NCBI GenBank assembly: GCA_950295325.1
Contig: OX485807.1
Span: 43,926,440 to 43,990,439 of the forward strand
From: Polytrichum commune
Taxonomy: Eukaryota; Streptophyta; Polytrichopsida; Polytrichales; Polytrichaceae
Reading direction: 5' to 3'
Length of the DNA stretch: 64,000 nt
The translations under genes and the position numbers were made by a program. Under the pieces are notes generated by a model, which was not told the DNA's origin, searched no databases, and saw only the letters and a list, made by a program, of their open reading frames with translations. This document shows positions 1-64,000 of the stretch, in pieces (within the stretch, counting starts at the first letter, position 1; the number at the start of each line of letters is the position of its first letter).

Positions 1-1921
1 ATCTCCAAGTTTTGTCCAAGATCTCAAGTGAAAAATCACCACAGCATTTATGCTTCAAAATCTTCTAAACATTGACACCGAGAGTGACCTCGAAGGCTTG
101 GAAGATTGGAAGCAGAATTCGCAGAAGTCGGAGATGAAGCAGTAATACCGGCTTCTTCAGCAAAGTCGTTGGCCGGGTATTGAAGGGTATGCCAGACCTT
201 GTCCAGGGTATGGCATCGCTCATCCAAGAGCAGAAGGGTTATCAAAACCAATCCCCATTTTCATCCATGGAGGCAAAATTACATTCGTAATTCTCAGATT
301 ATGTTCGTGAGCTGATCGGTTATGACCAATAAACAATGAGAGGAGAGTGGATGACGAGCCATGGGAGCGGCGAGTCTAGATCCACCTATTCAAGTTGGCT
401 ATCAATCATGACTGAACAACTCATGGATTAATATGAAAATTATAGATGGTTATGTGCCTCTATGGATGAAAAATGAGGTTGATTTTGATAACCCTTTCTT
501 CTTTTGGATGAGAAATTGATTACGGCTGAGAACCAACTTGAAGAGGTGGTTCCCGTGGCTCATCATCCACTCCTCTCTCGTTGCTAATCTAGTCCATGAG
601 CTATGTGTTGGAAGGTAATTGTGCAATTTTCATTCATTGAAAGAAGGTACACAAAAATATGTAATTATTTTAGTGGGCGTTGGAGAATAATGAGGATGGA
701 AAGTAATATTGACCACATTACATTTCCTTCTTGATGAAATTTAGAGAACATTAAAATTTGAAACCTTGACAAGTGTCCATTACTAACATGTTTGCTGACA
801 TCATCCCACTATTAGGGGTCATTCACTGTCTTTAGAATAGTTTAGTTCGAAGCTCCTAAAATGTTACCAAGTAATTTGATTTATGAAAATTTGGCTTAAG
901 ATTGTGTTTGATTAATCTCAAATCATTGCATTGGCGATGAGCAATTAGATCTTCCTCCTCCTCTTGGAATATGAAAGAGTCTTAGTTACCTCAACCACCA
1001 AAAGTCTCAAGTGACCTTACACATTCTATATTAGGAGTTTAAGCTTTAGAGTAGATGACAAGTCATATTGGTGTTCTAGACTCTTGACATGAAGTATCAA
1101 GTCACTACAAGTGCAATCTACATGATATGAATAATATGATTCTTGGGGGGGAGAGGAAGGTCATCAACTTACGTGATTTTGTTCCCTAAGGTTGGGTGCT
1201 CTCTCCTTCATCTTTGTGTATAGTTCTGTGTGTACCTTCATATTGTGAGCACCTCACAAACCCTAATTTCTTCACAAGTTGTGAACTTGTTGCTATTTTA
1301 CGACCACAATTCATCAATTCCAAACTCTTGTTCGAAGTTCGGTAAACACACAAAAATTGTTGACCCTACCACATAAATGTTAGATGATTACTTCATTAAT
1401 TGCCTCTGGATGGGATTCAAATTAGAGTATATGACATGTCATTGCAAATGAACACTTTAAAAAATCAATTACTAGTTGAAGAAAATTAAAAGCAGTGATC
1501 ATTTGTAGATCATTTCAACCATAAGATGGATTTAATTGCACATACGATCTGAATAGGAGTCAATTTTGTCCTCAATATTGTTTATGTTTGAAGCATTTTC
1601 TTGAAATAATATTGGTCCTTTCATTTACATTGTTTGATTTGAGGCAAATGAAACATTGTATTTCACTATCAAAAATCATAGAAGACCATTAGATCCTAGA
1701 GCCTTATATGTTTTTTGGCAATGAAATGAGAGCCTTATGTTATTTGACTCAAACTAAAGAGACAAAATTAAAGACTCGCATTGTTTCAAGCAAACACTTC
1801 AATGAACACAACAACAGCAAGGATCGGATTCTAATTGCCATTTAGATTGCACTAGTTTCTTGTCCAGTATTCTTCATGATTCTTGGTATGGAATGTGAAT
1901 GGCAGATGTGGGTCAAAAACC
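1..1921. other. non-coding left flank
   Basis: I see no convincing gene here. The stretch is AT-rich and holds one foldback element (334-583), listed separately. A CACTACAAG string occurs at 1103-1111, but I found no matching inverted end, so I do not use it as a transposon terminus. Confidence 0.5.
334..583. repeat. foldback (inverted-repeat) element
   Basis: The left arm starts CAATGAGAGGAGAGTGGATG at 334. Its imperfect reverse complement ends at 583. The similarity continues inward through a CAAGTTGG stretch and a shared TCATCCATAGAGGCACA-like core, so nearly the whole 250 bp is palindromic. This is typical of a small non-autonomous DNA element. I did not find a clear target-site duplication. 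Confidence 0.55.
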
Positions 1922-1942
1922 CTAAACCTTAAACCCTAAATC
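1916..1942. repeat. telomere-like CCCTAAA motif run
   Basis: Three degenerate copies of the plant telomere heptamer (AAACCCTAAACCTTAAACCC, continuing TAAATCC) lie at the 3' end of the minus-strand FCP1-like gene. Read on the minus strand they encode its last residues and stop codon. It is either a short interstitial telomeric motif or chance. Confidence 0.5.
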
Positions 1943-3469
1943 CAAGTTGTGTGTCTGTCCACAATTTGGACAGTGATATGATTTTTCCAACTTCGAGCTA
2001 GACCTGGAGAAAGCACAAATTGAAATATGCTTTAAGCTCTTGGCCTTTTGTTTATACATTATAGATATTGTAATAGAGGAATCAAATGCTGCAACTATGG
2101 CACATGAAACAAGAAGGTTAGCACTAATGCCGGATACTAAAGAACCCCTAGAAGAGGCCACAAGAACTTCTAGTTTCTCTAGAAGAGGCCACAAGAAATG
2201 TCTCAAATAATTCTTGTCATCTGCAAGTTTTTTTATGTTTTCCACATTGAATGCGGGTGGGATGATGATGTTTGCGACTGGATTGCAGTTCACCACGGCT
2301 CCAATGTGGTCAATGATCATCGTATTGCTCTCATTCCATAACGGCCAAGTACTCCATACTTTGGACAAAGGCTTTTTCCACCTTGAGACCCCCATGTTCT
2401 CGGAGTGCTCCTCGCAATCCTTTGCAGACCAGCAGAACAAAGGCTTATGGCTCTCCAAGCCCTCAACCTTTCGCATCATCTCCGCCACTACGTCTTCCAT
2501 GTTGCTTAAACTCTTCATACCCCAAAAACCAACTGTAAATTTCCTAAAGCACCTGTCTAAGAATTCAGTTAACCAAGGTCGGAACACTATCCGTTGTTTC
2601 AACGACTTCCTAGTAATACGGATAGATGGATTAGGATTCGGTTTTGACAAAAGACTGCTATCTACAAGGGTGCCATGGATATTAAAAATCAAAAGTTTGG
2701 TTGCAGAGATTGTACCAATCATCCCGAGGACGGGGCTCACCTGGTCATGTGGATGAGCATCTTCATTGGCACTAGTTCCTACATTCGTAGAAGACTTCTG
2801 GTTATTTTTCCTCCTAGTTTTAGGTCTCACCCTCTTCTGAGGTGACACTGTCTGAGCTAGGTCATGAGGCTTACTGCTGGGACGTCTATTTGGCCCACTC
2901 CCAGACCCTTTACTATTGACCTCCCCACTATCTGTTGCTGGTTTTAGGACTATCTGCCAGGGCCTCAATCTTACTCTCACTCTTTCTGCCCTCTCCACCA
3001 GAATTACCCCCATCCTCCCCTTTCCCAGATGCTTTAAGACTGCTCTCTCCAATCTCAGCCACTACATTGCCCCCTAAATCTACTATCCCATCCTCTGTAA
3101 CTTCACATTCTAGACTCCCAACTACCTGCATTATAGACTTCCCTTTCAGCATGGCCACATCGTTGGCATCCTCAATCAAGTTCTCCTTCGAAAGGGGGGG
3201 TCACCCGCACTACATGCCACTGAAATGAACATACGATCCACACTAGGCACTTGAGGGGAAGTAGTTTTGGTTGTGGGTGACTTAGGCCCAGATACAGACA
3301 CAGGGTTCCCTATCTTCTCCATCATTATGGAGAACATTGAAGAAAGGTTGTTTAGCACCAGGGTGTTCTGTTGTTGATTGAGCAATACTTCAGACATTTG
3401 CTGCCTAAATTCATTTTGTGTTCCCTCTAATGCACTTATCCGTGATGAAACCCTTCCAGAAACACCTTG
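1922..3469 (-). pseudogene. FCP1/HAD-like pseudophosphatase domain, last exon of TnpA-like gene, frameshifted
   Basis: This is the last exon of the minus-strand gene that starts at 6525, or a captured gene fused to it. After a splice acceptor at 3470-3471 it encodes a Gln/Ser-rich, probably coiled-coil region, an acidic low-complexity linker, then an FCP1-like domain (roughly 2200-2700). The domain resembles the plant family with motifs of the type KLLVLDVNG, RPF..FL..CF..F.VGIWSS, LLFCWD and NESNTLLVDDSP. Here motif I is FNIHGT (codons at 2669-2686), so both acidic residues are replaced, and the DD motif reads IIDH. Phosphatase activity is therefore unlikely. Frame analysis shows a one-base loss at the G7 run 3194-3200 and an opposite shift near 2935-2960. 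The two restore frame, so the exon length is still a multiple of three. A CPNC motif near the C-terminus is unexplained. Confidence 0.6.
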
Positions 3470-3714
3470 CTGCTCAAGCATAACCACAATCAAAACGTTA
3501 TTAGGGCCTACCAAAGATTGCATACTTAGGTCTCAATTAGTGCTTACATATGAGTGCCCCCTGACAAGCCAATTAATCAACTGTATGATTACCAATGACT
3601 GCATAACTATGACTGCATTCCAATGACTGCATAACTATGACTGCCAACCCTGACATAACTGTTAAATGACTCCTACAATGGCTCCAAAATGACTGCTTAA
3701 ATAAAACTACTTAC

Positions 3715-6525
3715 AGATGTACATGCCCCGTTCTGCTCGGAGTCTAGAAAATCCTCTGCGATCTCGGTGATGCCTGGGCTCCTTTGCCTTTTTTTCCGCT
3801 GCCACAGCAAGGGAGATTTGTCAATATTCCATGCATGATTAAATATAAATATATGCACCTTCACACAATGAAGTAGATTGAGTACATACCAATTTTGCCT
3901 CTTTCCCAGCCTTTCCGGACCTCCCAACATTTGATTGGTTCTTCACTTGTTTCCTTGCATTGGCCATCACCTGTGCCTTTTGAGTAGTCACGGGATTCGA
4001 CCAATATTCACATAACCGGGCCCATTGATCGGGTTCAATGAAAACATGGCATTGTTTTTTCCCCGCCATAAACCAACCTTTCATTTTAGATCTCTCCGTT
4101 TTCATTTGTCTTTTTACAGCATTTTTGAACCCCAGATTGGATAGAGGATGATCCAAGTACTCAAATTCACTGTCTAAGGCAGCTCTGAGCTTCTCTACAC
4201 ATGTAGGATTCTGCATTTTCCACTTTAATATGCTCACATCTAATATCCTTGGAACCAAGCTGCGAAGCGCCTCATCAAAAGCATTTTTACCTTCACACCC
4301 TCCATCTATGCCACCTCCAGCTTTCACTCTCAAAATGTGAGCTTTTTGCCCTCCCAATCGCCTCAAATTCGCATTTGTCTCTACCTCCTTTCTGGCAGCT
4401 TTCCTTGTTGCTTTTCCCTCACTCTCTGGCCTTACTTGCGGAGCGCCTTGAGTGCCTTCGCCCGCAGTTGGTGGTGGTGGAATCCACTGCCCTTGGTACG
4501 ATTGACCCATCATCCAAGGCATGGGTTGTTGCATCATCCAAGGGTTTTGTTGGCCCATTACACCAGAGGGTGGTTGCATGGTTGAGCCCATTGCTCCTGG
4601 TGGTTGCTGACCCATCATTCCCGGTGGCATCCATGGAGGTGGCATCCATTGCCATTGAGGCTGTGTGCAGTTGGTTGGAGTGTTATTCTCTTTTTGTGCA
4701 GGCCCCTGACCCCAATCACACAAACTAGTTAGCTTGTTGACAATGGACTACAAACTCTTCTACACAGGCTGAACACAAAACACATCAATAAGCATTATAG
4801 ACTCCAAGTCCTGGAATTAGATTCGATCACAAATGGCAGAAATTCACAACTACAATACCTCCAGGATCTGAATATACCTATAAAGCTCTCACACACATTT
4901 GTAGACTGAAAACCAATCAATATGTAGCGTCATGTCAGCTTTACCCTAATCCATGAAAATGCACCCACTATGGAGCTGTCCGCGTTTCTGTAGAGGCAAC
5001 CACTTAGGGTATCTACCGCAACACTATCCTAAATCAAACAACAGTACATACAGGTGTCCCCACAACTCATCATGTTACTTATATAACCAAAAAAATCAAG
5101 TAAAATAAATTCCAACTTACAATTTTTTCCGGTGACTTCAATATCTTTTTTGCTCGCTTTCTCTTTGTTGCAGATGATCCAGCCAAATCACCCATGGCTT
5201 CCTGCACCGACTCAAGGTCCTCATCGCTTTCTACAAAAGGTAAGCATTCGGCAACAATCAGTTACAACAAGAGTATCATAAGGGACAAACACATCACTGA
5301 ATTTATGTTAATCCATGATTATACACTCTACATCCACAAGAAATTTCTGCTTATGGTACCTTAGTCCATCCTCCTCACAACACATTTACATTTAGAAACG
5401 GCCTGTCAGATACAAACGGCCCCAGGGGAGCCTGCAGGCAGAATAATTCTGCAAGTGTTTCTGCAACCGTTACTTTGAAGTGGCAGAATACTACTTACCA
5501 GCAACCCAGACAATGCAATTGAATATCAATGTAGGTATCTTGATGTTGAAATTTCAAAGCACAATCTACAAGATTCCCTAAACCCTTCAAAACTGATGAT
5601 ACAACTCAAGACGAAACCCTAGATCACCTCCATTGTGGAGTTGGTAATGCCCAAAGATCTTTCTGACATAATGTGGACAACATTGAGCATGATTGGCCCA
5701 CTTCAAATATTTTACACAAGTCTTTGTTACCCTCTACAAAACCCAACAATTTAAAATGCACACATCCACACAAATTGCACCGAATAACCCCAATCGGACA
5801 ATGGACAACCCTAGCACACATACTCAAACACCCAAATCCCTACACAAGGTCATAACCAAACCCCATCACCATTAGCAGTTCTATGAAAAGGTTGCCCCTA
5901 CACACAACACACACAATAATGGATCAGCAAACCCATGAAGCTAAACTAAATCTGATTTGCATCACCTCTCATTGTACATCCCTGTCTCTCCATCCAATAA
6001 ACCAAGCATCTCAGCCCTACACAACACATATCATCAAAAGATATGATGGAGACTGATCAGAGCTCACCTACAGTGTTGTGATTAAGAATGTAGCGAAGGT
6101 GGTGAAATGAGAAGTCTTTTGAGAATATGCTCACATCTTCAACTTAGTGTCTCTAGGTCTTCATACAAGGAATGTTCTTTCTGACATAACAAATGGTGGT
6201 CCTAACCCTTTGGTGCCTGAGGGTGTGTTCTAGGATTGAAGAAGAGGATACTTTTCTGAAGCACAATCGTCGTTGTCCGCCCTCAATATAGCCTTACATC
6301 TCCATGATCGAAGGGCTTAGAGGAGAAGATGCTTAAATGGTTGCATCTGGTCACCCCCTGAAGGCTGGGTTTACCAACACCCACCTTTACATACAAACGC
6401 ACCCCAATGTAGACTAAACATTGTGCAACTGAAAAGAACTACATACAACTTAGAATGTTGAAGAGCTTACCTGGTGTGTAGTCGTCCTCCGTCTTTGTTT
6501 CGTCCGTCTCACCCTCCGATGCCAT
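3715..6525 (-). CDS. CACTA TnpA-like protein (Transposase_24-type), 5' exons
   Basis: The model is four exons joined by good GT-AG sites. They are 6525-6471 (start MASEGETDET), 5230-5121 (acidic, then a KRKRAKK nuclear-localisation-like cluster), 4705-3890 and 3798-3715. Phases agree at every junction. Exon 3 begins with a Pro/Met/Gln-rich segment (repeated WMPP, MMGQQ). It then enters a basic domain matching the plant Ptta/En-Spm Transposase_24 pattern: conserved VKRQMKTERSKMK, then QWARLCEYWSNPV, then a NARKQVKNQSNVGRSGK tail. In CACTA elements such proteins accompany the TNP2 transposase and are thought to bind element ends. The gene is divergent from the transposase at 8450. It continues into the FCP1-like exon at 3469. 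The start is the first in-frame ATG of exon 1 and has a favourable context (GACATGGC). Confidence 0.65.
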
Positions 6526-6693
6526 GTCGGTGGCGGCCTTGACAGGAGAGCTGCGAAGAACACACCTCCGTGCGCTCCGCCAACTACCAATGGCGGGATG
6601 CGGGTCGGAGATTGGGCGTGGTCGACAAGAAACCCTGGCACTACAAATATCGCGCCTGGCAACCAAGCACGGCGATGTTGTAGGTATGCTTCT

Positions 6694-6860
6694 AACCCTC
6701 TACAAAACTGACCAACCTAAACCCTCACACACAAATGTGGCTAAACTCTCCACAAAACTCAACTCCCTAAACCCTCCGACACACACATGCTCCTAAACCC
6801 TCTACATAACTCTCCTCCCTAAACCCTCACACACACATGCTTCTAAACCCTCTACCAAAA
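6694..6860. repeat. ~50-bp tandem repeat rich in CTAAACCCT (telo-box-like)
   Basis: Three and a half degenerate copies of a unit of about 50 bp follow one another. Each has the form CTAAACCCTCTACA..., CCTAAACCCTC, ACACACA. They lie immediately upstream of the presumed first exon of the TnpA-like gene. AAACCCTA resembles the plant telo-box promoter motif, so a regulatory role is possible but not shown. Confidence 0.5.
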
Positions 6861-7572
6861 CCAACCAACATCCACCCTCACAGACATTGACCGAACCCTT
6901 GCGCAGTCGGGGATGCCAGAATATGGTAAGCTTAGGGTTAGGGGGGAAGAGGGTTTGAGGGTGCTCCCGAAGTGGACGGAGAGAGACGAAATCTCCACCG
7001 TCCATGTATAATCTTGAGGGACGTCTAATGCCAACATGGCAAGCCGCGTCACCTTCACCGATTTCGCATATTAGCACTCTTCTACACGTGGCCAGAATAT
7101 ACGACTAAGGTATGTCTTAGATGCCACGTGGCGTTCCAGGTACCCTAAACAATGACTCCATTATAGTCGTATGCAGATATGGCAATTTATGACTAAATTG
7201 CAACTACGCACTTAAGCTAATTTTGCGGCAAAATTTGCGACGCTCTCTATAAGCGGCGATACTCTCTAGGAAATGAACGCGCTGCAGATTATGAAGGTGA
7301 CAATTTCCTTTCGACCCATGTAGAGCTCAACACACAACAGTAAACATTGCTGCAATCTTGTCCACTTAGATCGATATGAATAGAACGAAGCTAAACCCTG
7401 CGAAGCAAATCACTCCCTTATCAAGTGCTGGAACATCTAGTTTTGTTACTCCTTGAACTCCTGCCAATTTGCACGCCAAAACAGGGTAGACCTACAGGTT
7501 TGCAAACATCTTCAAACATCTTGCAGAACATGGCAGTCAACGAAAGCAACAACAGGGGAGAGGAGATAAGAA

Positions 7573-7803
7573 TCAAACTGACAATGTTTTCGCAGCTTCC
7601 TCCACTGGCTTGAACATTTCCTTCAATTTTGCAACGCGTTTGTCGCGGGCCGTCTCATACGATCCCTTACTTTGACAATCACCAGCATCTACTGCAAAGG
7701 TATGTACGCTCTCACATGGATTTGAGGTTTTGGTGACAGGTGTTTTGAGTGGCGAGCGTACAGAGTCACCACTGCAATCACCCATGGCAAAGTCACCTGA
7801 CAT
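7573..7803 (-). CDS. small hypothetical protein (76 aa) in CACTA region
   Basis: A minus-strand frame starts with MSGDFAMGDCSG and ends in a charged segment with RDKRVAKLKEMFKPVEEAAK, which would form an amphipathic helix. I do not recognise the family. Composition looks protein-like rather than random, with Ser/Thr/Asp-rich N-terminal half and basic helical C-terminal half. It lies between the two transposon genes and on the same strand as the TnpA-like gene, so it may be an extra or alternative 5' exon of that gene. No obvious splice donor precedes its stop. It could also be chance. Confidence 0.25.
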   Translation of the reverse strand: MSGDFAMGDCSGDSVRSPLKTPVTKTSNPCESVHTFAVDAGDCQSKGSYETARDKRVAKLKEMFKPVEEAAKTLSV

Positions 7804-8449
7804 TTCAACAACAAGACTATCTACCCAGCAATCTGCTTGAAGAGCTGAAATTGTACCCTACACGATGCAGTTTAGCCAATTTTGATAGTTAATTAGCACA
7901 GTCAAAAGAACCCATTAGGTGAGAAAAACACCACTGCGGAATTGTCCTGTAAGTTGCGCTCATGGTGTACAGAGACTGTATCAGTACAGTCAGTTGGTAC
8001 AGAGGTTTCTGGGCAGCCAGGTTGAGGGCTTAGGGTTTGGGGCACACAAGGCAAACAAACCCTAAGACTGTCCATTATGACTATCAAATGACTATGATTT
8101 TGGCCACGTCGATCAGACTATGACTTCAATTCGACTATAATTGTTGATATTTAGGAGTGATTTATAACTATATTATTACTGGTAATTAAGAGGTGGCAAA
8201 GTACCCTCGCTGAAACGACTAAAATATAACTATGTATTGAAGGAGCAAATTATCATTTCAGTGGCCAAACAGCGCATCATAAAATTTATAGGGAACACTA
8301 GTTTTCAGTAAATCAATCCATAGACACTCTATTTATGTAGCTACCTATACGGCTCACAACTCATTTGGTCACTGTCATCGTGATAATAGTCTCTGTCAGC
8401 GTATTGAACTAATGGAAGTGTATATAATAATATATGTGTATGCAGTACA

Positions 8450-11400
8450 ATGGACGAAAGGAGACTCCCCATTAGCGATATGAGAAGGCAACAACAACGA
8501 GATGATAGGCTATGGAAAAGGGAACAAGAAAGGGCAGCATTGTATAATTTGAAACGAATTCATTGTCCATGCTTCAAGTGCAAGGGACGTGTTCAGTGCT
8601 CTTTAGCAAAGGTCAAGGACCACCTCATCCAATATGGAAGGGAACCCACATATAGACTGTGGAGAGGGCCAGGTGAAAGAGACTCCTCAGATGAGGAGTG
8701 GGAACAAGAATTCAAGACACCCTTGAGAATACCTCAAGATGTTCAATTGGATGCAGGTTTGGATGTGCGGTCAATGGTGCAAGATGCATTCCAAGAAATA
8801 GACGAGCGTCCACAACCATTGGAGGAGATAGTGGAAGAAATTGTCATGGACGCGTTTACAGTTGTGGATGACCTACAAGATGGAGAAGATGATGACTCCG
8901 GCGATGAAGCAAATGAAGAACCATTGGGGGATGTTAGCAACGAGCCTGACAATGACGACAACCCACATGAATTAGAGGATGCAATTCAAGAATTGTATGA
9001 AGGTGCTAAATCATCCATATTAGCTGCAACAATCTTAATCATGACCCTTTGTACAATTCATGGAGTGAGCAACAAATTTGCCGATCAATTGTTTGCGCTA
9101 TTCAGCTTGCATCTTCTTCCTGGTGAGAATCGATTACCCAAAAACTACCATGCTGCGAAATCAATGATTAGGAAGTTGGGATTAAATTACAACACAATCC
9201 ACGCATGTGAAGGAGGATGCGTGTTGTTTAGAGGGCCTTATGAAAATGAGGTCCGTTGTCCAAAGTGCAATAAAGCAAGATACAAAGACATAGAGAAAAA
9301 AAAAAGACCTTGCAAAGTCCTAAGACATTTCCCATTGATACCTAGACTCAAACGTATGTTTCGTTCACCTGCGATTTCCGAGCTTATGGTTTGGCATTCG
9401 AAGAATAGGAGCACAGACGGGATGGTTAGACATCCTTGTGACTCCAAGGCATGGCAACATGTTCATAATAATGTAGATCCTACTTTTGGGGAAGATGTAC
9501 GCAATGTACATATAGGACTTGCAGCAGATGGAGTGAATCCCTTCAAGCTGCAACGTTCAACTTGGTCTACGTGGCCAGTGATGTTGCTTAATTACAACAT
9601 ACCTCCATGGTTGACAACCAAGAATTTTTTTGTTATGTTAGCCTTACTTATTCCAAGAAAACAATCGGTTACATCACATTATTTCGACGTGTATTTGGCA
9701 CCATTAGTTGAAGAATTACAACAACTATGGAATGGTGTCCTAGCATATGATGTATTGAAGGAAATAGGATTTCGCACATTTAGGTTGAGGGCGGTCCTAT
9801 TATGGACAATCCACGACTTTCCGGGGTATGGGACAGTAGCTGGCGTAGCACATCAAGGCTATGTTGCATGCCCAGTGTGTGGGCCAGATTTTAGGGGTGA
9901 GCATAGCATAGAACTTGGAAAATTAACTTATACGGACACACGTAGATGGCTTCCCTATGATGACCCTTGGAGATCTGCTAGAATGAAGGACCATTTCAAC
10001 GGCCGCATAGAACAAAGAGGTCCTCCCAAAATGGGCACAGCAGAGGAGCAACTACAACGCGGAATTAGTTACCAAGCATGGCTTGGTGAAGGAAACAGGG
10101 AGGGTAGCGATGGAGATCAATCGAAATTTCACGGTGTGAAAAGACGAAGCATTCTTCATGATTTGCCCTATTGGAAGGTACTTGCATCCTCATTCTCATT
10201 TTAAAAGTCAACCCTTACTATTTCTAACCATTCATAGTAGAAACAAGAAAGTACTAGATTAAATAGTGCAACCCATTTCAGTGTACATGTATTCCGATTA
10301 CTCAATTTTTTGTTGGTTTAACCGGGTATTTCTTAATATATTTTAGAAGTCTTTCCAACCAGCTACTTAGAGATGAACCGGTTGAGATTGAGAAATAAGC
10401 GGTTTAAGTTGAGACTGCTGGAACATTACCGATTATTTTAGAAGCAATTAGAGATATACCCCAATTTATGCAAGTTTCTTCAAACAGGATGTGAACATGT
10501 GCCATGTTGGGCTTGCAAACACTAGGATCTCAACCGATTATGCCCAACAGTGTCCCTGACACTGCTCCCAAATAATAGGTAAGATGTGAACATGTAAGGG
10601 CATCCCCAGGAGAGATAGTAAGCAACCCGCCAAAAATAATATATTATATGGTGTTTAGGGTGTTTGGGGAGCCCTCCATCTTGGGCGGGGCCGCTCATCT
10701 TGAGTCAGAGCCCACCAAAGCCTAGGCATACCCCCGGTATAATTAGGAAGCAATCAATAAGACAACGACACCTATTATCTGACATGGGATAAAGTAGGAT
10801 ATCGGAGTATCTGATATTAAAGTAATCTCTTGGCGGGCCGGAGGAGGGCCGCCATATGAACCATTTATGGCGTTGGAAGGCCTTTACTATACCCGGGCCG
10901 CTTCTAAATTATGCCGGACCGGACATTGGTGGGGATCAATTTATGCCGGTACCGCCACCTAAGAACCCGGGATGCCCCATTTTTGGCGTTGGCATGCCCT
11001 ATGGCGAGGCTGCTGGGGACGCCCTAAGTGGATGGAGTTGCTCACAGTAGATGTAGAATGTCAACCGGCTATTATGCACTAAAATCTCAACCGGGCCCTA
11101 CAACCAGATGTCAGGCTTATCGTCTCGTTGACTCTGGTGGTTGGCTTGTACAGGGGGGTGGGGGGAATAGGGTTGGGATTGCATTGCACATTGATTGCCA
11201 TTTGGGTGAACCTACATCCCCATTCCGATTTTAAAAGGCAACCCTACACCTTACTAACCATTCATAGCCGAGAAATGAAAATACTAGATTAATATATGCA
11301 ACCTAGTGCAATGTACAGGCATTCCGATTTATGAAAAAATTTGTTGGTTCAAATGTTTGCTATCTAATATATTTTATTTTGGTTTGGTGTCAGGATCTTC

Positions 11401-13161
11401 TTATACGATACACATTGGATGTGATGCACTGTGAACAAAATCTTTCAAAGAACATTTTGAAGACCATCACCGGACACAAGGATACAGTGAAAGTAAGACG
11501 TGATCTACAACGTAGGGGAATCAGGAAACACCTATGGCTCACTAGTAATCCCAAGAAACCGGGTAAAATGTTAAAACCTGCAGCAGATTATGTTTTGACC
11601 AATGAAGAGTTTGATATTTTTGCTAAAACTGTCGAATCTCTGAAGACACCTTCAGGTTACATATCAAACATCTCTCCATACATACGAAAGAAAAATTTTG
11701 GAGGACTAAAGTCTCATGATTATCATGTGCTGATGCAACAAATATTGCCGTTAGCATTAAGGGGTTTGCTACAACCTGGGCCGAGATTGGCAGTGATGCG
11801 GATTTCTAAGGTATTTCGGAGGATTTGCAACAAAGTCTACAATCCATTTGAGTTTGACGGACTTCGTGTTGATGTTGCGAGGAGTATGGCACTCTTAGAG
11901 ATGCACTTCCCTCCATCATTTTTTGATATTATGACACACTTGGTCTATCACCTAGTGGAGGAATTGGACTTGTGTGGACCTGTTTCAACGCGATGGATGT
12001 ACCCTGTCGAAAGGTACATGAAAACACTAAAGCACTATGTCCGCAATATGGCAAGACCTGAGGCTTCCATGGCAGAGGGATATGTGAAGGATGAATGCCT
12101 TGGTTTCATAACAGAATACATGCAGAGGTTTGAAGTTGTCGATAGACGAGTATGGGATGCTGATGAAGAATACGGAGATGCAGAGGAGGTCCTGGAGGGG
12201 GCAGGGACAAGTTTTGTAATGACTCAGCCGTTAAGAGAGCTTGCTCATCAGTATGTTTTAACAAACATATCCCTTCTTGAACCTTGGCACAGGTGGGTAT
12301 GAAGCATTGCAGTCATTTCTTGGTAATTTGTAAGTTAATGTTCTGTGGTATGACTGTAAAATGATTGAACAATGACTAAGGTGTAGATACCCTAAAACCA
12401 TATAGTAATGAAAATGTATTGTGCGCAGGCAATGGAGGGATGAAGTGAAGGAAAACCCAAACATCGACACATTTGATGTCTGGGTTAGAAAAGCAGTGCA
12501 GAACCATCCACATGACCCAAACAACATTGACGATATTGATAGGTTACTGTTGGTGAGTAGGCCATCCCAGAAAGCAACACGGTACACGAGGATGCGGGCA
12601 TTTGGATACCATTTTCGGGTGGGAGATTCGCAATCCGCAATGATGCAAACATATGACAGCGGAGTTGCTTCTATATTTGAAATGCCAACAGCAGATTCTC
12701 AGTCCAAGGTATCACTAAACTATGTTGGTGTCTTACAAGATATTTTGAAGTTGGATTATGGTCCATTGCGAACTCCCGTAATTCTTTTTCGGTGCGAATG
12801 GTTCAAAAGGGATGACAATCGTGGAAATCCAACGTACGTGCGAGATGATGCCGGTTTTATGGTTGTAAATACCCGGCACAAACTACCAAAGATGTCAGAG
12901 CCATTTATTTTCCCAAGCCAGGCTACACAAGTGTTTTTCTCCAATGATTTGACTAGGCCAGGTTGGAAGGTAGTTTTGCGGAAAGATGCAAGATCAAAAA
13001 GAGAAGAACAAGACACAACTAATGTTTTCATTATGACTAGTACAGAAGTTCAAGGAATGAGTGCACCTGAGCGTGTGCCTCCACCTCCAAGTACAGCCTC
13101 TCTAGTAGGGGCCATCGAATTATCCGATGTTGATAATTTGTTGGCTGTCGCAAAATTTTAA
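8450..13161 (+). CDS. CACTA (En/Spm) TNP2-type transposase, 3 exons, intact
   Basis: Three exons (8450-10177, 11394-12292, 12429-13161) with GT-AG introns give 1119 codons and no stop. Domains in order: Transposase-associated zinc-binding region with CPCFKC (residues 39-44), HL and the YRLW...GE signature; a long acidic linker (about 85-180); the Transposase_21 catalytic core (about 270-510) with CPKC, AADGVNPF (Asp360) and TIHDFPGYG (Asp456); DUF4218 (about 685-825) with FPPSFFDIM and RWMYPVERYMK; and DUF4216 (about 972-1060) with FRCEWF and the QVFF segment. The first junction reconstitutes LPYWK-DLLIRYTLDVMH, the expected family sequence, which strongly supports the intron. The protein would cut and join CACTA element ends in the nucleus. 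The gene looks uninterrupted, so the element may be autonomous or recently active. The element's CACTA termini were not identified. Confidence 0.85.
10183..11380. repeat. direct duplication inside transposase intron 1
   Basis: Intron 1 (10178-11393) carries two diverged direct copies of a segment of about 170 bp. One runs from about 10183 to 10350, the other from about 11208 to 11380. Both contain the string TAACCATTCATAG, then ACTAGATTAA, GTGCAA..GTACA, ATTCCGATT and TTTGTTGGTT. Between them lie about 850 bp with a GC-rich part (10680-11000) unlike the flanks. This fits an insertion into the intron or a duplication around an insertion. Confidence 0.55.
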
Positions 13162-13794
13162 AGGAGGCATGCTTATTTTGTATACAGTAATGACATTTGT
13201 GTATTGACATAATATGTAGGTGGTTTCTTCGCATAGGTGGCATATGGGAGGAGAGAGGGTGTGAGGCCAAATCCACCACCCTTAAGCATCCTAGTCCGGG
13301 TGATGGCTTTGAGAATCACACGTATCTCTTACAACCTTGAACCATGTACAAAGAAAGCATATTGTTTTCACTCATCGTGCTTTATTAATGTTAGCCTCTT
13401 GGCTCGTGCTAGAGGTGGCCTTCTCAAGAGTCCACCCCGCGGCTTTAGCCACACATGCCCTTAAGGACATTCCCCTTGCTCGTTTAACCTTCACTCCTTT
13501 TTTCTTGTCATCGCAAGAGTCTTCCACCTTCTTCATTAATAATGCCAGTGAGTTATTTTGACCGGGAGCTTCAAGTGTTGAAAAACACTTTACTCAACGG
13601 CTACACACACTCATACAATCCCACACGTAGCACAACTAGCCTTATAGGTCTAACTACTTATCCACCCCTAAGTGGTCTAATGTAATCTAGTTTTTTATAT
13701 GCTAACACCCACTAATTGGGTGTAGCCTTGCTAACCCCTAAATATCATTAATGGTAGGTTGTTGTTAAGCAACTCCAAACCAGTTGGCCAAGGC
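13162..13794. other. 3' flank of transposase, no gene
   Basis: This is ordinary non-coding sequence between the transposase stop codon and the satellite. I see no motif beyond possible 3' UTR sequence just after the stop. Confidence 0.4.
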
Positions 13795-15028
13795 CTTCGC
13801 TGCCTAGTAACCAGAACTCCAGCAGTGGCCGAGGCCTTGCTGCCTAGTAACCAGAACTCCAGCAGTTGGCCAAGGCCTTCGCTGCCTAGTAACCAGAACT
13901 CCAGCAGTTGGCCAAGGCCTTGCTGCCTAGTGACCAGAACTCCACCAGTGGCCAAGGCCTTGCTGCCTAGTAACCATAACTCCACCAGTGGCCGAGGCCT
14001 TTTGCCTAGTAACCAGAACTCCACCAGTTGGCCAAGGCCTTCGCTGCCTAGTAACCAGAACTCCAACAGTTGGCCGAGGCCTTCTGCCTAGTAACCAAAA
14101 CTCCAGCAGTTGGCCAAGGCCTTGCTGCCTAGTAACCAGAACTCCACCAGTGGCCGAGGCCTTCGCTGCCTAGTAACCAGAACTCCAGCAGTGGCCGAGG
14201 CCTTGCTGCCTAGTAACCAGAACTCCAGCAGTTGGCCAAGGCCTTCGCTGCCTAGTAACCAGAACTCCAGCAGTTGGCCAAGGCCTTGCTGCCTAGTGAC
14301 CAGAACTCCACCAGTGGCCAAGGCCTTGCTGCCTAGTAATCAGAACTCCACCAGTGGCCGAGGCCTTCTGCCTAGTAACCAGAACTCCACCAGTTGGCCA
14401 AGGCCTTCGCTGCCTAGTAACCAGAACTCCAACAGTTGGCCGAGGCCTTCTGCCTAGTAACCAGAACTCCACCAGTGGCCGAGGCCTTCGCTACCTAGTA
14501 ACCAGAACTCCACCAGTTGGCCAAGGCCTTGCTGCCTGGTGACCAGAGCTCCACCAGTGGCCGAGGCCTTCGCTGCCTAATAACCAGAACTCCACCGGTG
14601 GCCGAGGCCTTCGCTGGCTAGTAACCAGAACTCCACCAGTGGCCGAGGCCTTCGCTGCCTAGTAACCAGAACTCCACCAGTTGGCCAAGGCCTTCGCTGC
14701 CTAGTAACCAAAACTCCACCAGTGGCCGAGGCCTTGCTGCCTAGTAACCAAAACTCCACCAGTTGGCCAAGGCCTTGCTGCCTAGTAACCAGAACTCCAG
14801 CAGTTGGCCAAGGCCTTGCTGCCTAGTGACCAGAACTCCACCAGTGGCCAAGGCCTTGCTGCCTAGTAACCAGAACTCCAGCAGTTGGCCAAGGCCTTGC
14901 TGCCTAGTGACCAGAACTCCACCAGTGGCCAAGGCCTTGCTGCCTAGTAACCAGAACTCCAACAGTTGGCCAAGGCCTTGCTGCCTAGTGACCAGAACTC
15001 CACCAGTGGCCAAGGCCTTGCTTACCCG
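13795..15028. repeat. 39-42 bp satellite array with higher-order structure
   Basis: About 30 head-to-tail copies of a unit built on CCTAGTAACCAGAACTCCA, then (C/G)CAGT(T)GGCC(A/G)AGGCCTT, then (CG)CTG. Unit length varies from 39 to 42 bp because of small indels. A block of about 366 bp is repeated as a whole: the pattern starting at 13795 reappears at 14161. The right end is a run of 81-82 bp dimers alternating TAACC and TGACC variants (14763-15020). Reading frames seen here on both strands are by-products of the repeat. Confidence 0.9.
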
Positions 15029-16915
15029 AACGGGTAACCCCCTACTAGTTGCGCCTTAACACAACCCCCTTCATTCACTAACCAAATGTTTTCTAAGTTT
15101 CTCTTACTCTTTCCTTTCCCTTGCCCCTAATGAACTAATCTCACACTCTAGTTTCACTAACTACTAACTAATCAACACATGCAACCCTACTCCTAAGAGC
15201 TCACTCACTTGGGAGGTATTGAGAGAGAGAGTTATCCAATTAACTTCACTAAAAACTACTAATCCACACACGTGGCTCAAGCTCTTAAGAGCTTGCTCCC
15301 TTGAGAGCGCTTGATGGAGAGAGAGGCAAAATAGAGAAAAAACACCTTAAGTAGCAAAGAGGGAGAGAGGGAGAGAGGGAGAGAGAGGTGAGGATAGGGT
15401 GGGAGGATTAGCACCTCCAATCACAATCCCTTAACCTTCACCTTCAAAGTAGGGACTAATCCCCTTCCACCAAGCTTCCTTCCTCCTAAACTACCAAGGT
15501 GGATCCAAAAGTGGGCATTTAACCCGCGGAGCTCACCTTGCCTCACCTTACCCCCTACTCACATAATCAAGGCATCCTCTTATTGAAATCAAACCTTGAA
15601 ATAACTACACAACACATTCTAATGCCTAAACTTAAATCCAAACCACACTTCACTCTTTTTATGTTTTGTGAATAATCATAACACATCAAAGTCAAACAAA
15701 AATTGGTTTCGAAGAGTTAATCACCACATGTGGGCACCATTTTGGGCTCACAGAGGGCTGGAATTTCATTTCACACAAAACACTTTAAATTCCACATGGT
15801 GAAGAAGATGTATGCCGAATATGATTGTTAACATATTTGTGAGTCCAAACAATATACGAGTTGGGGCATTTAGGACGTCAACATGAGTTAGTAGGGTTTG
15901 TACATAGCATGAATAGTAGATGATTAACCCGCTTCAGAAGGAATAAGAAGGTGCTGTCTTATTTAATATGTGGGTATGGAGGCTAGTAGGATACTCTGCT
16001 GGATTTATATCATATTTATAGATCATGAACTACATGGCAAGGCCTAAGACAGGAAGATACACACAGTATGTATTAACGTAGCATAACATGTCATAAAGTT
16101 AGAAAAATTTGTGCCACGTTAGCAAAGCGACACTAAAATGACTAAAAACCAACTATCATAAGGTGTGTGTTAAAGGGTCTATTATGCCAACTAGACACTA
16201 ATACACGTTGAGTCGTTGATGTCGAAAATTGCAGTCATTATTTTCACATGTCAGCATTCCCATAGAATAGTGTTACCTCAATAAAGTCCTAATTTCCACG
16301 TCATTCGAGGGACTTAGTGCCACATAACATATTTGAGTAAGTATTGAGTAATATATGCCACATAGTCGTTAAATCCCGACCACATAATGACTAGTATTAC
16401 GCTTCTATATCGATATTCTATCCACGTTGTCACGTTCCGATGCAGTGGATGATATATGGTAGACAGATATGTGATGAGTTGTACGGCCATCCACAGAGTT
16501 CATCGTAAGTCAATAAATGACTATATAATGACTCGCGTGTTGACAACAACACACGAGGTGAGTCTCAAGGCATTTTAGTCGTTGAATGAGTTGTTTAGGA
16601 CACTGAGTCATTGATACATTGGTTGGAATGGACAAGGATTCTTCTAGTGTTATGATCTCAAATCGATTGAAATGCGATATCAGGATGAATGGATGGATGG
16701 ATGAATGAATGGACGGATGCATGGTGAGGGGAACGGAAGGGAGCTATGGAGTGTGAATGATTTTCTTATTCATGCTAGATGGATGGGACCCTTGCATTTG
16801 TTTGTGGTGATTCCCTCTTGGCAAGAAAAGGCACACTTGTATGAGAAAATTTTCTCCCGCCTCTGTCCATAGCCCCCCACAAGGCTTGCCCCGCACATCA
16901 ACATGCATGAAGGCA

Positions 16916-17074
16916 TTACCGTAGAGGGCTCTCTATTTCAACACAAAACCAATATTCCCCCCTCATAACTTGTCACGTGTCATGCTCACATTCACCAAGA
17001 CCCACTTGTATCCCATGTGGAAACTAGTTAGTAACGGCACTTGTGAATATGCAACAGAGAGCCCTCTACGGTAA
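16916..17074. repeat. small foldback element, 19-bp perfect inverted repeats
   Basis: TTACCGTAGAGGGCTCTCT at 16916-16934 and its exact reverse complement at 17056-17074 bound about 160 bp. A MITE-like element is the likeliest reading. No clear target-site duplication. Confidence 0.6.
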
Positions 17075-17444
17075 CCTCACGGGCTTGTAATATGAGCTTT
17101 GACACAAAGAGGGCTCGAGGGGCATGATGTTGGAGTGGTCTTTAGGTATACAACGGACAACGTGGTGGTGGTGGTGGGGATGGGTGGCGTTTCCCAACAT
17201 TCTCCATGGTCTCTGAAAGGTGGGGGTTCCACATCATAATGATGTGTCATATGCACAGATGGAAAGGGTCACGATGGCATGGGCCCATACTACGCTAAAT
17301 ATTGTATGTAATGTCACTTGCTAGATGGAGTTACAAAATGCTATATCTTTTTGCTCTTAATGTAATATCTAACCAAGTAAAGTTATTGATGTTGTGTTAT
17401 GTTCAAACAAACAATCTGACCTTTATTGAACAATTTTGAGTCAT

Positions 17445-18190
17445 AAAGCGAGGAGGAGTGAGCGGTTATGCAAGACTCTAGACATTGGTATTATGGTTGG
17501 GCGAACTTTTGGCTTTAAAAATTCGCAATAATTTCAATTGAAGAAATAAAGTTACCAAAAAAATTGGAGGCCTCTGGATTCCTATCTTCTTACATGGGAA
17601 AAATTTGCACGTCGTCATACTTCTCCACATCCAACACATAAGCTCTTAATTGATAGGTTATGGGCGCCTCTACTCTATAACCAATGAAATAAGTGAGTAT
17701 GCATTTGTTTAGGAGAAGTATGACGGATAAAATAAGAGAGTTTGCATAATAATACATATAAACTTTAACTTGGTTTGCCCAAAAAAATATTGTAGAGGCG
17801 ACTATTCCCCAATCATCACCCCATCAGCAATCTATAGGGTACTACAATTTCGATCATGCTGGGATTGAATTTTTTATCACGATTGGACTAAGTTTCAATC
17901 GGGCTAGGACCAATAGTGCCATGACACATGCCATGGTCTTGAGTGCTAAAGTGAGGAGGAATGAGCAGTTATGGCATACTCTAGACATTGGTGGTATATG
18001 TGGGCCAACTTTTGGCTTCAAAGATTCAAAATATTTTCAATTCAAGGAATAAAATTATTGAAATTGTTGCAATCCTCCTGATTTCTATCTTCCTACATGG
18101 GAAAAATTGCACCACCTTATACTTCCCCAAATTTGGCATAGAATCTCTTAAGTTATTGATTATGGGCGCCTCTACTCCATGGTTAGGTCA
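17445..18190. repeat. diverged direct duplication (~500-bp offset)
   Basis: The segment 17445-17680 recurs at about 17948-18190 with many substitutions. Shared landmarks are GAGGAG(T/A)GAGC.GTTATG, CTCTAGACATTGGT, AACTTTTGGCTT, TTACATGGGAAAAA or its variant, and TATGGGCGCCTCTACTC. It is an old duplication of non-coding DNA. Confidence 0.6.
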
Positions 18191-18935
18191 CTGTATAAGA
18201 TTTTTGTTCACCACATGCGGCGAAGGGGTATTTGTTTAGGGGCTACTTACCTCCAAGGCAAAAATTAGATTCTTTGTATAATTAGTTAATTTTCTAAAAT
18301 GGTCCATTTTTTTGTAGCCTACCATTCCTTATAATGCCCATATGATTGTAATTTTTTGTAGTCTCTATTATTTTTAGTCAAAAAAATTTAATTCAAAGAT
18401 GTATGCAATGCAAAAGTGGTGGAGAAAATCATGGCAAAAAAAAGGAGAGAAGCCACCAAGAGAAGTATGGAAGAGAGTTAGGCTTACAATTTCAACCATC
18501 CCACGTGAGGCATGCGTACAAAATTGATCCTACTAAACATACATCCTAGGATCCTTATTTTGAGCCCCTATATTAATTTTACAAAAAAAAATGCTCCACA
18601 ATTTATACTTGTCTACTTTGCTTGTAATGGGATTGTTTACTTTTAATGAACCCTTCATTATTTGAAATTCTTTTATAATTTTATGTCAAACAAATTTTAT
18701 TAACACGGGTTTTGTTAAAAGTGCAATTCAATATGTGAAAGTGCACATGAACAAATTATTGCAAACGCATAAATTTCAATGAAAATATGATCATATTATA
18801 ATTATCTTGATTATAAATAATGAAATTATAAATTTTGGTATATTTATTTCAATGTGCTTGGTCATTAATCAAATTATTATGAGGTAAGACTCGATTGACA
18901 ATCCATTTGATAAAGTTATTGCATGTAGTTGGAGG

Positions 18936-19262
18936 TATGAAATGTGCCTCACTCCCTTAGACTTAGAGAAAGTTACTTATTGATTCAAAGAATGTGACAT
19001 GTGCCTCACCCTCTCAAACCCGAACAAAACTAATTACTAATATAGAGGGTATGATATGTGCCTCACCCCCTCGAACCTGAACAAAAGTAATTACCCTTAT
19101 AGAGGTTGTAACATGTACCTCACCCTTTCAAACCCGAGCAAAACCAATTACCGTTAAAGATGATGTAGCATGTGCATCACCCCCACAAAGATAATTATAG
19201 ATATTGAGGGTGTGGCATGTGCCCCACCCCTCAAACTTGAGCAAAATTAATTACACTAGAAT
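18936..19262. repeat. degenerate ~60-bp tandem repeat
   Basis: Five to six copies share the core ATGTGCCTCACCC followed by CTCAAACC(C)GA(A/G)CAAAA and TAATTAC. Copies have drifted, so this is an ageing minisatellite. Confidence 0.65.
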
Positions 19263-19897
19263 GTTATCAACCCCCTAGTATTGTCACTATGATACTAGAA
19301 TGGTATCAACCCAAAAAATGACTCATGTTGAAAAGATTCTTTTATCATCCTATGCCAATATTTGACTACTGTAACAATTTGATGTTGGTAAGGCAAGTTC
19401 TTTGAAACCATAATGAATTCACAAATCTCACATTTTAATTGTTACCTTCCTTTTTCTTTATAAAATATATCATGTAAATTCGGGATGGGACGTAAATCCT
19501 TTGCCATTTTTTGTCCCATCCAAATTTAATGCGACAGGCGGGACGACCTAAAAAATTAGGTTGGAGGTCCTAGGTGACCGCTTGGCGTGGAATTTCACGT
19601 GATCTAGTCACCTTGATTGTTTTTTTGTTTTTTTTTTTGGAGGTTGAGTGGCTGAGCTAACATGGAATGAAAATTCAAGTCAACTTGACAGTTGATTGGT
19701 TGGTCAACAAATTTTTTTCTAAAGCTAACGGAATGGTCTATCAACATGGACTATTTCAATTGGCAAAAAATACCCCAACGATGGACATAATAATGACAAG
19801 ATATTTGTGGAAGGATTGGCACTTGTTAGTGATAAGACTCAATCTACAAGATCCGACCTTTTGTGTAGTACACTTAGTTCATTTTTATCGTGATACT

Positions 19898-20036
19898 TAA
19901 CATCATTCATATTTATAACAATGTTTTGTGGGATTGACAATATTCCATGGAATATTCCCATATTCGATTTGATGGAAAATATTCCGTGAAATACTCTCGG
20001 TCCCACAAAACATTGTTATGGATCTGAATAATGTTA
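19898..20036. repeat. MITE-like inverted repeat, related copy at 30191-30253
   Basis: The left arm TAACATCATTC...ATAACAATGTTTTGTGGGA pairs with the right arm TCCCACAAAACATTGTTAT...GAATAATGTTA. The core contains GGAATATTCC-like palindromes. The segment 30191-30253 keeps the right half (GAATCTGAATAATGTTAT), so this is a dispersed family with members on either side of the receptor gene. Confidence 0.6.
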
Positions 20037-20934
20037 TATAGAGGTCTATTAACCAAATAGCATTACCACATTCTCAGTGGTCTTTATATTGGGAAGAGGC
20101 TTGCTGAACAACCTGTCACTGGCCATTTAGAAACCATTTAGAAAAGGGACTAGTATAAGATCAAAACAATGTCGTCCAGTCAAAGCAATTGTCTTGTTGG
20201 GACTTGATGTGTTTGCCTTCCTTTAGGACATCAAAATTGCTCTTGGATTTGATGTATCAATGGACTGTGATATGATATACAGTGGATTCAATCACAACTC
20301 TAACTGGCTTATGTCTGCAGTGCATGAAGAATGAATGTGAATATTTGCAAACTGTCACACAGTTTGAATACAATGTGCGTTGGAAGTTGCAGCTGAAAGG
20401 TGATTGTTCAACTTCAAAGCTTAGTTGGAAGACAAACATGGAAAATTTTCATTGAGTTAGTTCAACCCATAAGATGTATGATCAGACTTTTCCATGGCAA
20501 GACGCGCAACGGATTTGCCAAAAATATCACCATGCTTCCTTTGTGACGGAGAGGGAACAATGCAACACGACACGTCTTTAGAACCTACAGTTTCCTCCTT
20601 TACGAGTTCCTCTTACTCCACCTGCCGCCACTACTCGCGCTAAAACACACACAAGCCTACGTAAGAAGAAGCCCACCACCTCGGTCTCACAAAGAAGGAT
20701 TGAGCAGACTCACTATTTTTGAGCTCGAATGTCCACCGAAGTGCAAGCACAAAGTCTTGAAACATTGTCCACTTCCACTGCAACTTCAATTTCATGTTAC
20801 TTTAAAACACGTCTTGCAAAGAAGGACTGACCAACTCGCTATTTTTTGAGTGCATCTTGGAGCACCAACGACGAAGCTTCCAGTGGCAGTCTTGATCCGC
20901 AACCTCCCACAAACTCTTCTCAAACTCGTACACT

Positions 20935-23900
20935 ATGCACGCCGCAAGGATCGGCTTCTACGGTAATGCTATTAGGCTCGAGCAATGGGGCAAACGGAGG
21001 GTTGTCAAAGAAGTAAAGCTACCGAATCCCTCTGGTGTTGTTGTCAGGCTCGGACACCATGATAAATCTAGAGTTGTCGAAGAAGTCATGTGCACCAATC
21101 CCTTGGGCAATGTTGCCAGGCTCGAACACAATGCTAAATCAAGGGTTGTCAAAGAAATCAAGTTCCCTAATGCCTCCCGTAATGTTGTTAGGCTCCAGCA
21201 ATAAGACAAACGGACAGTTGTCAAAGAAATCAAGTTCCCCAATTAATCCCTCTGGTAAAGTTGTCATGCTCGAACACCTTGATAAATCCAGGGTTGTCAA
21301 AGAAGTCAAGTTCCGCAATCTCTTCGGTAATGTTGTTAGGTTCAAACACCATCTTAAATCTAGGGTTGTCAAAGAAGTCAAGTTTCCCAATCCCTCCGGT
21401 AATGTTGTCAAGTTCGAACATAATGATAAATCTCGGGTTGTCAAAAAAGTCAAGTTCCCCAATCCCTCCGTTAATGTTGTGAGGTTTGAACAGAATGATA
21501 AATCTAGAGTTGTCAAAGAAGTAAAGTTCCCCACTCCCTCGTGTAATGTTGTCAGGTTCGAACAAAACGATAAATCTAGGCTTGTCAAAGAAGTCAAGTT
21601 CCCCAATACCTCTCGTAATGTTGTCAGTTTCGTACAATATAACAAATTAAGGGTTGTCAAAAAAATTAAATTTCCTAATCCCTATGGTTATGTTCTTAGG
21701 CTCTCACAGTCTGACAAATAAAGGGTTGTCAAAGAAACAGGTTCCCCAGTCCCTCCGGTACTGTTGTGAGTTTCCATAATCTGTTAAATCTAGGGTTTTC
21801 AAAGAAATTAAGTTCTCCAATCCCTTCGGTAATGTTGTCATGCTCGAACACCATGATACATCCAGGGTTGTCAAAGAAGTCAAGTTCCCCAATCCCTCCG
21901 GTAATGTTGTCATCCTCGAACACCATGATACATCCAGGGTTGTCAAAGATGTCAAGTTCCCCAATCCCTTCGGTAATGTTGTCATGCTCTCACATCTGAA
22001 TAAATTCAGGGTTGTCAAAGAAGTCAAATTCCCCAATCCCTCCAGTAATGTTGTCATGCTTGAACACCATAATACATCCAGGGTTGTCAAAGAAATCAAG
22101 TTCCCCAATCCCTCCGGTAATGTTGTCATGCTCGAACACCATGATAAATCTAGGGTTGTCAAAGACGTCAAGTTCCCCAATCCTTCCGGTAATGTTGTTA
22201 TGCTCTCACATCTTAATAAATTCAAGGTTGTGAAAGAAGTCAACTTCTACAATTCCTCTGGTAATGTTGTCATTCTCGAACACCGTGATATATTCAGGGT
22301 TGTCAAAGAAGTTAAATTCCCCAACCCCTCTTGTCAACATCTCACAAGATGACAAATCCAGGGTAGTCAAAGAAGTCAAGTTCCCCAATCCCTCCGGTAA
22401 TGTTGTCAAGTTCGGACACCATGATAAATCTAGGATTGTCAAAGAAGTCAAGTTCCCCAATCCCTCCGGTAATGTTGTCAAGTTCGAGCACAATGATAAA
22501 TCTAGGGTTGTCAAAGAAGTCAAGTTTCCCAATCCCTCCGGTAATGTTGTCAGGTTCGAACACTTTGTTAAATCTAGGGTTGTCAAGGATGTCAAGTTCC
22601 CCAATCCCTCCGGTAATGTTGTCATGCTCGAACACCTTGCTAAATCCAGGGTTGTCAAAGAAGTCAAGTTCCCCAATCCCTCCGGTAATGTTGTCAGGTT
22701 GGATCACCTTGATAAATATAGGGTTTTCAAAGAAGTCAAGTTCCCCAATCCCTCCGGTAATGTTGTCAGGTTGGAACACCCTGATAAATATAGGGTTGTC
22801 AAAGAAGTCAAGTTCCCCAATCCCTCCGGTAATGTTGTCAGGTTGGAACACCTTGATAAATATAGGGTTGTCAAAGAAGTCAAGTTCCCCAATCCCTCCG
22901 GTAATGTTGTCAGGTTGGAACACCTTGATAAATATAGGGTTGTCAAAGAAATCAAGTTTCCCAATCCCTCCGGTAATGTTGTCAGGTTGGAACACCATGA
23001 TAAATATAGGGTTGTCAAAGAAGTCAAGTTCCCCAATCCCTCCGGTAATGTTGTCAGGTTGGAACACCTTGATAAATAAAGGGTTGTCAAAGAGGTAAAG
23101 TTTCCCAATCCCTCCGGTAATGTTGTCAGGTTCGAACACCCTGATAAATATAGGGTTGTCAAAGAAGTTAAGTTCCCCAATCCCTCCGGTAATGTTGTCA
23201 GGCTCGAACACCTTGATAAATCCACGGTTTTCAAAGAAGTCAAGTTCCCCAATCCCTTCCGGTAATGTTGTCAGGTTGGAACACTCTTTTAAATCTAGGG
23301 TTGTCAAAGAAGTCAAGTTCCCCAATCCCTCCGGTAATGTTGTCAGGTTGGAACACCTTGATAAATATAGGGTTGTCAAAGAAGTCAAGTTCCCCAATCC
23401 CTCCGGTAATGTTGTCAGGTTGGAACACCCTGATAAATATAGGCTTGTCAAAGAAGTCAAGTTCCCCAATCCCTCCGGTAATGTTGTCATGCTCGTACAC
23501 CTTGCTAAATCCAAGGTTGTCAAAGAAGTCAAGTTCCCCAATCCCTCCGGTAATGTTGTCAGGTTGGAACACTCGTATAAATAAAGGCTTTTCAAAGAAG
23601 TCAAATTCCCGAATCCCTCCAGTAATGTTGTCAGGTTGAAACACTCTGATAAATATAGGGTTGTCAAAGAAGTCAAGGTCCCCAATCCCTCCAGTAATGT
23701 TATCAGGTTGGAACACCCTGCTAAATTTAGGGTTGTCAAAGAAGTTAAGTTCCCCAATTCCTCCGGTAATGTTGTCAAGTTCGAACACCATGATAAATCT
23801 AGGGTTGTCAAAGAAGTCAAGTTCCCCAATCCCTCCGGTAATGTTGTCAGGCTCCAACAACCTGATAAGTCCAGGGCTGTCAAAGAAGTCAAGTTCCCCA

Positions 23901-24320
23901 ATCCCTCCGGTAATGTTGTCAGGTTCGAACAATCTGATAAATTCAGGGTTGTCAAAGAAGTCAAGTTCCCCAATCCCTCCGGTAATGTTGTCAGGTTGGA
24001 ACACGATGATAAGTCCAAGGCTGTCAAAGAAGTCAAGTTCCCCAATCCCTCCGGTAATGTTGTCAAGTTCGAACACGATGATAAATCCAGGGTTGTCAAA
24101 GAAATCAAGTTTCCCAATCCCTCCGGTAATGTTGTCAGGCTCCAACAACCTGATAAGTCCAGGGCTGTCAAAGAAGTCAAGTTCCCCAATCCCTCCGGTA
24201 ATGTTGTCAGGTTCGAACAATCTGATAAATCCATGGTTGTCAAAGAAGTGAAGTTCCCCAATCCCTCCGGTAATGTTTTCAATGACCTACAAATCAATAG
24301 ACGTAGGGAGTTGAATTGGT
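20935..24320 (-). repeat. 72-bp LRR tandem array (~46 units)
   Basis: The whole interval is a head-to-tail array with a 72-bp period, one 24-residue leucine-rich repeat per unit on the minus strand (consensus LTTLPEGLGNLTSL, then TLDLSxCSN). Units around 22370-23580 are nearly identical to one another, while the 20.9-22.3 kb end is more diverged. Because the period is a multiple of three and the unit lacks stops in several phases, four of the six frames remain open over long stretches. The second minus frame reads GELDFFDNPIFIKVFQPDNI. The plus strand reads KEVKFPNPSGNVVRLEH and SKKSSSPIPPVMLSGWN. Confidence 0.9.
20958..22341 (-). pseudogene. decayed distal LRR units of receptor array
   Basis: Downstream of the receptor's stop codon at 22342 the array still encodes LRR units, but only in short blocks in changing frames (about 22243-21704, 21660-21139 and 21242-20958). 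Clear lesions include an in-frame stop at 22247-22249 (a Gly codon position now TAG) and a frame change near 22335-22350. A further stop lies in the upstream LRR frame at 22704-22706 (Cys TGT to TGA). These units cannot be part of the present protein and look like a reservoir or relic of a longer ancestral LRR domain. Whether they are transcribed as 3' UTR is unknown. Confidence 0.65.
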
Positions 24321-24402
24321 GGTGTATAATGTCCATGCGAATGCTTAAAGGGCTTGGCAAACAAATTTCATGTATTAACATGCCTTCAATTTTTTGGTAA
24401 AT
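22342..24402 (-). CDS. PNL receptor exon 3: LRR domain plus out-of-phase repeat tail
   Basis: After the acceptor AACAG at 24403 the exon begins IYQKIEGMLIHEICLP and enters LRRs at SLKTLPEGLGNFTSL. About 15 LRR units of 24 residues follow, with SGCSN or SECFN variation on the predicted exposed face. At 23256-23257 a one-base insertion moves translation to the neighbouring phase. About 12 further units are then read as a different 24-residue repeat rich in Phe, Asp and Ile (core DFFDNPIFI) until the stop at 22342. True LRR coding sequence continues below in the other phase, confirming the indel. Confidence 0.75.
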   Translation of the reverse strand: MYQKIEGMLIHEICLPSPLSIRMDIIHHQFNSLRLLICRSLKTLPEGLGNFTSLTTMDLSDCSNLTTLPEGLGNLTSLTALDLSGCWSLTTLPEGLGNLISLTTLDLSSCSNLTTLPEGLGNLTSLTALDLSSCSNLTTLPEGLGNLTSLTTLNLSDCSNLTTLPEGLGNLTSLTALDLSGCWSLTTLPEGLGNLTSLTTLDLSWCSNLTTLPEELGNLTSLTTLNLAGCSNLITLLEGLGTLTSLTTLYLSECFNLTTLLEGFGNLTSLKSLYLYECSNLTTLPEGLGNLTSLTTLDLARCTSMTTLPEGLGNLTSLTSLYLSGCSNLTTLPEGLGNLTSLTTLYLSRCSNLTTLPEGLGNLTSLTTLDLKECSNLTTLPEGIGELDFFENRGFIKVFEPDNITGGIGELNFFDNPIFIRVFEPDNITGGIGKLYLFDNPLFIKVFQPDNITGGIGELDFFDNPIFIMVFQPDNITGGIGKLDFFDNPIFIKVFQPDNITGGIGELDFFDNPIFIKVFQPDNITGGIGELDFFDNPIFIRVFQPDNITGGIGELDFFENPIFIKVIQPDNITGGIGELDFFDNPGFSKVFEHDNITGGIGELDILDNPRFNKVFEPDNITGGIGKLDFFDNPRFIIVLELDNITGGIGELDFFDNPRFIMVSELDNITGGIGELDFFDYPGFVIL

Positions 24403-27400
24403 CTGTTTTTTGAAAATATAAAAGATATCAAAACCGCATCTCTCCAAATAACTTGCTCATAGAAATCAAATGTTGTCCTCAACAACCATAGAAAAACATA
24501 AACCATTGTAATGCATATTACATGAATATCTAGCATATGTTTGAACAACTTAGTTATGAACCCTTTTACCAACAAGTTTGCAACTCAATTTGGCTAAAAA
24601 AAACCTAATTCAAATTGCGAACATATAGAATACCTTGTTTGCTTGTTCATTTGCTAAAGGAATCATGATTTTATCCCAAATGCGAGTACCCTTATACACC
24701 TCGTCCTTGTCAACCATCATTCGTCCCATGTCACGTAGTTGGTCATGCATCTCCAGGAATCCAAATTCACTTATCTTGACCAAGGACCTCTCCACCAACA
24801 CATCAAGCACATGACTTGGAGATGCACATGTACGCAGAACGTTTTTTTTTTTATATCCCATGGGAAAGAAGCATGCTATGTCTAGAAACAACTTTTTCTC
24901 TTCGTCTTTTAATGCATCAAAACTAACCCTCAAGGTACTCCAAAGCCCTTCATCACCATCCAAACATCTGCCTCTTTTCATCCTTTGGAAAGCCCTTTCC
25001 CAACTTCGAATCCTCTCCTTTCCTTGCAAGAATGCACCCATCACTTTCAAGCTTAAAGGCAAGCCCTTGCAAGCTTCCACAATTTTGTCACGTATATCAA
25101 AGAACTGTGGTGACAATTGTCCTTCATCCGAAGAAGCATAAGAATTACACAGTTGTAATGATGCATTTCCATCTAACTCCCTGACATCTATCCTACCATT
25201 CTCCTCCACAAAAACCTTTAGTAGGCCCCAATCACGGGTTGTTATGATAATATTGGTGCCTTTGTTGACAAACTGAGCATTTGTTGGAATTATATCACGC
25301 ACTTGATCTTGATCTAGTGGATCATCCAATATAAGAATGACTTTCTTGTTGGCCAACAACTCCCTCACCTTTTGTTGAGCATCCACCATATTAGGCTTGT
25401 TTTCTTTGTCCAAGCTTTCAAGTTTTTCTAAAATTTCCCATAGGACTTCATGTGAAGTTTTGCTTTTCAATTGTTCAATAAAGCATGATGCATTGTATGT
25501 GGATTTCACATCATCAAATACAGCCTTAGCCAAGGTGGTCTTCCCTATTCCACCCATACCGATGAGACCCAAGACATTCACTTGTTTAAGCTGATTTTTC
25601 ACTTGAGGATGTTTGGTTTCAAGACCAACCAATTTTTCATTTTGTGTTGATAATTCATCCGCCTAAACAAAGAACACATACGTTAGGATCCTCTATTAAG
25701 AGTTCAATAATCAAAATCCAATTTCAACCAAATTAAATTAATAACAATAAAAACATGACATCTCATAGATAAGCAATAAGCACATTGTAGTAAACTTAAG
25801 TTCATACCTTCTTTGAAGCAAGGATGTTTTTGACATGCTTCAAGGCTTCCGATTTCCTTTCCATATGTTGGGTCATAGACCGGTGTTTATCAAACCTTGG
25901 TATATCATTCGAATACGTTCCAATCATGAACTCTTTCTTCAAGGTTCTGAGTCGTTTACAAATGTTAGAAAATGTTGGCCTTTGTGAAGGATCTTCAACC
26001 CAACATTCTTCGAGCAACACGGTAAGGTCCTTACAATTGATAGGTAGGTATGGCCTGACATGATCTTTTATGTTTTGTAAGATGTCTTCCGTGCTCTTAG
26101 TGTCCCAAAATGGTTGCTTAAGAGAAAGAATCTCTGAACATGTCATTGCAAATGACCATACATCAGCTTGGAAAGGACATGCCGCACAATGTGGGTCTTC
26201 TTTGTTTTTGTTCCCCATCTCAGGTGCCATATACTTTCGTGTACCGATAGTATGTATTTGTAATTCTGGTTTGCTTTGAACCTCCATTTTGGAAGTATCA
26301 TAATCCATCAATTTCACAAAACCATGGCCATAATTTCCCTTCACTCCTGCAATTCTCATGGAGCTTAGAAGCACATTGTCTGGCTTTAGATCAAGATGGG
26401 CAACATACATGTCATGAAGATAACACATGCCCTTTGCAATTTGATACATTATATCAATTGCAACAATATATGACAAGGGTTTCTTTTGCTTCTTCAAGAA
26501 ACCACCCAAGCTCATCTCCATAAACTCCATTACTAAATATAGTTCTTTTGCTTCATCAAGATTGTCCTCAAGGTTTTCATTAGTTCCACAACCAATGAAT
26601 TTGATGATGTTTGGATGGCTCAAGCCTGCTAAGAGTTTGGCTTCTTTGAGAGAGTTTGGAGAACCTTTCATTACTTTTGTTGCACTTTGAAGTCCCATCC
26701 AACTTGATTTGTACACTTTGCCTGTTGCTCCCGAACCTATTTCTTTCAAGAACTCCGGTTTCATAAAATCCTCTGAAATCTCCGAAGCATCCAATTCTGC
26801 ACCTTTCACTTGTTGCAAGTCGTGTTGCACTCTCTTCAACAAATATTTTGCCAATTTATGATTGGGCGTTCTTTGAAGGCATTCTAAAAGCCATTTTTCC
26901 AGGTCTTCTTCATCACCTTGAATTTCGTCATAAGTGGCCACATTAAAATCAATGCATGGGATGTCATGTTGTGACTCCACGCACCAAAGTGAATTTGCTA
27001 CGCATATTGCATCCCAAAAGCATTTCAAATCGTACACAAGTTCTCGAAAGGCCTCCCTATTGTTCATTTGGAATGCAGCTTCATGGCACCATTCTTGCTT
27101 CCCACAATCTTCCACCAATACTCGTACTCTTTGAATAATTTGACATAACTCCTCAAACACATGCCCGATATTGGAGGTCTCATTTGTAGACGTGATCATC
27201 CCATTGAAATGATACACAACTCGGTCGAGTTTGTTGAGAAGATTTTCACATTGTCTCTTATTAAGCACTTGCTTTGTCTTAAGAACCTCATGAAGTTTGG
27301 TTACTTCTTTGCTTTGCCACTCCAAAATATCTCCAAGCTTATTTTGTTCTTGTCCTTTTCGCACATATGTCCAAAACTTTAAAGAGATTATACTTATGAA

Positions 27401-27436
27401 ACCCCAAATCAAAACCCGCTGCAAGACCTTGGCCAT
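22342..27436 (-). CDS. protein kinase-NB-ARC-LRR receptor (PNL-type NLR)
   Basis: Candidate intracellular immune receptor. Three exons (27436-25808, 25662-24634, 24402-22342) join in phase 0 at AAG/GTATGA...TTTAG/GCG and AAG/GTATTC...AACAG/ATT. They give about 1572 codons: N-terminal helical region and kinase (1-543), NB-ARC (544-886), LRR (887-1572). Only the first ~382 residues of exon 3 are true LRRs. An extra T at 23256-23257 (CCCTTCCGG instead of CCCTCCGG) shifts the frame, and the remaining ~300 residues are the same repeat read out of phase, still open until 22342. Kinase-NBS-LRR order is the PNL class described in mosses; seed-plant NLRs instead carry TIR, CC or RPW8 domains. I start at the ATG at 27436 because the frame upstream contains a TATA-like element. 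Either the protein has an odd repeat tail or the allele is damaged. Confidence 0.8.
24634..25662 (-). CDS. PNL receptor exon 2: NB-ARC nucleotide-binding domain
   Basis: The exon encodes 343 residues and every NB-ARC landmark in order. It has a P-loop GMGGIGKTT (exon residues 35-43), kinase-2 VILILDDPLDQ, RNBS-B GTNIIITTRDWGLL, RNBS-C VRELDGNASLQLCNSYA, GLPL as CKGLPLSLKVMGAFL, RNBS-D FLDIACFFPMG and the MHD motif in LEMHDQLRDMG. FLDIACFF and MHDQLRDMG are of the TNL-like subtype even though no TIR domain is present. The domain should act as an ADP/ATP switch. No lesion is visible, so the nucleotide-binding part looks functional. Confidence 0.9.
25808..27436 (-). CDS. PNL receptor exon 1: N-terminal region and kinase domain
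   Basis: Residues 1-25 include a hydrophobic stretch (VLIWGFISIISL) flanked by basic residues, a possible membrane anchor. Residues ~30-180 are helical with the segment KRQCENLLNKL and a QMNNREAF motif. The kinase domain spans about 230-510. It has a glycine loop GSGATGKVYK (234-243), a lysine in SATKVM (Lys254), MEFMEMSLGGFL at the hinge, HLDLKPDNVLL (347-357), MDYDTSK (DFG position, 378-380), GTRKYMAPE (399-406), DVWSFAM and DPSQRPTF. HRD is HLD (a non-RD kinase) and DFG is DYD. The metal-binding Asp and the catalytic Asp are kept, so weak activity is possible. Fold resembles plant tyrosine-kinase-like/RLCK kinases. Confidence 0.85.
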
Positions 27437-27471
27437 GATGGAACACCTATTATTTAACCCAACATGAGGAC

Positions 27472-27482
27472 CTTTATATAGC
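27472..27482 (-). promoter_or_regulatory. candidate TATA box of the PNL receptor
   Basis: On the minus strand the sequence GGCTATATAAAGG lies about 37-46 bp upstream of the ATG at 27436. It matches a plant TATA box well. It implies a very short 5' leader. The spacing is tight, so it could also be fortuitous. Confidence 0.35.
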
Positions 27483-29679
27483 CGCCTGTTTTGCACACCA
27501 TAACCTTGTAAGTACAAAATAAATGTTTTGATCTACCACAACACAAATTTTAAATGTAATTTTAAATGATATAATTCTTAGCAAGCAAATTAATATGTAT
27601 TCTGCTAGTAATATGCAAGAATGCACATGGTAAAAATTGCCATTTGCAATAAAGAGTTATAGCAATGTGCCAATCGAGTGCATCCTGTTAATTAATGTTA
27701 CAACTCATGGTTTTATGCCCTAAAAGAGGCCTAATCTAGTATTTTCTTGGTCAACTACCCGAAACACCTAGAAGGTTCTTAAATATTAAGTTCCATCCAA
27801 TTACAAGGTGGAAACTAACCAAGGTTTCTACACTATATAGGACAAACCAACAAAATGAGTAGATGACAATTTTGAATCTTGGTGCCACCAACATGATCTC
27901 TTTGCCCCAACTATGAGTCCATGTATTGAACTAATGCATGGCAACCCTTCAATTCTTCCAAGAAACAAGTCACAAACAAACTTTGCATCAAGTGGACCAT
28001 ACAATGAGTAAAAACGTGTGCATCTTCATGAGTAAATAAACTATGAAGCCACGAGAAAAATGTCACCACACAAAAATGGCAAACACAAACATGTTTCCAC
28101 ATGTCGGTTGGAGATGGATAGCACTTAGACAAGAACCAAAGTCTTAAAGAAAATCAGAAACAAACATTCACGCCCATTCTGAAAAACAAAGCAACCATGA
28201 AACATGAAACTTACAAGATAAGTATATCACTGCAAAAGCTTCACACTAAAGCCTTTTCTTGAGCCCTTCAACCAAATTGCCTCTTTGTGTGTACAACTTC
28301 ATTCATTATTCATCATGTTCATCCTCCCATTTGTGTTGGCAAGATTCTATAGGAATAGGAATTAGATATCCACTTTACATTGATATGGGCTAAGTTGGAG
28401 AGGTGAAATGTTGGACTGTACAAACACATAACTTACAAATTAGGAGATTCCTTCCTTCTTTGCTTTTGAGCATCACTTTTGATACTAAGTGTTGAAAATC
28501 TCAACTTTATATTCTACATTTGTGTATTCAACACAAATGTAGAGGTCATTGTGAAAACAACTCCAATTTAAACAACAATTGCTATTATTTTCACGCCCTT
28601 GACCCGAACAAAGGAAAGGGTATTAGTATCCCAGAGTATTTCTTGGTCCACTTTACCATGCTTGCACCTTTCTACTAAACCGGTTATTGATGTGATCCAT
28701 AATCTCTCTTGTCATTTTAATTTAGGTGAGAATGAAGCAATCTTAGATTTTCCTTTCATCAAGAACATCTACTCCAAGTTGTATCAACCGAGTTGCATAC
28801 TAACGCCCTAACGCCTCTAGATCACAACTAAGTGGAAATGAACTTATAAGGGGATCCTTGCATGCTCAAATACAAAAGCCAAATGTAGGAGCCAATATTT
28901 TTCACATATAATGCCCAATTTGGGTGGGGTTATTTTTTCCGTAGGACAAGGTGATAGTTGTGCACAACTTGACTGCATGAATTTGGAAAAATCTTAGTGC
29001 ACAAGTTGTTTGTTCTATGAAAGAAGGGAAATCTCACAGAAATGACCTCATGTGACCCCTCCTAACTTTAAGGGTGACATACTTTATCTAAGTTTGCTCA
29101 AAAACACCCAATTTTTTGGGGAGTAGGTCATTTGCCATTCACATAACGTATTATGGCAAACTTGCTAACTTTCTAAAATTCATGGCATGACTGTAATGGT
29201 CACAAGGCAAAAACAAATCAAAGTTTTCTCTAGCTGCCCCCTGGATGAAGGTCATGTTCAATATGTCAAGTTGACCTAGCAAATGTGGTCCGATTGACTT
29301 CAAATTTTCAGAAAACAAAGCCTATTTTGCTACATAACAAAAAAAATCAGCACTGGTGCTTGAGGTGCCCGAAAATGGAATGTGAAGCCTTGAGCATTTG
29401 GGGGCTAAGAAGCTTCCCAAATACTCACCCTCAACTTTGGATGATGATGCTTTGGGGGCAAATCAAATCTCAATAAATTATGCATGCAAGCTCACTCAAA
29501 TTCTAGCAACTAGTACACAATTCGTTAAACCCCGTGTTTCACCATGCCCATAAACGGACATGCACCAACAAACATGATCAATTAATTTGAAGCAATATGA
29601 TCTCGATGAGTGTGCAGGTGAAAGGGGGGGGATGAATTTTGCCACAATTATCAAAAGATAATCAATAAACTTTCGAGGC

Positions 29680-30167
29680 CCCAGGGAGTGCACTGTTCAA
29701 GTACTGTATTTATACACGTGGGTGAACAAAAGGGGTATTATTTAAAACAAGCATGTACAAAATGTACGTACAAGAGACATATTGCTATTAAGCAAGAAGT
29801 AGATATACATGAGGCTATAGAAAAATATATGTAAAGTACGCATTTACGCGTTCAAGTCAGACCTGGACCAAGAATCATGTGTTTTTTCATCCACTAAGTA
29901 ACGACTTTATAACTAAAAATCCATGATTTGATATTATACATATAATAAGGCCATATTTTTGCATTTCCAAACATTTGTACACATGTTATATACAATTTTT
30001 GTATTTGTTTTTGGACCCTTGTGTACGTATGGAAATGTATTTTGAAGCAATGAGATTTGTAAGTATATTGCTTGATTTTAGCAAAAATAAAATGTATACA
30101 GGGGTATTTTAATAAGGGGCATGCACGCACGTGATGCTTGGTTTTAATGAATAGTGCACTCCCTGAG
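29680..30167. mobile_element. MITE flanked by 8-bp direct repeat
   Basis: The left end CCCAGGGAGTGCACTGTTCA pairs with a right end whose complement is CTCAGGGAGTGCACTATTCA. Both sides carry TTCGAGGC (29672-29679 and 30168-30175). An 8-bp duplication with CAGGG near the end suggests a hAT-derived element, although CAGGG is offset by two bases. Interior is AT-rich and non-coding. Confidence 0.65.
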
Positions 30168-30190
30168 TTCGAGGCACAAAGTTTAAATGT

Positions 30191-30253
30191 GGGGAATATT
30201 CTGCAAAATATTGACAGTCCCACATAACCATGTTATGAATCTGAATAATGTTA
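30191..30253. repeat. partial copy of the 19.9-kb MITE
   Basis: Shares GGAATATTC, ATTGACA, TCCCACA..ACAT, then GTTATG and GAATCTGAATAATGTTATG-type sequence with 19930-20036. Only one half is recognisable. Confidence 0.5.
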
Positions 30254-32204
30254 TGACCGTAGTATCAATAGAGTTAGTATTATCATAATGTACATGATCG
30301 ATGCATGCATGTATAGGGCCCTGCACCTCATCGCTTTTATCATGATATCTAGGATTTCAGCAGATGTCGCACTTTCGCAAGTGGGATCATCTACCTTAAG
30401 GTTGGATATTAACAGAGGGCTAAGAAGTCAAAGGGCTAAGAATGGGGAGATCTGACTGCTAGTTACAGATGGGCCAGTGGTGTTTAAAAAATAGCCAGTT
30501 CGTGGTCAATACTTTATGCACATTGCCAATCATTTTAGGTCAATCTATAATTAAATAGAAATATATTGATAAAGGAAAACCGAAATATATCAGCATGTAA
30601 CCGCTTGGACTTAAAACAATGAACGGAGAGAACCGGTTGCTTGTTCTGAGTTTAATGATCGAGTTCGAGAAATAACCTATTAAAGTTCAAAACTTCACAT
30701 TATTTATCGATCATTTAAAGAAATCTATAGAATAAACCTCAAATCGATAAATGAAAACCAAAAGATTACAACATATAACCAATTGAATTTGGAAACACCG
30801 GGATTTTAACCGATCATGCCTAAAAATCTCCCTGGATATTAACCTAGAAACGCTTGGATCTCTACTCGTTTAATGACGAAAACATATGTCGGTGTTTTCA
30901 TCATTAAAATATCATCAATGTATGTAGTTATATGGTGTTTAGGGTGCTCTCATAATTGGAAATAGGCGGTGGTGAACTTGATGAGGCTACTAAAACTTGT
31001 GTATTTGGCCGTACGTTGAGACCTTATGTTTTTTAAGGGTTAGGCTTAAGTGGAAGATCAGTACCATGCCAGTGGATTTATGTGAGGACTCTTGATGTAA
31101 ATGTGACCTCCTCTCTTCATTCGATATGTTTGAAATCGAATGATGGAAAGACCATTCAAGGAATTGTGATATACTATGAGCTAGCATGACATGACAAATT
31201 TGAAATAACTCCTTCAATTCCTTTCGGTTTCTCAAATGTTTGAACTTTGATGTTCGAGGGAGCTCACAAAGACAATCACATAATTTTGTTCAAAGCGATC
31301 AATAAGATGCACCATTGAAGGTACATAACAAACCTACTTTCTGAGTTTCTGTAGAATAATGTTGATGACAAATCCTATTATTTAGCTATCAAAGTTGTTA
31401 ATCATACCACCAACACACTCAATCCTTAACTTCATCAACCAACCAATGACCCTTGGGTTGTCCCAAGAGCAACCCTTTCTTCCTCTTAAGGTATGTGGGT
31501 GTTAATTGGTTCGTTTTCATGTTTTCCAACTTCGAACCAAATAACAACTAACAAATTTTCGATGATCATAAGCAAATAACACATTTCAGAATTGAATGCT
31601 TGTCAATTCCTTAAATGAAACATAGGCCCTCCCGACTGTATTCCCTATTCATTGTGTAGTAATGACTATGATCTGAAAACATATTCCGATCTCTTTCAAA
31701 CAACATGTAAATTATATCTATCTGAAAGTCGTCACCAAATTTGCAAGAAGAGGTTACATTCACCGAGTCAACACGTCCGGCCTCTAGCAATTTATTATTA
31801 AAAAAACAAAAAACAAAAAAAACAACAACTTATCAATGCCGACAAATGGTTAACAGTGCACTCCACGACCAACAAATACACATCAAATAGCAAGAGGATA
31901 GTCTTGAGAGGATCTTCTCAGAATTTGAAACTAAACGGTAAATATGAAGCAAAATCTCTCTGCTGACAACATAGACACCATGAATGCAGACTAAGTAGGT
32001 TAATGCTCTCACAGTTCAAGAGCAAAAAATACTATTTTTGGCTGGCATGTCACTGTTATACAACCTAAAGCCTGACTTTTGTCATGAACACAATGTCTGC
32101 AGCATCTTCTCATTCAACAGAATAAGTAGAATAAAGAGACTGATCCAAAGTAAGGGGGATGCTGAAAACTCAACATTGCAGTATTAAGTTCTTAGTAAGC
32201 ATGA

Positions 32205-32426
32205 TTAAAGCCATATCCACAAATCTGCAGATGTTGCTTTGTATACATCCAGCTGCTGATCTCCACAAAAACTAAATTGCATATGCGGAGCGTGCATTTC
32301 CACATTTGCACTTGCATTTCCAATATCATCAGTAACAATCTGCAAAGAACAGTCTGCCATGGCCCAAAATACTTTTCTGTAGTGGAGTACGGGAGGTAGG
32401 TTTGGGAGGGGGAAATCTAATGACAA
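32205..32426 (-). CDS. possible terminal exon of unknown gene
   Basis: A minus-strand frame ends in a stretch with protein-like composition (core QIVTDDIGNASANVEMHAP, then FSFCGDQQLDVYKATSADLW). Two candidate splice acceptors, CTACAG and TTGCAG, precede it. The preceding 2 kb upstream on this strand shows no matching exon, only duplicated non-coding DNA and CT-rich sequence that could be 5' UTR. I do not recognise the family. It may be a real last exon, a stranded fragment, or chance. Confidence 0.2.
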   Translation of the reverse strand: MSLDFPLPNLPPVLHYRKVFWAMADCSLQIVTDDIGNASANVEMHAPHMQFSFCGDQQLDVYKATSADLWIWL

Positions 32427-34042
32427 ACACCATCACAGACATTTCCTCAGGACAAGTAAAAGGATCAAGGACAATCCACGAAATACACACTTCCAAACTA
32501 CAAGGCTCCACAAAACATTGTCAAATTCTTCAGAATATATTTTTTAATCACAACAATTGTCTAAGTGATCACTTTGTCATACTGACCACACACATTGGAC
32601 CTTCACCAATGCAATTGAAGTAGAGGAAAGCACAATCTCTCAAATCCATGTTCAGTGCAATTTTTATACATACTGTTACATGATAAATTTAACAAAATGC
32701 CATTTCAAGCAGGAGACATTCACTCTCCACGTTCTCTGTGCAGTGTAACTGGCCCAGTAGCAATAAAACCCAGATTATCTGGACTACCCCATGTTCTTCT
32801 GCCAATTGATTCTCAGAGATTTTAGACTAGATCTTTAACATTAACAAAATCATGTAAAGGCCGAAACAACTAGCAGCATAATTCAGTACCAAAAGTCAGA
32901 AATCCAGAACCGCAGAAACCATTCTAGACGAAGTTCAAGCTTTTGACTTATGATAATTCTATGTAAAAAACCTAACTCCCCAAAATGTGGAACCTTTGAT
33001 ACCATAAAAAGAGGTAGATACCTAATATCAAACCCAAGAAGGTCAAAAAGGGACTTCTAAAACACTAAACACTGCTTCAGCTTTCGCAGATAGCGTAGAG
33101 CGATGCCCACTTGAAAAAAATAGCGAAACTGGGTAACCCAAAACATTCCAAGCAAATAGATACCATCTTCATGACATGATACCAGCTCACTGGTGAGAAC
33201 TCAAGTATCTCAGAGTGAATAGTTTCTGAGCCTAGCTGTAAGACGATGGGCAGGGGTCACAGACAAAGCAATCAACAGTTTTTTAAGAAGTTCAAAACGA
33301 GATTCGGTCGAACTTACGCTATTCCATTTTAGTTCTTTGCTGATGAACAAGGACACAGGACTTAAGACGCAGAAACCATTTTAAGACCGAAGTTCAACCT
33401 TTCGTCTGATAATAATTTCATGTAAAAACTAATTCCCCCAAATGTGAAACCTTGGTAACACAAAAAGTGGTACATACTTAACATCAAACCAACGAAGGTC
33501 AAAAAGGGACTCTTGGAACACTAAACACTAATCTCTGCTAAAGCTCTTGCAGATAGCGTACAGAGATGGCCATTCGGAGAAAATAGCAAAACTTGATAAA
33601 TCAAAAAAACCTCCAAGCTAATGGATACCGTCTTCATGACATGATGCTGAGAAGTCGGGTATCGCAACGACAATAGTTTCCAGCCTCGCTTTAAGGCCGC
33701 GGGCAGGGGTCACAGACAGCAGAACGTTCACCATTTTTTTTGAAGTTGGAAGAATGAAATTCTGTCGAACTTACGCCATTCCATGTTGCAGACACATGAT
33801 TCTATTCTTCCGGTGAAAATAAAACCAGAAGGTGAAGAGACTAGAAACTCGGCAAGCTGCAGCTTGTATCATAAGATACACATGCAGACCGGGGGGGAGA
33901 GAGTGACTAAGCTACTGCCCGTATCGAAAACTTACCGGAGAAGTGGTCGATAAGCCAGCTACTCGCCAGAACATTTTTTTCAGAAAGCCTTCTATCTCTG
34001 TTGATTCTTGCTACCCACACCAAAGGCTCTTGTGACCAGAGG

Positions 34043-34044
<2 letters not shown>
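32427..34044. other. non-coding region with an internal duplication
   Basis: No coding sequence recognised. The main structure is the 456-bp-offset duplication listed separately. Together with the CT-rich DNA to the right it might be UTR or intron sequence of the minus-strand candidate at 32205, which I cannot demonstrate. Confidence 0.35.
32895..33780. repeat. diverged tandem duplication, ~456 bp per unit
   Basis: Two units at about 32895-33330 and 33351-33780 share GCAGAAACCATT, GAAGGTCAAAAAGGGAC, AACACTAAACACT, GCAGATAGCGTA, GATACC(A/G)TCTTCATGACATGAT and GGGCAGGGGTCACAGAC. The offset between GGTCAAAAAGGGAC copies is 456 bp. Substitutions and indels show it is not recent. Confidence 0.75.

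Positions 34045-34083
<39 letters not shown>
34045..34083. repeat. (CT)n microsatellite
   Basis: A 39-bp uninterrupted CT run at the left border of the 297-bp duplication. Shorter CT runs lie at 34361-34380 and 34781-34811. Confidence 0.95.
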
Positions 34084-34085
<2 letters not shown>

Positions 34086-34662
34086 CAACAGATCTGTCTG
34101 TGCTCCTCAAATGACCGCGCAAGCTTCTCTGCCAGCAACGAAGAACCCTACCAGAAGGAATCTTCCGGCTCCTCCACCTCCTGAGAACTTCCACAAACCA
34201 AACCTGTCTCTAGATCCTCGTGCTGCCCTGCTCGAAAAAAACCCGCTCCTCCACGGAGCTGTCTGCCCTGTGATCTCGGTCATACCATCTCAATGCCAAC
34301 CAATGTTCCTCCCGCACTCTGTACCGACACTCCTCCGCAGACCTGGATGCCTCCACACCTTCTCTCTCTCTCTCTCTCTCCACAACAGATCTGTCTGTGC
34401 TCCTCAAATGACCGCGCAAGCTTCTCTGCCAGCCACGAAGAACCCTACCAGAAGGAATCTTCCGGCTCCTCCACCTCCTCAGAACTTCCACAAACCAAAC
34501 CTGTCTCTAGATCCTCGTGCTGCCCTGCTCGAAAGAAACCCGCTCCTCCACGGAGCTGTTTGCCCTGTGATCTCGGTCATACCATCTCAATGCCAACCAA
34601 TGTTCCTCCCGCACTCTGTACCGACACTCCTCCGCAGACCTGGATGCCTCCACACCTTCATT
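34083..34662. repeat. tandem duplication, 297 bp per unit
   Basis: Two nearly identical units (34083-34379 and 34380-34662) both begin CCACAACAGATCTGTCTGTG and end CCTCCACACCTTC. Differences are few, for example GCAACG versus CCACG and GAGAAC versus CAGAAC, so it is recent. A CT run sits before each unit, suggesting slippage or unequal exchange at the microsatellite. A plus-strand frame of about 197 codons spans both copies because 297 is a multiple of three. I do not consider it a gene. Confidence 0.9.
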
Positions 34663-34780
34663 CCCTTCCTTTCCTTCCTGCCCGCTTTGCAAACCCTCCC
34701 CTGACCGTCAACCTGTTCTGCTTGTCACCACTGAAACCAAATCTCCCAACTCCACAACACCACAAAACCTTCCGCCGCAG

Positions 34781-34811
<31 letters not shown>

Positions 34812-36221
34812 CCCTCCTGTCTGTCTCTCGAACTCTTTGTCTCGCGCACCGACTCCCACCTTCGAGCAACTACCGGCAATTAGCCACTAATTATTGAGAT
34901 CTTAATAAGTTTGAAGATTAATGACATGAGACTAGGTGGGATAAGTCTAACAATGCTATGCAACGGAGGAAAATAGTATGATTTAATATAGGTGCGTTCA
35001 TTCTCACCTTAGGTAAGATTGTCGGACCGTGCTCAAAGAACACTCGAAGAGCAAGGCAAAATACGATATTGAGCGTCGCATGCGGGTAAGAAAAGAAACA
35101 AGAGAATGTGACGAGAAACATTATCTTACGATGACATTTTGAATGTTTGGAAGAATCGATGCTCATACGAACACTAGAAATTTCACCGAGATTCCACTGG
35201 AGCTTTCATAACATTATCCACCAGCGTGCGTGCGTGCATGTGTGCGTTCGTTCGTTCATTCATGTGGGCCTTGAGAATATAACCATGGGATGCAAGGAGA
35301 CGTAGATTAAGTCTCAATTTGCACTAGCTTGGGGCACCCCATAGTTATATTCTCAAGACCCACACGAAACAAACACACAGTGTTTGATAATGTTTTGTTC
35401 ACTGAACTTCACCAAACCTTATCCAATGAGTTTTGACATGCATTATATGCGCCCCTATTACCACTGAAAGGGATAATATCCGTATCCTAGGATACGGGAC
35501 AAAGCCAACAAACGGAAACAAACAAACCACAATGTTATCATCGACGTGAAAGTGAGCCCGCTACTCCTAGGCTTATCCTTTTCATGGGTTAAGCGATTTT
35601 CATTTGCCATATAAAAAGTTAAAGTAGTCTAGTTCACTTACGTCACATGCATGTCCTCCTGCACACCATTGGTGTGGCAACAGTGGCGCCCCTAAAACCT
35701 CCACAAAACCTCGGTTTCCGGACCCCACCACACTGTCTGTACTTTGTGCTCACGGTGGGGCCCACCCGCACGAAAACTCCTTGTGGTGGGTCCCACGGGC
35801 TCCATCCAGCCGACTGAAAGAAAAAGGAGAAAGAAAAAAGAAAAAGCCGCCCGCAAGGACTTCACAAGCTTCAAGTTGACATGTTAACATATGTGTGTGG
35901 ATAGGAGGAGTCGGTGCGGTTACGCCGAAGCTCAAAGCGCTGCAAGGTGGTATATAATGTGCCTTTCTGAGATTTTTAATGCGTTTTCTTTTTCTTTTTC
36001 TTTTAATTTTTATAATGGTGGTGCACTGGTGGTATTTGGATTCGGATGTGCTTTGCTTGTTTTACAGACACAGTGGGGAACAGAATGACTGCTGTGTCAT
36101 GGTGAGGCTGGTGTAATTAAGGCAGCGTGATCTAGGCTTGAGGAATCTTCTTCTCATGTGCATCGAATGCCCCGCCCTTTGTGACGTCATCAGATCCGCG
36201 TCCTAAAATCCCACATGATCA
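34812..36221. other. non-coding region
   Basis: No gene recognised. It contains a GCGT/TTCG simple-repeat patch (35222-35262), the inverted repeat at 35262-35375 and pyrimidine-rich stretches near 35980-36010. Confidence 0.4.
35262..35375. repeat. small foldback element
   Basis: TGTGGGCCTTGAGAATATAA near 35264 pairs with TTATATTCTCAAGACCCACA near 35345, with one mismatch. The arms continue into ACCATGGG/CCCCATAG. About 115 bp, MITE-like. Confidence 0.6.
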
Positions 36222-36719
36222 GGGCCATTTCACACACGAGCCAAGAGCCGTGACCGTGAAGTTGTGAGAGCCCAATACAAAGTGTCCCAAGACACCTCCA
36301 AAATCATGTCGTGTGGTCGCGGACCCTCAAGTGTAGTGTGAAGTCGTATGTGGCCGGGCCCTCAATCAAATGCTATTTCAATGGGTTTCTATTCATGCGG
36401 GTCCTCGCACTTGATAAAATAATAGAAAAAAACCAACAGTTATGGGTGTTTGGAGTGCCATGGTTTACCGGTTTTTTGTGTTGGGCCTACCTCCAAGAGT
36501 TGGTTTTTGAAAATAGTCCAATTTACCATGAAATATGATCCATTAGATGCTATGTAGAAATCCATGCGGACTTTACATCCATCTTGCATTTACATATATA
36601 CTCCGTTGGTCTGTCAAGCGTAGTGTGAGGCGAACTTGGACCGGCTCCACCTTTTCCACCAATGAGAGTGCTTGAAGTGTAATGGTCTCGGGCTGTCAGT
36701 CTCGGGTGTGAAGTGGCCC
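36222..36719. mobile_element. Tourist-like (PIF/Harbinger) MITE, copy 1
   Basis: Ends GGGCCATTTCACACACGAG and its complement CTCGGGTGTGAAGTGGCCC. It is about 75-80% similar over its full length to 50927-51433, and shares termini with 44735-45307. Flanking triplets TCA/TCG are imperfect. No coding capacity. Confidence 0.7.
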
Positions 36720-37127
36720 TCGACCTCCAAGATGTGATGATCTTCGTGCGTTGCATATGTTCCAGAGTCGAATCCTCAAGCTGAAAATGGGAACTTTACG
36801 GAATTTCAGACTTGAAACACAAAAGACCTGATGGGAGATTTTAAAAAACTTCACTTGAATTCCGGCTCCTGCATTGAAGGATAACTCTTACATGGTACCC
36901 ACATTTGTTTACTTTGATAAACGAAACTTATGAATTCACCTAAAACAATCCCAAAACATATTTTTAGTTCCACGCTCTAAGTAAGGGACTTGTTGTAAAC
37001 ATCACGTTTTGTGTTAAAATGGCCAATTTGACACAACATACTAGGTCGTCCTAGATGACAATGTGTTGAATGGGTAACTATCAAGGTACATCAAGGTGAA
37101 GTCGAAAAGGCTACATTGAGTACGGTA

Positions 37128-37316
37128 TTTAGTGTCACTTACTATTTGGAGTTGCAAAATGCTATGTTTTCAAAACTATCAATGTCATTATTTACCAAGT
37201 AAGTTGCTAGTGTTCTATAATGCCCAAGCAATGAATTTGACATTCATTGGTAAAATGTGTGATGTACAGTAAATAGATACAGTAGTGTGTAATTCCAAGT
37301 AGTAAGTGACACTAAA
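37128..37316. mobile_element. MITE with TTAGTGTCACTTACT ends, copy 1
   Basis: The left end TTAGTGTCACTTACTATTTG is mirrored by a right end AGTAAGTGACACTAA. The interior shares AAAATGCTAT, CAAGTAA and GTTCTATAATG with 61962-62151. A truncated relative lies at 17308-17400. Confidence 0.65.
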
Positions 37317-37700
37317 AACAATATTGAGTATAGTTTCCATGAGGTAATAGAGTGTAGTGGCTTTGTGAGATTGTGAGCTATTTTAGTTAATGATCAAGTT
37401 GGCATGAAGGCTTGAGACTGCCAAGTGTTGCATTCTAGTATAGGCAAGCAAAATGTCTCTAATGGAGTGCTAAATGTGCATTCTCAACTATGATATAAGA
37501 GAAAAAGTGGCGCAATTTGTAAATTATAGAGAAAGGGATAGTTGGTCACCATCTAGATTCAACGGCAAGTCTACGATTGAAGTGCGGTAAGCAACAATAA
37601 TTGTGCGTTGGTTTGGTGACAAAGGTTGCTTCGAGTATGCTTCAATGATGTATTCAATTAAATATGAATATATATTTCAAAATCTGGACTTTTTGGTTGC

Positions 37701-37961
37701 TTCAATTCTATCATAAGATCCTACAATACATTTTATGGGAGAAGTGTGAATCCTCACCGATTACTTGAATTTTCATGTTATTAAGATATGATGGGAAAAA
37801 ATCACATATATGTTTCTTGATGTTAAATATATGCAAATAAATGTTGAACAACAAAAATACATTCAAAACAATTGCTAACATGTTTACATAATCAACTTTG
37901 CATATTCTATTGGAGGATCTTACCATACATTCCTATCGTAAGATCCTATGATAGAATTCAA
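37701..37961. mobile_element. MITE-like element with ~24-bp inverted ends
   Basis: TTCAATTCTATCATAAGATC at 37701 is the near complement of GATCCTATGATAGAATTCAA ending at about 37961. The 260-bp interior is AT-rich and shows further GGATCTTAC/GTAAGATCC palindromes. Confidence 0.55.
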
Positions 37962-38029
37962 CATGTTATAAATTATAATTATGGATTTGGGCTTAGTCAA
38001 ATTTTACTTAATATGTGCTTTCATGTTCA

Positions 38030-38740
38030 TAATCAAGAAAGTCCTTGAGGCGATAGTACCATGTTTTCTTGCATATGATGTGGAAGGAGATCAAGTCTTG
38101 AGCCAAAACATGTTTGCTCAAAAGCATCATCTATGATTTTTGGTGGTGTTGGTATATCATGGGATCCATTGCAGTAGACCCCATGGTGCCTTGCAAGTAG
38201 TTGTTGTTTTGTGCCAAGTGTTAAGTCCTTCAACCAAATGTTGGGTAAACGAGGTCCCTTGACTGACTAACCTATGCAAGGTGGCTAAATATTATTTTGG
38301 AACCAATAGCTTGCTCAAGTCCTTGTAATACCATGGGCTCTCGCATTTTTGCTAGCAATATATGGTAGGATGCCAAAGAGAGCAATTTGGCCTAGGTCGT
38401 CATATGCATACTCATGCCCTTCTCAAAAACATTCTAATGAGATTTTTCAAAATTTCCTACCCAAATCTTTGCACCATATGTAGAAGCTAAAAACAATGAC
38501 ACTTTGAATAAATCCCAACACGTGACTCCAAATCATGTTTTTTTCTTTGTGATGCACCACCTCTTACTTGATGGCTCATAGTAGCCATGTGAGTAGATTG
38601 AAGCCAACGTATTTACACTCGTGAACTAAATCCCTTCATCATGCAAGGTAGAATCCTTTTTTGTTGAATTTCCTTTCATTTCAGCCAAAGATCACCATTT
38701 TGGTCTTGAACTGTTAGTAGATCACCTATGGTAGAAGGAA
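38030..38740 (-). mobile_element. decayed LINE fragment (minus strand)
   Basis: Translated on the minus strand, the region gives short blocks reminiscent of the end of a plant non-LTR reverse transcriptase: a TKMVIFG motif, then ECKYVGFNL, then a Trp/Cys-containing tail. They are broken by several stops and shifts. The order and spacing (K.KVMVF..., YLG) fit the region after the RT catalytic core. No catalytic YxDD box is present. Confidence 0.4.
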
Positions 38741-39496
38741 TGCAAAATTTACATATGTTGTTGAGAAGTCTTTGTAAGCTTGCTCATGATTTGGAAAGCA
38801 AGACAAAGCCGTTGGCATTAAAAAATAGTGATAATTACACTTCTCACCATGTGATTGACTTTTCTAGTTTTTTTAGATATAACAATGATATCATTAGAAG
38901 ATATTGGGGGTCATTTTGACAAATACCCTTGACATACAATACACTTTGTCATGGGCAAGCACGGGTGAGTGCACTAAATAGTGTATTTAGTGTCATCAAT
39001 TCTATTTTTCTTGCTCAATGCTAATTGTAAACCCCCATGTAGTGCCATCGACACTCAATGTAAACCTAACATCATTTGTCGTTTCTTGTAAAAAAAAATT
39101 GAGCATTATAGATCTACAATGTTGTAATTATTGTCACTTCACTATGTGATTTTTCATCCATATTTAATCATCCATGGCAAGATTTCACTACAAAAGTGTT
39201 AGGATGCAAAAATGTATCAGACTTTCTTTCAATATTTACATGGATTTCATCCAACCTTTGATCAAATACGACGATACTTGTCAACTTACTCATAAGATGT
39301 GTCATTGGAAGAGTTACCACAATGACATAAAATACCACATGACACTAAATATATTACTTAGAGTAGTGCTTAGTTCATTTTGTTCCATATATGGAGATTG
39401 TGTCATGTTCTTGTCATGTGCAAGGTATGTGAAGATCTCATCATATTATGGAATACTCATTAGATTCCATATTTACTATTCAATGTCCATTGAGGA

Positions 39497-39857
39497 AGCC
39501 CCAGGCTAGATCACATCTTCATTCGGCTGGGCCCCGCCCTTCCCACACCTCCTTCACTCCCCGGTCTTCCTACCCGCACCTTCGTGGGAACTCTTCCATG
39601 TTGGGAACCAATGTGACAATATCGTGTCACTTAAGCCATTAAGCTCCTTTGGCATGTGAAGGAACTCCATCGATTAACTTGGAAATTATGAAAGTGATGT
39701 CAACTTGAATATTTGTAATTTTGACCAGGAATTGTCACATTGGTTCCCAACGAGGAGGAGTTCCCACGCAGGTGCATGCAGGAAGACCATACAACAAAAA
39801 AGGCGTGGGAAGGGCGGGGCCCAGACGAATGAAGATGTGATCTAGCCCGGCCGGGAC
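39497..39857. mobile_element. MULE-like foldback element with 9-bp target duplication
   Basis: Arms of about 120-140 bp face each other. The left contains CTAGATCACATCTTCATTCG and GGGCCCCGCCC, the right their complements. Flanks are CATTGAGGA (39488-39496) and CACTGAGGA (39858-39866), a 9-bp direct repeat with one mismatch. Another shared string in the arms is TTGGGAACCAATGTGACAAT. Confidence 0.7.
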
Positions 39858-40146
39858 ACTGAGGAATGGTATATCTTTATTTAGATTTTAGATTTTCTTT
39901 TTCTTTTTTGTTTAATCATAATCCTCCTTGTCCAAATTGTGGTTTAATCATAATCCTTGGCCTTGTCCATCTATGAATGTGAGTCACCTTCCCAAAATAT
40001 TAATGTGTGATCATATCATAGCTTGGTGTGACTATAATGATCTCTCTCAATCATTTTTTACTACCTCTCTGTCAGAATACACGCCCGTATCAAATTGGTA
40101 GACATTTATAGTGAGTGGAAAATCAATGAGGAAAAGACTATTGCAG

Positions 40147-40392
40147 GGATGGGGATTCGTGGCACTCGCTAAAAATCATCCATCCAAGATATCGTGGATG
40201 AAGTAGCTCCAATAAAAAAAGCCCCCCTATGGGGTTGAGGGCCGATTCATTCGAATGTGATGTCACTAGACTAATTCGGGGTCTTTGACTCTATTTCCGG
40301 AATCAAATTGCCTACAAATAGCCATTTAGATGATTCCTGTGTTTTTTTCATCCACACGGATGATTTTTAGTGAGTGCCACGAATCCCCGGCC
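40147..40392. mobile_element. MITE with GGGGATTCGTGGCACTC ends, copy 1
   Basis: Inverted ends of about 30 bp (GGGGATTCGTGGCACTCGCT and complement) bound 246 bp. A 9-bp direct repeat CTATTGCAG flanks it (40138-40146 and 40393-40401), as expected for MULE-type insertion. It is about 90% similar to the copy at 43199-43461, in the same orientation. Confidence 0.8.
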
Positions 40393-40402
40393 CTATTGCA
40401 GG

Positions 40403-41979
40403 CCTCTCTACTTGTTGGAGATAATGTGGCCCCAATACACCAGGTCGTCCATTTACATCTTGTTGGAGACTTGGGTGGCATGAAATAAAAGTGGCATAGA
40501 GTAATATCAAAGCACATAAAATAAAAGAATGACCAAATTTTCCTATAGAAATTAAATTTAGCCAATTAGATGAAAGATGTGGAGCGGTTATTCTTATTTT
40601 TTTAAATTCACATTGACTCTATTTTTGAGAATAAATGTGAGAAATATTGCAATCCACACTAATGGGATAATTTAGTGTATCAAATATAGATTCTTTTTTG
40701 GGGGTGAAGGTGACCAATTTTGGTCTTTATAATATCTCTATTTATACCTTCTAGTATGTAAAATTTTGATAGTCCAAAATATGGTTGAATTTTTAAACTT
40801 CATGTGTATAACATTATTCAACTGAGTTCGCACACTAGTTGGGGTTGGGAATGAGCTATATAATAAGTTGGATTATATTATGTTTATTCTCACATCAGAG
40901 CATTGCATTAGCAAATTAAGTTTTTAAGCAAATTAAGATGAAGATGATCAATTGTCAGACCTTTTGAACATGAAAGTGGTTAATAATCTTATCAAGTGCT
41001 TTACTCTTTTTCTTTTTTTTTGGCACAAATTGAAATCTTCAATTGCAAAACGGAACTAGAATGCAACCAACACAGGCGAACCAACACATCCCGAGTGCTT
41101 TACATGCCTTTGGGTGCACAGTTGGTGGCAACCATGTACATTCAATAAGTCTTGATACAATTCATTAAATATAAGCACACTTAATCGGTTTGAATGTGTA
41201 TGAATACTTGTGTAAGAAGGAGGAGTCAACTAAACTATTATTTTAGAAACTTTAAATAGAACGATAATTTAAGTTTCATTTTAGAATAACAAAGACCTTT
41301 TCAAATGGTAAGTCACATAAATTACAAGGTCCTCAATGCTAATGAGGATTTTGTAGTATTTTTGACTTCTAAGTCAATTACATGCTTATTGACGATTCCA
41401 CTTTGGAGATGAAATCCCAATCAATTGCTTATTTACTAGGGGGAAATGAGCATATATATTGGATTTTGAACCCTAAAGGTGAAGTGCACTCCATATGGGT
41501 TTTGTGGACAAGCAACCTTCAAGAATGTAAGGGCAGTTTTATTTTATTTTGTTTGAAGTTGAGCGGGGCGGCAATAGTTTTCAATCCCGACATAAACAAA
41601 TTAATTTTTATTAATTTTTTATTTTTAATCGACAGGGTTGCTCAAGGGTGTTGGATCGCAGGCATGGGCCACGACACCCCTCCCCCTGAAAATTCGTAAA
41701 TTTATGATGGGGTCATGGCTTAACAGAGCAGGCTCCATGCAATTTGGCATGAGCTCTAGCCCCAACCGGTAATTATTGATAATCCTATTTCTAGCAATGT
41801 AGAGCTCAAAGATATGCTTTGGCATGTCCCATTTACACAAAATTTTGACAAAGGATGAATGCAAAAAAGAAGACACTTTCATATTTTTGGCACTCCTTTC
41901 AAAACTCATGACACATTAGATTTATCCATAAAGTCCCTTAAAGAGAGCCGAAAACATTCCGTCAAGAGCTTGTTGGCTT
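40403..41979. other. non-coding region with a solo arm of the foldback family
   Basis: No gene recognised. The part 41380-41510 (CCCAATCAATTGCTTATTTA, then CATATATATTGGATTTTG) matches the inner arm of the foldback elements at 43.2, 49.4 and 52.0 kb without a partner arm. It is a truncated member. Confidence 0.5.
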
Positions 41980-42960
41980 GTCGTGTATCGGAACCTATTT
42001 TGAAAGTTGGGGTGAAACTTTTGAGACCCTCTCTTTCCACCTCTCAAAGTTTGAGAGATTTATAAGATCTAAAATAAGGAATGCACATGGGACCGTTATC
42101 CTAAGTCTTGGATCAACCTATGCAAGGTTAGCTTGGCCCCCCCATCCTAGTAGGACAAGCTAGAAATCCGGTTTTTAATAGCCGTACACCACTCCGTGTG
42201 AATGATAGTTCAAGCATTGAGAGATCTTAAGTGGCATTGTGTTATTTCTCATAAATGCAAGGTTTAGGACTAAACCCGTGGTTTCATATGGTGTACTTGA
42301 CAAACAATCCTAGTGTATCTCAATATCGTTGTAAAAAATGAGTCAAAAAGGCCCCTTCCCCTTCTAGTGTATCCCCAAACAACATGTTTGAATGAAAATG
42401 AAATGGTGAAAAACCAAATTCAAGCTGTCCAAACTTTGCAGGAACCGGACCAACAATTTACAATAGTTTTCATTGGAAACAAGCTATCACTAGTGAAATG
42501 ATTCCTTCTTTTGTCAAACAGATCCAAGTTTGGCCCCTTCTCCGGGGCATTACCCTTCAGACTATTTGGATTGAGCGCATCGACAAGGTGTTTCACTAAG
42601 AACAATGGCACAAGTCCAAAGTCAAACACCTTGTTATGTATGCCAAGGTGGCGTGGAAGAGGGTAGGTTAAACATAACAGGATTGGTGCCTATTCGCCTG
42701 AAGCTCTACTCAAAAGGATTCAACCATACTTAGAGATAGGATCAGTCTTTGTCGACGTGAAAACACGAGGATCACTTGGAATTAGAAACAATAACGCATT
42801 TAGCCTTGTAGGAACTTTCTATGTTCATTGAGTGGCATGGAGGTTTTCCTTGATAGGTGATTTTGGTGAGTTATCCTTGGTAAGGTCGGTTCTTCATCAC
42901 TCTTTCTTTACATGATGTCATTACACGTCCATGGGGGTCTGTCTCCCTCCCGTTGAAGAA
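41980..42960 (+). mobile_element. decayed LINE fragment (plus strand)
   Basis: A plus-strand translation near 42509-42669 reads FVKQIQVWPLLRGITLQTIW, then IERIDKVFH, a stop, and EQWHKSKVKH. This is the C-terminal zf-RVT-like tail typical of plant LINE ORF2 (pattern LLRGI..W.IWIERND.VF). Upstream and downstream blocks, including one near 42890-42945 reading SLHVHGGLSPSR, keep the theme but are full of stops. No RT catalytic residues are in the window. Confidence 0.5.
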
Positions 42961-43168
42961 GTATGCACGTTTCATTGGTGCTTGAATCTTAATTCATTTG
43001 GGGCTGGCTGACTTGTTGGCCTTCTGTCAGAATAAGAAACTTTCTTGTGTATTATAAAGCAAAGCATGACAGTCTTGGAGGCTAGGTCGGGGGTGATTTG
43101 AAACCCAGCCCTGACCGATTGTTTCCAAACATGGTAGGGTGTATTGATACAAGCTCGGCCTTTCATAA

Positions 43169-44366
43169 GGAGGACGCTAAATACCCCCCCACGAACTAGG
43201 CTGGGGATTCGTGGCACTCAAGTAAAATCATCCATCCAAGATATCGTGGATGAAGTGGCTCCAATAAAAAAAATCCCCCCTATGGGGTTGAGGGCCGATT
43301 CATTTGAATGTGACGTCACTAGACTAATTCGGGGCCTTTAACTCTATTTCCGGAATAAAAATTGCCCAAAAATAGCCATTTAGATGATTCCTGTGTTTTT
43401 TTCATCCGCACGGATGATTTTACTTGAGTGCCACGAATCCCCATGCCACGAATCCCCAGCCCACGAACTAATAGGGATTCCATATTCGGGCGGGGGCAGC
43501 CCTCCCACGAAATTTCTGGCCCCGCCCGGATTTTTTCCAAACCCGCCCGAAAATAGCTGCCCGCCCCGCCCGAAAACGAAAAAAACATTGCTCTTCCATT
43601 CTTGAACGCCGCTTGACTACAAATCCCATATTGAGTGCACTTCACCTTCAAGGTCTCAAATCCAATATATATGTGCACTTCCACCTAGTAAATAAGGCAT
43701 TAAATGGGATTTCATTCCGGAAGTGAAACCGTCAACCAAGAATGTAATTAACTTGGAAGTCAAAAAATTAGAAAATCCTCATCAACATTGAGGTTATAAT
43801 TTTTATGACTTACCATTTGAAATTGTCTTTGTCATTCTAAAATGACACTTAAATTTAGTGTGCTGATGTGGTATGTATATTTTATAATATTTTAGATAAT
43901 TTTGGCTACTTTCAAGAATATTCATACGGACTTATTCTAATTAAGTGTGATTTAATGTAATTATGTCTAATTAAACGAAGACAATTTCAAATGGTAAGTC
44001 ATAAAAATTATAACCTCAATGTTGATGAGGATTTTCTAATTTTTTGACTTCCAAGTTAATTACATTCTTGGTTGATGGTTTCACTTCCGGAATGAAATCC
44101 CATTTAATGCCTTATTTACTAGGTGGAAGTGCACATATATATTGGATTTGAGACCTTGAAGGTGAAGTGCACTCAATATGGGATTTGTAGTCAAGCGGCG
44201 TTCAAGAATGGAAGAGCAATGTTTTTTTCGTTTTCGGGCGGGGCGGGCAGCTATTTTCGGGCGGGTTTGGAAAAAATCCGGGCGGGGCCAGAAATTTCGT
44301 GGGAGGGCTGCCCCCGCCCGAATATGGAATCCCTATTAGTTCGTGGGGGGGTATTTAGCGTCCTCC
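43169..44366. mobile_element. palindromic foldback element (MULE-like), copy A
   Basis: Ends GGAGGACGCTAAATACCCCC and complement; perfect 9-bp target duplication CTTTCATAA (43160-43168 and 44367-44375). The arms of about 420 bp are near-perfect complements and include GGGCGGG-rich segments, then a conserved GGAAGTGCACATATATATTG block. A younger MITE sits inside the left arm (43199-43461). Frames read through an arm (starting MEVHIYIGFETLKV) recur in every copy and are not a gene. Confidence 0.9.
43199..43461. mobile_element. nested MITE with GGGGATTCGTGGCACTC ends, copy 2
   Basis: Inserted in the left arm of copy A with a perfect 9-bp duplication CACGAACTA (43190-43198 and 43462-43470). Ends are GGCTGGGGATTCGTGGCACT and complement. 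The right end carries an extra 15-bp duplication (ATGCCACGAATCCCC). Same family as 40147-40392. Confidence 0.9.
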
Positions 44367-44530
44367 CTTTCATAACTACAAACCTCCTAAACTAAGCAGT
44401 ATGCATTCCGACACTTTACATTACAGAATTATAGCAATCTCCACCACAATCCATGTGGATGTTGACTCGACTACTGAAGAAGGAGTCCAGCTGACAGGCA
44501 GGCCGCACTGTTTGGACGGTGGTAATCCAG

Positions 44531-44555
44531 CTTAGCTTAGCTTAGCTTAGCTTAG
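44531..44555. repeat. (CTTAG)5 microsatellite
   Basis: Five perfect CTTAG units. Confidence 0.9.
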
Positions 44556-44734
44556 AGTGCTTTGGTGGTGAATAATAAAATATTAAACCTAGTTTCTTCT
44601 TCCAAGTGATCGATAGCTAGCCAGCCGGCCCGGAGCAGCTCATGTCCCGGCCACAGCCTCCCACCAGAAGAAGTCGTGTCTGGTTTAGGAAAACCCATCT
44701 GAAGCTGCTTTCAGGACAGCCACTGGAGTACTTA

Positions 44735-45307
44735 GGGCCACTTCACACACAAGACTGAAGGCCCTTGACCATTGCGATCTAAGAGCTCTCATTGGTCGAA
44801 AGGCCAGAGACCATCCAAGTTCGCTTCCTTCACACGCGAAGGTGAAGGCCTAAAGGTTCAAAGAAGACTTTATGGATGAAAATTCTACATGGAGTTTTTT
44901 ATGGCGGATTATGGATAAGGTTGCACGGTCTCTCTGAATTTTCGTCATACCCACTTCCAAGAGGTGGGCCTGACGCAAATTCCAGGAGACCATGATTTTT
45001 TTTTAATAAAAAATTTCAACATGATAGATTTAAGGATAAAGTCCAAGACAAACAGACACCACCAAGTAATTCTCTTAAATTGATAGAGTTTGAGGCATAT
45101 TATATTACACCAAATCCTCCCCTCTTTTTTTGCCACCAAAATATGTAATGGCCCCGCAACATGGTCCATTCTCACTTCACACTATGCTCGAGGGCCCGTG
45201 ACCACATAAAATGCTTTTCCCAACACCCATGGTATGGCCTTTGGATGAGAGTCAAGGGACCTCACCATTACAAGGTCACGGCTCTTGGCTCAAGTGTGAA
45301 GTGGCCC
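44735..45307. mobile_element. Tourist-like (PIF/Harbinger) MITE, copy 2
   Basis: Ends GGGCCACTTCACAC and complement, flanked on both sides by TTA (44732-44734 and 45308-45310), the target preference of PIF/Harbinger. Subterminal sequence includes AGAGCCGTGACC-like strings shared with the copies at 36.2 and 50.9 kb. Internal sequence differs, so it is a distinct subfamily. Confidence 0.75.
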
Positions 45308-45343
45308 TTACATTATGTATGGACCATCAACACGTCACTCGCT

Positions 45344-45505
45344 CCCTAAAATATGTGATTGGCCATTCAACTCGTCCTGGGACCACTTTAGTTTACATCA
45401 AGGAAAAATTGTGAGAGTGACCATGGAGCTTGAGGTCCCCAAAAGCTTTATTTTCATGCCAATATTATCAACTGTCATGGTCCAATGGGTTTTGCGGTGA
45501 GAGAG
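45344..45505. repeat. dispersed repeat shared with 56915-57085
   Basis: Shared strings are TTCAACTCGTCCTGGGACCACTT-type sequence, GAGAGTGACCATG, then ATTATC, ACTG..ACGGTCCAA.ACGTTTTGCGGTGGGA or close variants. The two copies are in the same orientation and about 80% alike. Confidence 0.6.
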
Positions 45506-48500
45506 GCAAAAAGAGGTTCTCTTATTGCAAAAGTAGGGGACCATGGCAAAGAAACGCCTCTATGAAAAAATATTTGTTTTGATTTTTTAAGTCTAAATGT
45601 TATTGTTGTTAAGAGGAAAGAAAGGGAGAAGGTAGAATATGGAGAAGAAAAAAAATCTCAAATCGACCCTTTTTGGGCATATATTAAAAAAATAAGCACA
45701 TGCATATTTTGGTGCGTGGTCACTCCTCCTGGCCCACGTTCGATTTATACCTAGTGAGGGTCCAAAGCCATTACAATTTTGCATTGTTTGGAAATCAAAC
45801 CATGGAAGTGTGACCCTCAAAAATTGCCATCTCACATGGTACAACTTCGTGGTCTATAATGTAAACAACCCATAACTTAGGCTAGGTCATGGCTTGTGTC
45901 AAATTTGTAGCTAGGCTCCAAATTGCATACTTGGTCAGATTTGGGTCCTAGTTGTTTTTTTGTTTGGGTTAAAATTTTGCACGAAGGTGAGGATTTTGTC
46001 ATAGTTTTTGCCACCAAGCATTTGGGCCCTAGGTTGGTTTAGAGGGTGGCACTTGAGTCACAAGTGCTCAAAGCATAGGTTGTGAGAATTCATTGACAAG
46101 TTTTTGACAAAAAATTGCCACCGTCCTACTACATGTAACCTACTCATAAGCATTATGAACTACAAAGTGCAACAAGTCACCTTGAACAAAATTGGACCCA
46201 AAAACATGGGAGTAAGAGTAAGGTGATATGTAGGCATTGTAGTTAGGTTTTGGATTCTCTTAAACAACAAAAACCCATGGAACAAGGTCTCCAGGAAGAC
46301 TGAGCTAGTGTCTATAAGGGTTAATGTCACATTGGATTAAGGTTCTTAATAACATTATGGGGTAAATTCTTATTCTTTATATCCTTCCGTCTTGACTTAT
46401 TTCATTCTTATTAGTTCATACGTGATGGTTTTGTCGTGAGTGTGGTCAGTCCTATCTTCGAGTAGGTACTATCACCCTAAGGTTCAGACCTAATTCCGTC
46501 GTGAAGCTCATAGCTTGGCAAGTGGTCAAGCAACTCTTAGGCAAGACTACGCGTCCAAAACACGTCTTTTGAGCAGCCTTCTTTGTCCTTATTTGTGATG
46601 TATTATGCTTGCAATCAATTCAAATTATTTATTCTTAATTCATTCACAATTACTAGGTAAGTCTTCGGAAACTGTAACTTCCATCTTCATCCTTCGACAG
46701 ACCTGGCCATGCATCTCAAAGAACATCCATCTTGTTAGTACATCAAATGTGCATGTATGTATATCAGGCAATATCCCTTAATTCGTTGCTTCATACCCTC
46801 CAAAAGGATGTACAAGGTAGTCAGTCTTATCCCATGCGGTATTTTATGGCTACCCATGTTAGCTTTCTCTCCAGTCTACATGCTATCCTTTGCTCTAGCT
46901 GGCGATATTCTGCTGACTTGCCCAGGCGATATCCTATTGTGGGGAAACTACCCTAAGGTGAGGTCAGTTCTCATCCTCGGACTTGGCTGTAACCTCTCGT
47001 ATTCTCTTATGTAAAGTCTTGCCCTTCCCAGGCCTCTTAGTCAATAACGCTCGCCTAATAAACTCTCTGTCTTCTCTCACGGCGGTTTAAGTCTCTCAGG
47101 CTATGGCCCTTTCGTCTCTCCTTAGACTAATAGCTTCGACCTGACCACTCCCTGGTCTCGCCTTTATCCTAACGGCTCCAGACCCTTGCTTAGGACTATG
47201 GTTATCCCCCAGTACAATCCATTCTCAGTCTTTCTCCCTCCGAGTAAGTGGCTATGCTCTCAAGAGTATCGCCATTTGCTATCTCTTTCTCTCGCCTCTC
47301 ACTCTCTGTGCTTCTCCAATCTATATCTCTAAATTCTGTCTTATGGCCTCTCGCCAGAGACTCTGACTCTACCAAGGTGCGGCCACTCACTGGCCTAATA
47401 CCTTAACTCAACACTACATAGAGTCTTGCTGATCTTTCTGCCCTTAGAGACTATCGCCTTGCATAAGTCTCTCACATTCTGACAACATCATTTCTCTCTC
47501 TCTCGCAGCATATCGCCTTAATACACCTCTCCGAACTTAACTTGGCCTCTTAATAATCATGCTTCCATTCTCTGGTTCACTAATACTCAGATTAATCCTT
47601 CCTCTTACTTCACAAGACTTGATACCACTCCATATTGTTTTTATTCTCTGACTATTTCGCCCATTTGGCTGGTTTCATCCTAGAACGCTCATTTTACTGC
47701 CTGTCATTATTCTTGACTTCACTTGCCTCCACTTCAGACAACTCGCCATGATATCACAACCAAGACTCTTTCTTAATCACTTATTGCCAATACAATCACA
47801 TTGCACAACCACACGACTAATACTCATCAAAATCATATTTGTATTCAATAGTAACATTGCCAAAGACTGCATCACACAGTTATTCTTTTCCTATTGCTAA
47901 AACTCCTTCTCGGAGGAAACTAATGGCGCTCAGACTCAATCACTGAGATATAATGCGCCTCAGCCTATTGCTAAAACTAGGAGACTATGTCGGATTCTAC
48001 AGTTGCAAATAGCATGCCTATTGCTTGGTTCGCCTCCTCCTTGAGCTGACGAGGGAGGAGGAGTTAGTTGGAAGCTGTAACCGCTTCTTGCCGGCCATTG
48101 CCTCCTAATGCCGCTACAGATGCCGCTTAAAGTCTATTCGCCGGATGAATCTTATCAGATTTTTGAATTGGCCTAATTCGGCCAGGCGATAGCCAAAAAT
48201 CGGTCTCACAGGCATGGCAATAGGCAGAGCCAAAAGCTTGTTGATGCCCTACCCACACATGATGGTGGGCATACCTAGTGGACAACTCCCACCAGTATGG
48301 GTAGCTTTTCCGTCGCTTTTAGCAAGTAGCTAGATGTAACGTAAGTGACATTTTACTTTGCTAGCTAAAAACAAAAGAAGAGCCACTTATATTGGTGGAA
48401 GCCATCCACTAGACGCTATGCCCACTAGTACATGTGGTCAAGGCATGAGACCTAAAGGAAAGTGATTTGCGCAACAACCGACATAACCAAAAGGCCAATG

Positions 48501-49348
48501 GATGAAAAGATAAGGTGGTAGGAACAACTACACTAAGCATCTTGCTTAGCATGGCCCACACTATTCATCATCGATCCACATTAATTAGAGAGGATGTCAT
48601 ATGACACTTGTTGCTACACTGATTAACAAGGCATGTCGATTATAATTCCACACCAAACATATGTTTAGTGTACCAAGCCATCAAGAAGCGGTTAGTTGAA
48701 CCAATTTGCTAATTGTTTTACAAACCCAATAACATCTCATTCATGTGATTGAGAAAATATTATGAATCTAATTTAATTAAAGTGGTTATATAAAAACATA
48801 ACACCTCATCCTACAAGGCCTTTTTTTCAAACAACATTACGTGTGCAAAATGATCTTCATCCCCCCCCCCAAAACGGTTAGTTGGATACTAAAATGGTAT
48901 CAAAATGAACTCTTGGACTATATTGTGATCCACACTAATTGAACATTTTGATGTAAACTCTATGATGCATTGGTTTCTATGATAGATTTGCTAAACTGCA
49001 TGGTCAACTAAATTGAAAGAACGACTAGAAAGAGTGCCTTGACTATGATATGGAACAAGGAGGTGAGTTTCTTAGCAAACAATAGAATCTCAAAGGAAGT
49101 TATCTGAAATTTGATGGCCTTCACATTCACCGAATGCATTGGGGTTTGGACCCTCTTCGCAAGTATGCTTTGTTTAAGAGAATTTGAATTCCAAGTGGAA
49201 AGATTCAAAAGCATAGGCATCGCTCCGTATAAAATTGTAGGTCTACATTCTTGTACCTACCAACCACATTCTTGCATATCCAATATCCAATGTGGATATA
49301 TATTCATGCGGTCCTCTTGGACTCCGAGTCAACGACATACATCATGCC
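45506..49348. other. non-coding region, pyrimidine-rich in the middle
   Basis: No gene recognised in 3.8 kb. From about 46.7 to 47.9 kb the plus strand is CT-rich with many TCTCTC and CGCCT strings. The stretch 46700-47500 repeatedly contains GGCGATAT/TATCGCC motifs. This could be an old LTR or retroelement, but no primer-binding site or protease/RT sequence was found. A C10 run occurs at 48860-48869. Confidence 0.4.
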
Positions 49349-49357
49349 AAACTTGTT

Positions 49358-50628
49358 GGAGGACGCTAAACACCCCCCCACGAACTAATAGGGATTCCAT
49401 ATTCGGGCGGGGGCAACCCTCCCACGAAATTTCTGGTCCCGCCCGGATTTTTTTCCAAACCCGCCCGAAAATAGCTGCCCGCCCCGCCCGAAAACGAAAA
49501 AAACATAAGGCCGCTTGATTACAAATCCCATATTGAGTGCACTTCACCTTCAAGGTCTCAAATCCAATATATATGTGCACTTCCACCTAGTAAATAAGGC
49601 ATTAAATGGGATTTCCTTCCGGAAGTGAAACCATCAACCAAGAATGTAATTAACTTGGAAGTCAAAAAATTAGAAAATCCTCATCAACATTGAGGTTATA
49701 ATTTTTATGACTTACCATTTGAAATTATCTTCGTCTTTCTTAAATGACACTTAAATTTAGTGTGCTGATGTGGTATGTATATTTTATAATATTTTAGATA
49801 ATTCTGGCTACTTTCAAGAATATTCATACGCACTTATTTATAAAATATACTTAATGGAACTAATTAATCAATTATTTTAATTACCGGATTTGATTGGAGT
49901 TAATTCCATTAATTAAATTTTAGGGTTAATTAGGCTTACTGGATATAAAAACTGAGTGTTGTAATTACTGAAATTGATTGGACTTAATTGGAGTTAATTC
50001 CAGTAATTAAATTTTAGGATTAATTAGTCTTACTTAATTTGGAAATAATACTTTCTGATTTATTTGGGATTAATTAGTATTAATCAGAATTAATTAGACA
50101 TAATTACATTAAATCACACTTAATTAGAATAAGTGCGTATGAATATTCTTGAAAGTAGCCAGAATTATCTAAAATATTATAAAATATACATACCACATCA
50201 GCACACTAAATTTAAGTGTCATTTAAGAATGACGACGATAATTTCAAATGGTAAGTCATAAAAATTATAACCTCAATGTTGATGAGGATTTTCTAATTTT
50301 TTGACTTCCAAGTTAATTACATTCTTGGTTGATGGTTTCACTTCCGGAATGAAATCCCATTTAATGCCTTATTTACTAGGTGGAAGTGCACATATATATT
50401 GGATTTGAGACCTTGAAGGTGAAGTGCACTCAATATGGGATTTGTAGTCAAGCGGCGTTCAAGAATGGAAGAGCAATGTTTTTTTCGTTTTCGGGCGGGG
50501 CGGGCAGCTATTTTCGGGCGGGATTGGAAAAAATCCGGGCGGGGGCAGAAATTTCGTGGGAGGGCTGCCCCCGCCCGAATATGGAATCCCTAGAAGTTCG
50601 TGGGGGGGGGGGGTGTTTAGCGTCCTCC
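49358..50628. mobile_element. palindromic foldback element (MULE-like), copy B
   Basis: Ends GGAGGACGCTAAACACCCCC and complement, with a perfect 9-bp target duplication AAACTTGTT (49349-49357 and 50629-50637). The arms of about 450 bp match copy A. Unlike copy A it has no nested MITE, and the AT-rich centre (about 49.84-50.12 kb) is longer, with repeated TTAATTAG/TAATTGGAGTTAATTCC motifs. Confidence 0.92.
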
Positions 50629-50926
50629 AAACTTGTTTTGGCTGCTCCCCACGGTTGTTCTATATAAGTTACTTCTAAGTGAAAAATAGAGCCGACACTG
50701 AAAGAATATTAGGTTCACTCTTGGCTCTATATATATATGAACTTAATCACACCTAAAAGCATGCGGCCGGTCAACTATAATTCATGCGAATTTGCTTGGC
50801 CAAGAAGTGTTGACCACCTCCATAGTCGCCTATCCTCACGAACATGAACCACACACTCCAAGTTTTGTAAGCTTCCTAAGGGGCTCCCATACTCCTCCAC
50901 TCACCTCCGAAGCTACTCAATAATAA

Positions 50927-51433
50927 GGGCCACTCCACACACAAGCCAAGGGCCGTGATCATGAAATTGTGAGAGCCCAAAACAAGCATCCAAAGGCCGT
51001 CCCTAGACACTTCCAAAATGGTGTCGTATGGTCACGGATCCTCAAGTGTAGTGTGAAGCCACATGTGATTGAGCCCTCAACCAAATGCTATTTCAATCTA
51101 TTTCTATTCATGCAGGTCCTCACACATGATAAAACATAATAAATCAACGGTTGCGAGCGTTCGGAGTGCCATGGTCTCCCGGTCTAAATGTGCTAGGCCT
51201 GCCTCCACGAGGCGGTTTTTGAAAATAGTCCAAGTGACCATGAAACATGATCCATTCGATGCCATGTAGGAATCCATATGGACTTTTACATCCATCTTGC
51301 ATTCACCCACCTACTCCGTTGGTCCCTCAAGCGTAGTGGGAAGCGAACTTGGACCGGCTCCCGCCTTTTCCACCAACAAGAGCGCTTGAAGGGCGGTGGT
51401 CACGGGCTCTCAGTCTCGTGTGTGAAGTGGCCC
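50927..51433. mobile_element. Tourist-like (PIF/Harbinger) MITE, copy 3
   Basis: Full-length relative of 36222-36719, with ends GGGCCACTCCACACACAAG and complement CTCGTGTGTGAAGTGGCCC. Flanking triplets are TAA and CAA. Non-coding. Confidence 0.7.
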
Positions 51434-52389
51434 CAAGCCAAACTGTGAAGAGGCAAACATTAGGGTTTTGGAGTTTAATTTAAACAATAAAACCAACAGT
51501 GACATGATTGTGGGCTGTTTAAATTAGCTCAGCCATTGTAGTTCCCTACCTCTTCTCTTGGACGGACCCACCCATCGCCCGTGTTCAAGGAAGTCAAAGT
51601 CTTTGCAAAGATCAAGCACGGAACTTAAGTGTTGTGTGGAAATAGCGAGGTAGATGGGCTTTAATTAGCATCCAAGGCCGACCGGTTTGAATACAAAATA
51701 CTAGGTAACTTAATGAGGGGCGGGCGGGGTGGCCCCAAACTTTTACTATTTTAGGGTAGGGGTGGGATGGGAGGGAGGGTGCTACGTCATTTTTGCGTGG
51801 GGTCCACGTAGATATTGGATGCGTGGGCACGTGTCACGAGGGGGAGCACCCACAAGACTTTATAATTCTAGGATATTTCTGTGGGCACGCCACGTGTCAT
51901 CTAGCTAGCCCATGAAAGAAGCATTGTTCTTTAGGACCCACATGTGGAGGTGGAAGTTGAGATCTATTAAAAGTAGAAGCTAGCCTTCATCGCGGCAGAC
52001 GCTAAAGAGACCCCAACGAGCTCTGTCCGGCGTGACAGACGCTGGTGGGGCCCGCCACCACCCTCTGCCCCCCGAAACTTTTCGCGTCCCTACCCACGCA
52101 GTTCGGGCAACGCTGCCCGACATCTCTTCCCAAATGCTTCTCTTCCTTGATGTCTGCCACTTCAATAAAATAGCAATTGCCTTTTAGCAAAAAAAAATCA
52201 ATACCATGGTGTTGTCCTTTACTACAATTGTCCTTCAGTAGGATTGAAGGCCGCTTCTTCATATAACCCATATTGAATGCACTTCATCTTCAAGGTCCAA
52301 AATCCAATATATATATTCACTTCCAGTGAATAAATAAGCAATTGATTGGGATTTCCTTTTGCGAAGTTAAACCGTCAAGTTAATCCCAC

Positions 52390-53120
52390 TTAAGCTGAGA
52401 CTAAATGAATGACATATTGTTAATGAAACTAAATGAAGAACAAATTTTTAATAAAATTAATGAAAGGATAAAATTTTAATGAAAGCAATTTAAGAAATAA
52501 ACTTATAATGAAACTAACTGAAGGACAAATCGAAAATTCCATTAACTGAAGGACAAACTTATAATGAAACTAACTAAAGGACAAAGCTTAATGAGACTAA
52601 TTCAAAAAACAAACTTATAATAAAACTAAGTGAAAGACAAAGCATAATGAAACTAATTCAAAAAATTAACTTTTAATAAAATTAATTGAATGACAAAACT
52701 GAATGAAACTAATTTAAGAAACTAACTTATAATAAACTTAAGTGAAGGACGAAGCTTAATGAAACTAATTGAAGGACAAAACTTTAATGAAACTAAATGA
52801 AGGACAAAATTCCAATGAAACTAATTAAAAGACAAACCTTTAATGAAACTAAGTGAAGGACAACCCATAAATTAAACTAACTGAAGATAAATTTCTAGTA
52901 AAACTAATTGAAGGACAAACCTTTAATGAAACTAATTGAAGGACAACCTTTCAATGAAACTAACTGAAAGACAAACATTTAATGGAAACTAATTAAATGA
53001 CAAACTTCTAATAAAATTAACTAATGAACAAATCTTTAATAAAATTAACTAATGAACAAATCTTTAATAAAACTAATTAAAAGACAAACTCCTATGAAAC
53101 TAACGGAAGGACAAACTTGC
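52390..53120. repeat. degenerate tandem repeat inside the foldback element
   Basis: About 25 irregular copies of a 22-36 bp unit, roughly TTTAATGAAACTAATTGAAG followed by GACAAAC. Spacing and sequence drift, but the GAAACTAA...GAAGGACAAA order is kept throughout. Related AAGGACAA strings recur near 53620-53700 and 54045-54065. Confidence 0.8.
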
Positions 53121-53480
53121 TTAAAATAATTGAAAAAAAAGTAATGAAGAAAAATCCTATCATTAAAATCAACTCAAATATGTATTGTATAATTAATTAG
53201 GATAAATTAAAGTATTCATACACATTGATAGTATGGTATGAATACTTGTGTGAAAGTAAAAAGTATTAACTAAATTAAACACACTAAAAAATAAAAAATA
53301 ATTTTAGTTTCATTTTAAAATGACAAAATCCTTTTCAATAATAAGTCACAATAAACACAACCTTGGTGCTAATGAGACTTTTGAAATGTTTTTGACTTCC
53401 AATTTAATTACATGTTTTATTGACGGTTTAACTTTGCAAAAGGAAGTTCCAATCAATTGCTTATTTATTCAATGGAAGTG

Positions 53481-53483
<3 letters not shown>

Positions 53484-53539
<56 letters not shown>
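53484..53539. repeat. (AT)28 microsatellite
   Basis: A 56-bp uninterrupted AT run within the conserved CATATATATTG arm block, evidently expanded from it. Confidence 0.95.
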
Positions 53540-53546
<7 letters not shown>

Positions 53547-54619
53547 TGGACCTTGAAAATGAAGTGCAATTAATATGGGTTATATGGAGAAGCAGCCTTG
53601 AATCCTACTGTGAAGAACAATACATATGAAGGATAAAACTGAGTTTTGAAGGACAATTGCAGTGAAAGATATTAGTGATGAAGGACAATCGGTCCCGAAG
53701 GACAATGTGTATAAATACTTGCGGAAATAGAAGGCATTAACTAGATTATTATAAAATAAATATACTAAAAATAGAAATGTTAATTTTAGTTTCATTTTAG
53801 AATGACAACGTCCCTTTCAATGGTAAGTCTCAATAGATATTGCCTCAATGTTAATGAGGCTTTTGTAATGTTTTTGACTTCCAAGTTAATTATATGCTTT
53901 ATTGTCGGTTTCACCTTGAAAAGGAAATCCCAATCAATTGCTTATTTATTCACTGGAAGTGAACATATATATTGGATTTTGGACCTTGAAGATGAAGTGC
54001 ATTCAATATGGGTTATATGAAGAAGCGGCCTTCAATCCTACTGAAGGACAATTGTAGTGAAGGACAACATCATGGTATTGATTTTTTTTTTGCTAAAAGA
54101 CAATTGCTATTTTATTGAAGTGGCAGATATCAAGGAAGAGAAGCATTTGGGAAGAGATGTCGGGCAGCGTTGCCCGAACTGCGTGGGTAGGGACGCGAAA
54201 AGTTTCGGGGGCAGAGGGCGGTGGTGGGCCCCACCAGCGTCTGTCACGCCGGACAGAGCTCGTTGGGGTCTCTTTAGCGTCTGCCCTTCATCGCTCATGA
54301 TCACAATTTTTCTTTTTAAAAAGGTCAAATATGGTCGATTGCCGTGTGTTTTTGGCTTGCTTCGAAATAATTACATTATTGCTGAGTGTGCTAGACAGGT
54401 GGCGATTTTTTACTGGTAGAGGCTTTGAACGTCCTGCGTGGCAATCACTTTTCTGGCTTCCAGAAATAAATAAAAAACAAAAGGCAAGGAATTCTCATTT
54501 AAAAAAATCTTGAAACGCAACTTGTTGTTCAGATTATATTCCTGCATAACTTTTGGAGTTACACTACACTGATCATCCCAAATAGTGTGTGTGGTACTGG
54601 ACCGGTAATAATGATATTT

Positions 54620-56020
54620 AGTGTCACATGCGTAATAGTGCCACTTATCCTATTGACTGCCGTATGTTAGGTTACACTGATGATTCACATTGGTTCTTTT
54701 ATGCGCTTACTAATATCTTGGCATGTGCATCCAATAGTGTTTGAGGGGCATGTGTATGTTACACAATGATTTACAAGTTGACCCAAAGTGTACTTAACCC
54801 GACATAGTTTGGCAATACCTAGTATACTCAAGAATATCTTCCCCTCGCATACTATACGCAAAATTCCAATGTGTGTAGCTAAATATCATAATGTAAATAA
54901 TTTTCATTTGAGAATTTTACGTATGTTGGTGAATGGTATCATATTGGCAATTAGTGGACGTGACACTCGAAGACCTCTAGGCATGTAGTTTAGGCCCTTC
55001 TTCGCAAGTAGTGTACATGACAATACCGTAAATGGTGTTCCCCGTACACACACTATTTTGCCAAGTCCCATAATTAGTGAGGGCTAAACTTATTGTGGAG
55101 TGATACCAAATTCATGAATACATGCATGCTCATTTACCATACATTTCGAGAAAATGAGTGCATGCTCTAAGGTGTTTGTAGAATGATTAAAAAATAACAT
55201 AACACAACATAACATAACATCACGTAACATGCAAAAGTGAATAATGTTGATACTTCAGTGAATAGTGTTGCAATATATGATCCTAGGATGAACGATGCTT
55301 CCTATATCTTTGGTGACACTCACTTCATATCACAAAGAAATGTAGCATCACCTTCACAAATTCCCCACAAACATTATTAGCCCTCCCTCAATGTAGAGTT
55401 CAATTGGAGTAGATTTTTCAGGGTAACAATTTAAGAGTGATTGTTTAAGCCATTCTTATTATCTCCAACAACAGGAATAAAGAGTTGCTTGAAATTTCCT
55501 CAGCGAAATGCATGCTGAAAAAGTAGGAGAATACATGAGGGACAAACTTAACCAGCCCAAACCCTTTCCTTGTGAATATTTACAAATAAATGAATTTTAT
55601 TGCAAAGCAATGAGCCCATTTGAAAGGAAGAGAATGTGGGCAAAGATGTCCATTGAAAGTGTAACTGTCTACCAAAATGTGAGGAAAAGTTTGTTCAATT
55701 TATTTGAGATTTTTGGACACCGTTCATGGTATTGAGCATCACATACGTAAAATTGTCACATGTGTAATAGTGTCACTTATCTTGTTTTGAGGTGTGTGCT
55801 AAGTTACACTAATGATCAACAACTTCACCATTAGTGTGACCCCATGATACTTGGCTTCCACATGCAATTACTAATATCTTGGCCTAAGTTTGTTAAATAA
55901 TGTTATGAGGTGTATGCATGTGTTACATAATGGTCTACAAGTTTGACTAAATAATACACAAAAGGCATTTGGCGTCAGTAAGCTCAAAAATATCTTCCTC
56001 TTGCATATTGAAATGTAAAC
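54620..56020. repeat. diverged direct duplication (~1.1-kb offset)
   Basis: The segment 54626-54860 recurs at about 55758-56010. Shared strings are GTAATAGTG.CACTTATC, TTACACT.ATGAT, ACTAATATCTTGG, GTGTTACA.AATG.T.TACAAGTT and AATATCTTCC. A third weaker relative lies near 56640-56790. No coding gene is seen in the interval. A short frame at 55508-55735 is unconvincing. Confidence 0.55.
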
Positions 56021-56914
56021 AGATGACACTTGCCATTAGTATGCTCGAGAATATTCTCTCCTTTCCATGCTAAAACACAAACTATCATCTCAAGTATCCC
56101 AATGTGTTACATTAACCCCTAAATGCTTGGGCACGTTTCTAAGAAGAAAGCACAACAAATGAGTGAATTTTTTATTTACTTGAAGGAGTGTAAAGTCTAA
56201 GGTTAAATTCTACAGAAGTAGGAAAATGTATATTGAAGCTATAACCGAAATTTCAACATGATTGGACCAAATTTGGTTTAGTTATGATTTTTTTGCATGT
56301 ATTAAAAACATAATTAAAAATGTTTGTATTGTAAATTTTCATCAATTTTTTAATTTGTAGTACATATAGTATGTGTTTATCAGTAGGTGAGAATTTGCAA
56401 AGAAAAAGGTTACAAGAAGCACATGATTGAAGCATCCCTAGAATTCAGATTGCAATTTGAATAGTCAATTTTCAAATTCCTCAACGGTGTAGAATCCACA
56501 AATTAGGTATTTTTCTTAATCCCAATGGTTGAAAAATGCATTGGAACTCAAATTGAACATCTTGTGAAAGACATATCTCTAATAGAGATTCAAAAATTGT
56601 TGATTCAACCCTTTGACCACTTTGTGGTTGCCTAGCTAGGTATTTACTAAACGTCATAATGCAGATAATTTTCACTTTTAAAAAGTTATTTATTTTGACA
56701 AGGAGCATCATATGCGCAATTAGCGGACCCTAGGCATGTAGTTTAGGCCCTTTGCAAATAGCCTACGTGACACTAAATATCATAAACGGTGTTGTGCCTG
56801 GATTTATATTGAAGTACGGATAGTTTTCTCTCACTTCCCTGCCACGTGATGCTTTCCCCACTTAGGGGTTGTTTACACCATGGACCATGAAGTCGCCCCA
56901 AGGCCTTGTAAAAC

Positions 56915-57085
56915 TTGCGATTGGGTATTGAACTCGTCCTGGGACCACTTCGGTTCACACCAAGAAAAAACAAAATAAAAAATTGTTAGAGTGACCATGA
57001 AGTTCAAGATCCTCAAACGACGTATTTTTAAGGCCTACATTATCCACTGACACGGTCCAACACGTTTTGCGGTGGGAGGGGTATC
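56915..57085. repeat. second copy of the 45.3-kb dispersed repeat
   Basis: See the string matches given for 45344-45505. Here the copy includes GTCCTGGGACCACTTCGGTT and TTTTGCGGTGGGAGG. Confidence 0.6.
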
Positions 57086-57180
57086 ATCTACTAACTTAAG
57101 ATTCACATTAAACCCATGTTGATGTCATCCCTCGTTCACAACTCATTATCGCCATGATACCACGCCCACCACACACAAAC

Positions 57181-57219
57181 AATACAATACAATACAATAC
57201 AATACAATACAATACAATG
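57181..57219. repeat. (AATAC)n microsatellite
   Basis: Nearly eight perfect AATAC units. Confidence 0.95.
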
Positions 57220-59532
57220 ACCAAAAGAAGGGCGAACGAAAGTTCGGGGTTCCACTACAGGTCGGTGACAACGTTCATCTTCAATCGATTGATGCTCTTG
57301 AGCATATAGTCACATGTGTTGTGGGCGTGGAATCTCCATGGAAATGTTGCAAAACCCAATGGTAAGCGGACCTTCGAGGAAAGGCCCGAGTGGAGGTATG
57401 CAACCGGATCTTGGGATCATTGGTTTGAGGGTCTCATCTCCAACATTAGATTGTGACCATCGCTTGTGAAGTATTTTCGTGATAGAAGTGTGGCCATTTA
57501 GCCAAACTGCTGAAAGCATTAGGTTTCTATGACGCCTGCATATCATAGAAAGAGGTTTACATTTGACGTAGCAGGGCAGGGAGGCCCTTTTCTTGGCCTG
57601 CGCCACTTCTTGATTCAAAAGGATGAAATTGGATAGAATTGTCATTTCATTCAACCTGTATGATGGTTCATGCTTTATGTATACAAATGTGAAAATTGTC
57701 ACAAGGTACAAAACCACTTGGTTAACTTCCTCATATGATCCTTGATTTGAATGCTTGGGCGATGTTGTGAATCGGATCTGAAATTGTATTGCTAGAGGTA
57801 TTCCGTTGTCAAAAGTATTTTTACAGAATGTGGAAGAGGTTACCCTTGAAGCTATCCGTAAGGTTGATGGATGCTGAATGGCTATTTTTTTCTGACTAAG
57901 TCACTTCTCCCAGGATATGAAACACGTGATAAGTACAAGATGGGTTAGCAAGTCCAAATCGAGGCTGTCCTCACTTTCCTCATTATTTTTGGAGCTCATA
58001 TAGTTATCTTCTTCATTATCAAAATGAAGATTCTCGTGCTCATTAAACGGTCATAACACCCCCCATTATATTATCCATTGAACGATGAATGGTTATCATA
58101 TTTTGAGCAGTTAATCCAATCTCTTTCAAACACATGACTTTTTAGTATCCGTTCTTGGAGCCACACCAAACCACAAACCGCTCAAATATAGGAGTCCTAC
58201 CAAGAAAAGTAACTGAATAAGTGTTGTCTACCCTAATCATTGCGGCAATAGCAAAAAAATTAAAACTCTTCAAAATCTCTTGTGCTCCCACTACATCTTA
58301 TTTCAACTTCCAACTGTCAAGCTTCTGTAGGAATAAGTCTTCACAAATCTCGGGTTCAATTTTTCCATTAGCAAGCTCCAAAACCTCGTCTGAAGCCGAA
58401 AACAATTGACATCCAACAGACGTAACTATGCGATCTACTTATTCAGAAATCATTTCATTGGTTGGTGGATCTCCTACACTTTGAAGCATGGAAATCTTTA
58501 ATTTTTGTTTACAGAACATGTCTGTTGCTCCCTAATAACACTCTGAATGAGGATTCAGTGGGCGAGGAGGAACTGGCCACGTGGAACTTAAAGCACTTGA
58601 AGAACATGTAGTTTCAATCTCAAAGCTGAAATTACAATGGGTTTCCAAGCTTATCCATCAGATGCACATCTAGTTCCAGAGAAGAGTATTCACGAGTTCG
58701 TCGTGAAGGTATGTTGCATTAATAATCTAACTGGTTCTCTGGAGGGATTCTCAACCCTTATTCGGCTACTTTTCTTATTACGACACCTATATTTGAGTAG
58801 TTTGTGGTTAGGTGTTCCTCCAAGAACAGATTCCAAAAAACCATGTGTTTGAAAGAGATTGGATTGCGTGCTCAAAATGTGATAACCATTCTAGGTTATA
58901 TCATCACTGTAATTGGGCGGCCTTCTATGACCATTTAACAAGCATGAGAAACTTCACTTTGATAGTGAATAAAAATATTTTTCATATGAACTCCAGAAAC
59001 TATGAGAAAAGTGGCTACAGCCTCGATCTGGATCTTGCTAACCATCTTGTACTAATCGCATGCTTCATATCCAAGGAGAAACGGGCTGGTAGGAAAAAGT
59101 AAGCATTTAAGACTCATCTACCTTAGATGATTTTATAACTAAATATCACAAGGCAGGCAACTGTTGGTGGAACTATAGGCAATCTGCAACTTTTGAACTA
59201 TAAAAACAAAACACTTAAACGACAACGCTTTGTTAAGTTGGTAAGCATGGATGCAACATTTGTTGTTTGATGTGATTGAATTAATGTGAAAGCAGAGTTG
59301 ATATACAGATATAGAGATTTGTGGTGATGCCAGGACTGCGAAGGAAATGACGTGGCACTCAGTAAATACAAGGGAAAGATCATAGTGCTCCTCAATGTTG
59401 CTTCGCAATCATTAACATAATTCAAGTTGATTAGATTAATTATGTTCTCTCAATAATCATTAATAGAGATTATTAGGTGAAGAAAACAATGGTGGTGAAC
59501 TTTTCTCATGGATGATAAAATGACATGGCCGC
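57220..59532. other. non-coding or unrecognised region
   Basis: Two frames of moderate length exist (57717-57310 minus and 58812-59102 plus) but neither shows a known domain. The plus one has a WIACSKCDNHSRLYH string with CxxC and two His that could be a zinc-binding remnant. Proximity to the Harbinger fragment suggests transposon debris. Confidence 0.3.
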
Positions 59533-59551
59533 TTACATGGCGGCACTTTTT

Positions 59552-59618
59552 GGAGTTGGGCTTCTCCAGAGGAGGAGTTTCTTGTCCGGCCTCAAGAGGC
59601 CGGAGAAGCCCAACTTAA
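59552..59618. repeat. inverted repeat truncating the Harbinger fragment
   Basis: AGTTGGGCTTCTCC and its complement GGAGAAGCCCAACT face each other across about 38 bp that contains GGCCTC/GAGGCC. It may be two element ends brought together. Confidence 0.6.
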
Positions 59619-59619
59619 T

Positions 59620-60063
59620 AAAAAATATCATACAAATATTCATTTGAAATACCATACAAATCACAAGTGTATGCAAAGTATCACCGATTGCCAATCGATG
59701 CAATGTCAAAGAAATTCTACACTCTATTCGAATACAAAGTCTTAATTTTGTATATTTCTTGCTCAACATGGATCCAAGCAAATGACATAAATAATAAAAA
59801 GTAGGCTTACTCACCCGTACACGATCTTTGAACATTTTTGCATTATATGATCCAAGAAGAAATTGTGACACATATCCACTTGGCCGGTCAAATTTCCACA
59901 CCACCCTCTCCTTGCTCCCAAACAAAAAATATGCCATCATCATAATTGAAGCATTATGGTGATACATGATGGTTTTTTGTATCGCTATAGTTGAAACGAT
60001 AAAATACTTCAAAACCATAAAGATCATAAGAGAGCATAAAATCTCTCTTCTTCGATTATCCAT
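59620..60063 (-). pseudogene. PIF/Harbinger transposase N-terminal fragment
   Basis: The minus-strand frame from 60063 encodes RVSKPTFYYLCHLLGSMLSK, then IRIECRISLTLHRLAIGDTL. This matches the helix-turn-helix region that precedes the DDE_Tnp_4 nuclease domain in PIF/Harbinger transposases (pattern FR.SK.TF..LC..L, ..V..RVA..L..LA.G). The catalytic DDE part is missing. At 59620 the sequence is cut off by a TTGGGCTTCTCC inverted repeat (59552-59618), and the frame ends just beyond. It is a 5'-end remnant. Tourist-like MITEs in this window (36.2, 44.7, 50.9 kb) belong to the same superfamily, but no direct link is shown. Confidence 0.65.
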
Positions 60064-61173
60064 GATTGAAGATCAAAGATAAGAAGAGAGAAATTGATGA
60101 GGATGATTAAGAGGAGAGCATGTCTTAAATAATACCAAAGAGTAGTGCTTTGTCCAATGTGTATGGGTTTTCCCCTCTTCATTCTTAAACACCCAAGGAG
60201 ACATTTATTTCCTACATGGGCCAAACTTGACAATTTTCATTATCTTTTGAATAAAATTGAACATTATATTACACAATTCTTATGAACACAATTCTTGTTG
60301 AAATCTTTTGATACAATGTGAATGTAGAGAATTATGGTTTTTTATTACAAAAAATCTTCACCATTAGGTGAACTTCTCTTCACTGGTGGACTTCTCCGGT
60401 GGACTTCTCCTCTAGGTGTTTAGACTTCAACCGGTCAAGACTCCTTAAGAAATATTTTATTGCCTTTAATTCTTCTCCGGCACATCCACCATTTGCCTCA
60501 TATAACCATGTCTTGGCCAAGCATTCTTGACCGACCGGAGGCCTTCTCCACCGTAGTGTAAACCGGCCCTAAGGCTTCAAAAACTTCCCGAACTCTGGTT
60601 TGGGCCCTCTTGTTTATGATTATTCCTCGACAGTTTTTGTTTTGAGTCAAGCCTTCCCACGCTCGTTATAGAGGATGGGGTCCCGCATGCTAGGGGAGGC
60701 TCCTTCTATTTCCAACTTTCGGTTCACTAACTAACATAAAAGATGTTATTTAGTTGGGAAAAAGGAGGGCGGGGGGAGCGCATATGTCGAACGTCGCAAC
60801 ACTATTTAAACTTCATTCTTAAAGCATGATCACACGTTGTAGTGTACACCAAACACTAACACAAAGGGTGCTAAATCAGGTAACATCATTTAAGACGGGA
60901 GTCATCTCATTATATGTATTACACATTCACTAGATATGAGTTTCATAAGTTGCGGGTCCCATCATCAAAACTAGTATCTTACAATACACAAGGCTTTACA
61001 ATGAAGGAGTTGAAGCTAAGATTCTATTTGGTCAAACAGTACAAGGTATTGATAGTTGATTCTCTCATAAAGGAGTTGAAAGTTGGGCCATAATGTACCG
61101 AAGCTATTCTAGCATGGGAGGCCCAACTTTTAATGTTGGCAACAAATTGAGTTTAAATCTAACTTCAATATGA

Positions 61174-61205
<32 letters not shown>

Positions 61206-61961
61206 CATTGGAAACACGGCTGCTATTCCATGCCCCATCAATGATGTAATAGTGGTTGAGCCTAACTTGTGGGTCCAACATGTGGACTAAACCTGACACT
61301 ATTTTGTTGCAGAGTATCATATGGAGAACCAGTGAACATGCTCTAATGCCCTTGCCCCATAATCCTTTGCAAGCTTATGAGCCCTTACATAGTGGAGCCT
61401 TTGGCTCAAGATTGTCCCTTGATTCCTTCTTTTTTTGAATTGGTTCTTGAGTTTAAGCCCTAGCAAGTTTCGATGTGGAGGATCTTCAAAGTCCATATCT
61501 ACAAGTTCAAGTTTGGGCTTCAACTTTGAGAAGAAAAAATCAAATGCATGATGATACAGAGCTCCATCGTTTTAAGCACACGTAAGGGTTCGAATCATTT
61601 TGCTTTGGCCCATCAAAGATATAAACTCGAGCTCAAAAGTTTGTGTGGTTGGACCTTTGTACCATAGAATGTACCTTTATTGAATAAGCCAGCTGGCTTG
61701 CCAAAATCAAATTTTTGTTCCATGCTGTGTCGTTTTTCACATGATTCAACCAACCAATGCGTGACACGTGGCACCTTCATTTGATAGAATATAACATGTG
61801 TGCTAAAATTGGTAAGTCTTACATTTGTACGACTTATACTACTTGCAGATCTGTTCTACTTGCATTTTCATTTGACATACTTCTTACAAGTTCAATCGTT
61901 TATTAGTGTGGAATATCACACTATTTCCAAAGGCCCAATTTCATACACACAAAGCATATTA
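60064..61961. other. non-coding region
   Basis: No gene recognised. Contains clustered CTTCTCC and ACCGGTC strings (60360-60560) like the repeat at 59.55 kb, and an A29 tract at 61177-61205. Confidence 0.4.
61177..61205. repeat. poly-A tract (A29)
   Basis: An uninterrupted run of 29 A. It could be the tail of a retroposed sequence inserted on the plus strand, but I found no target duplication or recognisable body upstream. Confidence 0.9.
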
Positions 61962-62151
61962 TTAGTGTCACTTACTTTTTGGAGTTACACAGTGCTATAT
62001 ATATATTACTATTGATGCAACTTTTTATCAAGTAAAGCTATCAATGTTCTATAATGTCCAAACACCCAATTTGACATTTGTTGGCAAAAATACGAGATAT
62101 ACAATAAATAGATATAACATTGTGTAGTTCCAAATAGTAAGTGACACTAAT
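61962..62151. mobile_element. MITE with TTAGTGTCACTTACT ends, copy 2
   Basis: Ends TTAGTGTCACTTACT and complement AGTAAGTGACACTAA, flanked on both sides by TTA. The interior GTTCTATAATGTCCAA and TTTGACATT..TTGG match 37128-37316. A Tourist-type origin fits the TTA flanks. Confidence 0.7.
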
Positions 62152-63749
62152 TATATGCTATTTAGTGTAGTGCTTATTGTGGAAGAGGGGGGCGGGGGGT
62201 AAATACATTGCATGTTGACATGTTTGGTCATTGCCAAGAGCCACGTGTCAAGCTCGAGAAGTGGATCGGTAAATGATATGCTTGACATATGACCCAATAT
62301 GATAACACACTGTGCACATTGTTTGAAATCAAGTATGGTAACTACACTAAATATGATAGTTAGTGACATATGGTATTTCATGTCAGATGACACCTCTTAT
62401 GAATAAGTGAATCCATGGTATCATTAATTATATGATAGAACCGATCTAACCGGAATAAATTCTTGTATTACTTTCAGTGTTCAAGTTTGATGGGCATGAT
62501 ATCAACAAACAAAAGACTACAATACTTATGCCCCCTCTCCACCTGACTTTACCAAATAACCAAATTCTTTCCTAAAAACCGGGTAAAGCTCCCTCAGTTA
62601 TAGCAGAGGCGTCCAGCTATCCCAATGCACCTGCAAGAACTTGCTCTGGAGGTTGTCGAGTAGGTTTTAGTTAAGTAGGTTTCACACATGTTCATGGTTT
62701 TATCTACCAAGCAATGAATGTTGGATAGTTTTTGTCCCATCCCCAAATCCCTTACTACTCATCTATCTTACCATCGGTTTTTGTTAATGGAGTTCCTAGT
62801 GCCAGTGTTCAAAATTGAAGTCTTCAGTGCCCTTCGAATGGGTTTTGGGACTTCAAAAAATACCTCAAGGAAAACAACCCTTCAAAACATAATCCTCGTG
62901 TCTAAGTGCTCCCGTCAATTGAAGTGTTGGATAAATAGTACCCTTCAAGTATTGTTCATCATCTCAAGTAGTTGTTTAACTCCGGCTGTCTAACTTTGGG
63001 TTCCAGATCTCACATCCAGATGGGAATTAGTTCAAAACTTGAGAATTCCGATTCCCGAATGATTCGGCTTCCAAGTTCCGGTGGTTTGAACTTTGAAACT
63101 TCCGATTAGTTAGACCAGTCAAACTTTTGATTCAGTCTGGTGCAGCTTATACTTTCTAAGTTTCTCTCAAACTTCAAAGTTTCGGTGATCTGGGACCACT
63201 CAAGCTTCCGATTCAATCTGGTGCAGCTTATACAAATCCTTTCGGTGCAGCTTACACAAATTCTTTACACAAATCCTTTCGGTGCAGTTTATATTTTTGG
63301 CAGCTTATTCTTTCGGAGGGAGTATTCAATCGATCAGGAGTTTTGACGAGGACTCGAGAAGGGAGTATTCGAAGTGGGTGAGTGAGATCAATTATTGCTT
63401 ATACAGATTGTGTGTGTGTGTGTGTTGTGGAGGGATCATATGAAGGGTGTATGTTTGAGGTCAAGTTTGTGCAACTGGGATATATGATAATCTGTTAGGT
63501 TTTGGTTTGACATGTGTTCTGAGTGCCGCTGCAATCAACTCAGTGTTTCATGCTCGAGCTGCAAATATGCAAAATCCAGAGCCCATTGAAAAATTAATGA
63601 GGAACAAATATTTGATTCACGAACTAAATATCGATCGTTGTTCTAGACTAATAAACTTTACCAGTCAACATTTTTCACAATTTAACTCACCTGGCCTAAT
63701 ATCATGCAGTTTTTTTACCTGGAGATTTAACATTTGGAAATTTTTCTGC
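62152..63749. other. non-coding region with short local repeats
   Basis: No gene recognised. Between 63127 and 63320 the phrase TTCCGATTCAATCTGGTGCA with GCTTATAC, and the shorter CCTTTCGGTGCAGCTTA, recur several times. A short (TG)n run lies at 63411-63424. Confidence 0.4.
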
Positions 63750-64000
63750 GCAACATGGTGCCAACTGGAGAGATCTTGTATGTTGATAGGTTTGGTTGTG
63801 ATAAAGTGCATACTTTGCACTATGACTCTATGTCCGGGTGTGATGTAGGGGGCTCGTTGGAGGATTGCATCACCCTTGGTAGACTATACGTCCAAAAGGT
63901 TATTGACTCACTAAAATATTGCTTCCCCGACTTGCCCATTTTTAATGCGGCCAAGCTTTTCAGCCCAAAACACTATCCCATGGATGCATTGGATCGAGGC
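63750..64000 (+). mobile_element. hAT/ZNF862-like transposase fragment, runs off window
   Basis: A plus-strand frame open to the window end encodes GEILYVDRFGCDKVHTLHYD, then a segment with LPIFNAAKLFSPKHYPMD. The phrase FNAAK.FSP..YP.D is characteristic of plant proteins annotated as zinc finger 862-like, derived from hAT transposases. The start is not visible: the upstream frame (63507-63848) differs in phase and its first part (VLSAAAINSVFHARAANMQN) may be a neighbouring exon or a frameshifted piece. The 3' part lies outside the window. Confidence 0.5.

Follow-up and report, generated by a model that had tools for sequence, protein, structure and literature searches.

The locus examined here raises the question of how a receptor that begins with a protein kinase might act, and what the roughly 230 residues ahead of that kinase are. 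Kinase-NLRs are a major receptor class in mosses, and it is the mode of action of their N-terminus that is at stake; a passage in a review states that a role of the kinase in executing immunity still needs experimental evidence (PMC10952240). We analyzed a stretch of 64,000 nucleotides of the Polytrichum commune genome (the window). One gene in it is probably an NLR of the moss PNL class with an MLKL-type module as its front half.

Gene model, receptor class and LRR array

Read from its splice signals and from its relatives, the locus is a real gene on the minus strand, with the domain order helical domain, kinase, TNL-type NB-ARC and LRRs. Exon 1 (25808–27436, 543 codons) runs from the ATG to the donor AAG/GTATGA, the slash marking the splice site; intron 1 (25663–25807, GT...AG, acceptor TTTAG/GCG) separates it from exon 2 (24634–25662), and intron 2 (24403–24633, donor AAG/GTATTC, acceptor CAG/ATTTACC) leads into exon 3, which starts at 24402 and has a reading frame to a stop codon at 22342 that is in LRR phase only over its first part. 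Both introns are phase 0 and the three exons are in frame at both borders, as originally predicted. Introns and exons are about equally conserved between near copies, a comparison that gives no proof of splicing. Pfam profiles place one principal match in each open exon: Pkinase (2.9e-41), NB-ARC (1.9e-36) and LRR_14 (7e-43). The NB-ARC in exon 2 lies at about 25608–24970, followed by a winged helix at about 24915–24712 (WHD_ROQ1, 2.7e-12) and an MHD motif at about 24750–24742. In its WHD_ROQ1 winged helix and its FLDIACFF-type motif, the latter of which we take to be a TNL label, the window gene resembles the TNL NB-ARC; it differs in having no TIR domain.

Placement of the gene in the PNL (PK-NBS-LRR) class is supported by the order of its domains and by the phase-0 introns at the PK/NBS and NBS/LRR borders, and the original prediction of this class was sound. 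The class has already been named, and the relevant section of its description in Physcomitrella patens places a phase-0 intron at each of the two borders, kinase/NBS and NBS/LRR (Xue et al., 2012; PMC3352924). The window gene has its kinase N-terminal of the NBS, phase-0 introns by splice signal at both borders, and 14 in-phase C-terminal LRR units before a frameshift. In the passages concerned, the P. patens PNLs and the Pkn-NLRs (PMC11218826) share with it the kinase-NB-ARC-LRR order, the phase-0 border introns and membership of a large moss family. The architecture had been called non-canonical, which is so when set against seed plants but not within this genome, where the N-terminal domain gave at least 150 scored matches, some of them to fragments. 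Very long homogenized LRR arrays and single-exon members also occur in the same genome; in one relative a single frame of 3,674 codons holds all the modules, from the N-terminal domain through kinase and NB-ARC to about 108 LRR units.

The repeats belong to a 72-bp tandem array with 45.7 copies and 84% matches (Tandem Repeats Finder, 20998–24281, no strand assigned). In LRR phase, exon 3 comprises a junction sequence and 14 units of 24 residues, NLTTLPEGLGNLTSLTTLDLSxCS (23278–24402, minus strand). Unit-by-unit inspection placed one extra base in the fifteenth unit, where GGAGGG reads GGAAGGG (23257–23258). The prediction of LRRs throughout exon 3 to 22342 thus stands for the 14 whole units and fails past about 23258; the reading frame runs on beyond this point because the 72-bp unit is open in four of six frames. 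The final 305 or so residues (22342–23256, minus strand) are repeat DNA in another frame, reading NITGGIGELDFF..., and are not LRR in that frame, while 12 further units, one with a stop codon, are found in LRR phase. These 12 units give a pN/pS of 0.47 in LRR phase and 1.85 in the shifted phase; with 13 units, one of which is itself out of phase, the values are 0.77 and 2.36. With the constraint in LRR phase, we rejected the shifted tail as a new repeat domain, and likewise an alternative acceptor for exon 3 at 24286, which would set the shifted frame. In four LRR arrays the exposed codons have a pN/pS of 1.6–4.6 and the other codons of 0.36–0.77; the LRR scaffold is homogenized, with replacement differences concentrated at exposed beta-strand positions.

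Two other readings of this copy were weighed. In one, the exon for the kinase and those for NB-ARC and LRRs would belong to two neighboring genes; however, intron 1 is a 145-bp intron with good splice signals, and an NB-ARC follows exon 1 in all four of the diverged relatives checked (L042, L044, L047 and L049, each thereby rejected as a stand-alone kinase) as well as in L057 and L058. Other relatives carry both modules in single open frames, and in six the N-terminal match and a nearby NB-ARC match fall in open frames of equal length (1280, 1503, 1618, 1633, 1827 and 2086 codons). We therefore regard two separate genes as highly improbable. The chance that the window copy is a decaying pseudogene, its frameshift costing more than half of its LRR units and leaving no working receptor, is a little short of even. 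The inserted base, an LRR-phase TGA at about 22704, the decayed and out-of-phase units after it, and the roughly 36 single-frame units of the near copy L057 all fit decay; against it, the first two exons remain open and match those of L057 at 99% identity, and the units after the insertion look constrained in LRR phase, so that the shift would be recent, or an assembly error in the tandem array. With its LRR region shortened by a recent one-base shift, the window copy as assembled may be impaired or have an altered C-terminus.

The N-terminal region and kinase

The protein opens with a hydrophobic leader at residues 1–30 (MAKVLQRVLIWGFISIISLKFWTYVRKGQE, 27347–27436, minus strand, from the start codon), a putative membrane-inserting helix whose best 19-residue Kyte-Doolittle mean is 1.55. 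A similar leader is present in the wider clade of the window gene and absent from the single-frame class. The leader is followed on the same strand by a helical domain with LN..QC and QMNNREAFREL motifs (residues 31–155, 26972–27346), a brace or linker (residues 156–222, 26771–26971) and the kinase (residues 223–503, 25928–26770; Pkinase match over residues 229–494). The region ahead of the kinase had been described as having no recognizable family. This holds in so far as the N-terminus of the window member has no Pfam match over the cut-off; nevertheless, residues 1–230 are most likely related to the HeLo/DUF1221 domain and brace of plant MLKL proteins, and sequence comparison indicates that residues 31–222 together with the kinase are probably related to the plant MLKL-type HeLo-kinases.

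The evidence for the helical domain comes from profiles and from a bridging sequence. A profile of 41 N-terminal domains (A1), taken from the 54 rows at hand, was compared with 177,635 PDB sequences, and ranked 6lba, a structure named as MLKL (PMC10881975), first with an E-value of 3.3e-4, the next match being at 0.12. On adding two stand-alone kinases (A2), 6lba remained first at 7.8e-7 and 6ka4 came second at 0.04. Both profiles gave a second weak colinear stretch on residues 184–229 of 6lba, corresponding to the brace, and in a full profile (A3) the brace joins the kinase in one stretch on 6lba, although 9p9u, an EGFR chain in which the kinase is present twice, ranks first by total A3 score, above 6lba. 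Within the same genome, A1 scored 60.6 bits on L059 and 54.8 bits on L060, both stand-alone DUF1221-type kinases, against at most 6.1 bits for the shuffles reported and 6.0 bits for the reversed control. L059, which was not part of A1, is the bridge: at 26.4 bits it exceeds the 25-bit cut-off that Pfam sets for DUF1221. A profile from the HLD clade alone scored 45.4 bits, compared with 8.6 for the control.

Other searches weigh against this relationship. Among the 41 N-terminal domains, Pfam DUF1221 matched two directly (best 0.089, below significance) and MLKL_N five (best 0.022), and evidently unrelated families did no worse (GIT1_C seven, 0.01; ATG17_like three, 2.5e-5). A single-sequence PDB search with the window N-terminus returned no MLKL, only a designed coil protein (the best match, 1.1e-4) and a coat protein. 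AlphaFold2 run without an alignment gave no confident model for residues 1–222 or for exon 1 (pLDDT 52 and 39), and a Foldseek search with the low-confidence, all-helical first of these yielded 194 matches at E ≤10 and none at 0.001, the best listed being largely designed or repeat proteins.

The kinase was predicted to have its full motif order. The Pkinase match and the catalytic Lys, Asp, Asn and Asp are indeed kept (Lys254, Glu265, Asp349, Lys351, Asn354 and Asp378 are all present), but HRD reads HLD and DFG reads DYD. Its closest PDB chains are those of the plant MLKL kinases, 6ka4 (9.9e-30) and 6lba (3.6e-29), with the next at 2.7e-23. Across 53 exon-1 rows, counted after the truncated or broken L003, L012 and L039 had been dropped (L001 denotes the window gene), the catalytic Lys, Glu, His, Asp and Lys are invariant, and the DFG Asp is retained in 51, being lost in L027 and L028; in seven rows the first glycine of the G-loop is replaced by Pro. 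Kinase inactivity was accordingly rejected as a rule for the class. Pairwise dN/dS is 0.24–0.57 for the kinase in each of the 11 pairs, while the brace reached 1.09 in one of the 11.

The N-terminus might instead be a helical domain of the CC, RPW8 or Cbl-N kind, or of no known kind, with output solely through phosphorylation of targets by the kinase, as the name Pkn-NLR implies. The retention of catalytic residues in nearly all rows is in keeping with this, as is the RPW8 profile, which matches five of the 41 domains (best 0.029) and is as weak as MLKL_N. In the part of Chia et al. (2024) that concerns these domains, the response to the P. patens kinase NTD was modest and variable, and that to wheat Tsn1 reliable and HRD-dependent (PMC11218826). 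On the other side, the domain, brace and kinase are colinear with MLKL, the DUF1221 bridge connects them, and the helical domain is constrained in all 11 pairs (dN/dS 0.32–0.75). We consider an output by the kinase alone unlikely, and prefer a relationship to MLKL.

Comparison with known systems and proposed action

The plant MLKL proteins, reportedly described by Mahdi and colleagues in 2020, are represented here by the DUF1221-kinases 6lba and 6ka4. They have the same order of helical domain, brace and kinase, colinear by profile, and end after the kinase, where the window gene continues with NB-ARC and LRR exons; 6lba has also lost the DFG Asp (GFG) that most PNL rows keep. The sections of the PNL and Pkn-NLR papers that deal with the N-terminal module describe it as a kinase only, whereas here an MLKL-like helical domain and brace come first. 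Wheat Pm13, presented in the text excerpted from PMC10951266 as an MLKL_NTD-kinase fusion, likewise carries a HeLo-type domain and, after it, a kinase that is judged functional; it is likened to the moss domain by description, and has neither NB-ARC nor LRR. Wheat Tsn1, an angiosperm protein also likened to the window gene by description, has a kinase ahead of its NB-ARC-LRR, and according to a passage in PMC11218826 this kinase is required for cell death in Nicotiana.

Because of the MLKL/DUF1221 profile matches, the PNLs resemble an NLR sensor to which an MLKL-type executor has been fused. In animal MLKL the helical bundle is held by the brace and the kinase. We propose that the LRR array would sense a molecule from a pathogen or a host protein that is guarded, and that the NB-ARC, on replacing its ADP by ATP, would permit oligomerization. 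By analogy with animal MLKL, this could free the N-terminal helical bundle from the hold of brace and kinase, upon which the hydrophobic leader and bundle might insert into a membrane and kill the cell. The kinase, with its catalytic residues kept, may tune this release or also signal.

Taken further, moss kinase-NLRs would be whole MLKL-type executors inside a receptor, a single polypeptide holding the sensor, the switch and a cell-death domain that acts on membranes. Such a class could have originated when a moss HeLo-kinase gene became fused to an NB-ARC-LRR of TNL-like kind, and its homogenized LRR scaffolds, of up to about 108 units, would diversify at exposed positions. We give this wider proposal an even chance. 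HeLo-kinase genes persist as stand-alone tandem copies in the same genome. What appears to be new is the proposed MLKL-like identity of the front part, a testable idea of how the receptor acts: in the open literature searched, we found no paper linking MLKL to PNLs, and an earlier mention elsewhere is possible.

The homogenized LRR arrays offer a naturally occurring set of repeat proteins for asking whether exposed residues make up a recognition surface that can be read. If the N-terminus is of MLKL type, standard assays for cell death and membrane action could put the mechanism to a direct test, and one molecule would unite two branches of plant immunity, MLKL and NLR.

Gene structure and membership of the PNL class

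The kinase, NB-ARC and LRR exons of the original prediction are upheld by Pfam matches to each domain (Pkinase 2.9e-41, NB-ARC 1.9e-36, WHD_ROQ1 2.7e-12, and LRRs with LRR_14 at 7e-43) and by splice signals in frame. On the minus strand, the translation places exon 1 from the ATG at 27436 to a GT donor at 25808, exon 2 lies between GT/AG splice signals at 25662-24634, and exon 3 starts at 24402 after an AG acceptor; read from the sequence, all donors are GT, all acceptors AG and all junctions phase 0. By domain content and phase-0 splice signals the gene does belong to the known PNL class (Xue et al., 2012; PMC3352924), as had been proposed, and this architecture is common in the genome.

The kinase exon and the NB-ARC/LRR exons appear, by comparison with relatives, to be one gene, not two. 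All four diverged relatives that were checked have NB-ARC downstream of exon 1, as do the near copies L057 and L058. Six relatives carry an N-terminal match and, close by, an NB-ARC match whose open frame has the same length (1280 to 2086 codons); one further relative (C6:37264.., L054+L066) has N-terminal domain, kinase, NB-ARC and LRRs, identified by eye and by front-half alignment, readable in a single 3,674-codon frame. The near-copy comparison alone is no proof of the introns, because identity to L058 is no lower in intron 1 (97.1%) than in exon 1 (97.0%), although the near-copy indels comprise 9 and 3 bases in exon 1 and one of 2 bases in intron 2.

The genome searched comprises 407.8 Mb in 64 contigs, and the seven contigs with relatives (C1-C7) total 406.1 Mb; the window spans C5:43926440-43990439. 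The N-terminal domain gave at least 150 scored matches among 382 candidates, present on all seven, a figure to be read neither as exact nor as a maximum, a few rows being pieces of one place; NB-ARC gave 126 scored among 466. The closest copy among the matches listed (C5:44053834) lies 100 kb away and is 98% identical over residues 1-222. Three PNL copies at C6:6282668, 6387833 and 6423210, one of them inverted, have identical exon-1 protein and represent a recent segmental duplication.

Elsewhere in the window, a tnp2-kind DNA transposon occupies 8408-13158 on the plus strand (Transposase_21 8e-63, Transpos_assoc, DUF4218, DUF4216), and a GC-rich 41-bp tandem array of 30.5 copies directly follows its transposase ORFs (13779-15022). 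An open frame at 1925-3061 (minus strand) encodes an NLI interacting factor-like phosphatase domain (NIF 9.3e-11). Two tandem 297-bp copies with 98% matches (34064-34659) lie within a local C-over-G skew peak; a Pfam search of the ORF there gave no match.

Probable relationship of the N-terminal domain to MLKL

Residues 1-230 had been assigned to no family. This stands for Pfam, in which residues 1-222 reached no family cut-off, and probably fails at the level of profiles: a profile of 41 of the 54 PNL N-terminal rows, compared with 177,635 PDB sequences, had 6lba as its best match (E 3.3e-4), the next, unrelated, being at 0.12. The match is colinear, with profile positions 51-151 on 6lba 20-128 and a weak stretch, 175-216 on 185-229, directly ahead of the kinase. 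A second profile (30 rows), which included the stand-alone kinases L059 and L060, improved 6lba to 7.8e-7, with 6ka4 second at 0.04 and the next at 0.12. The PDB chains nearest to the PNL kinase alone were 6ka4 (9.9e-30) and 6lba (3.6e-29), followed by 2.7e-23. With a full-length profile the top chain by total score was 9p9u, from EGFR, whose two kinase copies score 108 bits each; 6lba had the best single stretch among the matches listed (186 bits) and, in addition, matched over the helical domain in a second stretch (0.00083). We take 6lba and 6ka4 to be Arabidopsis MLKL structures. PMC9950082, which mentions an AtMLKL2 structure, supports this identification; 6lba is named as an MLKL protein in PMC10881975, and in PMC10951266 Pfam DUF1221 is equated with the AtMLKL HeLo domain.

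L059 and L060 each code for a helical domain together with a kinase, and the 3.3 kb of sequence analysed for them contained no NB-ARC match. Pfam DUF1221 scores them at 26.4 and 22.0 bits (cut-off 25), and the 41-domain profile, built without them, at 60.6 and 54.8 bits. From 500 shuffles of each N-terminal 230 residues, the highest scores among those HMMER reported (261 and 431) were 6.1 and 4.6, and reversed sequences gave 6.0 and -2.3. When the profile was built from the first 28 rows alone (the HLD clade of the window gene), the scores were 45.4 and 38.1 bits vs 8.6 and 6.3; a profile of the 13 deeper rows gave 53.4 and 43.0. L059 (C1:75400340) and L060 with L061 (C5:49384871-49397237) are stand-alone DUF1221-type genes for a helical domain and kinase, some of them in tandem; L059 and L060, in which the DFG Asp is missing, are candidate moss MLKL-like genes.

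A genome search with DUF1221 gave 15 matches of 16 scored, with L059 alone above the cut-off; among those below it, two fall on PNL N-termini (C4:5412060, C3:8796763), and one more, at C6:29251049, sits upstream of an NB-ARC match at a distance of 1.7 kb. With MLKL_N there were 32 matches among 37 scored; three sub-threshold ones coincide with PNL N-termini (C3:52592067, C4:22096471, C4:9530675). Eight MLKL_N matches above the family cut-off, including C7:41446218 and C6:1271178, lie outside the listed PNL N-termini.

Direct Pfam matches of 41 PNL N-terminal domains were at noise level only, the single window sequence did not find MLKL in the PDB, and structure prediction of the N-terminus gave no confident model, with an uninformative Foldseek comparison. 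We therefore regard a relationship of the PNL N-terminus to the HeLo/DUF1221 domain as quite likely, rather than proven.

A frameshift and variable positions in the LRR array

The LRRs are encoded by a 72-bp unit array (20998-24281, 45.7 copies). LRRs had been read to 22342; 14 units of exon 3 are indeed in LRR phase, and the fifteenth has one extra base near 23258 (GGAAGGG for GGAGGG), so the frameshifted tail beyond is a correction to that reading. Past this base the original frame continues for ~305 residues as NITGGIGELDFF..., which is possible because four of the six frames of the consensus unit are open. In LRR phase, the 12 units after the insertion have a pN/pS of 0.47 overall (3.27 at exposed codons, 0.19 at the others), compared with 1.85 in the shifted phase (11 units); one LRR-phase unit contains a TGA at about 22704. 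With the LRR pattern thus kept, the shift is either recent or an assembly error.

By periodicity, L057 has about 36 units, L058 about 32 and the large relative L054+L066 about 108. At the five exposed codons of LxxLxLxxC, pN/pS is 1.64, 4.55, 2.1 and 1.63 in the four arrays compared, and at the remaining codons, in the same order, 0.48, 0.45, 0.77 and 0.36. An equally large replacement share is reached by 91, 428, 8 and 194 of 42,504 five-codon sets, shares which are not probabilities because duplication and conversion make the units non-independent. In L054+L066 (C6:37264550-37275950), 39 consecutive units, in motif-matched order, are identical at a shift of 40, a recent block duplication.

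Kinase, leader and proposed mode of action

The beta-3 Lys, alpha-C Glu, HxD His and Asp, and catalytic Lys are each present in all 53 exon-1 rows counted (L003, L012 and L039 left out), the catalytic Asn in 52 and the DFG Asp in 51; the PNL kinase therefore seems to have what catalysis requires, in contrast to the MLKL pseudokinases. The DFG Asp is absent from L059, L060 and 6lba. At the HRD motif, 37 rows have HLD, 15 HRD and one HHD, the HLD rows forming one side of a single branch (support 100, quick tree). For kinase and helical domain alike dN/dS is below 1 in 11 of 11 pairs; for the brace, one of the 11 pairs lies above 1.

The leader, residues 1-30, is hydrophobic (best 19-residue mean 1.55), and the pattern MA(K)xLQ..(I/M)W.FI is conserved across the gene's own wider clade. 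Other HLD clades have a similar hydrophobic start, and the single-frame PNL class starts with MDNSL or MDE(N/D)F, without such a leader. The leader may act in membrane insertion.

Shown for the PNL gene are its anatomy, relatedness and constraint only. By analogy with studies of MLKL and NLR proteins in animals and plants, from which we infer each step, the LRR surface would serve recognition, the NB-ARC would then switch, and the switched protein would oligomerise and release an MLKL-type bundle at a membrane, where the kinase would serve as a gate or as a second output. In Chia et al. (2024; PMC11218826), N-terminal modules up to the NB-ARC were assayed and the response with a P. patens module was modest and variable, which is compatible with either output, MLKL-type bundle or kinase. 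A probable MLKL-type front of the PNL proteins is the one new insight into this moss family.
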